NCBI GenBank assembly: GCA_029976695.1
Contig: JARQTN010000245.1
Span: 1 to 41,011 of the forward strand
Source of the DNA: Lewinellaceae bacterium
GTDB taxonomy: Bacteria > Bacteroidota > Bacteroidia > Chitinophagales > Saprospiraceae
Direction: 5' to 3'
Length of the DNA stretch: 41,011 nt
The translations under genes were made by a program, and so were the position numbers. The notes beneath the pieces are model-generated. The model searched no databases. It was not told where the DNA came from and saw nothing but the letters and a program-made list of their open reading frames with translations. Positions 1 to 41,011 of this stretch are shown here, in pieces. Positions within the stretch are counted from its first letter, which is position 1. Every line of letters begins with the position of its first letter.

Positions 1-77
1 GCAACCCGCAACCTTAAACCCGTAACCTTAAACCCGCAACCCGCAACCTTAAACCCGTAACCTTAAACCCGCAACCC
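1..77. repeat. Tandem heptamer array with 35-bp higher-order unit
   Basis: The stretch is eleven consecutive 7-mers: GCAACCC, GCAACCT, TAAACCC, GTAACCT, TAAACCC, then the same five again, then GCAACCC. Five heptamers make a 35-bp unit, present twice without mismatch, plus one further heptamer. The next 7-mer (ATAATCC, 78-84) looks like a decayed copy. The array ends 13 bp before the stop codon of the convergent-reading O-methyltransferase, so on the minus strand it lies in that gene's 3' flank. It starts at the window edge and may be longer. Its function is unknown. Confidence 0.9.
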
Positions 78-90
78 ATAATCCGTCATT

Positions 91-726
91 TCAAACCACC
101 CGCGCGATGCTGATCCCGTCCCGGATAGGCAGCATCAACACTTCCACCCTTGGATCATCTTTAAGCAACCTGTTATATTTCCGGATCGATTGCGTCTCTG
201 CATCATCGCTTTCATCCAGAACTTTTCCATCCCATAACACATTGTCTGACAGGATGAATCCACCGGGGTTCATCTTGTCGATCAGCAGTCCATAGTAGGA
301 GGGGTAATCTGTTTTTGCCGCATCGATGAATGCCAGGTCGTAGGGTCCCTCAAGCCCCGGGATGATCTCAAGTGCATCTCCGATGTGCAAGGTGATCCGG
401 TCCTCAAGCCCCGTGTTATTGATGTACTTTCGGATCATTGGTTCCATTTCCTCATTTGCCTCTATCGTGTCAATCCGGGCATCTTCAGGCGCATCCAATG
501 CCATGCTGATCGCAGAGTACCCGGTAAAGGTCCCGACCTCAAGGATGCGCTTTGGGCGGACCATCTGGCATACAACGCCCAAAAACATTCCCTGGAGTTG
601 CCCTGAAAGCATCTGGGGAGCAAGCGTTTTCAGATATGTTTCGCGCTCCAGATGATACAGCACCGGGTGCACCTCCTCTGAGTGGTCAAGGCAGTATTGT
701 TCTATTCGGGGGTCTACAAGATCCAT
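91..726 (-). CDS. Class I SAM-dependent O-methyltransferase (CCoAMT-like)
   Basis: A 211-residue soluble protein of the small cation-dependent O-methyltransferase family (caffeoyl-CoA/catechol type), which transfers methyl from SAM to a hydroxyl group. SAM motif I is EVGTFTGYS at residues 63-71, the acidic ribose-binding residue lies in DTIEAN (86-91), and GDA is at 116-118. The metal-site motifs FIDAAKTDY (133-141) and DNVLWDGKV (161-169) are intact, so activity is expected. Length is normal for bacterial members. The substrate cannot be told from sequence. It starts with ATG 2 nt downstream of the EamA transporter stop, so the two are probably one transcript. The tandem repeat at 1-77 lies immediately 3' of it. 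Confidence 0.88.
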   Translation of the reverse strand: MDLVDPRIEQYCLDHSEEVHPVLYHLERETYLKTLAPQMLSGQLQGMFLGVVCQMVRPKRILEVGTFTGYSAISMALDAPEDARIDTIEANEEMEPMIRKYINNTGLEDRITLHIGDALEIIPGLEGPYDLAFIDAAKTDYPSYYGLLIDKMNPGGFILSDNVLWDGKVLDESDDAETQSIRKYNRLLKDDPRVEVLMLPIRDGISIARVV

Positions 727-728
727 TT

Positions 729-1610
729 TCAGATGATTTGTTTTTGAAATTTCTTTTTTAGCACCGGGTATGTAAATACCGCAAAAAGGATGATGCCGAC
801 ACCGAGATAGAATCCCGGGGTGAGTTCCTTGTTCTCATGGAGGAGCAGCCAGGCCAGGATGATCCCGTACACTGGCTCGAGGTTGATGACAAGATTGGAC
901 GCAAATGCCGAGATATGATGCAGTGCGCGCATCGCAATCACATAGGCAAATGTGGTGCAGACAAAGGCCAGGACCAGCAGGTACAGCAGGTCCTGTCCGC
1001 GTGGCAAGATCGAAAAACCGGAAAGTTCCGCCCCGGCAAAGGGCAGGAGAAGTGAGATGAAGAGGAATGCACTTGTCATCTCCAGGCACGAGATCGTAAT
1101 CTCGTCTGCACGCTTGATGTATTTTTTATTCAGGATGGCAAAAATGGAAGCAAGGAGTGCACTTGTCAGCCCCAGGAGGATGCCGTTCATCATACTCAGT
1201 TCCGTCTGGTTGACCACCAGGGCCATCCCCGGGATGACCAGGACTCCCATCAGGGGCTCAAACCAGTGGATCCTGTGGCGCAGGATGAGCGGTTCGAGGA
1301 TGGCCGTGAAAAAACTCCCGGCAGCCATGCAAACCAGTGTGATACTCGCGTTGGAAGCCTTGATGGCGCCAAAAAACGTCAGCCAGTGGACTGCAACGAG
1401 GACACCGATCCCCAAAAAAATCAGGATGTATTTTCGTGGAACAAGCTTCAGCCTTTTATGGATCCCAAAGAGTAGCCAGAGACTCAGGCTGGTCAGCAGG
1501 ACGCGCCACCATACCAGATAGATCGTATGCATCTCAATGACTGCCCCCAGGATCGCGGTGAATCCAAAGAGGAAGACAGCCAGATGGAGCTCCAGGTACG
1601 CTTTTTTCAC
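729..1610 (-). CDS. EamA/DMT-family transporter
   Basis: A 293-residue, very hydrophobic protein with about ten predicted membrane spans in two similar halves, the layout of drug/metabolite transporter (EamA) permeases. The first half begins LELHLAVFLFGFTAILG, and the second starts near residue 150 with LLGLTSALLASIFAILNKKY. These proteins export or import small metabolites across the inner membrane; the substrate here cannot be deduced. The start codon is GTG (1608-1610 on the complement), followed by a Lys-Lys dipeptide. It is the first gene of a two-gene unit with the O-methyltransferase (2-nt gap) and is divergent from the peroxiredoxin gene. Confidence 0.85.
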   Translation of the reverse strand: MKKAYLELHLAVFLFGFTAILGAVIEMHTIYLVWWRVLLTSLSLWLLFGIHKRLKLVPRKYILIFLGIGVLVAVHWLTFFGAIKASNASITLVCMAAGSFFTAILEPLILRHRIHWFEPLMGVLVIPGMALVVNQTELSMMNGILLGLTSALLASIFAILNKKYIKRADEITISCLEMTSAFLFISLLLPFAGAELSGFSILPRGQDLLYLLVLAFVCTTFAYVIAMRALHHISAFASNLVINLEPVYGIILAWLLLHENKELTPGFYLGVGIILFAVFTYPVLKKKFQKQII

Positions 1611-1709
1611 GATTTATAAAACTGTTTGGATGCGAAGATAGTTATACTCGTTCAGGGAATTTTCCCGCCTGATATCAAATTCTGGATTCCATCACTAAAC
1701 TCAAGACAA

Positions 1710-2183
1710 ATGACATTGAAAAAAGGAGATACGGCACCCGCCTTTTCACTCTTTTCCTCGGAGAAAGAACAAATTAACCTTGAAGACTACAAAGGTAAGA
1801 ACGTGGTCATTCTTTTCTTCCCGCTGGCTTTTACCAGCGTATGCACGGAGGAATTATGCAGTATACGGGATGAGTTAGCTGTATACGAGGGATTCGATGC
1901 AGAAGTAATGGCCATTTCGGTGGACAGCCCGATGACCCTGGCGAAATTCAAGGAGGAACAGGGATACAACTTCACATTGATCTCTGATTTCAACAAGGAA
2001 GCGAGCCGTTCCTACGGCGCTTTGTATGAAGATTTTGTACTCGGAATGCGCGGGGTATCGAAAAGGGCGGCATTTGTCGTGGATAAAAACGGAACCATCC
2101 AGTATGCAGAAGTGCTCGAGAATGCAGGCCATTTGCCAAATTTTGTCAAAGTGAAAGAGGCATTGTCCGCATTGATTGCTTAG
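1710..2183 (+). CDS. Peroxiredoxin (AhpE/PrxQ-like)
   Basis: A 157-residue thiol peroxidase of the AhpC/TSA family that reduces hydrogen peroxide and organic hydroperoxides in the cytoplasm. The active-site block FFPLAFTSVC places the peroxidatic cysteine at residue 45, with the usual Pro and Thr before it (P38, T42). A conserved Arg is found near residue 119. The wording FPLAFT resembles AhpE (one-Cys), but a second cysteine five residues on (C50) is the spacing used by PrxQ/Bcp as resolving cysteine. I place the start at ATG 1710 (MTLKKGDTAP, the normal family N-terminus) and not at the upstream in-frame ATG 1626, which would add 28 residues without family similarity. clpS follows closely. 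Confidence 0.9.
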   Translation: MTLKKGDTAPAFSLFSSEKEQINLEDYKGKNVVILFFPLAFTSVCTEELCSIRDELAVYEGFDAEVMAISVDSPMTLAKFKEEQGYNFTLISDFNKEASRSYGALYEDFVLGMRGVSKRAAFVVDKNGTIQYAEVLENAGHLPNFVKVKEALSALIA

Positions 2184-2188
2184 ATTTG
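2181..2188 (+). promoter_or_regulatory. Possible -7 element before clpS
   Basis: TAGATTTG matches the Bacteroidota -7 consensus TAnnTTTG and overlaps the stop codon of the peroxiredoxin gene. A TTG lies at 2163-2165, 15 nt upstream, a little closer than usual. It may provide independent expression of clpS, but a chance match is possible. Confidence 0.3.
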
Positions 2189-2210
2189 TAGTGAACAAAA
2201 TTTGAATGTG

Positions 2211-2516
2211 ATGAAGAACAGTGCGCGTCCAGGATCAGAAGAAGATGTACTTGTTGAAGAATTGACAGACTCGGGGGACATTGCCCAATTGATCGTGTAT
2301 AATGATGATTACAATACTTTTGAATGGGTTATCGAGTGTTTCACCGAGATCCTGGGTCATTCTTCTGCGCAGGCTGAACAACTATCGTTAATCATCCATT
2401 TCAAAGGAAAAGCGATTGTCAAGACCGATGTTTTTGACGTATTGAAACCGCAGAAGGATGCACTTGTCGATCGCGGCCTGTCGGCTGTCATCGAACATGA
2501 GAAGAAGTATACATAG
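2211..2516 (+). CDS. clpS: ATP-dependent Clp protease adaptor ClpS
   Basis: A 101-residue adaptor that binds N-terminal Leu, Phe, Tyr or Trp residues (N-degrons) and hands substrates to ClpA/ClpC-ClpP. The core LIVYNDDYNTFEWVI carries the Asn-Asp-Asp substrate-pocket motif. The later IIHFKGKA block holds the conserved His and matches the ClpS fold, as does the tail ending in EHEKKYT. The N-terminal acidic extension is typical. I chose ATG 2211; an in-frame TTG at 2202 would add three residues. It sits between the peroxiredoxin gene and aat, whose product creates the N-terminal Leu/Phe that ClpS reads, so the two genes serve one pathway. ClpA/ClpC is not in this window. Confidence 0.92.
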   Translation: MKNSARPGSEEDVLVEELTDSGDIAQLIVYNDDYNTFEWVIECFTEILGHSSAQAEQLSLIIHFKGKAIVKTDVFDVLKPQKDALVDRGLSAVIEHEKKYT

Positions 2517-2561
2517 TAAAAGGCTGAAAGAGATCTCAAGATCGTTTGTATTTTGATACGA

Positions 2562-2607
2562 GACTGCACCTGATTGGTTGGCAAAAAATCCGGGTGCAGT
2601 CTTTTTT
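2562..2607 (+). terminator. Intrinsic terminator between clpS and aat
   Basis: A perfect 9-bp GC-rich stem (GACTGCACC at 2562-2570 with GGTGCAGTC at 2593-2601) is followed directly by TTTTTT (2602-2607). The loop is 22 nt. It ends only 8 nt before the aat start codon, so it may limit read-through from clpS into aat. Confidence 0.8.
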
Positions 2608-2615
2608 ATTTATCC

Positions 2616-3299
2616 ATGCCAGTATTTCAATTGCCTTACCGGGATTTTGTGTTTCCACATCCGTTGCTTGCCGAGCCCTCGGGGGTCATTGCTGTCGGTG
2701 GTGACCTGGATCCCATGCGGGTTCTTCTGGCTTACAGGTTTGGTATTTTCCCCTGGTACCATGAAGACGAGCCCCCCGTGTGGTGGTTTCCGAATCCCAG
2801 GTGTGTGCTGTTTCCTGACCGCCTGAAAGTGGCCAGGAGCATGCGGCCATATTTTAACCAGGATAAATTCACAGTCACCTATGATACGGATTTTGAACAG
2901 GTGATCAGCGCATGCCGGACAATTGCACGGCCGGGGCAGCCGGGGACCTGGATTCACCGGGAGGTTGTTTCAGCATTCAGGGCACTATACGAACTCGGAT
3001 ATGCCCATTCCGTCGAAGTGTGGAATCCGGACGGGATCTTGGCCGGCGGCTTGTACGGATTAGCCCTGGGGAAGATTTTCTTTGGTGAATCCATGTTCTC
3101 CCATGAAAGCAATGCTTCCAAATTCGGGTTCATCTCGCTTGTGCGCAAACTTGAGCGGGAAGGATTCATTCTGGTTGATTGCCAGCAAGAGACCCCCCAC
3201 CTCAGGTCCCTGGGTGCGGATATGATTCCGGGAGGGGTATTTTATGAATATTGCTGGAGGAACCTCAATTATCCCGATAAGCCCGGTTCGTGGAAATGA
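2616..3299 (+). CDS. aat: Leucyl/phenylalanyl-tRNA--protein transferase
   Basis: A 227-residue enzyme that moves Leu or Phe from charged tRNA onto proteins with N-terminal Arg or Lys, making them ClpS substrates. Family hallmarks are GVIAVGGDLDP near the N-terminus, AYRFGIFPWY, WWFPNPRCVL, and in the catalytic half GGLYGLALGKIFFGESMFS, followed by ASKFGFISL and the LVDCQ.TPHLRSLGA block. All align by eye with E. coli Aat. I place the start at ATG 2616 (MPVFQLP). A longer frame from 2574 would translate through the terminator hairpin and adds nothing conserved. No -7 element fits in the 8 nt after the terminator, so expression probably depends on read-through or on a promoter inside clpS. Confidence 0.93.
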   Translation: MPVFQLPYRDFVFPHPLLAEPSGVIAVGGDLDPMRVLLAYRFGIFPWYHEDEPPVWWFPNPRCVLFPDRLKVARSMRPYFNQDKFTVTYDTDFEQVISACRTIARPGQPGTWIHREVVSAFRALYELGYAHSVEVWNPDGILAGGLYGLALGKIFFGESMFSHESNASKFGFISLVRKLEREGFILVDCQQETPHLRSLGADMIPGGVFYEYCWRNLNYPDKPGSWK

Positions 3300-3335
3300 A
3301 CTAATGCAGGATAGGACGAGCCCCTGCGCGGTATG

Positions 3336-4298
3336 TCAGTTTCCGAAATACTGGATGATCTTTTCTGCCAGTTCCCGCCCGATATTTGCCTGTGCCTCCG
3401 ACGTGGACGCCCCGATATGCGGAGATACCGAGATGTTCGGGTGGTTGAGCAATGCCAGTTTCGGGACTGGTTCCCCTTCGAAAACGTCGAGCCCGATGCC
3501 GCCTATTTTACCTTCTTCAAGAGACTTGAGAAGCAAATCTTCATTGATCATCCCGCCCCGTGAAGCATTCACGAGAATGACATCGTCTTTCATCATGTCG
3601 ATTTCCCGTTCCGAGATGACTGGCTTGTCGAGCTTTGGGATGTGCAGTGAAATGTAATCTGCCTTTTTCAACATGCGTTCAAGGGTTACCGTCTCAATAT
3701 CCACAGTAAAATGGAAGTCCGGAAAACCGGCAAAGTCAAGCTGTATAGTTGACTTGTCAATGAAAGGGTCAACGGCAATGACCTCCATGCCCATCCCGAT
3801 ACCGATCTTGGCCACTTCCCTGCCAATGCGTCCAAAGCCGATGATGCCTAATGTTTTCCCCCGCAGTTCCCGGCCCTTTGAATACCGCTTCTTCAGGGCC
3901 TTGAACTGGGATTCCCCCTGTTGTGGCATTTCCCTGTTTGCCAGGTGGAGGGAACGGGATAATGAAAACAGGTGTCCGAAGACGAGTTCGGCAACGGATT
4001 TTGAAGATGCAGCAGGGGTGTTATACACTTCAATACCTTTGGACCTGGCATACTCCACATCAATATTGTCCAGTCCGACTCCACCACGTCCGATGATCTT
4101 CAGATTCGGGCAGGCGTCAATGAGGTCCTTGCGTACCTTTGTGGCACTCCGAACCAGGATCACATCATATGCAGGAAGTTCGTTGACGAGGTCTTCCTGG
4201 TTGATCCGGTCTGTGACCACCTGGTAGCCTGCTTCGTTCAATAAAAGGATGCCGTCTTCATGAAGGCCATCGTTTGCTAAGATGTTGACTTGGGACAT
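3336..4298 (-). CDS. serA: D-3-phosphoglycerate dehydrogenase-like 2-hydroxyacid dehydrogenase
   Basis: A 320-residue NAD-dependent D-2-hydroxyacid dehydrogenase, most likely the first enzyme of serine synthesis (3-phosphoglycerate to 3-phosphohydroxypyruvate). The N-terminal half has VRSATKVRKDLI and IGRGGVGLDNID, typical of SerA. The nucleotide-binding loop GFGRIG is at 154-159 with acidic D177. The catalytic Arg (NASRGG, R247), Glu (FEGEP, E276) and His (SPHIGAST, H294) are all present. It lacks the C-terminal ACT regulatory domain of longer SerA forms, so serine feedback through ACT is not expected. It converges on aat with a 36-bp gap and lies 53 bp downstream of a small membrane protein gene. 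Another D-2-hydroxyacid substrate cannot be excluded. Confidence 0.85.
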   Translation of the reverse strand: MSQVNILANDGLHEDGILLLNEAGYQVVTDRINQEDLVNELPAYDVILVRSATKVRKDLIDACPNLKIIGRGGVGLDNIDVEYARSKGIEVYNTPAASSKSVAELVFGHLFSLSRSLHLANREMPQQGESQFKALKKRYSKGRELRGKTLGIIGFGRIGREVAKIGIGMGMEVIAVDPFIDKSTIQLDFAGFPDFHFTVDIETVTLERMLKKADYISLHIPKLDKPVISEREIDMMKDDVILVNASRGGMINEDLLLKSLEEGKIGGIGLDVFEGEPVPKLALLNHPNISVSPHIGASTSEAQANIGRELAEKIIQYFGN

Positions 4299-4351
4299 AT
4301 CTGCTGAATTTAGGATTCAGCTACAAAGAAAGAGTTTTTTAGAGTCCCAGA

Positions 4352-4654
4352 CTATTCTCCATTTAACTTTTTGAGTGCTTTTATCTCCGCGTCTTTCTCA
4401 CGTACTTCCCTCTTGAGCTTGCGGTTTTCCTCTTCAAGTTCATCCACCCTTTTTTGGAGGTCACGGGCAGTTCCACGGTACGTTTCCCCATCATCAGACC
4501 GGGCACTTTCCGTCCTGATTCCAAACAGGTTTTTGATGTTTTGAATGCCGTCCTCACCTTTGTAATAGCTGGCCCCAAAGTAGGCCAAAGGGGCGAGGAT
4601 GATCATGACCAGGAAAAACCGGGCACACCCCGTCATTTTATATTTTCTTTTCAT
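4352..4654 (-). CDS. Small membrane-anchored coiled-coil protein, unknown function
   Basis: A 100-residue protein I do not recognise. A basic N-terminus (MKRKYKMTG) leads into one hydrophobic segment at about residues 11-28, which could be a membrane anchor. A polar linker (about 30-62) is followed by a charged, heptad-like segment (about 63-98: LQKRVDELEEENRKLKREV and onward) that should form a coiled coil, probably in the periplasm. It has no cysteine placed as a lipobox. The layout recalls FtsB/DivIC-type or YtxH-type small proteins, but no specific similarity is clear. It is 53 bp upstream of serA on the same strand and 139 bp from recG. Translation looks real because the frame is open, ATG-started and the composition is protein-like. 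Confidence 0.65.
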   Translation of the reverse strand: MKRKYKMTGCARFFLVMIILAPLAYFGASYYKGEDGIQNIKNLFGIRTESARSDDGETYRGTARDLQKRVDELEEENRKLKREVREKDAEIKALKKLNGE

Positions 4655-4793
4655 GCATGCGATTTAAGGTTTTTAATGCGGAAAACCCCGGGAAAATTCC
4701 CGATGATCTACAAAATTGCCCAGAATTTAGATCAGGCCGGGTGTTTGGTGTATATAAATAAACCTTTTATGCCCGCAGGTCCGTTTTCAGGTA

Positions 4794-6905
4794 TCAGCTG
4801 ATCCTGCTCCAGTCTTTCCCGTAAATGGAAGATGCCGCAAGGTATTTCCGGATCGGGTCGTGTTTCGGGTCCTCAAGCCACGGATCCCTGTCCATGATCC
4901 GCTCAGCGATCGCCCTGGCAGTTTGCAGGATCCGCGTGTCTTCAGCAAGATTCACCAGCCTGAAATTCAGTGTTCCGCTCTGTCGTGTGCCGATGACCTC
5001 CCCGGGTCCGCGCATCCGCAGGTCGGCTTCCGCAATCTCGAATCCGTTTGTACTTTGCACCATCATCCGGATCCTTTCCTTTCCCTGTTTTGAAAGGGCA
5101 TAGTTCGTCATCAAAATACACCATGACTGGTTTCCGCCACGGCCCACGCGCCCCCTGAGCTGGTGTAACTGTGAAAGGCCGAACCGCTCCGCATTCTCAA
5201 TGATCATGACCGTCGCATTGGGTACATCCACACCCACTTCAATGACGGTTGTGGATACAAGGATCTGGGTTTTACGGTCCACAAATCGCTGCATTTCATG
5301 ATCTTTCTCTTCTGAGGACATACGCCCATGGACGACACCGATCTGGTATTCCGGTTTAGGAAAATAGGACAGGAGTTCCTCATAACCATCCTGGAGGTTC
5401 TGGAGGTCCAGCTTTTCACTCTCCTCGATAAGTGGATAGATCACGTACACTTGTCTGCCGGCTGCGATTTGGGTTTTCATGAATTTGACGACCTGCATCC
5501 GGTTTGCTTCGCGCCTGTGGAGCGTCTTGATCAGCTTGCGGCCCGGGGGCAATTCATCGATGACGGACACATCAAGGTCTCCGTACAGCGTCATGGCGAG
5601 GGTCCGCGGGATCGGGGTGGCTGTCATCACAAGCACATGGGGTGGTGTCACTGTCCCCTTGCGCCAAAGTTTTGCCCGTTGGGCCACCCCGAACCTGTGC
5701 TGTTCATCGATGATGGAAAGGCCGAGGTTTTGAAATTTGACTTTGGGCTCGATGAGCGCATGGGTGCCGATCATGATATGCAATTCTCCGGTTTCGAGCC
5801 GGCCAAGTACGTCCTTTCTCATTTTCCCCTTGACACTGCCGGACAGGAAGCCAACCTGGATGCCGATCGGTTCGAGGTAGTCGACGAATGACCGGAAATG
5901 CTGCTGTGCAAGGATCTCGGTTGGTGCCATGACGCACGCCTGGTAACCGTTATCGATCGCAAGCAGGCAGGTCATGACGGCAACCACGGTTTTACCGCTG
6001 CCGACATCACCCTGGAGCAAACGGTTCATCTGCTTTCCTGATCCAAGGTCTGCCCGAATCTCCTTGACGACGCGCTTCTGTGCATCGGTGAGCTGGAACG
6101 GCAGTTGTTTTTCGTAGAATTCAAGAAATGCTGCGCCGACCTTTTCAAATACCGCCCCCCTGATAGAAAGCCGCCTTTTTTTTCGCGTCCGCAGGAGGGC
6201 CATTTGCATGAAGAAGAGCTCTTCAAATTTGATCCGGTTCCTGGCCCGGTTGAGCGCCTCCTGGTCCGGTGGAAAGTGGATGTGTTTCATGGTGGTGAAC
6301 CTGTCCTCGAATTTCAATCGCTCGATGAGGTATTGGGACAGGTTTTCTGGCAGGTCCCCGGGTTTGATTTGCTGGAGGAGCATGGACATGAGCTTGCGCC
6401 TCCCTTTCGAATCGAGGCCGCGGCTGTTAAGTTTTTCAGTGCTCCTGTAGACTGGCGACAGGTTTGGCCGGGCCTCGGCAGTTGCCTCGAGTTCGACTTC
6501 CGGGTGGACCAGGCTGATCCTTTTCTGGAAGACATTTACCTTCCCGTACAGGACATGGCGCTGATTGACCCTGACGAATTCCCTGATCCAGCGGATACCC
6601 TGAAACCACACGACCTCAATGGCCCCGGTATCGTCACGGAACAGTCCGACCAGACGCTTTCGTTTTCCGGTTGTCACTTCTTCCAGGTGGCTGAATGAGC
6701 CCTTTACCTGCACGGTATCCATTTGCGGGTGGATATCCCGGATCTTGTGGAATTTTGTTTTATCGATATACCTGAAGGGAAAATCGTGGAGCAAATCCCT
6801 GAATGTGTGGATTCCGAATTCCTGTTTGAGGAGTTCCCCTTTCGTCGGGCCAACCCCTTTGAGATATTCGATCGGGCTGGAAAGGAAATCGGTACCGGTA
6901 GGCAC
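4794..6905 (-). CDS. recG: ATP-dependent DNA helicase RecG
   Basis: A 703-residue superfamily 2 helicase that regresses stalled replication forks and processes Holliday junctions. The N-terminal wedge domain begins with a PIEYLKGVGPTKGELL hairpin and carries an OB-like segment to about residue 150. Helicase motif I is GDVGSGKT (299-306), motif Ia is in MAPTEILAQQH, motif II is the RecG-typical DEQH (400-403), and motif III is MTATPIPRTLA. The C-terminal helicase lobe has STTVIEVGVDVPNAT and QLHQLRGRVGRG, followed by the RecG-specific tail. Length is standard. The start codon is GTG. A TAATTTTG -7 match lies 23 nt upstream (6928-6935). It is divergent from rbfA. Confidence 0.95.
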   Translation of the reverse strand: MPTGTDFLSSPIEYLKGVGPTKGELLKQEFGIHTFRDLLHDFPFRYIDKTKFHKIRDIHPQMDTVQVKGSFSHLEEVTTGKRKRLVGLFRDDTGAIEVVWFQGIRWIREFVRVNQRHVLYGKVNVFQKRISLVHPEVELEATAEARPNLSPVYRSTEKLNSRGLDSKGRRKLMSMLLQQIKPGDLPENLSQYLIERLKFEDRFTTMKHIHFPPDQEALNRARNRIKFEELFFMQMALLRTRKKRRLSIRGAVFEKVGAAFLEFYEKQLPFQLTDAQKRVVKEIRADLGSGKQMNRLLQGDVGSGKTVVAVMTCLLAIDNGYQACVMAPTEILAQQHFRSFVDYLEPIGIQVGFLSGSVKGKMRKDVLGRLETGELHIMIGTHALIEPKVKFQNLGLSIIDEQHRFGVAQRAKLWRKGTVTPPHVLVMTATPIPRTLAMTLYGDLDVSVIDELPPGRKLIKTLHRREANRMQVVKFMKTQIAAGRQVYVIYPLIEESEKLDLQNLQDGYEELLSYFPKPEYQIGVVHGRMSSEEKDHEMQRFVDRKTQILVSTTVIEVGVDVPNATVMIIENAERFGLSQLHQLRGRVGRGGNQSWCILMTNYALSKQGKERIRMMVQSTNGFEIAEADLRMRGPGEVIGTRQSGTLNFRLVNLAEDTRILQTARAIAERIMDRDPWLEDPKHDPIRKYLAASSIYGKDWSRIS

Positions 6906-6927
6906 AAAAGCACGGATTTGGTTGAAA

Positions 6928-6935
6928 CAAAATTA
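6928..6935 (-). promoter_or_regulatory. Possible -7 element for recG
   Basis: TAATTTTG on the minus strand fits the TAnnTTTG consensus and lies 22 nt ahead of the GTG start of recG. I found no clear -33 TTG/TTTG at the normal distance. Confidence 0.35.
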
Positions 6936-7025
6936 GGAAAAAGCGTTTACAGGTATTGCCTTGTATGAAAGGGATACATGAATCCGATCAGATTCGTATC
7001 ATTGTATGGAGAAAAACCTCGATTC

Positions 7026-7397
7026 ATGGAAACGAAGAGACAGAAACAAGTCGGGGAGTTGATTCGCCGCAACTTCAGTACAGTCCTCCAGCAGGAGGGG
7101 AGGTATATTTACGATCAAGCACTCGTTACCGTCACAAACGTAGTGATGTCTCCAGATCTCGGAATTGCGAAGATCTATTTGTCGATCTATAATACGGAGA
7201 ACAAGCAGGAGGTTTTGCTTTCCATGCTCGAAGACCATACACATCTGAAGCAGGCTCTGGGTCACAGGGTGCGGAAACATATCCGCCGGATCCCGGAACT
7301 CGAGTTTTTCATGGACGATACACTGGACGAGATGTATCGCCTGAACAACCTCTTTGACAAGCTCCATGCTGAAAACCAAATGGGGGAGGAGGAGTGA
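7026..7397 (+). CDS. rbfA: 30S ribosome-binding factor RbfA
   Basis: A 123-residue KH-fold protein that binds the 30S subunit late in assembly and helps process and fold 16S rRNA. Family features are the basic start METKRQKQVGELIRRNFSTVL, the strand ALVTVTNVVMSPDLGIAKIYLSIY, and the end LKQALGHRVRKHIRRIPELEFFMDDTLDEM. I chose ATG 7026, which gives the standard RbfA N-terminus; the ATG at 6978 would add 16 residues with no family match. It is divergent from recG and ends 1 nt before the convergent stop of the permease-repressor gene. Confidence 0.92.
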   Translation: METKRQKQVGELIRRNFSTVLQQEGRYIYDQALVTVTNVVMSPDLGIAKIYLSIYNTENKQEVLLSMLEDHTHLKQALGHRVRKHIRRIPELEFFMDDTLDEMYRLNNLFDKLHAENQMGEEE

Positions 7398-7398
7398 T

Positions 7399-8886
7399 TC
7401 AGTTCTTTTCAACACTGATCCGCTTCGCCAGTTGAACGGGGATCCTGAATTGTTTGCCTTCCGATTCGATCATCATTTCACGGTCATTCATTTCCCTGAA
7501 ATGGAATTGTGTGGCCGGGAGCAGCCCCATTTTCCAGAGTTCATGTGTGACTTCTTCTCCAGGCTGCCTTGCGGTGATTTGTGCTGTCTGGCCGACAACC
7601 AGGTCACTCAGGGCCATGGTCGGCTGAATGCTTTTTGAAGGGATCGGCGACCCGTGCGGGTCCATTCCGGGAAACCCGAGTTCCCTGTCCATTTCATCCA
7701 GCAGTTCCTCCGTCAGGAGATGTTCATATCTTTCAGCATCATCATGGATCTGTTCCTCTGTCAGCCCCATTTGCCTGACCAGGTAACTTTCCCAGAGCCG
7801 GTGGGCCCGGACGAGCCTGTTTGCCTTTTGTTTCCCTTTCCGTTCCAGGAAAATTTTTTCATCCTTGAAACTGACCAATCCTTCAGCTTCCAGAATACCC
7901 AGATGGCTTCTGAGTTTACGGACGGGTAGATGAACCTTTTCTGCCAGACCTTCAGGGGTCAGGTTGTTCCGGATGTCGAGTTTGAAGGCCTGTTTGAGGA
8001 TGTCTTCACGCAGGATCTTGATCCTGGTCCGCCTGCGCACCAGGTATTTGGACAACATTCCGTTTTTTGGCGCCACCAGGGCCATGAGGAGGTAGATCAG
8101 GGTTGCACAAACGGCCATGGCCGGTCCAGGTGTTGTGTCCAGCTGAATCGCAGCGTACAATCCCAGGACCGCCGATACCAGTCCGACAAGGCCCGATATC
8201 CAGAGTACGTTCTTCAGCTTGTCGGAAATGAGCAAAGCCGTCGATGCCGGGGTGATCAGCATTGCTACAACAAGTATGACACCCACCGTTTGAAGGGATG
8301 CGACAACGGTGAAAGACAGAAGCAACATCAGGAAATAGTGAATGGCATTCACCGAAATGCCCATGGTACGGGCGATCACTGGCTGGAATGTGCTGATGAA
8401 CAGGTACCTGTACAAGAGGATAATGCTCAGCACAACCGCAACTGCGACAATGGTTGTCATGACCAGGTCCTGGTCGGATACCCCGAGGATATTACCGAAT
8501 AAAAAATCCTTCAGGTCCAAATGGACACCCCCGGATTTACTGACCCGGGATATCCCGATCACACCGAGTGAGAACATGGCCGTGAACACGATCCCGATAG
8601 CAGCATCATTTTTGGTTTTGATGTTCTGCTGGATCCAGGTGATCCCGATGGCAGCAAGAAGCCCTGCAATAACCGCCCCCAGGAAAAAACCGAAACTGCT
8701 GTATCCGAATACAATAAATGCGACCACAACACCTGGCAGGATCGCATGGGACAGCGCATCCCCGATCATGGACATATTGCGCAATACAATGAATGCACCC
8801 AGGATGCCGCACATGATCCCAACCAGGCTTGATGCGATCAGTGCCCGGACCGCCCAAACTTCGTGCAGAATTTCATAGATGCTCAT
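7399..8886 (-). CDS. Metal ABC transporter permease fused to DtxR/MntR-type repressor and FeoA-like domain
   Basis: A 495-residue fusion of three parts. Residues 1-280 are an ABC-3 (ZnuB/MntB/TroC) inner-membrane permease with about eight spans and conserved stretches such as GILGAFIVLRNMSMIGDALSHAILPGV and LITPASTALLI. Residues about 288-355 form a winged helix. Residues 356-415 match the DtxR/MntR metal-binding and dimerisation domain, including H362 and the E385-x-x-E388-H389 triad in AERYEH, then GMDPHGSPIP. Glu rather than Cys at 385 resembles MntR more than DtxR. Residues about 423-495 look like a FeoA/SH3 domain. The known parallel is chlamydial YtgCR, whose repressor part is cleaved free. 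No ATPase or binding-protein gene is adjacent; ppx is upstream. It has its own -7 match and an upstream inverted repeat. Confidence 0.9.
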   Translation of the reverse strand: MSIYEILHEVWAVRALIASSLVGIMCGILGAFIVLRNMSMIGDALSHAILPGVVVAFIVFGYSSFGFFLGAVIAGLLAAIGITWIQQNIKTKNDAAIGIVFTAMFSLGVIGISRVSKSGGVHLDLKDFLFGNILGVSDQDLVMTTIVAVAVVLSIILLYRYLFISTFQPVIARTMGISVNAIHYFLMLLLSFTVVASLQTVGVILVVAMLITPASTALLISDKLKNVLWISGLVGLVSAVLGLYAAIQLDTTPGPAMAVCATLIYLLMALVAPKNGMLSKYLVRRRTRIKILREDILKQAFKLDIRNNLTPEGLAEKVHLPVRKLRSHLGILEAEGLVSFKDEKIFLERKGKQKANRLVRAHRLWESYLVRQMGLTEEQIHDDAERYEHLLTEELLDEMDRELGFPGMDPHGSPIPSKSIQPTMALSDLVVGQTAQITARQPGEEVTHELWKMGLLPATQFHFREMNDREMMIESEGKQFRIPVQLAKRISVEKN

Positions 8887-8917
8887 ATCACGATAAAAGA
8901 ACCCCTGTTGTTTGGCA

Positions 8918-8925
8918 CAAATTTA
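8918..8925 (-). promoter_or_regulatory. Candidate -7 element of the permease-repressor gene
   Basis: TAAATTTG on the minus strand matches TAnnTTTG and lies 31 nt upstream of the ATG at 8886. No perfect -33 TTTG is seen at 17-21 nt; that position is taken by the inverted repeat at 8942-8961. Confidence 0.4.
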
Positions 8926-8941
8926 ACCAGATCAAATGAAT

Positions 8942-8961
8942 TTTTTAGATAGGCCTAAAAA
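8942..8961. promoter_or_regulatory. Inverted repeat, possible operator for the permease-repressor fusion
   Basis: TTTTTAG (8942-8948) and CTAAAAA (8955-8961) are perfect 7-bp inverted arms around ATAGGC. The repeat lies between the stop codon of ppx and the candidate -7 of the fusion gene, where the -33 box would sit. The central TAG/CTA spacing is reminiscent of DtxR/IdeR boxes. The arms are too AT-rich and lack a following T-run on the transcribed strand, so a terminator is less likely. Confidence 0.4.
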
Positions 8962-9900
8962 TTATTTTGATTCATCCAGGACCACTTTGATGATTCCCTC
9001 CTTCAGGGCATATTCCGAAACGATGATTTTATGGAAGGTGAACCGGGTAAGGATGAAGTTGATCAGGAAGAGCGCCACCACGATCAGGTCTGCACGGGTA
9101 TCCGGTATTTCCGGCATGGCGAGCCGTTCTTCATAATGGGTGTGCAGAACTTTTTTATAAAACGGGTAAAATGATGCCGGGGACACTTCAGAAACATGCG
9201 GATTCGGGTGATTTACGGCAAGTACTTCGCTGAGCACCTCAAATGTACCGCTCGATCCGACGAGATCCAGCAAGGGAATCGGACGGCACACCGAAATGAG
9301 GTCACCAAGAGTTTGTTCAAGCATGCGCTCTATCGTATCCAGGTCATCGACAGATATCGGGTCATGGCGGTGGTATTGATGAAACAGCAGGGCCACACCG
9401 ATCGGATAACTTTTTGAGAACAGGATCTTTTCATCCTGGTCACAGAGGATGAATTCAACGCTCCCCCCTCCGATGTCCATGATCAGGAAGGGGTTTTTGA
9501 TCTCGTGCAGGGACAGGATGATCCCGCTGGCTATGAGGGTGGCTTCGCGCTCACCGGAAATGACATCGATATGGATGCCGGTTTCGTCCTTGACTTCCCG
9601 GATGAGGTCCGGGGCGTTGAGGGCTGTCCTCAGGCATGCCGTGCCCGTCGCAATGATCCTGTTTACCTGGAATTGATCACATTTTTGCCGGTATTTTTTC
9701 ATTGTCTCAATGGCACGCCGGGATGCTGCCGGTGCGATGGTTTCAAGTCCTCCTTCACCAAGTTTGACATATACGCGTTCACGCACGATTTCTTTCCAGG
9801 AATGTGTGGCCGGTTCCAGGTCCACGATCAGCAAGTGAAAGGTGTTCGTGCCCAGGTCAATCACTGCCAGCCGGTCATTTATTGTCCGGTGATCATCCAT
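8962..9900 (-). CDS. ppx: Ppx/GppA-type exopolyphosphatase / pppGpp phosphatase
   Basis: A 312-residue protein of the ASKHA phosphatase superfamily that hydrolyses terminal phosphate from polyphosphate or converts pppGpp to ppGpp. Phosphate loop 1 is AVIDLGTNTFHLLIVD near residues 12-27; the second is LIMDIGGGSVEFILC near the middle. ATGTACLRTALN and ISGEREATLIASG are further family blocks. At about 310 residues it is the short, single-module form and lacks the C-terminal HD-like domain of E. coli Ppx. Choosing between Ppx and GppA activity is not possible from motifs. Its ATG overlaps the end of the upstream lipoprotein gene by 8 nt. The window also carries a RelA/SpoT homologue, but not next to it. 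Confidence 0.88.
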   Translation of the reverse strand: MDDHRTINDRLAVIDLGTNTFHLLIVDLEPATHSWKEIVRERVYVKLGEGGLETIAPAASRRAIETMKKYRQKCDQFQVNRIIATGTACLRTALNAPDLIREVKDETGIHIDVISGEREATLIASGIILSLHEIKNPFLIMDIGGGSVEFILCDQDEKILFSKSYPIGVALLFHQYHRHDPISVDDLDTIERMLEQTLGDLISVCRPIPLLDLVGSSGTFEVLSEVLAVNHPNPHVSEVSPASFYPFYKKVLHTHYEERLAMPEIPDTRADLIVVALFLINFILTRFTFHKIIVSEYALKEGIIKVVLDESK

Positions 9901-10393
9901 TACCCGGGGGTTCTGCCTGCAGGAATTTGGAGAAGAGCCGGATGCCGTCCGGGGTCATTTCATTGACAGCATAGACATTGCCATTCCGCAGGAAAGAAAA
10001 ATAGTTGCATCCTTCGCCCATGTAGATATCTGCTTCTGTGACAATATTTCCCGCTATCATAAAACTGATCCGTCCGATGGGACTGCATCCGGGATTCGTC
10101 GTCGCAGGCCTGGTGGATACAAACTGGATGGTTCGCCTGATGCCTGACTGATCGGTCTGGCTCATACTCACAGAGCTTTCATAGAAGATGACATCCACAT
10201 AGTCGCAGGAGTCGTAGATCCTCTTCATTTCCTCCACGGTGATACTTCCGGGTGTTTCAGGTTGGACTGCCGGCATTGACTGTCGTGTGTCACGGCCATC
10301 CTGGTTATCTTCTGAAGAACTGTTTGCCTGGCAGGCTGCAATCATGAACAGGCCAACCAAACACAAGCAGGCATCACGGATTTTCATGCGCAT
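9893..10393 (-). CDS. Lipoprotein of unknown function
   Basis: A 166-residue protein with a lipoprotein signal peptide: basic start MRMKIRD, hydrophobic core and lipobox MIAAC with the acylated cysteine at residue 21. A low-complexity Ser/Asp/Asn/Gln-rich linker (about 22-50) follows, then a compact domain of about 110 residues with two further cysteines (one in YDSCDYVD, one in NPGCSP) and a third in GEGCNYFSF. I do not recognise the domain. It lies 3 nt downstream of an outer-membrane barrel gene and overlaps ppx by 8 nt, so the three are likely one transcript. The pairing suggests an envelope role. Confidence 0.75.
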   Translation of the reverse strand: MRMKIRDACLCLVGLFMIAACQANSSSEDNQDGRDTRQSMPAVQPETPGSITVEEMKRIYDSCDYVDVIFYESSVSMSQTDQSGIRRTIQFVSTRPATTNPGCSPIGRISFMIAGNIVTEADIYMGEGCNYFSFLRNGNVYAVNEMTPDGIRLFSKFLQAEPPGNG

Positions 10394-10396
10394 TCG

Positions 10397-11035
10397 TTAA
10401 AAGTTGTACTCAAATCTAAAGGTAAGGAAATAACTCCTCAGGGCAGGACCATTGATCCCGGCTTTAGCTGGATTGAACAGTTTATTGATGAATCGCGTGT
10501 ACCGGAGTGTCATCCCAAAATGGCGCGAAAAAAAGATAGAGGCGCCGATGATCCAGGACAGGTCATTACTGTTGAATGCATCTGATAGATCCTCGAGATC
10601 AACCTGGTCATCCACGTAGGCATCCAGGGTGGAGGCTTTGATGAGCCGACCATAACTGATCCCGCCATGGACTTTAACCTTATAGTAATCATCTTTCTTC
10701 CAGTCATAAAAACCGAGGTATACAGGAACTTCAGCATATTGGAGCGAAATGTTGATATCAGGCTCAAGCAGGGCATTGAAGATATCCGGCCGGCTGCCGC
10801 GCTGGCTGTACAGCATTTCTACATTGAGATCAAACCGTTCGCTCAACACCGCACTCCCCCGGATCCCCGCTGTAATGCCGATCCGGTTGAAACCGGCGAG
10901 CTGGTCGCCATCAATCTGTGAAGCATTCAGGCCGGCGATCAAGCCGGCGTTAAATCGCCTCTCCTGTGCCCGGGCATCCTGAAAAAGGAAGCAAACTGCG
11001 ATCAGGGCCAAAATCAAATGCAAATTTTTTCTCAT
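10397..11035 (-). CDS. Outer-membrane beta-barrel protein (PorT/OmpA-like barrel)
   Basis: A 212-residue protein with a Sec signal peptide (MRKNLHLILALIAVCFLF, probable cleavage after ARAQ). Alternating hydrophobic strands follow: GLIAGLNASQI, RIGITAGIRGSAVL, FDLNVEMLYSQRG, YAEVPVYLGFY, YYKVKVHGGISYG, DLSWIIGASIFFS, FGMTLRYTRFI. The chain ends in an aromatic strand (FLTFRFEYNF), as expected for BamA-inserted barrels. This is the layout of the Bacteroidota PorT-family/outer-membrane beta-barrel proteins with about eight strands. Specific function cannot be assigned, and I see no reason to equate it with PorT of the T9SS. It heads a minus-strand cluster with the lipoprotein and ppx, 54 bp from the divergent plus-strand cluster. 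Confidence 0.82.
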   Translation of the reverse strand: MRKNLHLILALIAVCFLFQDARAQERRFNAGLIAGLNASQIDGDQLAGFNRIGITAGIRGSAVLSERFDLNVEMLYSQRGSRPDIFNALLEPDINISLQYAEVPVYLGFYDWKKDDYYKVKVHGGISYGRLIKASTLDAYVDDQVDLEDLSDAFNSNDLSWIIGASIFFSRHFGMTLRYTRFINKLFNPAKAGINGPALRSYFLTFRFEYNF

Positions 11036-11089
11036 TTGTTGGTATTTTATCTGCTTCCGCTTTTATTTGTAGGGCAAATAACGGATAAT

Positions 11090-11389
11090 ATGGCCAAATA
11101 CTCACGAACCATGCTGAGGAAGATCGAGGAAATCTACCAGGAGCTTTCCTTCAAGATCAGGTATGAAAAGGGAAATTTCCAGTCCGGCTATTGCATCGTG
11201 GATGAAAAGGATATTATCGTGATCAACAAGTTTTTTGACACGGACGGCCGGGCACAGGTACTTGTGGAAATCCTCGACAAGCTGGACATCCAACCCGATG
11301 GCCTTTCCGAAGAAAATGCAAATACGCTATTGAAAGTCCGAAAGACTGCTTCCCGGGAAGGCCTCTTTGCAAATGTGGATACGGATTGA
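11090..11389 (+). CDS. Small conserved cytoplasmic protein, unknown function
   Basis: A 99-residue protein without signal peptide or membrane segment. It has an N-terminal helix (MAKYSRTMLRKIEEIYQELSFKIRYEKG), a beta-hairpin-like SGYCIVDEKDIIVINKFFD, and a helical end. I do not recognise a named family, though it reads like a normal folded protein. The start at ATG 11090 is preferred to 11018, which would add a hydrophobic stretch running into the divergent promoter region. Its stop overlaps the TTG start of the metallo-hydrolase in the string TTGA, so the two are translationally coupled. It heads a four-gene chain ending with porP. Confidence 0.75.
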   Translation: MAKYSRTMLRKIEEIYQELSFKIRYEKGNFQSGYCIVDEKDIIVINKFFDTDGRAQVLVEILDKLDIQPDGLSEENANTLLKVRKTASREGLFANVDTD

Positions 11390-12162
11390 CAGGTTCATTC
11401 AAATTTCAGTTGCTCGGCACAGGAACCTCCCAGGGTGTCCCTGTCGTCGGATGTCAATGTGAAGTCTGCTTGTCGACTGACCCAAGAGATAACCGGTTGC
11501 GGAATGCCGCCTGGATGACCGATGGCGAAACCAGCATCCTCATTGATACGGGACCGGACCTGAGGGCACAGCTGCTCCGCGCACAAATCACGGATGTCCA
11601 TGCCGTCCTGATGACACACGAGCACAATGACCATGTGGCTGGCATCGATGACCTCAGGCCGATCAACTTCCTCCACCGGAAGACGATCCCGATCCTTGCA
11701 GAGCCCCGCGTGTGCAAGCAGCTCAGGCAGTCTTTCGGATATATTTTTGATGCCCATTACGACTATCCGGGCAAACCAAGGCTGACGCTGCATGAAATCT
11801 CGACAGAACCTTTGAAGGTTGGGGGATTCCGGATCCAGCCGATCCGGATCATGCATGGCACGCTTCCCATTCTCGGCTTCAGGACCAGAAGCATTGCCTA
11901 TCTGTCCGATGTGAAATCCATCCCGGAAACAGAGATTGATAAGCTGTACGGTTTGAAATACCTGTTTGTGAGTGCATTGCACCACAGGCCCCACCACTCA
12001 CACATGAACCTGGAAGAGGCTCTTCAACTCATCGAAATACTCCAGCCTGAAAAGACCTATCTGACGCACATCAGCCACCATATGGGACTCCACCAGGATA
12101 TTGATAAAACTCTTCCCGAAGGTGTGAACCTCGGCTATGATGGGTTGTTCATTGACATATGA
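11386..12162 (+). CDS. PhnP-like MBL-fold metallo-hydrolase
   Basis: A 258-residue metallo-beta-lactamase-fold enzyme, close in motif to PhnP (cyclic phosphodiesterase) and to lipoyl-pathway/PQQB-like relatives. [13 protein letters not shown] followed by CxxC near residues 11-28 is the family's N-terminal signature. The metal motif THEHNDH gives H78, H80, D82, H83, and later metal ligands are in IMHGT, YLSDV and THISHH. It probably cleaves a phosphodiester, with the true substrate unknown. The start codon is TTG at 11386, overlapping the previous stop, and its own stop overlaps the next ATG (ATGA at 12159-12162). No phn genes are nearby, so a phosphonate role is not supported by context. Confidence 0.87.
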
Positions 12163-14213
12163 ACCGTCTTCAATACGAATCCAGTCCATACCTTCTTCAG
12201 CATGCCTCAAACCCGGTCGACTGGTACCCCTGGGGAGAGGAAGCATTTGAGAAGGCAAGGAAGGAACATAAACCTGTCCTGGTCAGCATCGGGTATTCCA
12301 CATGCCATTGGTGCCACGTCATGGAACGGGAATCTTTCGAGGATGAAGCGACCGCCCGGATGATGAATGAATTTTTCGTCAACATCAAGGTGGACAGGGA
12401 AGAACGCCCGGATGTGGATCAGGTCTATATGGATGCCGTACAGTACCTTGGTGTCTCCGGCGGCTGGCCCCTGAATGTCTTCCTGACGCCTGATAAAAAA
12501 CCATTCTACGGCGGGACTTATTTTCCGCCCCGCCCGGCATACAACCGTCCTTCCTGGGAACAGATCCTCCTCCATATCCATCGCATCTTCGAGGATCGAA
12601 GGGGTGAGGTCGAGGAGCAGGCAGACAGATTGATTGAGGCGATCGGAAAAGGACACCATCAATTCCTTGCTGACAGGATTGGCCCGGCTATGGGCCCGAA
12701 AGATCTTGTCCAGACGATGTCAGGTGTTTTCTCGAAAGTCAGGCAGTTGTTTGACGAGCAGTACGGCGGAATCGGCGGGGCTCCGAAGTTTCCATCTACC
12801 ATGATGCTGAGGAACATCGCCACTTTCGGGATGCAAAATCGCACGGGATCATATTTCAGTCACTTCCTTTTCACGCTGGAAAGGATGGCAACAGGTGGCA
12901 TTTACGACCAGATCGGCGGTGGTTTTGCACGGTATTCCGTGGATGCCAAATGGCATGTGCCTCATTTCGAAAAGATGCTCTATGACAATGCCCTCCTGCT
13001 TTCCTGTTATTCACTTGCTTACACCTTGTCGAAAGACCCCTTTTACAGGAATGTGGTCGAAGAGACTGTCGCCTTTCTGAACCGTGAAATGCAATCCCCT
13101 GGCGGTCTGTACTATGCGGCCTATGATGCCGACTCTGAAGGGGTCGAGGGAAAGTTTTATGTCTGGCAGAAAAAGGAGCTGGAATCATTTTTAGGGGCGA
13201 CCGGTCCATTGGTCAGCAAGTATTACCAGGTCACAGAGGCAGGTAACTGGGAAGGGACAAATATCCTTTTCCCTCAAAAAAGGCCAGGTGAGTTTGCTAC
13301 CGGAGAGGGTCTTGATCCGGCAGTTTTCAAACAACAATTGGATGATGCCAGGGCAATCCTCTATGCAAGAAGGCAAAAGCGTATCCCCCCCGGGCTGGAC
13401 AACAAATGCATCGTGAGCTGGAACGCCTTGTTGATCAAGGGGTTGGTCGATGGATACGCGGCAACCGGCGATATGGCAGTCAGAAGGGCTGCAGTTGGCC
13501 TCTATGACAATGTATCGGACATGAGCCTGGATCCGGAGACAGGCCGGCTGTACCACCTGGCAGATGGAAAGATGGGGCAGGAAGGTTTCCTTGATGATTA
13601 TGCTTTTCTGATCCGGGCCGCGATCGCACTCCACCAGGTAACAGGGGAGTTCGAGTTGCTCATGCAAGCAAGGCGACTTACCGAATTTGTCCTTTCGCAT
13701 TTCCTTGCCAGTTCGGACAAATTATTCTACTTTACGGAAGAAGACAGTGACGCTGTCGTCCGGAAGATAGAATTGTATGATAATGCCCTGCCTTCCGGCA
13801 ATGCTGTAATGGCAGAGAATCTCTGGCATCTGGGGAAGATTTTTGATTTGCCGGACTGGAGTGAATTGTCGGTTTCAATGGTGACCAGGATGGAAGAGTC
13901 GATCAGGAAATATCCAAGGGCATTTCCATACTGGCTGGATGTCTGGATCCAGCAGAAAAAATTGAATGCTGAGGTCGTGATCATCGGAGAAGATGCGATT
14001 GATTACAGCCTTGCATTGTTGGGTCAGGGAGTCCACAGTTTTACATGGGTGGTATCTGCACATGAGGTTGAAGGGGTTCCGCTACTTGCAGGAAGGCACC
14101 GTGACGACAAGACCCTGATCTATATTTGCCAGGACTTTCAATGCCAACAGCCAGTGGAAACGGCTAAAGAAGCATTGCACGTCCTGGAAGGATTTTATGA
14201 TTTTTCAATATGA
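12159..14213 (+). CDS. YyaL/DUF255 family protein (thioredoxin domain plus alpha-barrel)
   Basis: A 684-residue member of the YyaL/SPATA20 family. The N-terminal thioredoxin-like domain begins [24 protein letters not shown], the family's most conserved string, and has the dithiol motif CHWC at residues 49-52, followed by [15 protein letters not shown] and [12 protein letters not shown]. The rest resembles an (alpha/alpha)6 barrel of the N-acylglucosamine epimerase/cellobiose epimerase type, with [33 protein letters not shown] and [14 protein letters not shown]. Biochemical function is not established for the family. It has no signal peptide. It is joined by 4-nt overlaps to the genes on both sides, including porP. 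Confidence 0.9.
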
Positions 14214-15172
14214 GGGAACTCCTGACATTGTTGAGCATTTTCTGGCTTCTGCCCTGTATGGCACAGCAGGGTCAGCAGTACAGTCTCCAGATGCTCAACA
14301 GGTACCAGTTCAATCCGGGATATGCAGGGATGGACGCCTCATTAAGCATCAACGGGGCATACCGTACGCAATGGGAAAATCTGCCGGGCAATCCAAGGCA
14401 GCAGCATCTCAATGCACACATGCCTTTCTATCTCCTGAATGGCGCATTCGGTATCTCATTGTCAAATGAATCGATCGGAGCGGAGAAAAACCTGAGCCTG
14501 GGGATTTCCTATAATTATGTGTATGAAACAGATTTCGGGCTCTTTTCGCTCGGATTGAGGGGGGGGATCTACCAGAAAACATTTGACGGGACGATCCTGC
14601 GTACGATCGATGGCGATTATGAGGGGCAGATCGACCACCGGGATCCCAATCTGCCCAACTCAGTGGTGCGAGGATTGGTCCCCAGCTTTGACCTTGGCCT
14701 CTACTTTGCCGGGGATTATTTCGATTTCGGCATTGCGACAACACGGTTCACGACCGGGGAGGTGAACCTGGGTGATGCGGTCCGGTTTAAGCCAAGGCAG
14801 GAATTCAATGCGTTTTTTGAATACTTCATAGAGTCCTTTGATTATGTAAATCTATATCCCACCCTGTTTGTGAAATCCGATTTGAGGGAAACCCAGATCG
14901 AATTACTGCTTCGTGCCGTGTACGATGAATTTCTGACGGCAGGAGTCGGATTCAGGGGATACAACAAGAATTCATTTGATGCCGTGATCATCATGGCAGG
15001 ATTGAAAATATCTGAACAATTCAGCCTCGCGTATGCCTATGACTGGACCTTGTCCCCCTTACAGTCTGTTTCGTCTGGGACCCATGAAATTGTGCTGAAC
15101 TACAACCTGAACAAGCTCATCGGTACAGGATTGCCACCAAGGGTCATCTATAATCCACGCTTTTATGATTAA
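14210..15172 (+). CDS. porP: PorP/SprF-family type IX secretion outer-membrane protein
   Basis: A 320-residue outer-membrane barrel of the PorP/SprF family, which helps deliver or attach type IX secretion substrates at the outer membrane. A signal peptide is followed by [22 protein letters not shown], where NPGYAG (residues 35-40) is the family's start-of-barrel motif, and later by [11 protein letters not shown] and [26 protein letters not shown]. Amphipathic strands continue to the end. Its ATG overlaps the stop of the DUF255 gene (ATGA). It lies directly before gldK-N, the same order as porP-porK-porL-porM-porN of Porphyromonas gingivalis, so it is likely the genuine PorP of this system rather than a scattered paralogue. 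Confidence 0.9.
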
Positions 15173-15397
15173 GTAAAGGCATAACTTCTTGACCTGCAGG
15201 TGTCCAATCTTTTGGATATCAATTTGTTTCAAATGCACAAAATCAAGATATGATGCCACCAAAGGGACAGATTTTCAAATCGCGGGACTGTCAAGTGTTA
15301 AAAAATAAAAGCGATTAAAATATGCCGGATTAAATTCTCGTTTAGGAATCGATTGGCATAAAATGTGTTGGTAAGTTTAATATTCGAAAACTTAATT

Positions 15398-15426
15398 TTT
15401 GAAATCGCCTCAAAGCATTATCTTTG
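15398..15426 (+). promoter_or_regulatory. Bacteroidota-type promoter for gldK
   Basis: TTTG at 15398-15401 and TATCTTTG at 15419-15426 are separated by 17 nt. Both boxes fit the phylum's consensus (TTTG / TAnnTTTG). The -7 box ends 40 nt before the gldK start. The 294-bp gap between porP and gldK otherwise holds AT-rich DNA with no gene that I can support. Confidence 0.65.
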
Positions 15427-15466
15427 CGGCTTTAGCTTCTTCAAATTCGGATTTATCAAGAGGAAC

Positions 15467-16711
15467 ATGAAAAAATTTGCATTCATTTTTTTGGGTTTTG
15501 TGGCGCTACCCATCCTATTTTCTTCATGCGGTAGCAATGATACAGGGCAACTCATTGGTGTGGTTGACAGGCCCAAGTGGAAATCGATCAACCCCTACGG
15601 AATGGTTTATGTTCCTACAGGGACACTCCATATCGGGCAGTCGGACCAGGATATCTTTAATTCTTTCTTGCAACGTCCGAAGCAGGTGTCTGTCGTCGGT
15701 TTCTTCATGGACGAAACTGAAATTACGAACAATGAGTACAGGCAGTTTGTCAATTACGTCCGCGATTCCATTGCACACGTGATGTTGGATCACTTTGAAG
15801 AAGATTATTATGGCAACGAATCCATAGACTGGACATGGGATATCGACTGGGAGGATGAAACCCTTGAGGACATGTTCTTCCAGGGTGATGATGTGTTTGC
15901 CGGCAAGCGTGAACTCGATACCCGCAAGCTGGTCTACGAATATGAATGGAAAGACTGGAAGCAAGCAGCCTCCAGGGGCAACCTGGGTGCACGCAGCAAC
16001 ATCATCAACAAGGAAGAAGTGGCCATCTATCCCGACACCCTCGCCTGGATCCGGGATTACACATACTCTTATAATGAACCCCACACAAGAAATTATTTCT
16101 GGCATCCGGCTTTCGATGACTACCCCGTTGTAGGTGTGAACTGGAAGATGGCAAAAGCATTCTGCAACTGGCGGACAAAAATGTGGAATGACTACCGTCC
16201 GGATGAACCGAATACAGAGGAATTCAGGCTTCCAACGGAGCATGAATGGGAATACGCCTCCAGGGGAGGCCATGACCTGTCTCCATACCCATGGGGAGGT
16301 CCTTATGTACGCAATGGTAAAGGATGCCTGCTTGCGAACTTCAAGCCGGGCAGGGGTAACTACCCTGAAGATGGTGGGTTCCATACAGTAAAGGCGGATG
16401 CTTACTTTCCAAATGATTATGGATTGTACTGCATGGCAGGCAATGTTTCCGAATGGACTGAGACCGCTTTCTTTGAAAATGCACATGAGTTTGTGCATGA
16501 CATGAACCCGGATGTCAAGTATGATGCAAAGGATGATGATCCGGAAGCGTTCAAGAGAAAGGTGATCAGGGGAGGTTCCTGGAAGGATGTGATGTATTAC
16601 CTGCAGACGGGTACACGTCACTGGGAATACCAGGACACTACAAAATCCTATATCGGATTTCGTTGTGCATTGACTTTCCTGGGCAGATCCATCAATGATT
16701 TGAGTAATTAA
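15467..16711 (+). CDS. gldK: Gliding motility/T9SS lipoprotein GldK (PorK)
   Basis: A 414-residue lipoprotein; with GldN it forms the periplasmic ring of the type IX secretion system, bound to the outer membrane. The signal peptide MKKFAFIFLGFVALPILFSSC ends in a lipobox with the acylated Cys at residue 21. The body is a formylglycine-generating-enzyme (SUMF1-like) fold: GMVYVPTGTLHIGQ, FFMDETEITNNEYRQFV, VVGVNWKMAKAFCNWR, FRLPTEHEWEYASRGG, MAGNVSEWTE, VIRGGSWKD and YIGFRCAL. The fold is structural here, and no enzymatic role is expected. I chose ATG 15467 because it gives the lipoprotein signal and follows the promoter; the longer frame from 15365 runs across the -7 box. A 175-bp gap separates it from gldL. 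Confidence 0.95.
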   Translation: MKKFAFIFLGFVALPILFSSCGSNDTGQLIGVVDRPKWKSINPYGMVYVPTGTLHIGQSDQDIFNSFLQRPKQVSVVGFFMDETEITNNEYRQFVNYVRDSIAHVMLDHFEEDYYGNESIDWTWDIDWEDETLEDMFFQGDDVFAGKRELDTRKLVYEYEWKDWKQAASRGNLGARSNIINKEEVAIYPDTLAWIRDYTYSYNEPHTRNYFWHPAFDDYPVVGVNWKMAKAFCNWRTKMWNDYRPDEPNTEEFRLPTEHEWEYASRGGHDLSPYPWGGPYVRNGKGCLLANFKPGRGNYPEDGGFHTVKADAYFPNDYGLYCMAGNVSEWTETAFFENAHEFVHDMNPDVKYDAKDDDPEAFKRKVIRGGSWKDVMYYLQTGTRHWEYQDTTKSYIGFRCALTFLGRSINDLSN

Positions 16712-16831
16712 TGGTGGATGACCGGTCAGCCCAGGGAACAAAGACAGATGCATGAGCAGATCCCCCCGGATGACGAAATGTTTCAACAAGGACAAATATT
16801 CAGATTGTATTCTTAAAACGGGAATGACCCG

Positions 16832-16850
16832 AAGGGCACTGATGTGCTTT
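16832..16850 (+). other. Weak hairpin in the gldK-gldL gap
   Basis: GCAC (16836-16839) pairs with GTGC (16844-16847) around TGAT. Two G-T pairs and an A-T pair extend the stem, followed by a short pyrimidine run. It is too weak to call a terminator. The rest of the 175-bp gap carries no convincing gene. Confidence 0.25.
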
Positions 16851-16886
16851 CTTAATTTCATTAATTTCTAAAATCGGTAATCAGAG

Positions 16887-17615
16887 ATGAGTATTCTTAA
16901 GTCAAAAGGATTCAAGTACTTTAAAAACCTCGTGATCGGGGTGGGTGCATCTATCGTGATGATTGGTGCGCTTGGAAAAATCAATAGCGAACCATGGGGT
17001 GGAACTGCGATCACGGTCGGTTTGATGACAGAAGCATTCCTGTTTTTCTTGTTGGGTGTGATCCCGCCTGAAAAGGATTATTACTGGGAGAAACTTTACC
17101 CGGGCCTGGACACATACAATGCCAAACTTACACCACTTTCAGAAGGCCCTGTTGAGGACGACAGAAGGCCGCTTAATGCAGTTACAGTCGAGAATTCACT
17201 CGGCGGAATGCTTGCAGAATTGCAGACAATGTCCAAAAGCCTCAGTTCCCTCAAGGCCCTCCAGGAAGTCGATTTCAGCCAGACGTCGGACCAGATCAAA
17301 TCCATGGGGAATTTTTATGACCGGATGAACCAGGCGATCGCTGAACTCGGTGAGACAGTGGATGAGACGAAAGCCTACAAAGCGAACCTGTCCACCCTGA
17401 ATGCAAATATTACGGGTGTGAATGAGGTATACCAGAATGTCGTTCAATCCAGGGAATCCTTTGAAAGGTTGAACCAGGCAATGACCGAACTTGGCGATAC
17501 TGTTGAAGATGCCGTTCAATACAAAAACGAGATATCCGCATTGAATGATAACCTCAAAGGTTTGAATGCAGTGTACGGCAATGTCCTCACAGCGATGACT
17601 GGTGGCAAGTCGTAA
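16887..17615 (+). CDS. gldL: T9SS/gliding motor protein GldL (PorL)
   Basis: A 242-residue inner-membrane protein that with GldM forms the proton-driven rotary motor powering type IX secretion and gliding. Two membrane spans are visible: about residues 13-33 (YFKNLVIGVGASIVMIGALGK) and 39-60 (GTAITVGLMTEAFLFFLLGVIPP), the second carrying the buried Glu49 typical of the motor. The cytoplasmic part is helical. It contains a clear internal duplication, residues 147-187 and 195-235, sharing NQA.xELG.TV...YK...L..N..G.N.VY.NV with a 48-residue period. It is followed by gldM after 47 bp. Confidence 0.95.
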   Translation: MSILKSKGFKYFKNLVIGVGASIVMIGALGKINSEPWGGTAITVGLMTEAFLFFLLGVIPPEKDYYWEKLYPGLDTYNAKLTPLSEGPVEDDRRPLNAVTVENSLGGMLAELQTMSKSLSSLKALQEVDFSQTSDQIKSMGNFYDRMNQAIAELGETVDETKAYKANLSTLNANITGVNEVYQNVVQSRESFERLNQAMTELGDTVEDAVQYKNEISALNDNLKGLNAVYGNVLTAMTGGKS

Positions 17616-17662
17616 AGAGCGGAAACCAAGGATTTATCACAAGAATAAAAAACTAAAATAGA

Positions 17663-19261
17663 ATGGCAATACCTAAGGAGCCCAGACAGTTGATGATCAA
17701 TATCATGTATCTGGTACTGACAGCTCTTCTGGCACTCAATGTTTCTGCGGAGATCTTCAACGCCTTCAAGGTCGTGGATTCAGGCCTGAAGAAATCTTCA
17801 GAAGCCTATGATTATTCCAACGATGACATACCCGCCCTGATCCGTAAAGGGGCGAAGAAAAAACCTGAACTCCAGAAATATGCGGACAGGATTGATGGCG
17901 TTCGTCAAACCTCAGCAGAATTTACGGATTATGTGCAGGAGATCATCGATTACATGATTGACCAGACCGGAAACAAGAACGGAACTGTCGATGATGACGA
18001 TTACGTCGTTTACCAGGGCGTAAAAAAATTGAAGGGTGAAAAAAACAAGGACATTACAACGCGTTACCTGGTAACGGGTGATGACGGGGTCCCTCCAAAG
18101 GGCCCTGAGCTGAAAGAAAAGATCCAGGAAACCCATGACAAGTTTCTCTCTTTTGTAGATGAAGCGGACAGTGATGACGTGGAAACCCAGCTGGTTGTTG
18201 ATGATGATTCATGGAAGGCAACAAAGGAGAAGGCAAAAAGGTCCTGGACAGCATACAATTTCAGGCAGATGCCGCTCCAGGCGACACTTCCGATCCTGAA
18301 TAAATTCATTAATGATGCAAAAGCCACGGAAAGTGAAGTGCTGAATTACCTGTTGCAGAAAGTAGGCACAGACTCTTCCGTTGTACTGGACGAGTTTATC
18401 GTGATCTCTGCTCCGAAAAAGTCCTATATCATCAAGGGGGAAACATATGAAACCGAGCTTTCCCTGGGGGCTGCGGCTTCAAGCAAGTCCGGGACGAAAG
18501 TATCGATATCAGTGAATGGACAGGCCCTGAATGTGCAGGACGGAAAAGCTACATGGTCACAATCTCCAACAACGCTTGGTGTGAAAAAGTACACTGCCAC
18601 TGCCCGTGTGACAAATCCCGTTACAAACGAAGTCAAAACATATACATCTGACTATGAATATGAAGTAGGTGAAAGGTCTGTAACAGTTTCACCAACCAAG
18701 ATGAATGTGTTTTATATCGGTGTAGAAAACCCGGTTGAGATTTCAGCTGCCGGTGTGCCTTCAAACCAGGTTCAGGTCAGTATGAGCGGTCCAGGTGGTG
18801 GAACCATCTCGAAAAATGCAGACGGGACATTTACAGTCCGTGTCAAAACACCGACCAAGTCCAATGAAAGGGCCCTGATCAATGTGACTGCTCCGGGCTT
18901 GAAGGAGTCACGTGAGTTTCGTGTGAAAAGGATTCCAAACCCGGAAGCCCGACTGAGTACCTCAAACGGAGGTTCGATGCCTTCTGGTACGTTCAAGGCT
19001 CAGGGAGGTCTGGGTGCATTCCTGGACAACTTCGACTTTGAGGCAAATTGCCAGATCAAAGGATTCAAACTTGTTTATGTACCGAAAAGGCAGGATGCCC
19101 GCGAAGCAGTCAACCCGGGTGGGCGTTATGGTGGAGAAGCCAGGAGGCTTGTTGACCTTGCCAAGCCAGGGGATGTGTATTACTTTGATAATGTGAAAGC
19201 GGAATGCCCTGGTGATGTCGCTCCGCGGAACATCAACACGCTTGTATTCAGAATAAAATAA
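17663..19261 (+). CDS. gldM: T9SS/gliding motor protein GldM (PorM)
   Basis: A 532-residue protein with one N-terminal inner-membrane helix and a long periplasmic shaft that links the GldL motor to the GldK/GldN ring. The start MAIPKEPRQLMINIMYLVLTALLALNVSAEIFNAF is the family's signature; the helix spans about residues 11-29. After a helical region to about residue 230 come the stacked beta-rich domains seen in GldM/PorM structures, for example VSPTKMNVFYIGVENPVEISAAGVP and the C-terminal domain with CQIKGFKLVYVPKRQD and RRLVDLAKPGDVYYFDNVKAECPGD. Length matches the family (about 510-530). gldN follows after 23 bp, so translation is probably linked in one mRNA. Confidence 0.96.
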   Translation: MAIPKEPRQLMINIMYLVLTALLALNVSAEIFNAFKVVDSGLKKSSEAYDYSNDDIPALIRKGAKKKPELQKYADRIDGVRQTSAEFTDYVQEIIDYMIDQTGNKNGTVDDDDYVVYQGVKKLKGEKNKDITTRYLVTGDDGVPPKGPELKEKIQETHDKFLSFVDEADSDDVETQLVVDDDSWKATKEKAKRSWTAYNFRQMPLQATLPILNKFINDAKATESEVLNYLLQKVGTDSSVVLDEFIVISAPKKSYIIKGETYETELSLGAAASSKSGTKVSISVNGQALNVQDGKATWSQSPTTLGVKKYTATARVTNPVTNEVKTYTSDYEYEVGERSVTVSPTKMNVFYIGVENPVEISAAGVPSNQVQVSMSGPGGGTISKNADGTFTVRVKTPTKSNERALINVTAPGLKESREFRVKRIPNPEARLSTSNGGSMPSGTFKAQGGLGAFLDNFDFEANCQIKGFKLVYVPKRQDAREAVNPGGRYGGEARRLVDLAKPGDVYYFDNVKAECPGDVAPRNINTLVFRIK

Positions 19262-19284
19262 TAGCGGATTTAAACGATTAGATC

Positions 19285-20148
19285 ATGAAAATTTTAAGAG
19301 GGTTTCTTCTGGGATTATGTGGAATGCTGATCAGTGCATATGCCCTTGGGCAAGAGGCCGAAAGCATCATTACGGAAAGTAGTGTGCCAATGGAAGAGAA
19401 GTATATCGATGACATTGTGAAGAAGCGCCTGATCTTCGAAAATCGCGTGCTCCCTTACGAACCGATCAGGGAAGCTGATATTCCCTGGGAGAAACGGATC
19501 TGGAGGGTCGTCGATGTGCGGGAAAAATTGAACCTTCCATTTCAATATCCGGAGAAACCGTTCTTCTCAATCATCTCCGATGCAGCAACTAGTGGTGAGA
19601 TCAAGGTGTTTCAGGATGAAAAGTTCAAGGAAATGCTGACACCGGATGAAGTGCTGGCCAAGCTGATTGTCATGGATACTTCACTCGTCATTGATCCGGA
19701 GACGTATGAAGAGCAAGTAAAGGTGACCAGCAACCCGGTTAACCCGAGTGATATCAAGAGGTGGCGGATCAAGGAGATTTGGTATTTTGATGAAGAGACC
19801 TCAACGATGGGCGTGCGCATTCTCGGATTTGCACCCTACAAGGATGTATATGATGATGAGACGGGCCTGTTCCTCTACGAGATCCCTTTGTTCTGGGTGT
19901 ATTACCCCGAGGTCAGGGATGAACTGGCGAGACATCGCGTCTTCAACGACTACAATGATGCTTCTGCGTTGACCTGGTATGACCTGTTTGAGCAGAGGAA
20001 GTTCTCTTCATACATCTACAAGCAGAGCAATGTGCTGGATGTCAGGTTGAAGGATATATTTCCTGAGAATGGTGTAGATCGACTGATGGAATCCGAGCGG
20101 ATCAAGAGGGAGATTTTTAACTGGGAACATGATCTCTGGTCCTATTAA
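19285..20148 (+). CDS. gldN: T9SS/gliding motility protein GldN (PorN)
   Basis: A 287-residue periplasmic protein that pairs with GldK to form the ring under the outer membrane. A Sec signal peptide (MKILRGFLLGLCGMLISAYALGQ) is followed by the family's DDIVKKRLIFENRVLPYEPIREADIPWEKRIWRVVDVREKLN, then IKRWRIKEIWYFDEETSTMGVRILGFAP and IPLFWVYYPEVRDELARHRVFNDYNDASALTWYDLFEQRKFSSYIYKQSNV. All are standard for GldN/GldO. Only one copy is present here; Flavobacterium has an additional GldO. It is the last gene of the cluster and is followed by a hairpin terminator. Confidence 0.95.
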   Translation: MKILRGFLLGLCGMLISAYALGQEAESIITESSVPMEEKYIDDIVKKRLIFENRVLPYEPIREADIPWEKRIWRVVDVREKLNLPFQYPEKPFFSIISDAATSGEIKVFQDEKFKEMLTPDEVLAKLIVMDTSLVIDPETYEEQVKVTSNPVNPSDIKRWRIKEIWYFDEETSTMGVRILGFAPYKDVYDDETGLFLYEIPLFWVYYPEVRDELARHRVFNDYNDASALTWYDLFEQRKFSSYIYKQSNVLDVRLKDIFPENGVDRLMESERIKREIFNWEHDLWSY

Positions 20149-20167
20149 GCAGAATGAAATGATATTC

Positions 20168-20201
20168 AAAGGGCGCTGTTCATCCGGACAGTGCCCTTTT
20201 T
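20168..20201 (+). terminator. Intrinsic terminator after gldN
   Basis: AAAGGGCGCTGT (20168-20179) pairs with ACAGTGCCCTTT (20188-20199), with one G-T pair and an 8-nt loop, followed by more T. The opposite strand also reads A-rich/T-rich flanks, so it may serve the convergent glycosyltransferase operon as well. Confidence 0.8.
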
Positions 20202-21531
20202 AATTACTCTTCTGAACGAAATATGATATTTCTGTTTTACCGGAATGGTATTCAAATAGAATGAAGCCTGCCAGGGCTGCATATTCGATCAGGACAATCC
20301 ACATGTTTTCATTGTAGATGGGTGTCGTATAAGAGATATAGGTAGAGAAGATCAGGTAACTCCACAAAATGGGGAAACGGATGTTGGTCAGGGACGCAAA
20401 TGCCACAATGGTGCAGATATACCATGGATGGACGGTTGTACTCAGAAAGAAATAGAGGGAAAGAAGGAGGACCACCAGAGCAGGTAGCTGATGCCAACCT
20501 GGCTTCTTTTCACTTGCGGAAAACCAGATGACAATAGCGGCAAACAGGATCGCCAGAGAAGGGCCAAGATAGGCGATCGGGTTAAAACCAGCGGCTATTC
20601 CGATGATCCAGCGGAGCACATAATATAAACTCGCGTTAAATTCGAATTTTTGAAAATACAGTCCCAGGCTGCTGCCTGTTGTTTCTGCAATGGAATCTTG
20701 TATGAACGGGAGGATTGCGATCGAAATAATGCCAAGTGTTCCGGCACATGAAAGCAGGATCCCGCGCCATCCAAGCCTTTTGATCAGGAAGGGGAAAAAG
20801 ATCGCAGGAATCAGTTTTGCAAGGATACCCAAACCCAGAAAAAATCCACCAGCGAAAGGCCTGTTCACCAGGTATGCATAATACGAGGCCAGCAAGAAAA
20901 AGATCATCCATCCTTCAAAATGTGCATTCCCGGTCAGCTCGACGATGACAAGCGGATTGAGCGCATAGATGAGCACCCAGCGGGCGGGTTTGTTCAGTTT
21001 TTTCAGGATCTGGAAAATGAAGGCAATTGACCCCATCTCTGCAAGGAGGATCGAGCCCTTCAGGAATGCCGCCTGGGCAAACCAGTGCCCCTTGAACAGT
21101 GCAGCCCCCAACCAGAAAAGGAACTGGCAGAACGGGGGGTATATTGTGTAGTAATCCGGAGAGTTCAACAGGCTGAAGAGCTCCGGCGCGTGGATCACTT
21201 GCGAACCTTCCCCGGCAAGTACCGTGGATGGTGTATACAGGTATGGGTTGAGCCCGTTTGCTGTCAAGCCACCATCCCAGATAAACCGGTAAATGTCATC
21301 AGAAAGATTCGGAAAAAAGACCAGGGTCAACATCCGCAACAGGATTGCTACAGGGATCCAGAACGTGACCGCACTTTCATTTTCCGGGTCGCTCACAACC
21401 AGGTAATACACGATAAATGCACCACTGTACGCCAAAAGAAGGGCCGGGAAGATTGTCCTTTCTGTAGCCATCACAACCAGGATGCCGGCCGACATGATCA
21501 AGGCTGACAGGATGTTTCCGAGCCGATTCAT
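20200..21531 (-). CDS. GT-C type membrane glycosyltransferase (GT87/mannosyltransferase-like)
   Basis: A 443-residue integral membrane protein with about eleven to twelve spans. An acidic motif sits in the first external loop (NLSDDIYRFIWDGGLTANGLNPYLY), the hallmark of GT-C transferases that use polyprenyl-phosphate sugars. Other features are YTIYPPFCQFLFWLGA, YALNPLVIVELTGNAHFEGWMIFFLLASYY and a late HPWYICTI, as in mannosyltransferases of the GT87/DUF2029 group. It probably transfers a sugar on the periplasmic face. It is the last of three genes with 4-nt overlaps; the first is DPM1-like and could supply polyprenyl-phosphate sugar. The final acceptor is unknown. Confidence 0.8.
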   Translation of the reverse strand: MNRLGNILSALIMSAGILVVMATERTIFPALLLAYSGAFIVYYLVVSDPENESAVTFWIPVAILLRMLTLVFFPNLSDDIYRFIWDGGLTANGLNPYLYTPSTVLAGEGSQVIHAPELFSLLNSPDYYTIYPPFCQFLFWLGAALFKGHWFAQAAFLKGSILLAEMGSIAFIFQILKKLNKPARWVLIYALNPLVIVELTGNAHFEGWMIFFLLASYYAYLVNRPFAGGFFLGLGILAKLIPAIFFPFLIKRLGWRGILLSCAGTLGIISIAILPFIQDSIAETTGSSLGLYFQKFEFNASLYYVLRWIIGIAAGFNPIAYLGPSLAILFAAIVIWFSASEKKPGWHQLPALVVLLLSLYFFLSTTVHPWYICTIVAFASLTNIRFPILWSYLIFSTYISYTTPIYNENMWIVLIEYAALAGFILFEYHSGKTEISYFVQKSN

Positions 21532-23030
21532 TTCAATTGAGCGTGCCTGATCGAATAGATGGAAATCGAAGCGTACCCGATCATCAGGAGAAAATGAAAG
21601 AGGATCAGTGCTGTATGCTGGAAGTAAATACCTGCGAGGATAGCTCCAAAAAAATAGAGCGACAGGATTCCTTCCAGGACTGTGGTCCAGGGGATCTTCC
21701 TTGCGACGTATTTCTTTTGCCTGATCGTATCAGCCAGGCCGCTGATATTGAATTTGGGCGTCCGCACAAAAGGGGACTGTTTTCCCAGGTAGCCCTGGAT
21801 GACCGCAACCGTGTTGTGCAGGCTCATGCCCATGGAAAGGGAAAGGAAGACCGGGAACAGGATGAGGAATTTGATGATGCGTTTCAGGATCCCGTCATTT
21901 GGCCAGGTTAAACGTGCATTTGCCGCATAATAGACGGCCCCGATCGTCAGCAGACCAGAAAGGAAAATCGCAAAATAGCGCTGATCGAATCCAAGCGGAT
22001 CAACGAGGAAAAGTGCAGGTACGCTCAACAGCCCGATGAGAAATACAAAAACGAAAATGCTGCTGGACAATAGGTGGATGGTCGTTTGAATTTTCAGCCA
22101 CAAGGGGAGAGGTGCTTTCCAAACCCTGGGTAACATTTTCTTTGCTGTCTCGGCACCACCTTTCATCCAGCGAAACTGCTGGGATTTCAGGCCATTCATT
22201 TCTGCGGGAAGTTCAGCCGGGGAGCCGACATCTTCACGATACACGATCTTCCATCCTCTCATTTGCGCCCTGATCGAGAGGTCCAGGTCCTCCGTGAGGG
22301 TATCGGCCTCCCATCCGCCTGCATCCTCTATGGTCTTCCTGCGCCAGATCCCGCCTGTCCCGTTAAACTGGAGAAAATACCGTGCGGCCTGCCTGCCTGT
22401 CTGCTCCACCGAAAAGTGGACATTAAGCTGGAATGCCTGCAACCGCGTGATGAGGGAATAACTTTCATTAAGGTGTTCCCACCTCGTCTGGACCACACCC
22501 ACCTCCTGGTCGGTAAAGCACGGGAGCGTTTTCATGAGGAAATCACGCTGTGGCAGAAAATCCGCGTCAAAGATGGCGATGAATTCGCCGTTAGCATATC
22601 TCATCCCGTCCCTCAGCGCCCCAGCCTTGAAACCTTCCCTGTCACTGCGCCTGATGTGCGCAATCCGGAATCCATCAGCCTGGCATGCCCGGACCTTCCT
22701 TTTTACGATTTCGACTGTTTCATCTGTGCTGTCATCGAGAATGTGGATCTCAAACCGGTCCTTTGGATAATCAAGCCGGGTGATGTTGTCGATCAACCGT
22801 TCTGCAACGTACATTTCATTGTACAGCGGAAGCTGGATGGTGACCAGGGGATATCCGGAAAGCTTCCCGGGGCAGGGTTTGTCCGCGTCCTTACGACCTT
22901 TCGTTTCATACAGATAGAGCAGGTGAAACTGTGACAGGCAGAAAAGTGTGATGAAAATCAAAGCGGCAAGGTATACGCCTAAAACCACATATCCAGCGAT
23001 GGTAACCATATGCGTTGAGATATCCGTCAT
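21528..23030 (-). CDS. Processive GT2 glycosyltransferase (cellulose synthase/CslA-like)
   Basis: A 500-residue inner-membrane glycosyltransferase. One to two N-terminal spans (YVVLGVYLAALIFITLFCL) precede a cytosolic GT-A domain: LVTIQLPLYNE, IHILDDSTDET (first Asp motif), IAIFDADFLP (DxD), TLTEDLDLSIRA (TED catalytic base) and QQFRWMKG (Q-x-x-R-W, the mark of processive enzymes). Three to four C-terminal spans follow (about residues 310-490). This is the architecture of beta-mannan/glucan synthases such as plant CslA and bacterial relatives. It may make a beta-linked glycan or act on a lipid-linked sugar. No BcsB/C or PilZ gene is adjacent, so cellulose is not supported. It overlaps both neighbours by 4 nt. 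Confidence 0.85.
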   Translation of the reverse strand: MTDISTHMVTIAGYVVLGVYLAALIFITLFCLSQFHLLYLYETKGRKDADKPCPGKLSGYPLVTIQLPLYNEMYVAERLIDNITRLDYPKDRFEIHILDDSTDETVEIVKRKVRACQADGFRIAHIRRSDREGFKAGALRDGMRYANGEFIAIFDADFLPQRDFLMKTLPCFTDQEVGVVQTRWEHLNESYSLITRLQAFQLNVHFSVEQTGRQAARYFLQFNGTGGIWRRKTIEDAGGWEADTLTEDLDLSIRAQMRGWKIVYREDVGSPAELPAEMNGLKSQQFRWMKGGAETAKKMLPRVWKAPLPLWLKIQTTIHLLSSSIFVFVFLIGLLSVPALFLVDPLGFDQRYFAIFLSGLLTIGAVYYAANARLTWPNDGILKRIIKFLILFPVFLSLSMGMSLHNTVAVIQGYLGKQSPFVRTPKFNISGLADTIRQKKYVARKIPWTTVLEGILSLYFFGAILAGIYFQHTALILFHFLLMIGYASISIYSIRHAQLK

Positions 23031-23749
23031 ATCAATTTAAAAATTGTCCACAGGATTTTTTGACCTGCCAGCACCGACCCTTTGATCGTGCCGCTCACCT
23101 TCGATTTTCCAATCCGCTTCCTGTAGCTGACCGGCACCTCCGTGCATTTCATGCCCAGCTTTGCGGCCCTCACCTGCATTTCAACAGTCCAGCCGTAATT
23201 TCTGTCCTGCATGCCCATTGCAAGCAGGGATGACCACTTGACAGCCCTGAATGGTCCGAGGTCCGTAAAGGCATACCCATAGATTCGCCTGATCAGGGAG
23301 GTGGCCAGCCAGTTGCCGAAGATCTGCTGTGGCATCATGGCCCCTTTTTCATTGTTGCCCAAAGCACGGGATCCGATGACCAGGTCCATATCCTCATTCA
23401 GGATCGGGCCAATGAGATGCGGGAGTTCCTCCGGGAAATCAGAAAAATCCGCATCAATAAAGACCACGATTTCCGGATGCTTGTCCTCGGGTTTACTGCG
23501 GATATATTCGATGCCGTTTAGACAGGCAATGCCATATCCCTTTTCTTCGATGAACAATACGGTGGCACCGGCAGACAAAGCCCTTTGGGCAGTGCGGTCA
23601 GTGCTCCCGTTGTTGCACACGATGATCTCCCTGACCAGTTCGCCCGGCAATGAGCCGATCACTTTTTGGATGCTCTCTTCCTCATTGTATGCAGGCATGA
23701 TCACATCGATCACAATCCGTCTCCTGATATCTTCTTGCCGCTCTGCCAT
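23027..23749 (-). CDS. GT2 glycosyltransferase (DPM1/polyprenyl-phosphate sugar synthase-like)
   Basis: A 240-residue soluble GT-A enzyme of family 2. Motifs are IDVIMPAYNEEESI (nucleotide site), IVCNNGSTDRTAQ, VFIDADFSDFPEEL (DxD), LVIGSRALG, LGPFRAVKW and YGWTVEMQVRAAKLGMKCTEVPVSYRKRIGKSKVSG. The last block is characteristic of the dolichol-phosphate mannose synthase-like subgroup, which makes polyprenyl-phosphate-hexose at the membrane. No C-terminal membrane span is present. It is the promoter-proximal gene of the three-gene glycosyltransferase unit (ATGA overlap with the next), and is divergent from the beta-helix lipoprotein across about 150 bp. Confidence 0.85.
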   Translation of the reverse strand: MAERQEDIRRRIVIDVIMPAYNEEESIQKVIGSLPGELVREIIVCNNGSTDRTAQRALSAGATVLFIEEKGYGIACLNGIEYIRSKPEDKHPEIVVFIDADFSDFPEELPHLIGPILNEDMDLVIGSRALGNNEKGAMMPQQIFGNWLATSLIRRIYGYAFTDLGPFRAVKWSSLLAMGMQDRNYGWTVEMQVRAAKLGMKCTEVPVSYRKRIGKSKVSGTIKGSVLAGQKILWTIFKLI

Positions 23750-23854
23750 CAGGAGGTTAAAGGTATTTGAATTGAGGTAAAATGCAATGAAAAAAGTGCC
23801 TTGCAGGTTGCACAGAATACACTGTGATCAGCTTTCGTTTGTAAGGAGAAAAGA

Positions 23855-23862
23855 TAACTTTG
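23855..23862 (+). promoter_or_regulatory. Promoter -7 element of the beta-helix lipoprotein gene
   Basis: TAACTTTG fits TAnnTTTG exactly and lies 38 nt upstream of the ATG at 23901. The -33 side is weak: CTTT occurs about 20 nt upstream, and a better TTTG is only 13 nt away. Confidence 0.5.
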
Positions 23863-23900
23863 CGCATATTTTTACGATTCCCCTGGCTGTGCGATTCCGG

Positions 23901-25385
23901 ATGAAAAAAATACAACATTACATACCGATTTACCTGCTGCTGGTTGCCAGTATTGGATTTTCTGTCCTCTTTGGGAGTTGCTACAAAGAACAATTCATCA
24001 CGGACCAGGATGCCAGCCTTTCCTTTTCCCTTGATACCCTCCGGTTTGATACGGTTTTTACGGAACTTGGATCGGCGACACGGTCATTCAAGGTCTATAA
24101 TCCGCATGCCCTTCCCATCCGTGTGGATCGTGCCTACCTGCAATTGGGCGAGCAATCCAGGTTCAGGTTGAACGTGGACGGACTGGATGGGCAGGACGTT
24201 GGTCCATTCGAGATCGGGGCCATTGACAGTGTCTACGTGTTTGCCGAGGTGACCATAGACCCCGATGAACCTTTGTCAGAAAGTCCGTTCGTTGTAGAAG
24301 AGCAGGTGGTTTTCGAGACAAATGGTAACATCCAGTCAGTCAGGCTTGAAGCGTGGGGGCAAAATGCCAATTATATTCCCAACAGGTTTTTTCAAAATAG
24401 CATCGGGGTGCTCTCATGCGACCTGGAAGAGGTTGTATGGGATGATCCCCGGCCTTATGTGATTTACGGGACCCTGTTTATTGATTCGTGTACACTGGTC
24501 CTCCCTCCGGGAACAAGGGTCTACGTACACGGAGGCGTCGCAAACAATGACCTGGGCGTCTATAATGATGGCCTGATCTTTACATTGCCTGCCGGGCGGA
24601 TTTCAGCAAACGGTACCGTTGATCAACCCGTGATTTTCCAGGATGACCGTCTGGAAGATGAATTTACGGGTGTCTGGGGTGGCATCCGGCTGGGCCCCCT
24701 CAGTACCGGGCATGTCTTTGAGCATACCATCATCAGGCATGGAATCGTGGGTATCGCAATTGACTCGGCGGCTACATTGATACTCGAAAATTGCGAGATC
24801 AGGGAATGCTCCGGCTTCGGTCTCTTTGCACGACATGCAAGCGTTGAAGCTGTCAACACATTGATTGCCGACAACGCCGGGGATGGCCTCGCACTTACAT
24901 ATGGCGGAAATTACAGGTTTGACTACTGTACGGTAGCCAGCTTCGGCGATGATGCAGAGGCACTGGTCCTGAATAATTTTTATTGCTCTGACCCGCTTTG
25001 CCTGGAGGGTGTTTTCACGCTTCCGCTCAATGCCGAGTTCCGTAACTCGATATTTGCCGGTTCCAGCCCGGATGAGATCACAGTCATCGATGCAACAGAC
25101 GAGGAAGGGGACTTTCTCTATTTCCTGAATAATTGCATCGTGAAAGTGGATGAACTTACAGATCAGAATAACGTGCCGGACTTCTTCAGTTTTTGTGATC
25201 CCTGCCAGAATATCTCCTTTCAGGATACTCTTTTTTACAATCCAGATGAAGGTGATTTTCACCTGGACACTTTATCCGTGGCTGAAGAAATGGCCATTCC
25301 AATTCCCGGGATCACAACAGACCTTGAGCAAAACCTGCGTGATCCTGTCCGGCCTGATATCGGTTGCTACGAATACATTTACTAA
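23901..25385 (+). CDS. Right-handed beta-helix repeat lipoprotein
   Basis: A 494-residue surface or periplasmic lipoprotein. The signal peptide MKKIQHYIPIYLLLVASIGFSVLFGSC has its lipobox Cys at residue 27. An N-terminal beta-sandwich-like part (about 30-170, DTLRFDTVFTELGSATRSFKVYNP) is followed by a parallel beta-helix region (about 200-400) with turns such as HTIIRHGIVGIAIDSAATLILENCEIRECSGFGLFA. The tail RDPVRPDIGCYEY resembles the PDIGAYEY ending of many Bacteroidota beta-helix proteins. No enzymatic residues can be identified. I chose ATG 23901 because it gives the signal peptide and follows the -7 element. Its stop overlaps the convergent MFS stop. Confidence 0.82.
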   Translation: MKKIQHYIPIYLLLVASIGFSVLFGSCYKEQFITDQDASLSFSLDTLRFDTVFTELGSATRSFKVYNPHALPIRVDRAYLQLGEQSRFRLNVDGLDGQDVGPFEIGAIDSVYVFAEVTIDPDEPLSESPFVVEEQVVFETNGNIQSVRLEAWGQNANYIPNRFFQNSIGVLSCDLEEVVWDDPRPYVIYGTLFIDSCTLVLPPGTRVYVHGGVANNDLGVYNDGLIFTLPAGRISANGTVDQPVIFQDDRLEDEFTGVWGGIRLGPLSTGHVFEHTIIRHGIVGIAIDSAATLILENCEIRECSGFGLFARHASVEAVNTLIADNAGDGLALTYGGNYRFDYCTVASFGDDAEALVLNNFYCSDPLCLEGVFTLPLNAEFRNSIFAGSSPDEITVIDATDEEGDFLYFLNNCIVKVDELTDQNNVPDFFSFCDPCQNISFQDTLFYNPDEGDFHLDTLSVAEEMAIPIPGITTDLEQNLRDPVRPDIGCYEYIY

Positions 25386-26683
25386 GCGGCTTCAGTGTTA
25401 TTTGTCGAACGCGGAATTTTGACTTGTGTCATGATTGCAAAACCGATGATAAACAGGATCGTCAGGGCAAGGACACTGTTGCGCATCCCCCCGGTGATCT
25501 GGTCAAGGATCCCAAAAATGAATGTACCCAATACAATCGATAGTTTGTACAGGACATCATAAAAGCTGAAATAGGAAGTGAGGTCCTTTGTCCTGTCCTC
25601 GATCAGCTTTGAATAAGTTGACCTCGAAATAGACTGGATGCCTCCCATCACCATACCGACCATGGCCGCAATGGCGTAGAAAACCATTTTCGTTTCCACG
25701 AAATAGGCGATGCCGCAGATGAGGATCCAGATGAGGATCATAATGAGTATCGCATTCCTGTTCCCGACCATTTTCGATACCCATGCGAAGAGATAAGCCC
25801 CGACAATGGCGACGATCTGCAGGATGAGTATCGTGAGGATCAGTTCGCTTGTTTCAAACCCCAGTTCGACGCTTGCGAATGTGGCTGCGAGGTAGATGAT
25901 CGTCTGCACTCCGGCACTGTAAAAGAAAAAGCTGATGAGGAATTTCTTCAGGTCAGGTTGATCCTGGACGCGTTTCCAGACCTCCTTGAGTTCCTGGAAT
26001 CCCCTTCTGATGAATTTGGGTGGCATCACAGTTGAGGTGTCGCCGGGCAGCCTCCTGAACGTGATCTGTGCAAATCCGAACCACCAGATCCCGACAGTTA
26101 CAAATGCGATCTGGACCGGGGTTTTGGGGTCTGTCAGGCCAAACCATTCAGGCTTCTGGATCATCAGGAGGTTGAAGATCAGCAAAAGGACACTCCCGAT
26201 ATACCCGTAGGCAAACCCCTTTGCACTCACCTGGTCGTACTTGTCCTCTGTGGCAATTTCAGGGAGATAGGCATTATAGAACACGATACTTCCGGCAAAG
26301 CCGATGGTTGCCAGGATAAATGCGGATGTCCCGATCCAGAGCGTGTCCATGCCTTCGAAGAAATACAGTGCAATGCAGGACAGCGATCCGATCAGTGTGA
26401 ACATCTTCAGGAAAAACATCCGCCTGCCTGAATAATCTGCAATACCGGACAGAATAGGTGACAGTACGGCGATGACCAGGTAGGAGATTGAAACGGCAGC
26501 AGAATATAGTGCCGTATTCTTGATGTCAAAACCCGCTAACGGAACAAAGTCCCGGGTGACGCTGACAAAATAATTCGGGAAGATTGCGGTGGAAATGACA
26601 AGTGCGTATGCAGAATTTGCCCAGTCGAAAAAGGCCCAGCCATTGATTACCTTCTTATCATTCAGGACGACGGTTGAGGTCAT
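25382..26683 (-). CDS. MFS transporter, UMF1/Atg22-like
   Basis: A 433-residue, twelve-span major facilitator protein. The N-terminus NGWAFFDWANSAYALVISTAIFPNYF is the signature of the UMF1/vacuole-effluxer (Atg22-like) family. The loop LSPILSGIADYSGRRMFFLK corresponds to the MFS motif A between spans 2 and 3, and GGIQSISRSTYSKLI is the conserved block in the second half. The family is linked to amino-acid export in fungi, but bacterial substrates are not established. It stands alone on the minus strand, divergent from the RimK-like gene. Its stop shares bases with the convergent beta-helix gene stop. Confidence 0.88.
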   Translation of the reverse strand: MTSTVVLNDKKVINGWAFFDWANSAYALVISTAIFPNYFVSVTRDFVPLAGFDIKNTALYSAAVSISYLVIAVLSPILSGIADYSGRRMFFLKMFTLIGSLSCIALYFFEGMDTLWIGTSAFILATIGFAGSIVFYNAYLPEIATEDKYDQVSAKGFAYGYIGSVLLLIFNLLMIQKPEWFGLTDPKTPVQIAFVTVGIWWFGFAQITFRRLPGDTSTVMPPKFIRRGFQELKEVWKRVQDQPDLKKFLISFFFYSAGVQTIIYLAATFASVELGFETSELILTILILQIVAIVGAYLFAWVSKMVGNRNAILIMILIWILICGIAYFVETKMVFYAIAAMVGMVMGGIQSISRSTYSKLIEDRTKDLTSYFSFYDVLYKLSIVLGTFIFGILDQITGGMRNSVLALTILFIIGFAIMTQVKIPRSTNNTEAA

Positions 26684-26816
26684 GCGGTGTTTGTTGTTGA
26701 ATGTCCGTCAAGATAACCAGAATTTGGAAACACATTTGATTCCCGTTTCCGGATATCCTGGGCCGGTTGGCATGTGGTTCTATCTAATGAAAGTTTTCTA
26801 TCTTTTCTGGCGAAAC

Positions 26817-27710
26817 ATGAGAATCGTGATCCTCTCCCGGAACCCCGCTTTGTACTCCACACAAAGCATCTATTTAGCTGCGCGCAGGCGGGGGCATGAT
26901 GTGCGTGTCATCGATCACATGCGCTGTGACATCATCATTGAGCGCAAGGCGCTAGCGATCGACTATGAGAATGAACGGTTGCAGGATATCGACGCCATCA
27001 TCCCCAGGATCGGGGCTTCGGCCACGTCATACGGTGCTGCAGTCATCCGGCAATTCGAATTGATGGGTGTCTTTTCCGTCCTGGATTCCGAGGCGCTGCT
27101 CAAATCGAGGGATAAACGGACCTGCATGCAGATCCTCGTTGCCAATGGGATCCCTGTACCTGGTTCTGTGGTCACGAACAACATCTTCCAGCTGGAAAAC
27201 AGTATCCGGAAAGTTGGACCGGCACCTGTTGTCATCAAGCTGCTGAACAGCACGCAGGGACTGGGTGTTGTGCTGGCTGAAACGGACAGCAGTGCCGAGT
27301 CTGTGATGGAGTCTTTCATCCGGCTGAAACAGAAGGTCATCCTGCAGGAATTCATTCGGGAGGCGGAAGGCAAAGACCTGCGCATTTTCATTGTGGACGG
27401 GCAGATCGTGGCGTCCATGGAGCGTGCCGCGAGGGAAGGTGAATTCAGGAGCAATCTTCACCGTGGGGCTACAGCCAGAAAGGTGTTCCTGCGCAAGGCG
27501 GAAGAGCAGGCGGCCCTCAGGGCCGTGAAAGTACTCGGTTTGCGTGTCGCCGGCGTGGACATCCTGCGTTCGAAGAACGGGCCGCTTGTCCTTGAAGTAA
27601 ATGCATCTCCCGGCCTGGAAGGAATCGAGGGGACAACGCGCGTAGATGTGGCAACAAAAATTATCCAGTATGTCGAGCGAAATGCAAGAGGAAAGTGGTC
27701 AGGTTCCTGA
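26817..27710 (+). CDS. rimK: RimK-type ATP-grasp ligase
   Basis: A 297-residue ATP-grasp enzyme. RimK adds glutamates to the C-terminus of ribosomal protein S6; relatives ligate other amino acids. The N-terminal domain (MRIVILSRNPALYSTQSI to about 95) has DAIIPRIGAS. The ATP-grasp core has VVIKLLNSTQGLGVVLAE (140-154), VILQEFI (174-180), GKDLRIFIVDG (185-195), RSNLHRGA (211-218) and the metal site GVDILRSKNGPLVLEVNASPG (E260, N262). Every hallmark of RimK is present and the length is normal. ATG 26817 gives the standard start; the longer frame to 26589 overlaps the divergent MFS gene. It overlaps the following deacylase gene. Confidence 0.92.
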   Translation: MRIVILSRNPALYSTQSIYLAARRRGHDVRVIDHMRCDIIIERKALAIDYENERLQDIDAIIPRIGASATSYGAAVIRQFELMGVFSVLDSEALLKSRDKRTCMQILVANGIPVPGSVVTNNIFQLENSIRKVGPAPVVIKLLNSTQGLGVVLAETDSSAESVMESFIRLKQKVILQEFIREAEGKDLRIFIVDGQIVASMERAAREGEFRSNLHRGATARKVFLRKAEEQAALRAVKVLGLRVAGVDILRSKNGPLVLEVNASPGLEGIEGTTRVDVATKIIQYVERNARGKWSGS

Positions 27711-28683
27711 ACGTGTTTTGACCATCGGTGATCAGGCAGTCAACCCTGGTGAGAAGGCCATGGTCAGGCTGAATGTCGGGAGGTTGCCCTCAGGTACGAG
27801 GATCTTCGTACACCTCCATGTGTTTCGGAGCGAGGTGCCCGGCCCGGTCATCCTGGTCCTTGGCGGGGTGCATGGTGATGAAATTAACGGCATTGAGATC
27901 GTCAGGCGTACGATTGAGCAAAAACTGTACGAAAATCTGAAGTGCGGCACAGTGATCGCCATCCCTTTGCTGAACGTGTACGGATTCATCAACTTCTCAC
28001 GCGACGTGCCGGATGGCAAGGATGTGAACAGGTCATTCCCGGGCAGCCTGAGGGGCTCACTGGCCAGCAGGGTTGCCAGGCTGTTAACTAAGAATGTACT
28101 GCCCCTCGTCGACATGGTCGTGGATTTTCATACAGGAGGAGCTGCCCGGTACAATTATCCGCATATCAGGAGCACCCGCGGGGATGAACTTAGTTTTGAA
28201 CTTGCAAAATATTTCAATCCGCCTTTTATCATGTGTAAACCCGTGATCTCAAGGTCACTCCGGAAGGTGGCAAAGACCAAAAACATGCCGATCCTTGTTT
28301 TTGAGGGCGGGGAGTCCCTCAGGCTGGATGGCTTTTCAATCAACAAGGGCATTGAAGGACTCACCCGGCTGCTTGCCATCCAGCAAATGGTGGACCGCCC
28401 GGTGGCACCGCCAAAAAGAACGATGCTCATCGAAAAATCCAGTTGGGTCAGGGCAAGTGAGTCCGGTATCTTTATCTGGAATAAAAGTTCCGGCGCATTT
28501 GTGGAAAAAGGGGAACCTGTCGGCATGATCTATGATCCGAAAGGCGCACGCAGCGTTCCGGTCCTGGTAAACCGGACAGGCTATATCATCGGGCACAACA
28601 ATGCTTCAGTCGTGAACCAGGGCGATGCCCTTTTTAATATCGGATACCGGTATAAAGAGATCAGTTATGCGGATACTGATTAG
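27670..28683 (+). CDS. Succinylglutamate desuccinylase/aspartoacylase-family zinc deacylase
   Basis: A protein of about 337 residues in the AstE/AspA zinc carboxypeptidase-like family, which removes acyl groups from amino acids. Metal ligands are H68 and E71 in GGVHGDEINGIE and H154 in DFHTGG. DVNRSFPG (118-125) is the substrate-binding block, and the C-terminal beta domain has an ESGIFIWNKSSGAFVEKGEPVG barrel-like stretch. The start is uncertain: ATG 27646, 27670 and 27682 are all in frame and all overlap rimK by 29-65 nt; I took the middle one. The fixed pairing of RimK with this family is seen elsewhere and suggests it acts on a RimK product, but its substrate is not known. Confidence 0.85.
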   Translation: MSSEMQEESGQVPERVLTIGDQAVNPGEKAMVRLNVGRLPSGTRIFVHLHVFRSEVPGPVILVLGGVHGDEINGIEIVRRTIEQKLYENLKCGTVIAIPLLNVYGFINFSRDVPDGKDVNRSFPGSLRGSLASRVARLLTKNVLPLVDMVVDFHTGGAARYNYPHIRSTRGDELSFELAKYFNPPFIMCKPVISRSLRKVAKTKNMPILVFEGGESLRLDGFSINKGIEGLTRLLAIQQMVDRPVAPPKRTMLIEKSSWVRASESGIFIWNKSSGAFVEKGEPVGMIYDPKGARSVPVLVNRTGYIIGHNNASVVNQGDALFNIGYRYKEISYADTD

Positions 28684-30118
28684 CTTCCTTTTACTGCTGA
28701 GCAACGTGGCGGGCTTTTCTCAACGTGCTGCAACACAACCCGGATTAAAGCTGGCTTCAGGGCCGCTGAAAGGAGCTTCTGTGGGCGTTTGTGTAATAGA
28801 CCTTGGTACAGGAGAGTTGCTGCATGCAGAAAATGCGGATGTCCGGATGGTGCCTGCATCTACACTGAAAGTGATCACAGGCCGCATGGCCCTTGACCGT
28901 CTGGGTGCTGATTTCAGGTTCAGGACAACGCTTGCCTACACCGGTCAGATCGAGGCAGGCATCCTGAAAGGCGATCTGGTCTGGTCAGGCGATGGCGATC
29001 CGACACTGGGTAATGAAAAAGTTGCTTCCGGATGTGCGCCTTCGTCAGTTTTTGCCGGGATACTTGAAGGGATCAGGTCCTTCGGGATCAGCGAGATCCA
29101 CGGAAAACTCATCATCGTGGATACGCTATACTGTGAGGAGGATGTGCCGCGCTCCTGGCTCTGGGAAGACATCTCCAACTATTATGGCGCTGGCGTGCAT
29201 GGATTCAACTTCATGGGCAACCGGTACGGGATAACCTTTGCCAGGTCCCGGGAAGATGGTGGGATCATTCCTGTTGAGGAGATCCGGCCTCATCCCCCCG
29301 GCCTTCAGGTCATATCGAAAGTAAGGATCGGCCCGGAAGGGTCAGGGGACCAGGCTTATGTGTTTGGCGGGCCATTTGCGGATAAGCAGGTGGTTCGCGG
29401 CACGATCCCACCCGGTAAAGGTCGTTTCACCATTTATGCGGCCAACCATGATCCGGCAACGCTCGCTGGAGAGATGCTGGTGGGTTTTCTGCTAGAAAAC
29501 GGAATCGAAGTAACTGCTGGTTATCATGTCTTCCGGGAGCTACCTCCTGATATTCAGAACTCCGGGTTAACAGGCATGCATACGCACGAAAGTCCTGCCC
29601 TTGGGGAAATGATTTCCTGGATGCTGAGTAAAAGTGATAACCTCGTGGCTGAAGCGCTGTTGAAGAAGTGTATGCAAATGGAGGGCATAAATACGCGAAC
29701 GGATATCGCGGCAAAAGAACTGGGTACATATCTGGTTGAGCATACCGGCGATCATTCGGCTTCTTTTTTTGATGGAAGCGGCTTGTCACCGATGAACAGG
29801 ATGTCAGCCCGGGGCATGGCCCGGTTTTTGGGTTCAACATATCGGAAATCAGATTTTAGTAGCTGGCTCGACAAGATGCCTGCGGGAAATGAATTATTCG
29901 GCGCTGCAAATGCGATTCCCGATATTTCATGCCTGATGCATACACACCTGAAGACTGGCTCCATGACAAACGTCCTGAATTATAGCGGTTATCTGAGGAC
30001 ACGGGATGGATCACTCCTTGGTATCGCTGCTTTCATTTCAGACTTTGACTGCACCCGGAACGTGCTGCGAAAGCGCTTCTTTGAATTCATCTATCAATTA
30101 TGTACCCAAAAGGAATGA
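28667..30118 (+). CDS. dacB: D-alanyl-D-alanine carboxypeptidase/endopeptidase (PBP4 type)
   Basis: A 483-residue class C penicillin-binding protein that trims or cleaves peptidoglycan cross-links in the periplasm. A signal peptide (MRILISFLLLLSNVAGFSQ) precedes the catalytic motif S65-T-L-K68, followed by S323-D-N325 and K429-T-G431. About 200 residues between the first two motifs form the inserted domains typical of PBP4, including SGDGDPTLG. All catalytic motifs are intact and the length matches family members. ATG 28667 is chosen for the signal peptide; it overlaps the deacylase gene by 17 nt. A 74-bp gap separates it from the following methyltransferase-like lipoprotein. Confidence 0.93.
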   Translation: MRILISFLLLLSNVAGFSQRAATQPGLKLASGPLKGASVGVCVIDLGTGELLHAENADVRMVPASTLKVITGRMALDRLGADFRFRTTLAYTGQIEAGILKGDLVWSGDGDPTLGNEKVASGCAPSSVFAGILEGIRSFGISEIHGKLIIVDTLYCEEDVPRSWLWEDISNYYGAGVHGFNFMGNRYGITFARSREDGGIIPVEEIRPHPPGLQVISKVRIGPEGSGDQAYVFGGPFADKQVVRGTIPPGKGRFTIYAANHDPATLAGEMLVGFLLENGIEVTAGYHVFRELPPDIQNSGLTGMHTHESPALGEMISWMLSKSDNLVAEALLKKCMQMEGINTRTDIAAKELGTYLVEHTGDHSASFFDGSGLSPMNRMSARGMARFLGSTYRKSDFSSWLDKMPAGNELFGAANAIPDISCLMHTHLKTGSMTNVLNYSGYLRTRDGSLLGIAAFISDFDCTRNVLRKRFFEFIYQLCTQKE

Positions 30119-30192
30119 TGATCTGCTCGCTGATCAACCATGAATCTCCTGATTGTTCCGTATTTTTCGGGCGGTTTAACGACCTGGACAAT

Positions 30193-30912
30193 ATGATAAA
30201 ACCTGTTTGGATCTTCCTTCTTCCCATCCTTTTGCTTGCGCTCTCATGTGGCCAGAAAAAGGAGGGTGCAGATGATGCTGCAGACAGATCTGAGACGAGT
30301 AACGAAAATCCTGTTGCCGGCGGTTCTTCGGATACCGCAGACATATACCGGGAGCTGGTCACCGAGAATGAACAGCCAAACCGGATCATTTGGCAAAAAC
30401 CTGACCTTGTACTGTCCAAGCTGGGGCCGTTTGAAGGGAAAGTCGTTGCGGACATCGGTGCCGGAACCGGGTATTTTTCTTTTCGATTGGCCCGGAAAGG
30501 AGCCAAGGTGATTGCTGTTGACATAGATCCGAATGCGATTGAATGGATGTACCTCCAGAGGCAACGAGCGGCGAAGGAGGTACAGGCAAACCTGGATATT
30601 CGACTTGCCGAATCCTCTGATCCGAACCTGAAACCGCGCGAGGCGGATATCGTCCTGATGGTGAACACTTACATTTACCTGAAGGACAGGGTAGCTTATC
30701 TCAAAAACCTGAAAAAGGGCATGAAAGCCGGAGCACGCATTGTGATTATTGATTTCAAAAAGAAAAGCACCACTGTTGGCCCGCCGGTTGAAGACCGGTT
30801 ATCCTTGCTGGATGTCGAACGTGACCTGAGAAATGCCGGGTACAGGATATTGGAATCTGATGACCGGTCCCTTGATTTCCAGTATATCATGACGGCAAGC
30901 GTCAATGATTGA
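30193..30912 (+). CDS. Lipoprotein with SAM-methyltransferase fold
   Basis: A 239-residue protein whose N-terminus is a lipoprotein signal (MIKPVWIFLLPILLLALSC, Cys at 19) followed by a Ser/Asp/Glu-rich linker (20-50). The rest is a class I methyltransferase domain: VVADIGAGTGYFSFRLA (84-100, motif I), VIAVDIDPNAIEWM (106-119, motif II) and DIVLMVNTYIYLKDR. GARIVIIDFKK comes later. SAM is not expected outside the cytoplasm, so either the protein stays cytoplasmic/anchored or the fold has another role. The start at 30193 follows the signal peptide; the longer frame from 30100 overlaps dacB. Its 3' end overlaps the convergent purA stop by 11 nt. Confidence 0.82.
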   Translation: MIKPVWIFLLPILLLALSCGQKKEGADDAADRSETSNENPVAGGSSDTADIYRELVTENEQPNRIIWQKPDLVLSKLGPFEGKVVADIGAGTGYFSFRLARKGAKVIAVDIDPNAIEWMYLQRQRAAKEVQANLDIRLAESSDPNLKPREADIVLMVNTYIYLKDRVAYLKNLKKGMKAGARIVIIDFKKKSTTVGPPVEDRLSLLDVERDLRNAGYRILESDDRSLDFQYIMTASVND

Positions 30913-32173
30913 GGAACAACTCATCCCTTCCGGGCCCGACTGATACATAGTAAACCGGTGTGCCCAGGTATTTTTCAATGCCTTTGATATAGGATGAAAG
31001 TGGTTTTGGCATGTCATGCCTGTTCCTGATCGAATTGGTCTTCGTGTTCCATCCGGGTAATGCCGTATACACCGGCTCCAGGGTTGGATCATTCAGGTCG
31101 AATGGCAGCTCATCAGTATCCTTTCCATCCACGATATATGATTCAGCCACAGAAATAGACTCGAATTCATTCAGCACATCAATCTTTGTCATGGCAATTT
31201 TGGTCACTCCATTGAGCATGCAGGTGTATTTCAGCTGTACGAGGTCCAGCCAGCCACACCTCCGCGGACGGCCTGTGGTGGCGCCGAACTCTTTGCCGTG
31301 CTGCCGGATTGCCTCGCCGACCTCATCATGCAGTTCTGTAGGGAAGGGGCCCGATCCGACGCGCGTGCAATATGCCTTTGTGATACCAATCACGTCCTTG
31401 ATCCGTGAAGGTGCAATCCCTAACCCGTTGCACACCCCGGAAGTGATCGTGTTTGAGGAAGTCACAAACGGGTAGGTGCCAAAATCAATATCCAGCATGG
31501 ATCCTTGTGCACCTTCTGCCAGGATACGCTGCCCTTTTTCCAATGCATGGTTTACATAATACTCCCCGCTGACACTTTTGATGTTTTTGATGAACTCGAT
31601 GCTTGAAAGCCATTTCTCTTCTTCACCGGCCAGGTCGAATTCAATTTCGGGATACATCTCCAGCAGGCTGAGGTGTTTATGCTTGAGCGCCTCGTATTTA
31701 TCGATGAAATCCGGGGTGGTGATATCTCCGATCCTGAGGCCGTTTCGTCCCGTTTTGTCCATGTATGTCGGTCCGATGCCGCGCAGTGTGGAGCCGATTT
31801 TGTCTTTCCCCTTCGATGCTTCAGAAGCTGCGTCCAGCATCCTGTGTGTGGGCAGGATCATATGTGCCTTTTGTGAGAGCAGCAACCTGTCCATGACGGG
31901 GACACCATGGGTAAGGAGTTTTTCTACTTCCATCTTCAGCGTAATGGGATCAATGACAACCCCGTTGCCGATGAGGTTCATCAGATCAGCGTGGAAAATT
32001 CCGGATGGAATGGTATGGAGAACAATTTTTTCCCCATCCACATATATCGTATGTCCGGCATTCGGACCGCCCTGAAACCGGCACACAAGGTCATAGTCTT
32101 TCGCAAGGTAATCCACAATTTTCCCTTTGCCTTCGTCGCCCCACTGTAGACCTAACAATACATCAACTGCCAT
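30902..32173 (-). CDS. purA: Adenylosuccinate synthetase
   Basis: A 423-residue enzyme that condenses IMP with aspartate using GTP, the first committed step from IMP to AMP. The P-loop-like signature GLQWGDEGKGKIVDYLA lies at the N-terminus with the catalytic Asp. FQGGPNAGHTIY has the catalytic His, and GSTLRGIGPTYMDKTGRNGLR, GAQGSMLDIDFGTYPFVTSSNT, GVTKAYCTRVG-type (here IGITKAYCTRVGSGPFPTE) and TTGRPRRCGWLDLVQLKY are all canonical. The start is ATG at 32173 (MAVDVLLG); the longer frame from 32218 adds non-conserved residues. A TATCTTTG -7 match lies 61 nt upstream. It is 128 bp downstream of fur, likely a separate transcript. Confidence 0.96.
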   Translation of the reverse strand: MAVDVLLGLQWGDEGKGKIVDYLAKDYDLVCRFQGGPNAGHTIYVDGEKIVLHTIPSGIFHADLMNLIGNGVVIDPITLKMEVEKLLTHGVPVMDRLLLSQKAHMILPTHRMLDAASEASKGKDKIGSTLRGIGPTYMDKTGRNGLRIGDITTPDFIDKYEALKHKHLSLLEMYPEIEFDLAGEEEKWLSSIEFIKNIKSVSGEYYVNHALEKGQRILAEGAQGSMLDIDFGTYPFVTSSNTITSGVCNGLGIAPSRIKDVIGITKAYCTRVGSGPFPTELHDEVGEAIRQHGKEFGATTGRPRRCGWLDLVQLKYTCMLNGVTKIAMTKIDVLNEFESISVAESYIVDGKDTDELPFDLNDPTLEPVYTALPGWNTKTNSIRNRHDMPKPLSSYIKGIEKYLGTPVYYVSVGPGRDELFLNH

Positions 32174-32234
32174 AAATGGAATCTGCTTTAACAGGCCTGC
32201 AAAAACGGATTCCTGCAAACCTTAAGGTAAAAAA

Positions 32235-32242
32235 CAAAGATA
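32235..32242 (-). promoter_or_regulatory. Candidate -7 element of purA
   Basis: TATCTTTG on the minus strand matches TAnnTTTG, 61 nt ahead of the purA ATG. A TTTG occurs 24 nt further upstream (32267-32270), slightly more distant than usual. Confidence 0.5.
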
Positions 32243-32301
32243 CAATTCGTTCATTGATTCCGGCATCAAAGTGCCGATTTCATGCAGGTGAAGCGGGCGG
32301 C

Positions 32302-32784
32302 TTATTCAGGCTTGTGCCCGCAAGATCCGTCACAGGTGCCATAGAGGTTCAGTGAATGATGGGTGATCCTGAATTTCAGGATCTCGCCGATCGTGTTTTT
32401 GATCTGCTGGATGCGTGGATCACAAAATTCAAGGACTTTCCCGCAATCCATACAGATCAGGTGGTCATGCTGCTTGTACCCGTAGGATTTCTCGTATTGG
32501 GCAAGGTTTTTCCCGAATTGGTGCTTTGTGATCAGGTCACAATTAACAAGCAGGTCAAGGGTGTTGTACACCGTTGCCCTGGAGACCCTGTAATTCTGGT
32601 TTTTCATATGGATGTAGAGGGCTTCTGCATCGAAGTGGTCCGTCCGCTTGTAGATTTCCTCCAGAATGGCGAACCGTTCCGGGGTTTTCCTCAGGTGGTT
32701 TTCCTCGAGGTGGCGCTCAAAGATCTTTTTCACCTCCTTGATGACATCTTCTGACTTTTGGTATGTTGCTGTTGTATCCTCCAC
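32302..32784 (-). CDS. Fur-family metal-responsive transcriptional regulator
   Basis: A 160-residue DNA-binding regulator of the Fur superfamily. The winged helix covers about 30-90 ([15 protein letters not shown], then [16 protein letters not shown] with the recognition helix). The metal/dimerisation half has [15 protein letters not shown] (H106, H108, C111, C114) and a C-terminal Cys pair C151-x3-C155, which together could hold a structural zinc. Whether it is Fur, Zur or PerR cannot be settled by eye. The start codon is GTG, 10 nt after the RelA/SpoT stop, so it is probably translated from the same mRNA. It ends 128 bp before purA. Confidence 0.9.
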
Positions 32785-32794
32785 AGATCCGATC

Positions 32795-35023
32795 CTAGTT
32801 TACACGTACAACATTCGAAATGCCCTGAAGTTTTTTCAGCGTATTGATGGCAAGGTTCATCTGGTCTTTGTTCAGCACCATCAGGCTGACTTTCCCTTCA
32901 AAGAATCCTTCATCGCCTGCAATGCTGAACGAACGGATATTGATCCCAAGTCCCGAGGAGATCTTGTTGGTCACACGCTCGATGACCCCGGGGCCGTCAT
33001 CCACACCTGTGATTTTCAGTTCAACGACGAAATTGGAGGTTGTTTTTTTGTTCCATTCCGCCTTCATCATCCGGTAGCCATAGTTGGCCATCATATGCGT
33101 GGCATTGGGGCAAGTGGTCCGGTGGATCTTTAGCCCGGAATTGGATACGTATGCAAAAATGTCATCCCCGTAAACCGGGTTGCAGCAACTGGCAAGCTGA
33201 AACCGGAAATCATCTGCGGGTTCCCCGTTGATCAGGATCTGGGCTTCTTTGGTCTGCTGCCGTTTTTTCTTTTTCCTTTCCCTTGCTGCTGCTTCACTGC
33301 CATTTTGGGACTCCTGCTGGGGGGGCGTTTTTTTCTTGAAAACGAACTTGTGGTCCTCTACATCAATCGTCTTCAGGATCGCGAGGTCAAGCTCGTCATT
33401 CGCAATGGCGTAAAACAGGTCAGGCCGGGATTGATACCCCAGGTGCTTGACGAGGCCGTCCACATTTTCCTCAAAATCGAGCTTCAGGTTTTTCATCTTC
33501 CGCTGCAGGCTCTCCTTCCCGAATTCGCCCTTTTTCCTTTTTTCCTCCTTCATGGAGGATCTGATCTTGCTGCGTGCTTTACCTGTGACGACCATTTTTA
33601 GCCACGATTCGTTCGGCTTCTGTGATTTATTGGTCGTGACGGAGACCTGGTCCCCGTTTTGGAGGATGTGGCCCATCGGGACCAGTTTGTTATTCACCTT
33701 GATCGCCGTGGCATGATATCCGATGTCGGAGTGGATGCTGAATGCAAAGTCCAGTGCTGTCGCACCCTTTGGCAGGATCTTCAAGTCGCCGTTCGGTGTA
33801 TATACATAGACCTCCTTGTTGAAGAGGTTGGTCTTGAAATCAGAGATGAATTCAAGCGCGTCATTGTGATTGTCCTCCAGCATGTCCCGGATCGAATCGA
33901 GCCAGTTTTCATAGACATGCTGCTGCGATTTGACTTCCTTGTATTTCCAGTGGGCCGCGAATCCGCGCTCGGCAATTTCATCCATCCGCTCTGTCCTGAT
34001 CTGGACTTCCACAAACCTTCCTTTTGGGCCGATCACAGTTGTGTGCAGCGACTCGTATCCATTGGATTTTGGCGTGGATACCCAGTCTTTCAGCCGCTCC
34101 GGGATCGGTTTGTGGATTTCGGTGATCACCGAATAAACCTGCCAGCAAGCCTGTTTTTCCGCCTCGAGCGGAACATCCAGGACGATCCGGATGGCAAAAA
34201 GGTCATAGATCTCCTCAAAGGAGACCTGTTTGTTCCGGATCTTGTTCTGGATGCTGGAAAGCGATTTTGGGCGTCCCGAGATCTTGTAGTTGAAGCCAAG
34301 TTCATCCAGGTTCTTCTTGAGTGGTTTGATAAACTCACGGATATACTTGTCCCTTTCACGTTTTGAGGCCCTTACTTTCTGGCTCAGATCCTCATACGTT
34401 TCAGGTTCCTGGATCTTGAAAATGATATCCTGGAATTCTGTTTTGATGTTATACAGGCCTAACCGGTGGGCCAGGGGAGCGTAGATGAAGTCCGTCTCTC
34501 CCGCGATCTTGAGCTGCTTGTGCCGGGGCATCACATCGATGGTCCTCAGGTTGTGCAGCCGGTCAGCCATTTTGATCAGGACCACGCGGACATCTTCCAC
34601 AAGCGTGGAGATGACTTTCTTGAAGTTTTCCGCCTGCGGGCTTTCCACATTGTACAAGCCGTCCAGTTTGGTAAGACCATCCACGATCTTGGCGATCTTG
34701 TTGCCGAATTTGTCACGGACTTCCTCGATCGTTACTTCAGTGTCTTCGACCACATCGTGCAGCAATGCACAAATGATGGCAGTAGGGCCCAGCCCGATCT
34801 CGTCCACACAGATCCGGGCCACTTCGATCGGATGATAAAAGTAAGGTTCCCCCGACTTGCGCCGTTGCCACTGATGGGCTTCCAGGCCCATTTCATAAGC
34901 GGCACGGATGTTCCTTCTGTCCACCTCGTCCAGTGGCGATTTGATGGTGCGCATCAATCTGCGGTAGGCTTTTTGCAAGCCGGCTTTTTCCTCTTTCGAT
35001 ATGGCTGTAAGCGTATGAGGCAT
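32795..35023 (-). CDS. rsh: RelA/SpoT homologue, (p)ppGpp synthetase/hydrolase
   Basis: A 742-residue long RSH enzyme controlling the alarmone (p)ppGpp. The hydrolase HD domain is intact: H64 in [10 protein letters not shown]89-D90 in [12 protein letters not shown] and the following ED pair. The synthetase domain has [29 protein letters not shown] and [25 protein letters not shown]. Then come a TGS domain ([34 protein letters not shown]), the conserved-cysteine/helical region ([12 protein letters not shown]) and a C-terminal ACT domain ending in the protein's last strand ([12 protein letters not shown]). Both activities are therefore expected. It starts at ATG 35023, divergent from tRNA-Leu, and is followed by the Fur-family gene. 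Confidence 0.95.
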
Positions 35024-35119
35024 ATGAGTCTCTTATTCAGGTAAAAATAACAAAAACTGTTCCTTTTGAGTTCTTTCCGCAGGACGGCATCGTGTTTCAA
35101 AATTCGATCTGGCCATCTA

Positions 35120-35147
35120 TTGAAATAGGGGAATTCGATTATCTTTG
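35120..35147 (+). promoter_or_regulatory. Promoter for tRNA-Leu (and perhaps tig)
   Basis: TTG at 35120-35122 and TATCTTTG at 35140-35147 are spaced 17 nt apart, a good Bacteroidota-type promoter. The mature tRNA begins 40 nt after the -7 box. Confidence 0.65.
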
Positions 35148-35187
35148 CGGTCCGTTTGCGGAAAATCAGAAACGGAGTTGACATGTT

Positions 35188-35269
35188 GCGGGTGTGGTGA
35201 AATTGGTAGACACGCTAGACTTAGGATCTAGTGCCGCGAGGCGTGGGGGTTCGAGTCCCTCCACCCGCA
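35188..35269 (+). tRNA. tRNA-Leu (anticodon UAG)
   Basis: A full cloverleaf folds by hand. Acceptor GCGGGTG pairs with CACCCGC (35262-35268), with discriminator A at 35269. The anticodon stem CTAGA/TCTAG encloses loop CTTAGGA with anticodon TAG at 35222-35224, reading CUA/CUN leucine codons. A variable arm with GCCGCGAGGCGT (type II) and the T-arm loop TTCGAGT are present. The 3' CCA is not encoded. It lies 95 bp upstream of tig with no terminator between, so tig may share its transcript. Confidence 0.96.
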
Positions 35270-35364
35270 CTTCTTGAATTGCCCCGGGTTCTCCGGTCTT
35301 GATGGTTCTTCGGGATCATTTACCTGCCTGAATTACGAATTTCTCCGGGGTTTAAAATGGATGA

Positions 35365-36741
35365 ATGATGAAAATAGAGAAAACGGATATCGATGCCCTG
35401 AATGCCAGGCTTGACATTACAATTGAAAAGCAGGACTACCAGGCAAAGGTGCAATCTGAACTGAAGAAGACCCAAAAGACCGTTGGCCTGAAGGGCTTCC
35501 GGAAGGGGAAAACGCCGATCCGCATGGTGAAAAAACTATACGGAAAAGCCATCCTGATCGATGCCGTCAATGAGAAGCTTCAGAAAGGGATTTCCGAGTA
35601 TCTGGATAATGCGGATTTTGAGATCCTTGCGCAGCCCCTGGAAGCTGACGGAAACGACCCCATCCATTTCGATGTCGATGACATGCAGGATTATGCATTC
35701 AGTTTTGACCTTGGGATCGAACCGGATATTGAGGTCAAGGGGGCGGATGAACAATCCACATATATGCGCCAGGTGCCGGAAATCACAGAGGCCCTGATCG
35801 ATGAAGAGATCGAACTCACCCAAAAACGTGCCGGTGCACAGGTAGAGGTCGAAGATACCATCCAGAAAGAGGACCTTGTTGAGGTCAAGGCGGTTGAACT
35901 GGAAAACGGGGAGAAAAAGGAGGGCGGTCACGAATCTACATTTACGGTGATGATCAATACCCTGACGGACGAATACAGGGACAAGTTACTGACCCTGAAG
36001 AAAGGCGATACGCTGACTTTCGATGTGTTCAAGCTCGAAAAGGAAAGGGATGAGGAATATGTCAAAAGATACCTGCTGAGCATCGACAAGGAACAGGAGT
36101 ACACAGGTGGCAATATGTATGAAGGAGAGATCACGAGTGTCAGGAGGCTGAAACCGGCAGAAAAGGATGCCGCTTTCTTCCGGGAAATGTTCGGGCCTGA
36201 TTCGGAAATCGAGGACGAAGAGGGTGCCCGTGAGAAACTCCGGGAAATGATGGTCGATTACTACGGCAAGGAAGCAGACAAATTCCTTTTCGAAACGTTC
36301 AGGAAAGAACTCAAGGAAAAGAACCCGATGGACCTGCCGGAAGCCTTTCTCAGGCGTTGGGTCGGAACAATGAATGAGGATACCGAACCCGAAAAACTGG
36401 ATAAGGATTTCCCGGATTTCCTTGAAGACACGAAATGGCGGATCATCAAATCGAAGCTGGCCAAGCGGTTTAACCTGAGCACGACAGAAGATGAAGTGAA
36501 AAGGGGCGTGGTGGACCAGATCTTCTCCTATTATGGTCAGTACGGCATGCCGCAGGAACAGCTCCTTGAACTGGCAAAGCGGGCCCTTTCCAGCCAACAT
36601 TTTGTCCAAGGCATTGCTGAAGAGATCCTCGAAGGCAAGATCTTTGAACAGATGAAAGAAGTCGTTAAGGTAGAGGACGAACCGATCGATATGGAGGCTT
36701 TCAGGAAACTGGCCAATCCTCCTGTCGACGAAGAGGAATAA
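35365..36741 (+). CDS. tig: Trigger factor, ribosome-associated chaperone
   Basis: A 458-residue chaperone that binds the ribosome exit tunnel via the N-terminal motif GLKGFRKGKTP (residues 41-51; consensus GFRxGKxP). The central part (about 160-260) stands where the FKBP-type domain lies in E. coli but looks diverged, as in other Bacteroidota, so prolyl isomerase activity is doubtful. The C-terminal arm (about 265-440) is helical and charged. ATG at 35365 or the adjacent 35368 could start the protein; both give the same N-terminus bar one Met. The gene is followed by clpP and clpX, the classic tig-clpP-clpX arrangement. Confidence 0.93.
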   Translation: MMKIEKTDIDALNARLDITIEKQDYQAKVQSELKKTQKTVGLKGFRKGKTPIRMVKKLYGKAILIDAVNEKLQKGISEYLDNADFEILAQPLEADGNDPIHFDVDDMQDYAFSFDLGIEPDIEVKGADEQSTYMRQVPEITEALIDEEIELTQKRAGAQVEVEDTIQKEDLVEVKAVELENGEKKEGGHESTFTVMINTLTDEYRDKLLTLKKGDTLTFDVFKLEKERDEEYVKRYLLSIDKEQEYTGGNMYEGEITSVRRLKPAEKDAAFFREMFGPDSEIEDEEGAREKLREMMVDYYGKEADKFLFETFRKELKEKNPMDLPEAFLRRWVGTMNEDTEPEKLDKDFPDFLEDTKWRIIKSKLAKRFNLSTTEDEVKRGVVDQIFSYYGQYGMPQEQLLELAKRALSSQHFVQGIAEEILEGKIFEQMKEVVKVEDEPIDMEAFRKLANPPVDEEE

Positions 36742-36841
36742 TCTGTCCACTCGCCTGAACAAATCGGGGGTATTTTGAATTTCTTTTTGTATATCTGCAG
36801 TAGATAGATATCCATTTCATTCTTCATTAAATCAAATTCAA

Positions 36842-37531
36842 ATGTTCGATCAGTCAGAGTTTTACAAGTATGCCACCAAGCATATGGGTATGAGTGGTAT
36901 GCACCTGGAGAAATATATGCATGCAACAGTTCCGAATATCAATGCATTCACACCTCAGGTCATTGAGGAAAGGCAGCTCAATGTCGTCGGGATGGATGTG
37001 TTTTCCCGGTTGATGATGGACAGGATCATATTCATGGGGGTGCCGGTCAATGATTACGTCGCAAATGTGATCCAGGCCCAGCTATTGTTCCTTGAATCCA
37101 CAGATCCGAAAAGGGACATCCAGATGTTCATCAACAGCCCGGGGGGCTCGGTGATCGCCGGTCTTGGCATCTATGATACCATGCAGTATGTATCTCCGGA
37201 TATCGGCACGATCTGTACCGGCCTTGCTGCTTCGTTTGGAGCTGTCCTTCTGGCAGCAGGCACACACGGCAAACGGACATGCCTGCCGCACGCCCGCGTG
37301 ATGATCCACCAGCCATCCGGCGGCATGCAGGGGCAATTTACGGATATGGAGATCACCTACAACCTTGTCAAGGAGATGAAGCAGCAGCTCTACCAAATCC
37401 TGGCAAACCATAGCGGGCAGGAATATGACAAGATTGAGGAGGATTGTGAAAGGGACCACTGGATGAAAGCAGAAGAAGCGAAGGAATACGGCCTTGTAGA
37501 TGAGGTCCTGCACAGGGATAAATCTGAATAA
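36842..37531 (+). CDS. clpP: ATP-dependent Clp protease proteolytic subunit ClpP
   Basis: A 229-residue serine protease that forms the tetradecameric proteolytic core used with ClpX and ClpA/C. The catalytic triad is Ser131 (GLAASFGA), His156 (RVMIHQPSGG) and Asp205 (ERDHWMKAEEAKEYGLVD), with the same Ser-His (25) and His-Asp (49) spacing as E. coli ClpP. INSPGGSVIAGLGIYDTMQ is the conserved substrate-site block. The N-terminus is about 20-30 residues longer than the mature enzyme and is probably trimmed. It lies 100 bp after tig and 130 bp before clpX, from which a terminator separates it. Confidence 0.96.
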   Translation: MFDQSEFYKYATKHMGMSGMHLEKYMHATVPNINAFTPQVIEERQLNVVGMDVFSRLMMDRIIFMGVPVNDYVANVIQAQLLFLESTDPKRDIQMFINSPGGSVIAGLGIYDTMQYVSPDIGTICTGLAASFGAVLLAAGTHGKRTCLPHARVMIHQPSGGMQGQFTDMEITYNLVKEMKQQLYQILANHSGQEYDKIEEDCERDHWMKAEEAKEYGLVDEVLHRDKSE

Positions 37532-37544
37532 CAGAAAATTCCGG

Positions 37545-37575
37545 ATGCCCGGCCACCATGCCGGGCATTCCTTTT
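37545..37575 (+). terminator. Hairpin terminator between clpP and clpX
   Basis: ATGCCCGGC (37545-37553) pairs perfectly with GCCGGGCAT (37560-37568) around a 6-nt loop, followed by TCCTTTT. It lies 13 nt after the clpP stop, so tig-clpP and clpX are probably separate or partly uncoupled transcripts. Confidence 0.75.
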
Positions 37576-37607
37576 CAATGGCTGGAACGCTTTAGGCCAT
37601 TTTCACG

Positions 37608-37615
37608 TATTTTTG
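37608..37615 (+). promoter_or_regulatory. Candidate -7 element of clpX
   Basis: TATTTTTG fits TAnnTTTG and lies 46 nt upstream of the clpX start, after the terminator. A good -33 box at normal spacing is not evident. Confidence 0.45.
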
Positions 37616-37661
37616 TGTGAAACAGATGTGATGAAGACATCTGTGTTAATCTGAATGGGAT

Positions 37662-38903
37662 ATGAAATCGATTGAAGAGAACTTCAGGTGTTCATTTTGT
37701 GGCAGGGACAAGACAGAGGCACTGATCCTGATCGCGGGCATCGAAGGCCATATCTGTGAAGTCTGTGCTGAACAGGCATACGATATTGTGCGGGAAGAGC
37801 TGCACGACAAAGTCCCCTCGGTTGGGGACCGGAAGTTTACCCTGCCTGAGAATATCACACCCAAAGAGATCAAGGAGTACCTGGACCAGTATGTGATTGG
37901 CCAGGATGAAGCCAAGAAGTTCCTGAGTGTAGCCGTGTACAACCACTACAAGCGACTTCGCCAGCCATCGATCGATGATGTCGAGATTGAAAAGAGCAAC
38001 ATCCTGCTCGTCGGGGAGACCGGGACGGGAAAGACGATGCTGGCAAAGACCATTGCCCGTTTCCTGGATGTACCCTTCACCATCGTGGATGCAACCGTGC
38101 TGACAGAAGCAGGATATGTGGGAGAAGACGTGGAGAGTATGCTGAGCCGGCTGCTCCAGGCTTGTGATTATGATGTCGTTGCTGCCGAGAAAGGAATTGT
38201 CTATATCGACGAGATCGACAAGATCGCGCGCAAGGGGGACAACCCATCCATCACGCGTGATGTCTCTGGAGAAGGTGTTCAGCAAGCCATGCTGAAGATC
38301 CTCGAAGGCACACATGTGAATGTGCCACCACAGGGAGGGCGCAAACACCCGGAGCAGAAGCTCATCAAGGTCAATACGGAAAATATCCTGTTCATTTGCG
38401 GCGGGGCATTTGTCGGAATGGAAAAGCATATTGCCAACCGCCTGAATACCAATGTGATCGGGTACCACACCGAAAATGAAGAGCGGATCGATACGGACAA
38501 CATCTTCCAGTATGTCACAGCACAGGACCTGAAAGCCTTTGGACTGATCCCCGAATTGATCGGGCGCCTTCCGGTCATCACCTACCTGGAGCCGCTGGAC
38601 AAGGAAATCCTCATCCGGATCATGACGGAACCGAAAAATGCACTGCTCAAGCAGTACAAACGCATCTTCGAGCTGGAAGGCATCGAACTGCACATGACAC
38701 AGGGGGCGATCGAATTTATTGCTGAAAAGGCGATCGAATACAAACTTGGTGCAAGGGGCCTGAGATCCATTTGTGAGGCAATCATGACAGATGCGATGTT
38801 TGAGCTGCCCTCTGACAACACGACAAAGAAATTTGAAGTGGACCTGCGCTATGCGCGGGAAAAACTGAGCCGGTCCAAGCTGAAAACGCTGAAAGCGGCA
38901 TAG
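37662..38903 (+). CDS. clpX: ATP-dependent Clp protease ATP-binding subunit ClpX
   Basis: A 413-residue AAA+ unfoldase that recognises tagged proteins and feeds them into ClpP. The N-terminal zinc-binding domain has C10, C13, C32 and C35 in RCSFCGRDK and [10 protein letters not shown]. Walker A is GETGTGKT, Walker B is [11 protein letters not shown], and a pore loop GYVGEDVES and the ClpP-contact loop [14 protein letters not shown] (with IGR as the tripeptide form of IGF) are visible. The C-terminal AAA+ small domain carries [14 protein letters not shown], the sensor-2 region. Length is standard. A terminator lies between clpP and this gene. truA begins 19 nt downstream. Confidence 0.96.
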
Positions 38904-38922
38904 CCAATTCATCCCGATCCGG

Positions 38923-39666
38923 ATGCAGCGCTATTTTCTCGAACTTTCCTATAAGGGTACAAACTACCATGGCTGGCAAATCCAGCCACGGTCAGCCAGT
39001 ATCCAGGGTGAAATTGAATCTGAACTTTCCAAAGTCTTGAGGAACCGAACACCTGTCGTTGGATGCGGCCGGACGGATACCGGTGTGCATGCGAGCCAGT
39101 ATTTTGCCCATTTCGAAACAGAACAAGCAGTCGATCCGGGAAAACTTGTCCATAAGCTGAACCGCATGCTGCCTGCGGATATCGCAATAAAACGTTGCTT
39201 CCCTGTGCCCTCCGATCTGCATGCCCGGTTCAGTGCAATCAGCCGCAGCTACCGGTATGACCTGCACTTCGAAAAGGACCCGTTCAAAAAGGAAACCTCC
39301 TGGTTGTTCCCGTTTGCCGAAAAATGTGATTGGGTAAAAGCAGAGCAAGCAGCTGACCTGATCCTCAAATTCGATGAATTCTTCCCTTTTTGCAAAAGCA
39401 AGTCGGACACAGATCACTACAAGGTGGATCTGACACAGGCAGCCTGGGAGATCCGGTCTGATTCGGCCTCATTTCACATTACGGGAAACCGCTTCCTGAG
39501 GGGGATGGTCCGCCTGATCGTGGGGGCATGCCTCAATGCGGGTCTTGGGAAGTTAAGCCTTGATACGCTTCAGGATGCCCTTGATCACCAGGTGCTCCTC
39601 CCGAAAAGCTGGAGTGCACCGGCAGAAGGTCTGTTTCTTGTGAAAGTGGCGTATCCGGATTTTTAG
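38923..39666 (+). CDS. truA: tRNA pseudouridine(38-40) synthase TruA
   Basis: A 247-residue enzyme that converts U38-U40 of the tRNA anticodon arm to pseudouridine. The N-terminal LELSYKGTNYHGWQIQP is the family start, and the catalytic Asp52 lies in GCGRTDTGVHASQYFAHF. ADIAIKRCFPVPSDLHARFSAISRSYRYDL and the end FLRGMVRLIVGACLNAGLGKLSLD follow. The start ATG is 19 nt after clpX, so the two may be co-transcribed; the stop is 6 bp from that of the convergent glyA, leaving no room for a terminator of its own. Confidence 0.94.
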   Translation: MQRYFLELSYKGTNYHGWQIQPRSASIQGEIESELSKVLRNRTPVVGCGRTDTGVHASQYFAHFETEQAVDPGKLVHKLNRMLPADIAIKRCFPVPSDLHARFSAISRSYRYDLHFEKDPFKKETSWLFPFAEKCDWVKAEQAADLILKFDEFFPFCKSKSDTDHYKVDLTQAAWEIRSDSASFHITGNRFLRGMVRLIVGACLNAGLGKLSLDTLQDALDHQVLLPKSWSAPAEGLFLVKVAYPDF

Positions 39667-39672
39667 ATTAGG

Positions 39673-40968
39673 CTACTGAACAGCTTCGCCGATACTTTTT
39701 TCGTCCGGAAATAACCTGAACCGGCCCGCAAACGCATTTACTTCGGTATTCACTTCGGCAATGACTTCATTGTTTTCCGGATTTGACAGTACGCGGTCCA
39801 TCCAGTCCACGATCCGGATGGCATCACCTTCATCCATCCCGCGTGTGGTGATCGCGGCTGTGCCGATTCGGATGCCCGAAGTGACAAAAGGGCTTTGCGT
39901 ATCAAAAGGCACCATGTTCTTGTTTACCGTGATATGTGCCTTGACGAGTGCTTCTTCTGCTTTTTTGCCTGTGATCCCCTTGTTGGTCAAATCAATGAGC
40001 ATCAGGTGGTTATCGGTACCCCCCGAGATAATGTGATAGTCCCTTTCAATCAGTGCCTTAGCCATCGCTTGTGCATTGCGAATCACCTGCTGGCCATAGG
40101 ATTTAAATTCTGGTTTGAGTGCTTCACCGAATGCGACAGCCTTGCCGGCGATCGCATGTTCCAGTGGTCCCCCCTGCATGCCGGGGAAAACCCCGCTGTT
40201 CAGGATGGCGGACATCTTGATCGGATTACCTTTTTTGGTCCTTCGTCCCCATGGGTTGTCAAAGTTATTTCCCATCATGATGATCCCGCCCCGTGGGCCT
40301 CTGAGGGTTTTATGAGTCGTCGAACTGATGATATGGCAATACTGCATCGGGTCGTTCAACAATCCGGCTGCGATCAATCCCGCCGGATGGGCAATATCCC
40401 CAAGGAGGAGTGCACCCACCTCATCGGCAATCTCCCGGAACCGGGCATAGTCCCAGTCCCTTGAATAGGCGGATGCACCGCAAATGATCAGCTTTGGCTT
40501 GACTTCTCTGGCTTTTTCCGCCACCCTGTCCATGTCAATGATGCCGGTTTCCTTTTCCACGCCGTAAAAATGCGCTTCAAACGTTTTTCCGCTGTAATTG
40601 ACCGGAGAGCCATGGGAAAGGTGACCGCCATGCGCCAGGTCGAAACCCAGGATCGGATCGCCGGGCTGGAGGACAGCAAGGAAGATCGCAGCATTGGCTT
40701 GTGCCCCGGAGTGTGGCTGCACATTTGCGAAAGCAGCGCCAAATAGTTCTTTGGCCCGTTCGATCGCCAGGTTTTCGACCTTGTCCACGATCTCGCAGCC
40801 GCCGTAATACCGTTTGCCGGGATATCCCTCAGCATATTTATTGGTCAGGCAGGAGCCGACCGACCGCATGACTTCCTGGCTCGTAAAGTTTTCAGAAGCG
40901 ATGAGTTCGATGCCGCTCCGTTGACGGTGTTCTTCTGCCTGTATCAGTTCGCGTACAGTTTGATCCAT
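39673..40968 (-). CDS. glyA: Serine hydroxymethyltransferase
   Basis: A 431-residue PLP enzyme that interconverts serine and glycine while charging tetrahydrofolate with a one-carbon unit. The N-terminal [15 protein letters not shown], the substrate block [17 protein letters not shown], the PLP-contact GAQANAAIF and SHGSPVN, and the Schiff-base lysine K220 in [14 protein letters not shown] are all present; C-terminal Arg-containing [16 protein letters not shown] matches as well. Length is normal for bacterial GlyA. Its start ATG lies 25 nt from a TATATTTG -7 match near the window edge. It would use serine made with the serA-like enzyme in the same window, though the genes are far apart. Confidence 0.96.
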
Positions 40969-40993
40969 GGATGAAATTTATATTTAAAAAACG

Positions 40994-41001
40994 CAAATAT
41001 A
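40994..41001 (-). promoter_or_regulatory. Candidate -7 element of glyA
   Basis: TATATTTG on the minus strand matches TAnnTTTG, 25 nt upstream of the glyA ATG. The -33 region lies beyond the window end. Confidence 0.5.
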
Positions 41002-41011
41002 ACAAACGGCT

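Follow-up and report, generated by a model that had tools for sequence, protein, structure and literature searches.

The window analysed here, a stretch of 41,011 nucleotides from a Lewinellaceae bacterium, carries a gene in which an ABC-3 metal permease runs on, in one chain, into a DtxR-like module. Comparison of the fused proteins of this lineage with its standalone MntR proteins makes it well supported that the fused proteins have lost sequence-specific reading of DNA, and it is quite probable that the fused module does not repress the transporter genes in a sequence-specific way. Our preferred reading, which we hold to be slightly better than an even bet, is that the DtxR-like half would act as a cytosolic metal sensor within the importer and feed back on uptake, with a standalone MntR controlling the genes. 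We go no further than this because we infer both the direction of the effect and the clamp described below. For the phylum the chances seem to us even that many permease-DtxR fusions of Bacteroidota, until now regarded as membrane-borne repressors, are metal valves, in which the sensor of a repressor was co-opted as an allosteric domain of an importer, its DNA-reading helix was lost, and a true MntR works alongside.

The open reading frame lies on the minus strand and extends for 495 aa from its ATG (507 codons of open frame), with no stop at the junction between the two halves. The sequence-only reading had described a permease, a repressor and a FeoA domain fused without a stop, and had named a stop and start at the junction as what would undo the description. 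The frame is open throughout, and the Pfam matches to ABC-3, Fe_dep_repr_C and FeoA bear the description out. An assembly artefact is ruled out by 59 further distinct fused proteins; the fusion is genuine, and not a one-off accident of assembly. The FeoA match lies only 0.1 bit above its Pfam threshold (23.1 bits versus a cut-off of 23.0), and no match to PF01325 (Fe_dep_repress) was found in the winged-helix part at E limits of 0.001 and 0.1. The named relatives of the fused protein, at 55-58% identity, are from Saprospiraceae/Saprospirales MAGs. Judged by its sequence, the gene product is the membrane subunit of a Mnt/Sit/Tro-type manganese (or iron) ABC importer, for which metal transport is predicted. 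The features are collected in Table 1.

Table 1. Features of the fused gene and its upstream region, in window coordinates
Feature	Position	Strand	Basis
Fused gene: ABC-3 permease, winged helix, Fe_dep_repr_C and FeoA, 495 aa	7399..8886	-	ORF and Pfam
ABC-3 permease domain, residues 13-270, the sole one of the genome	8077..8850	-	Pfam PF00950, E 1.8e-71
Helix 277-305 behind the last membrane span: basic linker and first helix of the winged helix, carrying D295	7972..8058	-	Predicted model
Winged-helix domain, residues about 293-348	7843..8010	-	Predicted fold; PF01325 match absent
DNA-recognition helix position, residues 320-336, unconserved among fused proteins	7879..7929	-	Sequence comparison
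Fe_dep_repr_C, metal binding and dimerisation, residues 350-416: H362, E366, H381, E385, E388, H389	7639..7839	-	Pfam, E 6.1e-25
FeoA / SH3-like domain, residues 424-494	7405..7617	-	Pfam, E 7.7e-5; strands in predicted model
Palindrome resembling an operator, TTTTTAGGCCTATCTAAAAA as read on the minus strand, 56-75 nt upstream of the ATG	8942..8961	.	Near-copy precedes mntR on C144
TAAATTTG, candidate -7 promoter element	8918..8925	-	By eye

The adjoining genes, an rbfA-like gene on the plus strand (6978-7397) and a Ppx/GppA-like gene on the minus strand (8962-9900), are neither of them transporter components. The sequence-only reading had noted that no ATPase or binding-protein gene is adjacent and had placed the rest of the transporter elsewhere; the partners were indeed located on another contig, C144. 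The genome (4.12 Mb in 263 contigs, 97% complete) contains one ABC-3 permease, which is the fused one, one ZnuA-type binding protein and three Fe_dep_repr_C proteins. The operon on C144 consists, in this order, of mntR (227 aa), the binding protein (334 aa; by eye, its C-terminus bears a membrane helix) and the ATPase (251 aa), and lacks a permease. From this gene content, its binding protein and ATPase are the predicted transporter partners of the fused permease. In a relative, G005 (locus L049), mntR, a fusion of binding protein and ATPase, and the fused permease (55% identity) are consecutive on one strand; in G481, G438 and G405 the transporter parts lie inside one cluster. The L049 fusion (L049:4705-6483) unites binding protein and ATPase in a chain of 592 aa, confirmed by Pfam, and a putative second chain of this type (L096:1501-3273, 590 aa) was recognised by length and position only. 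Because both domains sit in one chain, a chain of this type must cross the membrane between them.

In the order sample of 149 genomes, 15 carried a window-type fusion (8 covering the FeoA region and 7 not), 28 more carried a distant one, and one was partial. The survey of Bacteroidota that the sequence-only reading had suggested returned a fusion in 27 of the 395 genomes of the phylum sample, seven of them assignable to the window type or to A2, its sister group, and 20 distant. The collected set comprised 60 distinct fused proteins, the window protein and 59 others, with 23 in the window group and 37 in group B. A spurious 980-aa ORF (B_L063atp) was excluded from every count, and L052, which equals L012, was counted once. 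A search of plasmids gave 1438 matching records; among the 20 listed, six are haloarchaeal and have the permease and the regulator annotated as separate genes under one match.

All 18 window-group genomes have a single ABC-3 permease and a binding protein, with mntR beside the latter in 14. Two ABC-3 permeases are present in each of the 18 group-B genomes sampled from 48; in that group a second, unfused permease usually comes next, and the ATPase and binding protein lie upstream, as in the YtgCR-YtgD pattern. A standalone MntR occurs in 57 of the 66 genomes with a fusion (window group 18/18, group B 39/48). Five of the nine genomes (9/66) in which it was not found are 68-87% complete, and the other four, G076, G450, G340 and G356, are 93-100% complete. 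In the last three of these (loci L085, L086 and L088; 99-100% complete), the recognition helices of the fused proteins look non-canonical by eye.

A tree built from 94 permeases placed the window group together with the partner permeases and with two unfused permeases that occur singly; the fused permeases of group B lay elsewhere. The phylogeny placing all fused permeases in a single clade was rejected (AU test, p = 1.3e-8). The rejection leaves three histories undistinguished: two fusion events, a single ancient fusion followed by losses, and transfer of the module between permeases. The grouping of the fused DtxR modules as one clade, against the 16 standalone proteins and one membrane-anchored protein, was not rejected (p = 0.665; 132 columns, 77 rows).

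The Fe_dep_repr_C domain with its metal ligands is found in all 60 fused proteins. H362, E366, H381, E388 and H389 are present in 60/60; position 385 is E in 53 and D in 7, and DPH is kept in 59. The residues listed in the sequence-only reading (H362, E385, E388, H389 and the stretch GMDPHGSPIP) are present as claimed. That reading had also equated D295 and K298 with D8 and E11 of B. subtilis MntR, and had taken K298 as a mark of a different metal site. We likewise take these residues to occupy those positions, and so the placement stands; the second part does not, as Lys is found at the K298 position in 15 of the 16 standalone MntR proteins from related genomes. Because Lys is usual in standalone MntR, K298 does not distinguish the fused protein, and an unusual metal site owing to K298 is ruled out. 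Position 295 is Asp in 23/23 window-group rows; in group B it is Asn in 33 and His in 4.

In other Bacteroidota, both half-permeases extend, after the same Pro motif, into tails roughly 95 residues long. Winged-helix-like C-terminal tails were seen on both half-permeases in the two-permease systems L090-L092 and L111-L128. In a profile comparison, the tails, with the linker removed, matched the fused winged helices at 93-98% probability, versus 82% and 32% for standalone MntR; in this comparison L115_508 was grouped in the wrong set, the motif rule truncated both L115_508 and L122_1131, and L125_2206, with its 47 residues, was omitted. Pfam found no Fe_dep_repr_C in any of the three half-permease tails scanned (3/3). 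Because half-permease tails without Fe_dep_repr_C exist, the winged helix of the permease can be retained even without the metal domain. Such tails would suit a role in assembly or stability, in which the DtxR-like half dimerises the permease, docks the ATPase or sets turnover and leaves the transport rate unaffected, as would a 743-aa chain (L044:535-2766) that joins ATPase, ABC-3 permease and Fe_dep_repr_C module. We consider this role unlikely, although no other alternative fares better. A purely structural part would not need the six ligand positions, which are kept in 60/60 (E385 as E or D); a structural ion could, however, account for them.

Residues 281-495, for which the sequence-only reading had proposed a structure prediction, were run in AlphaFold together with six relatives. 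The predicted fold is DtxR-like, as expected there (mean pLDDT 84.8), and its best structural match by VIA-align is DR2539 (8pvz_B; Z 20.2 over 133 residues, 1.9 A, 32% identity). The module was modelled by itself because the full-length model (mean pLDDT 58.6) is too weak for use in its permease part. One continuous helix spans residues 277-305 of the full-length model, with a pLDDT of about 74-82 over 281-310 and low values in the permease. The basic motif RRRTRIK occupies residues 284-290, and the mean net charge of the linker in group A is +3.7; from this basic linker we infer that the sensor module lies on the cytosolic side. The interval from P273, which follows the last membrane span, to E294 measures 21 residues in 59/60 fused proteins and 20 in the remaining one, although the permeases belong to two branches. 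Because the length is fixed and a continuous helix is predicted, the linker looks more like a rigid coupling than a cleavage loop. A Met between positions 270 and 304 is present in 27/60 fused proteins at scattered positions; an internal start that might release the module is thus not conserved across them.

The standalone MntR proteins used for comparison (n = 16) comprise 14 from window-group genomes, the window genome included, and two from group-B genomes. At E values up to 0.1, PF01325 matched 2/60 fused proteins (best 0.038) versus 16/16 standalone ones (best 2.8e-21). All 60 fused proteins have at most two of the five canonical recognition-helix positions. Among standalone proteins the 17-residue recognition helix has a mean pairwise identity of 0.60, versus 0.29-0.33 in the fused groups; for the metal domain the values are 0.65 versus 0.59-0.68. 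Divergence was cancelled by pairing the 16 genomes that hold both proteins, which gives 92 pairs that share genomes and are thus non-independent. The helix is better preserved in the standalone protein in 91 of these pairs, with a tie in one; the paired means are 0.607 (standalone) versus 0.229 (fused) for the helix, and 0.651 versus 0.590 for the metal domain. In four close genome pairs, the 17 helix codons had about 44.5 nonsynonymous changes in the fused genes versus 8.8 in the standalone genes, and the 67 metal-domain codons had 47.8 versus 35.

Against the view that DNA reading is lost, two of the four close pairs also show more synonymous change in the helix of the fused genes. The fused helix is still basic (mean net charge 2.7-3.4 versus 1.8 in standalone proteins), and the close genome pairs indicate that some purifying selection remains on the winged helix; with a basic helix and a constrained domain, the fused helix could therefore still bind DNA or membrane. 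As an argument against repression, the divergent helix is suggestive, the proven repressor YtgR having been set beside it only by published descriptions.

The same comparisons weigh on a model patterned on Chlamydia trachomatis. There, the permease-DtxR fusion YtgCR of the YtgABCD iron importer is described in PMC7755916 and PMC5599777 as being cleaved, with the released module repressing in an iron-dependent manner. By this precedent, the C-terminal half of the window protein would be cut near the basic linker to give a soluble, metal-dependent repressor of the transporter genes, and the DtxR-like fold, the kept ligands, the basic helix and the basic linker would all suit such a product. We nevertheless find it improbable. 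The recognition helix is unconserved in the fused proteins while standalone MntR retains it, that MntR is encoded in every window-group genome, and the linker has a fixed length and is predicted to be helical.

The palindrome upstream of the fused gene was compared with that of mntR. TTTTTAG-N6-CTAAAAA occurs without mismatch at two sites only in the genome, one upstream of the fused gene and the other upstream of mntR (C144:42327-42346). Allowing one mismatch gives 3 sites per strand genome-wide versus 2 for the reversed control, and because this count hardly exceeds the control, the weight of the palindrome evidence lies in location. In 14 unlinked genomes, the core TTTAG-N6-CTAAA was sought in the 250 nt upstream of the fused gene: it scored 10/10 in seven, 9 in two and 8 in two, and was absent in the other three (best match below 8). 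Upstream of mntR it scored 10/10 in nine of the 14, 9 in two and lower in three. Shuffling the same stretch gave full cores in 0-1 of 100 shuffles and 9-of-10 matches in 3-6. None of the four linked genomes reaches a core score of 9 upstream of the fused gene (0/4), where the stretch contains coding sequence. Between palindrome and gene, TAAATTTG fits TAnnTTTG, the -7 element of Bacteroidota promoters, and it is a candidate on that ground.

That an uncleaved permease keeps its winged helix membrane-bound and contacts DNA from that place, coupling transport state with transcription, seems very doubtful: repression by full-length YtgC is discussed as a possibility, like that by membrane-anchored LacI, in PMC5599777, and the fused helix stays basic, but recognition-helix conservation is lost among the fused proteins, and the palindrome core of the window group is alike across genomes whose fused helices differ. 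The suggestion of the sequence-only reading that a repressor, tethered or released, links transport to gene control did not hold up against the unconserved helix, the MntR in 18/18 genomes and the palindrome before both transporter halves.

In the sensor reading, both transcription units would most likely be co-repressed at high metal by the MntR of C144, the presumed binder of the palindrome. In the fused protein, the site for Mn2+ or Fe2+ would be formed by the dimerisation domain (E385, E388, H389) on one side and D295 on the other, and through the D295 helix the bound metal may link that domain with the last membrane span. A homodimeric importer is expected, since the genome has no ABC-3 permease besides this one. 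Its two sensor modules would meet on the two-fold axis, where metal may clamp them and so slow uptake. The two-module clamp cannot hold as stated in group B, because a second, unfused permease is present there. The effect would amount to a presumed trans-inhibition as in MetNI and ModABC, with the sensor placed on the permease. In those importers, according to PMC10710835, substrate in the cytosol is bound by a C-terminal domain, which pairs with its counterpart across the two-fold axis and blocks the cycle. The likeness concerns the proposed working only: the folds differ, and their regulatory domain is on the ATPase, whereas here it is on the permease. Should the sensor reading be true, one ancestral sensor fold would serve two layers of control, DNA and transporter; a transcription-factor fold would have been co-opted for transporter control, and a manganese/iron importer would join the small set of ABC importers known to have a feedback domain.

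The fusion architecture is already known, since permease-repressor fusions from 11 phyla are reported, and suggested to act like Chlamydia YtgR, in a review (PMC5599777). The parallel with YtgCR drawn in the sequence-only reading holds for the architecture, an ABC-3 permease and then a DtxR-like module with conserved ligands in one chain, belonging to a four-component metal importer. Compared by published description, the window protein differs from YtgCR in its FeoA domain, its single ABC-3 permease, the location of its partners on another contig, the presence of a standalone MntR and the unconserved recognition helix. Unlike in YtgCR-YtgD, there is no second, unfused permease in the window genome or in any of the 18 window-group genomes. 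Residues 288-420 share their fold and metal ligands with DR2539, SloR, ScaR and IdeR of the MntR/DtxR family; unlike those repressors, the fused protein is joined to a membrane protein and has neither a PF01325 match nor a canonical recognition helix. In the open-licence literature we found no earlier proposal that a DtxR module attached to a permease exerts feedback control. Two things are new here: a variant that bears FeoA, has a single permease and coexists with a separate MntR, the two genes sharing a palindrome, and the evidence that speaks against the reading of DNA. Many Bacteroidota fusions probably do not work like YtgR, the alternative being control of an ABC importer by a metal-sensing domain located on its permease, and caution is advised in annotating such fused proteins as regulators.

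A one-mismatch copy of the palindrome lies on contig C151 (L131:1501-1520; C151:12565-12584), a short way upstream of one member of a tandem pair of similar ORFs (247 and 255 aa) whose products look exported by eye; at the one-mismatch level, this copy is likely due to chance.

The same genome encodes a second membrane-bound DtxR-type protein on contig C154 (L014:3868-7145). It has 349 aa, with an Fe_dep_repr_C and two FeoA domains by Pfam and an N-terminal hydrophobic stretch by eye, and its gene is directly upstream of FeoB. The latter spans two ORFs, a GTPase part of 261 aa and a membrane part of 478 aa, through either a true split or an assembly frameshift. PgMntR of Porphyromonas gingivalis is described in PMC4805248 as a DtxR protein with two FeoA domains that is encoded in an operon with a metal transporter and binds promoter DNA in vitro. 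Like PgMntR, the window protein is a Bacteroidota DtxR-type protein with FeoA; unlike it, PgMntR is a separate soluble protein, and it is nearer to the membrane-anchored DtxR-FeoA-FeoA protein of C154 than to the fusion.
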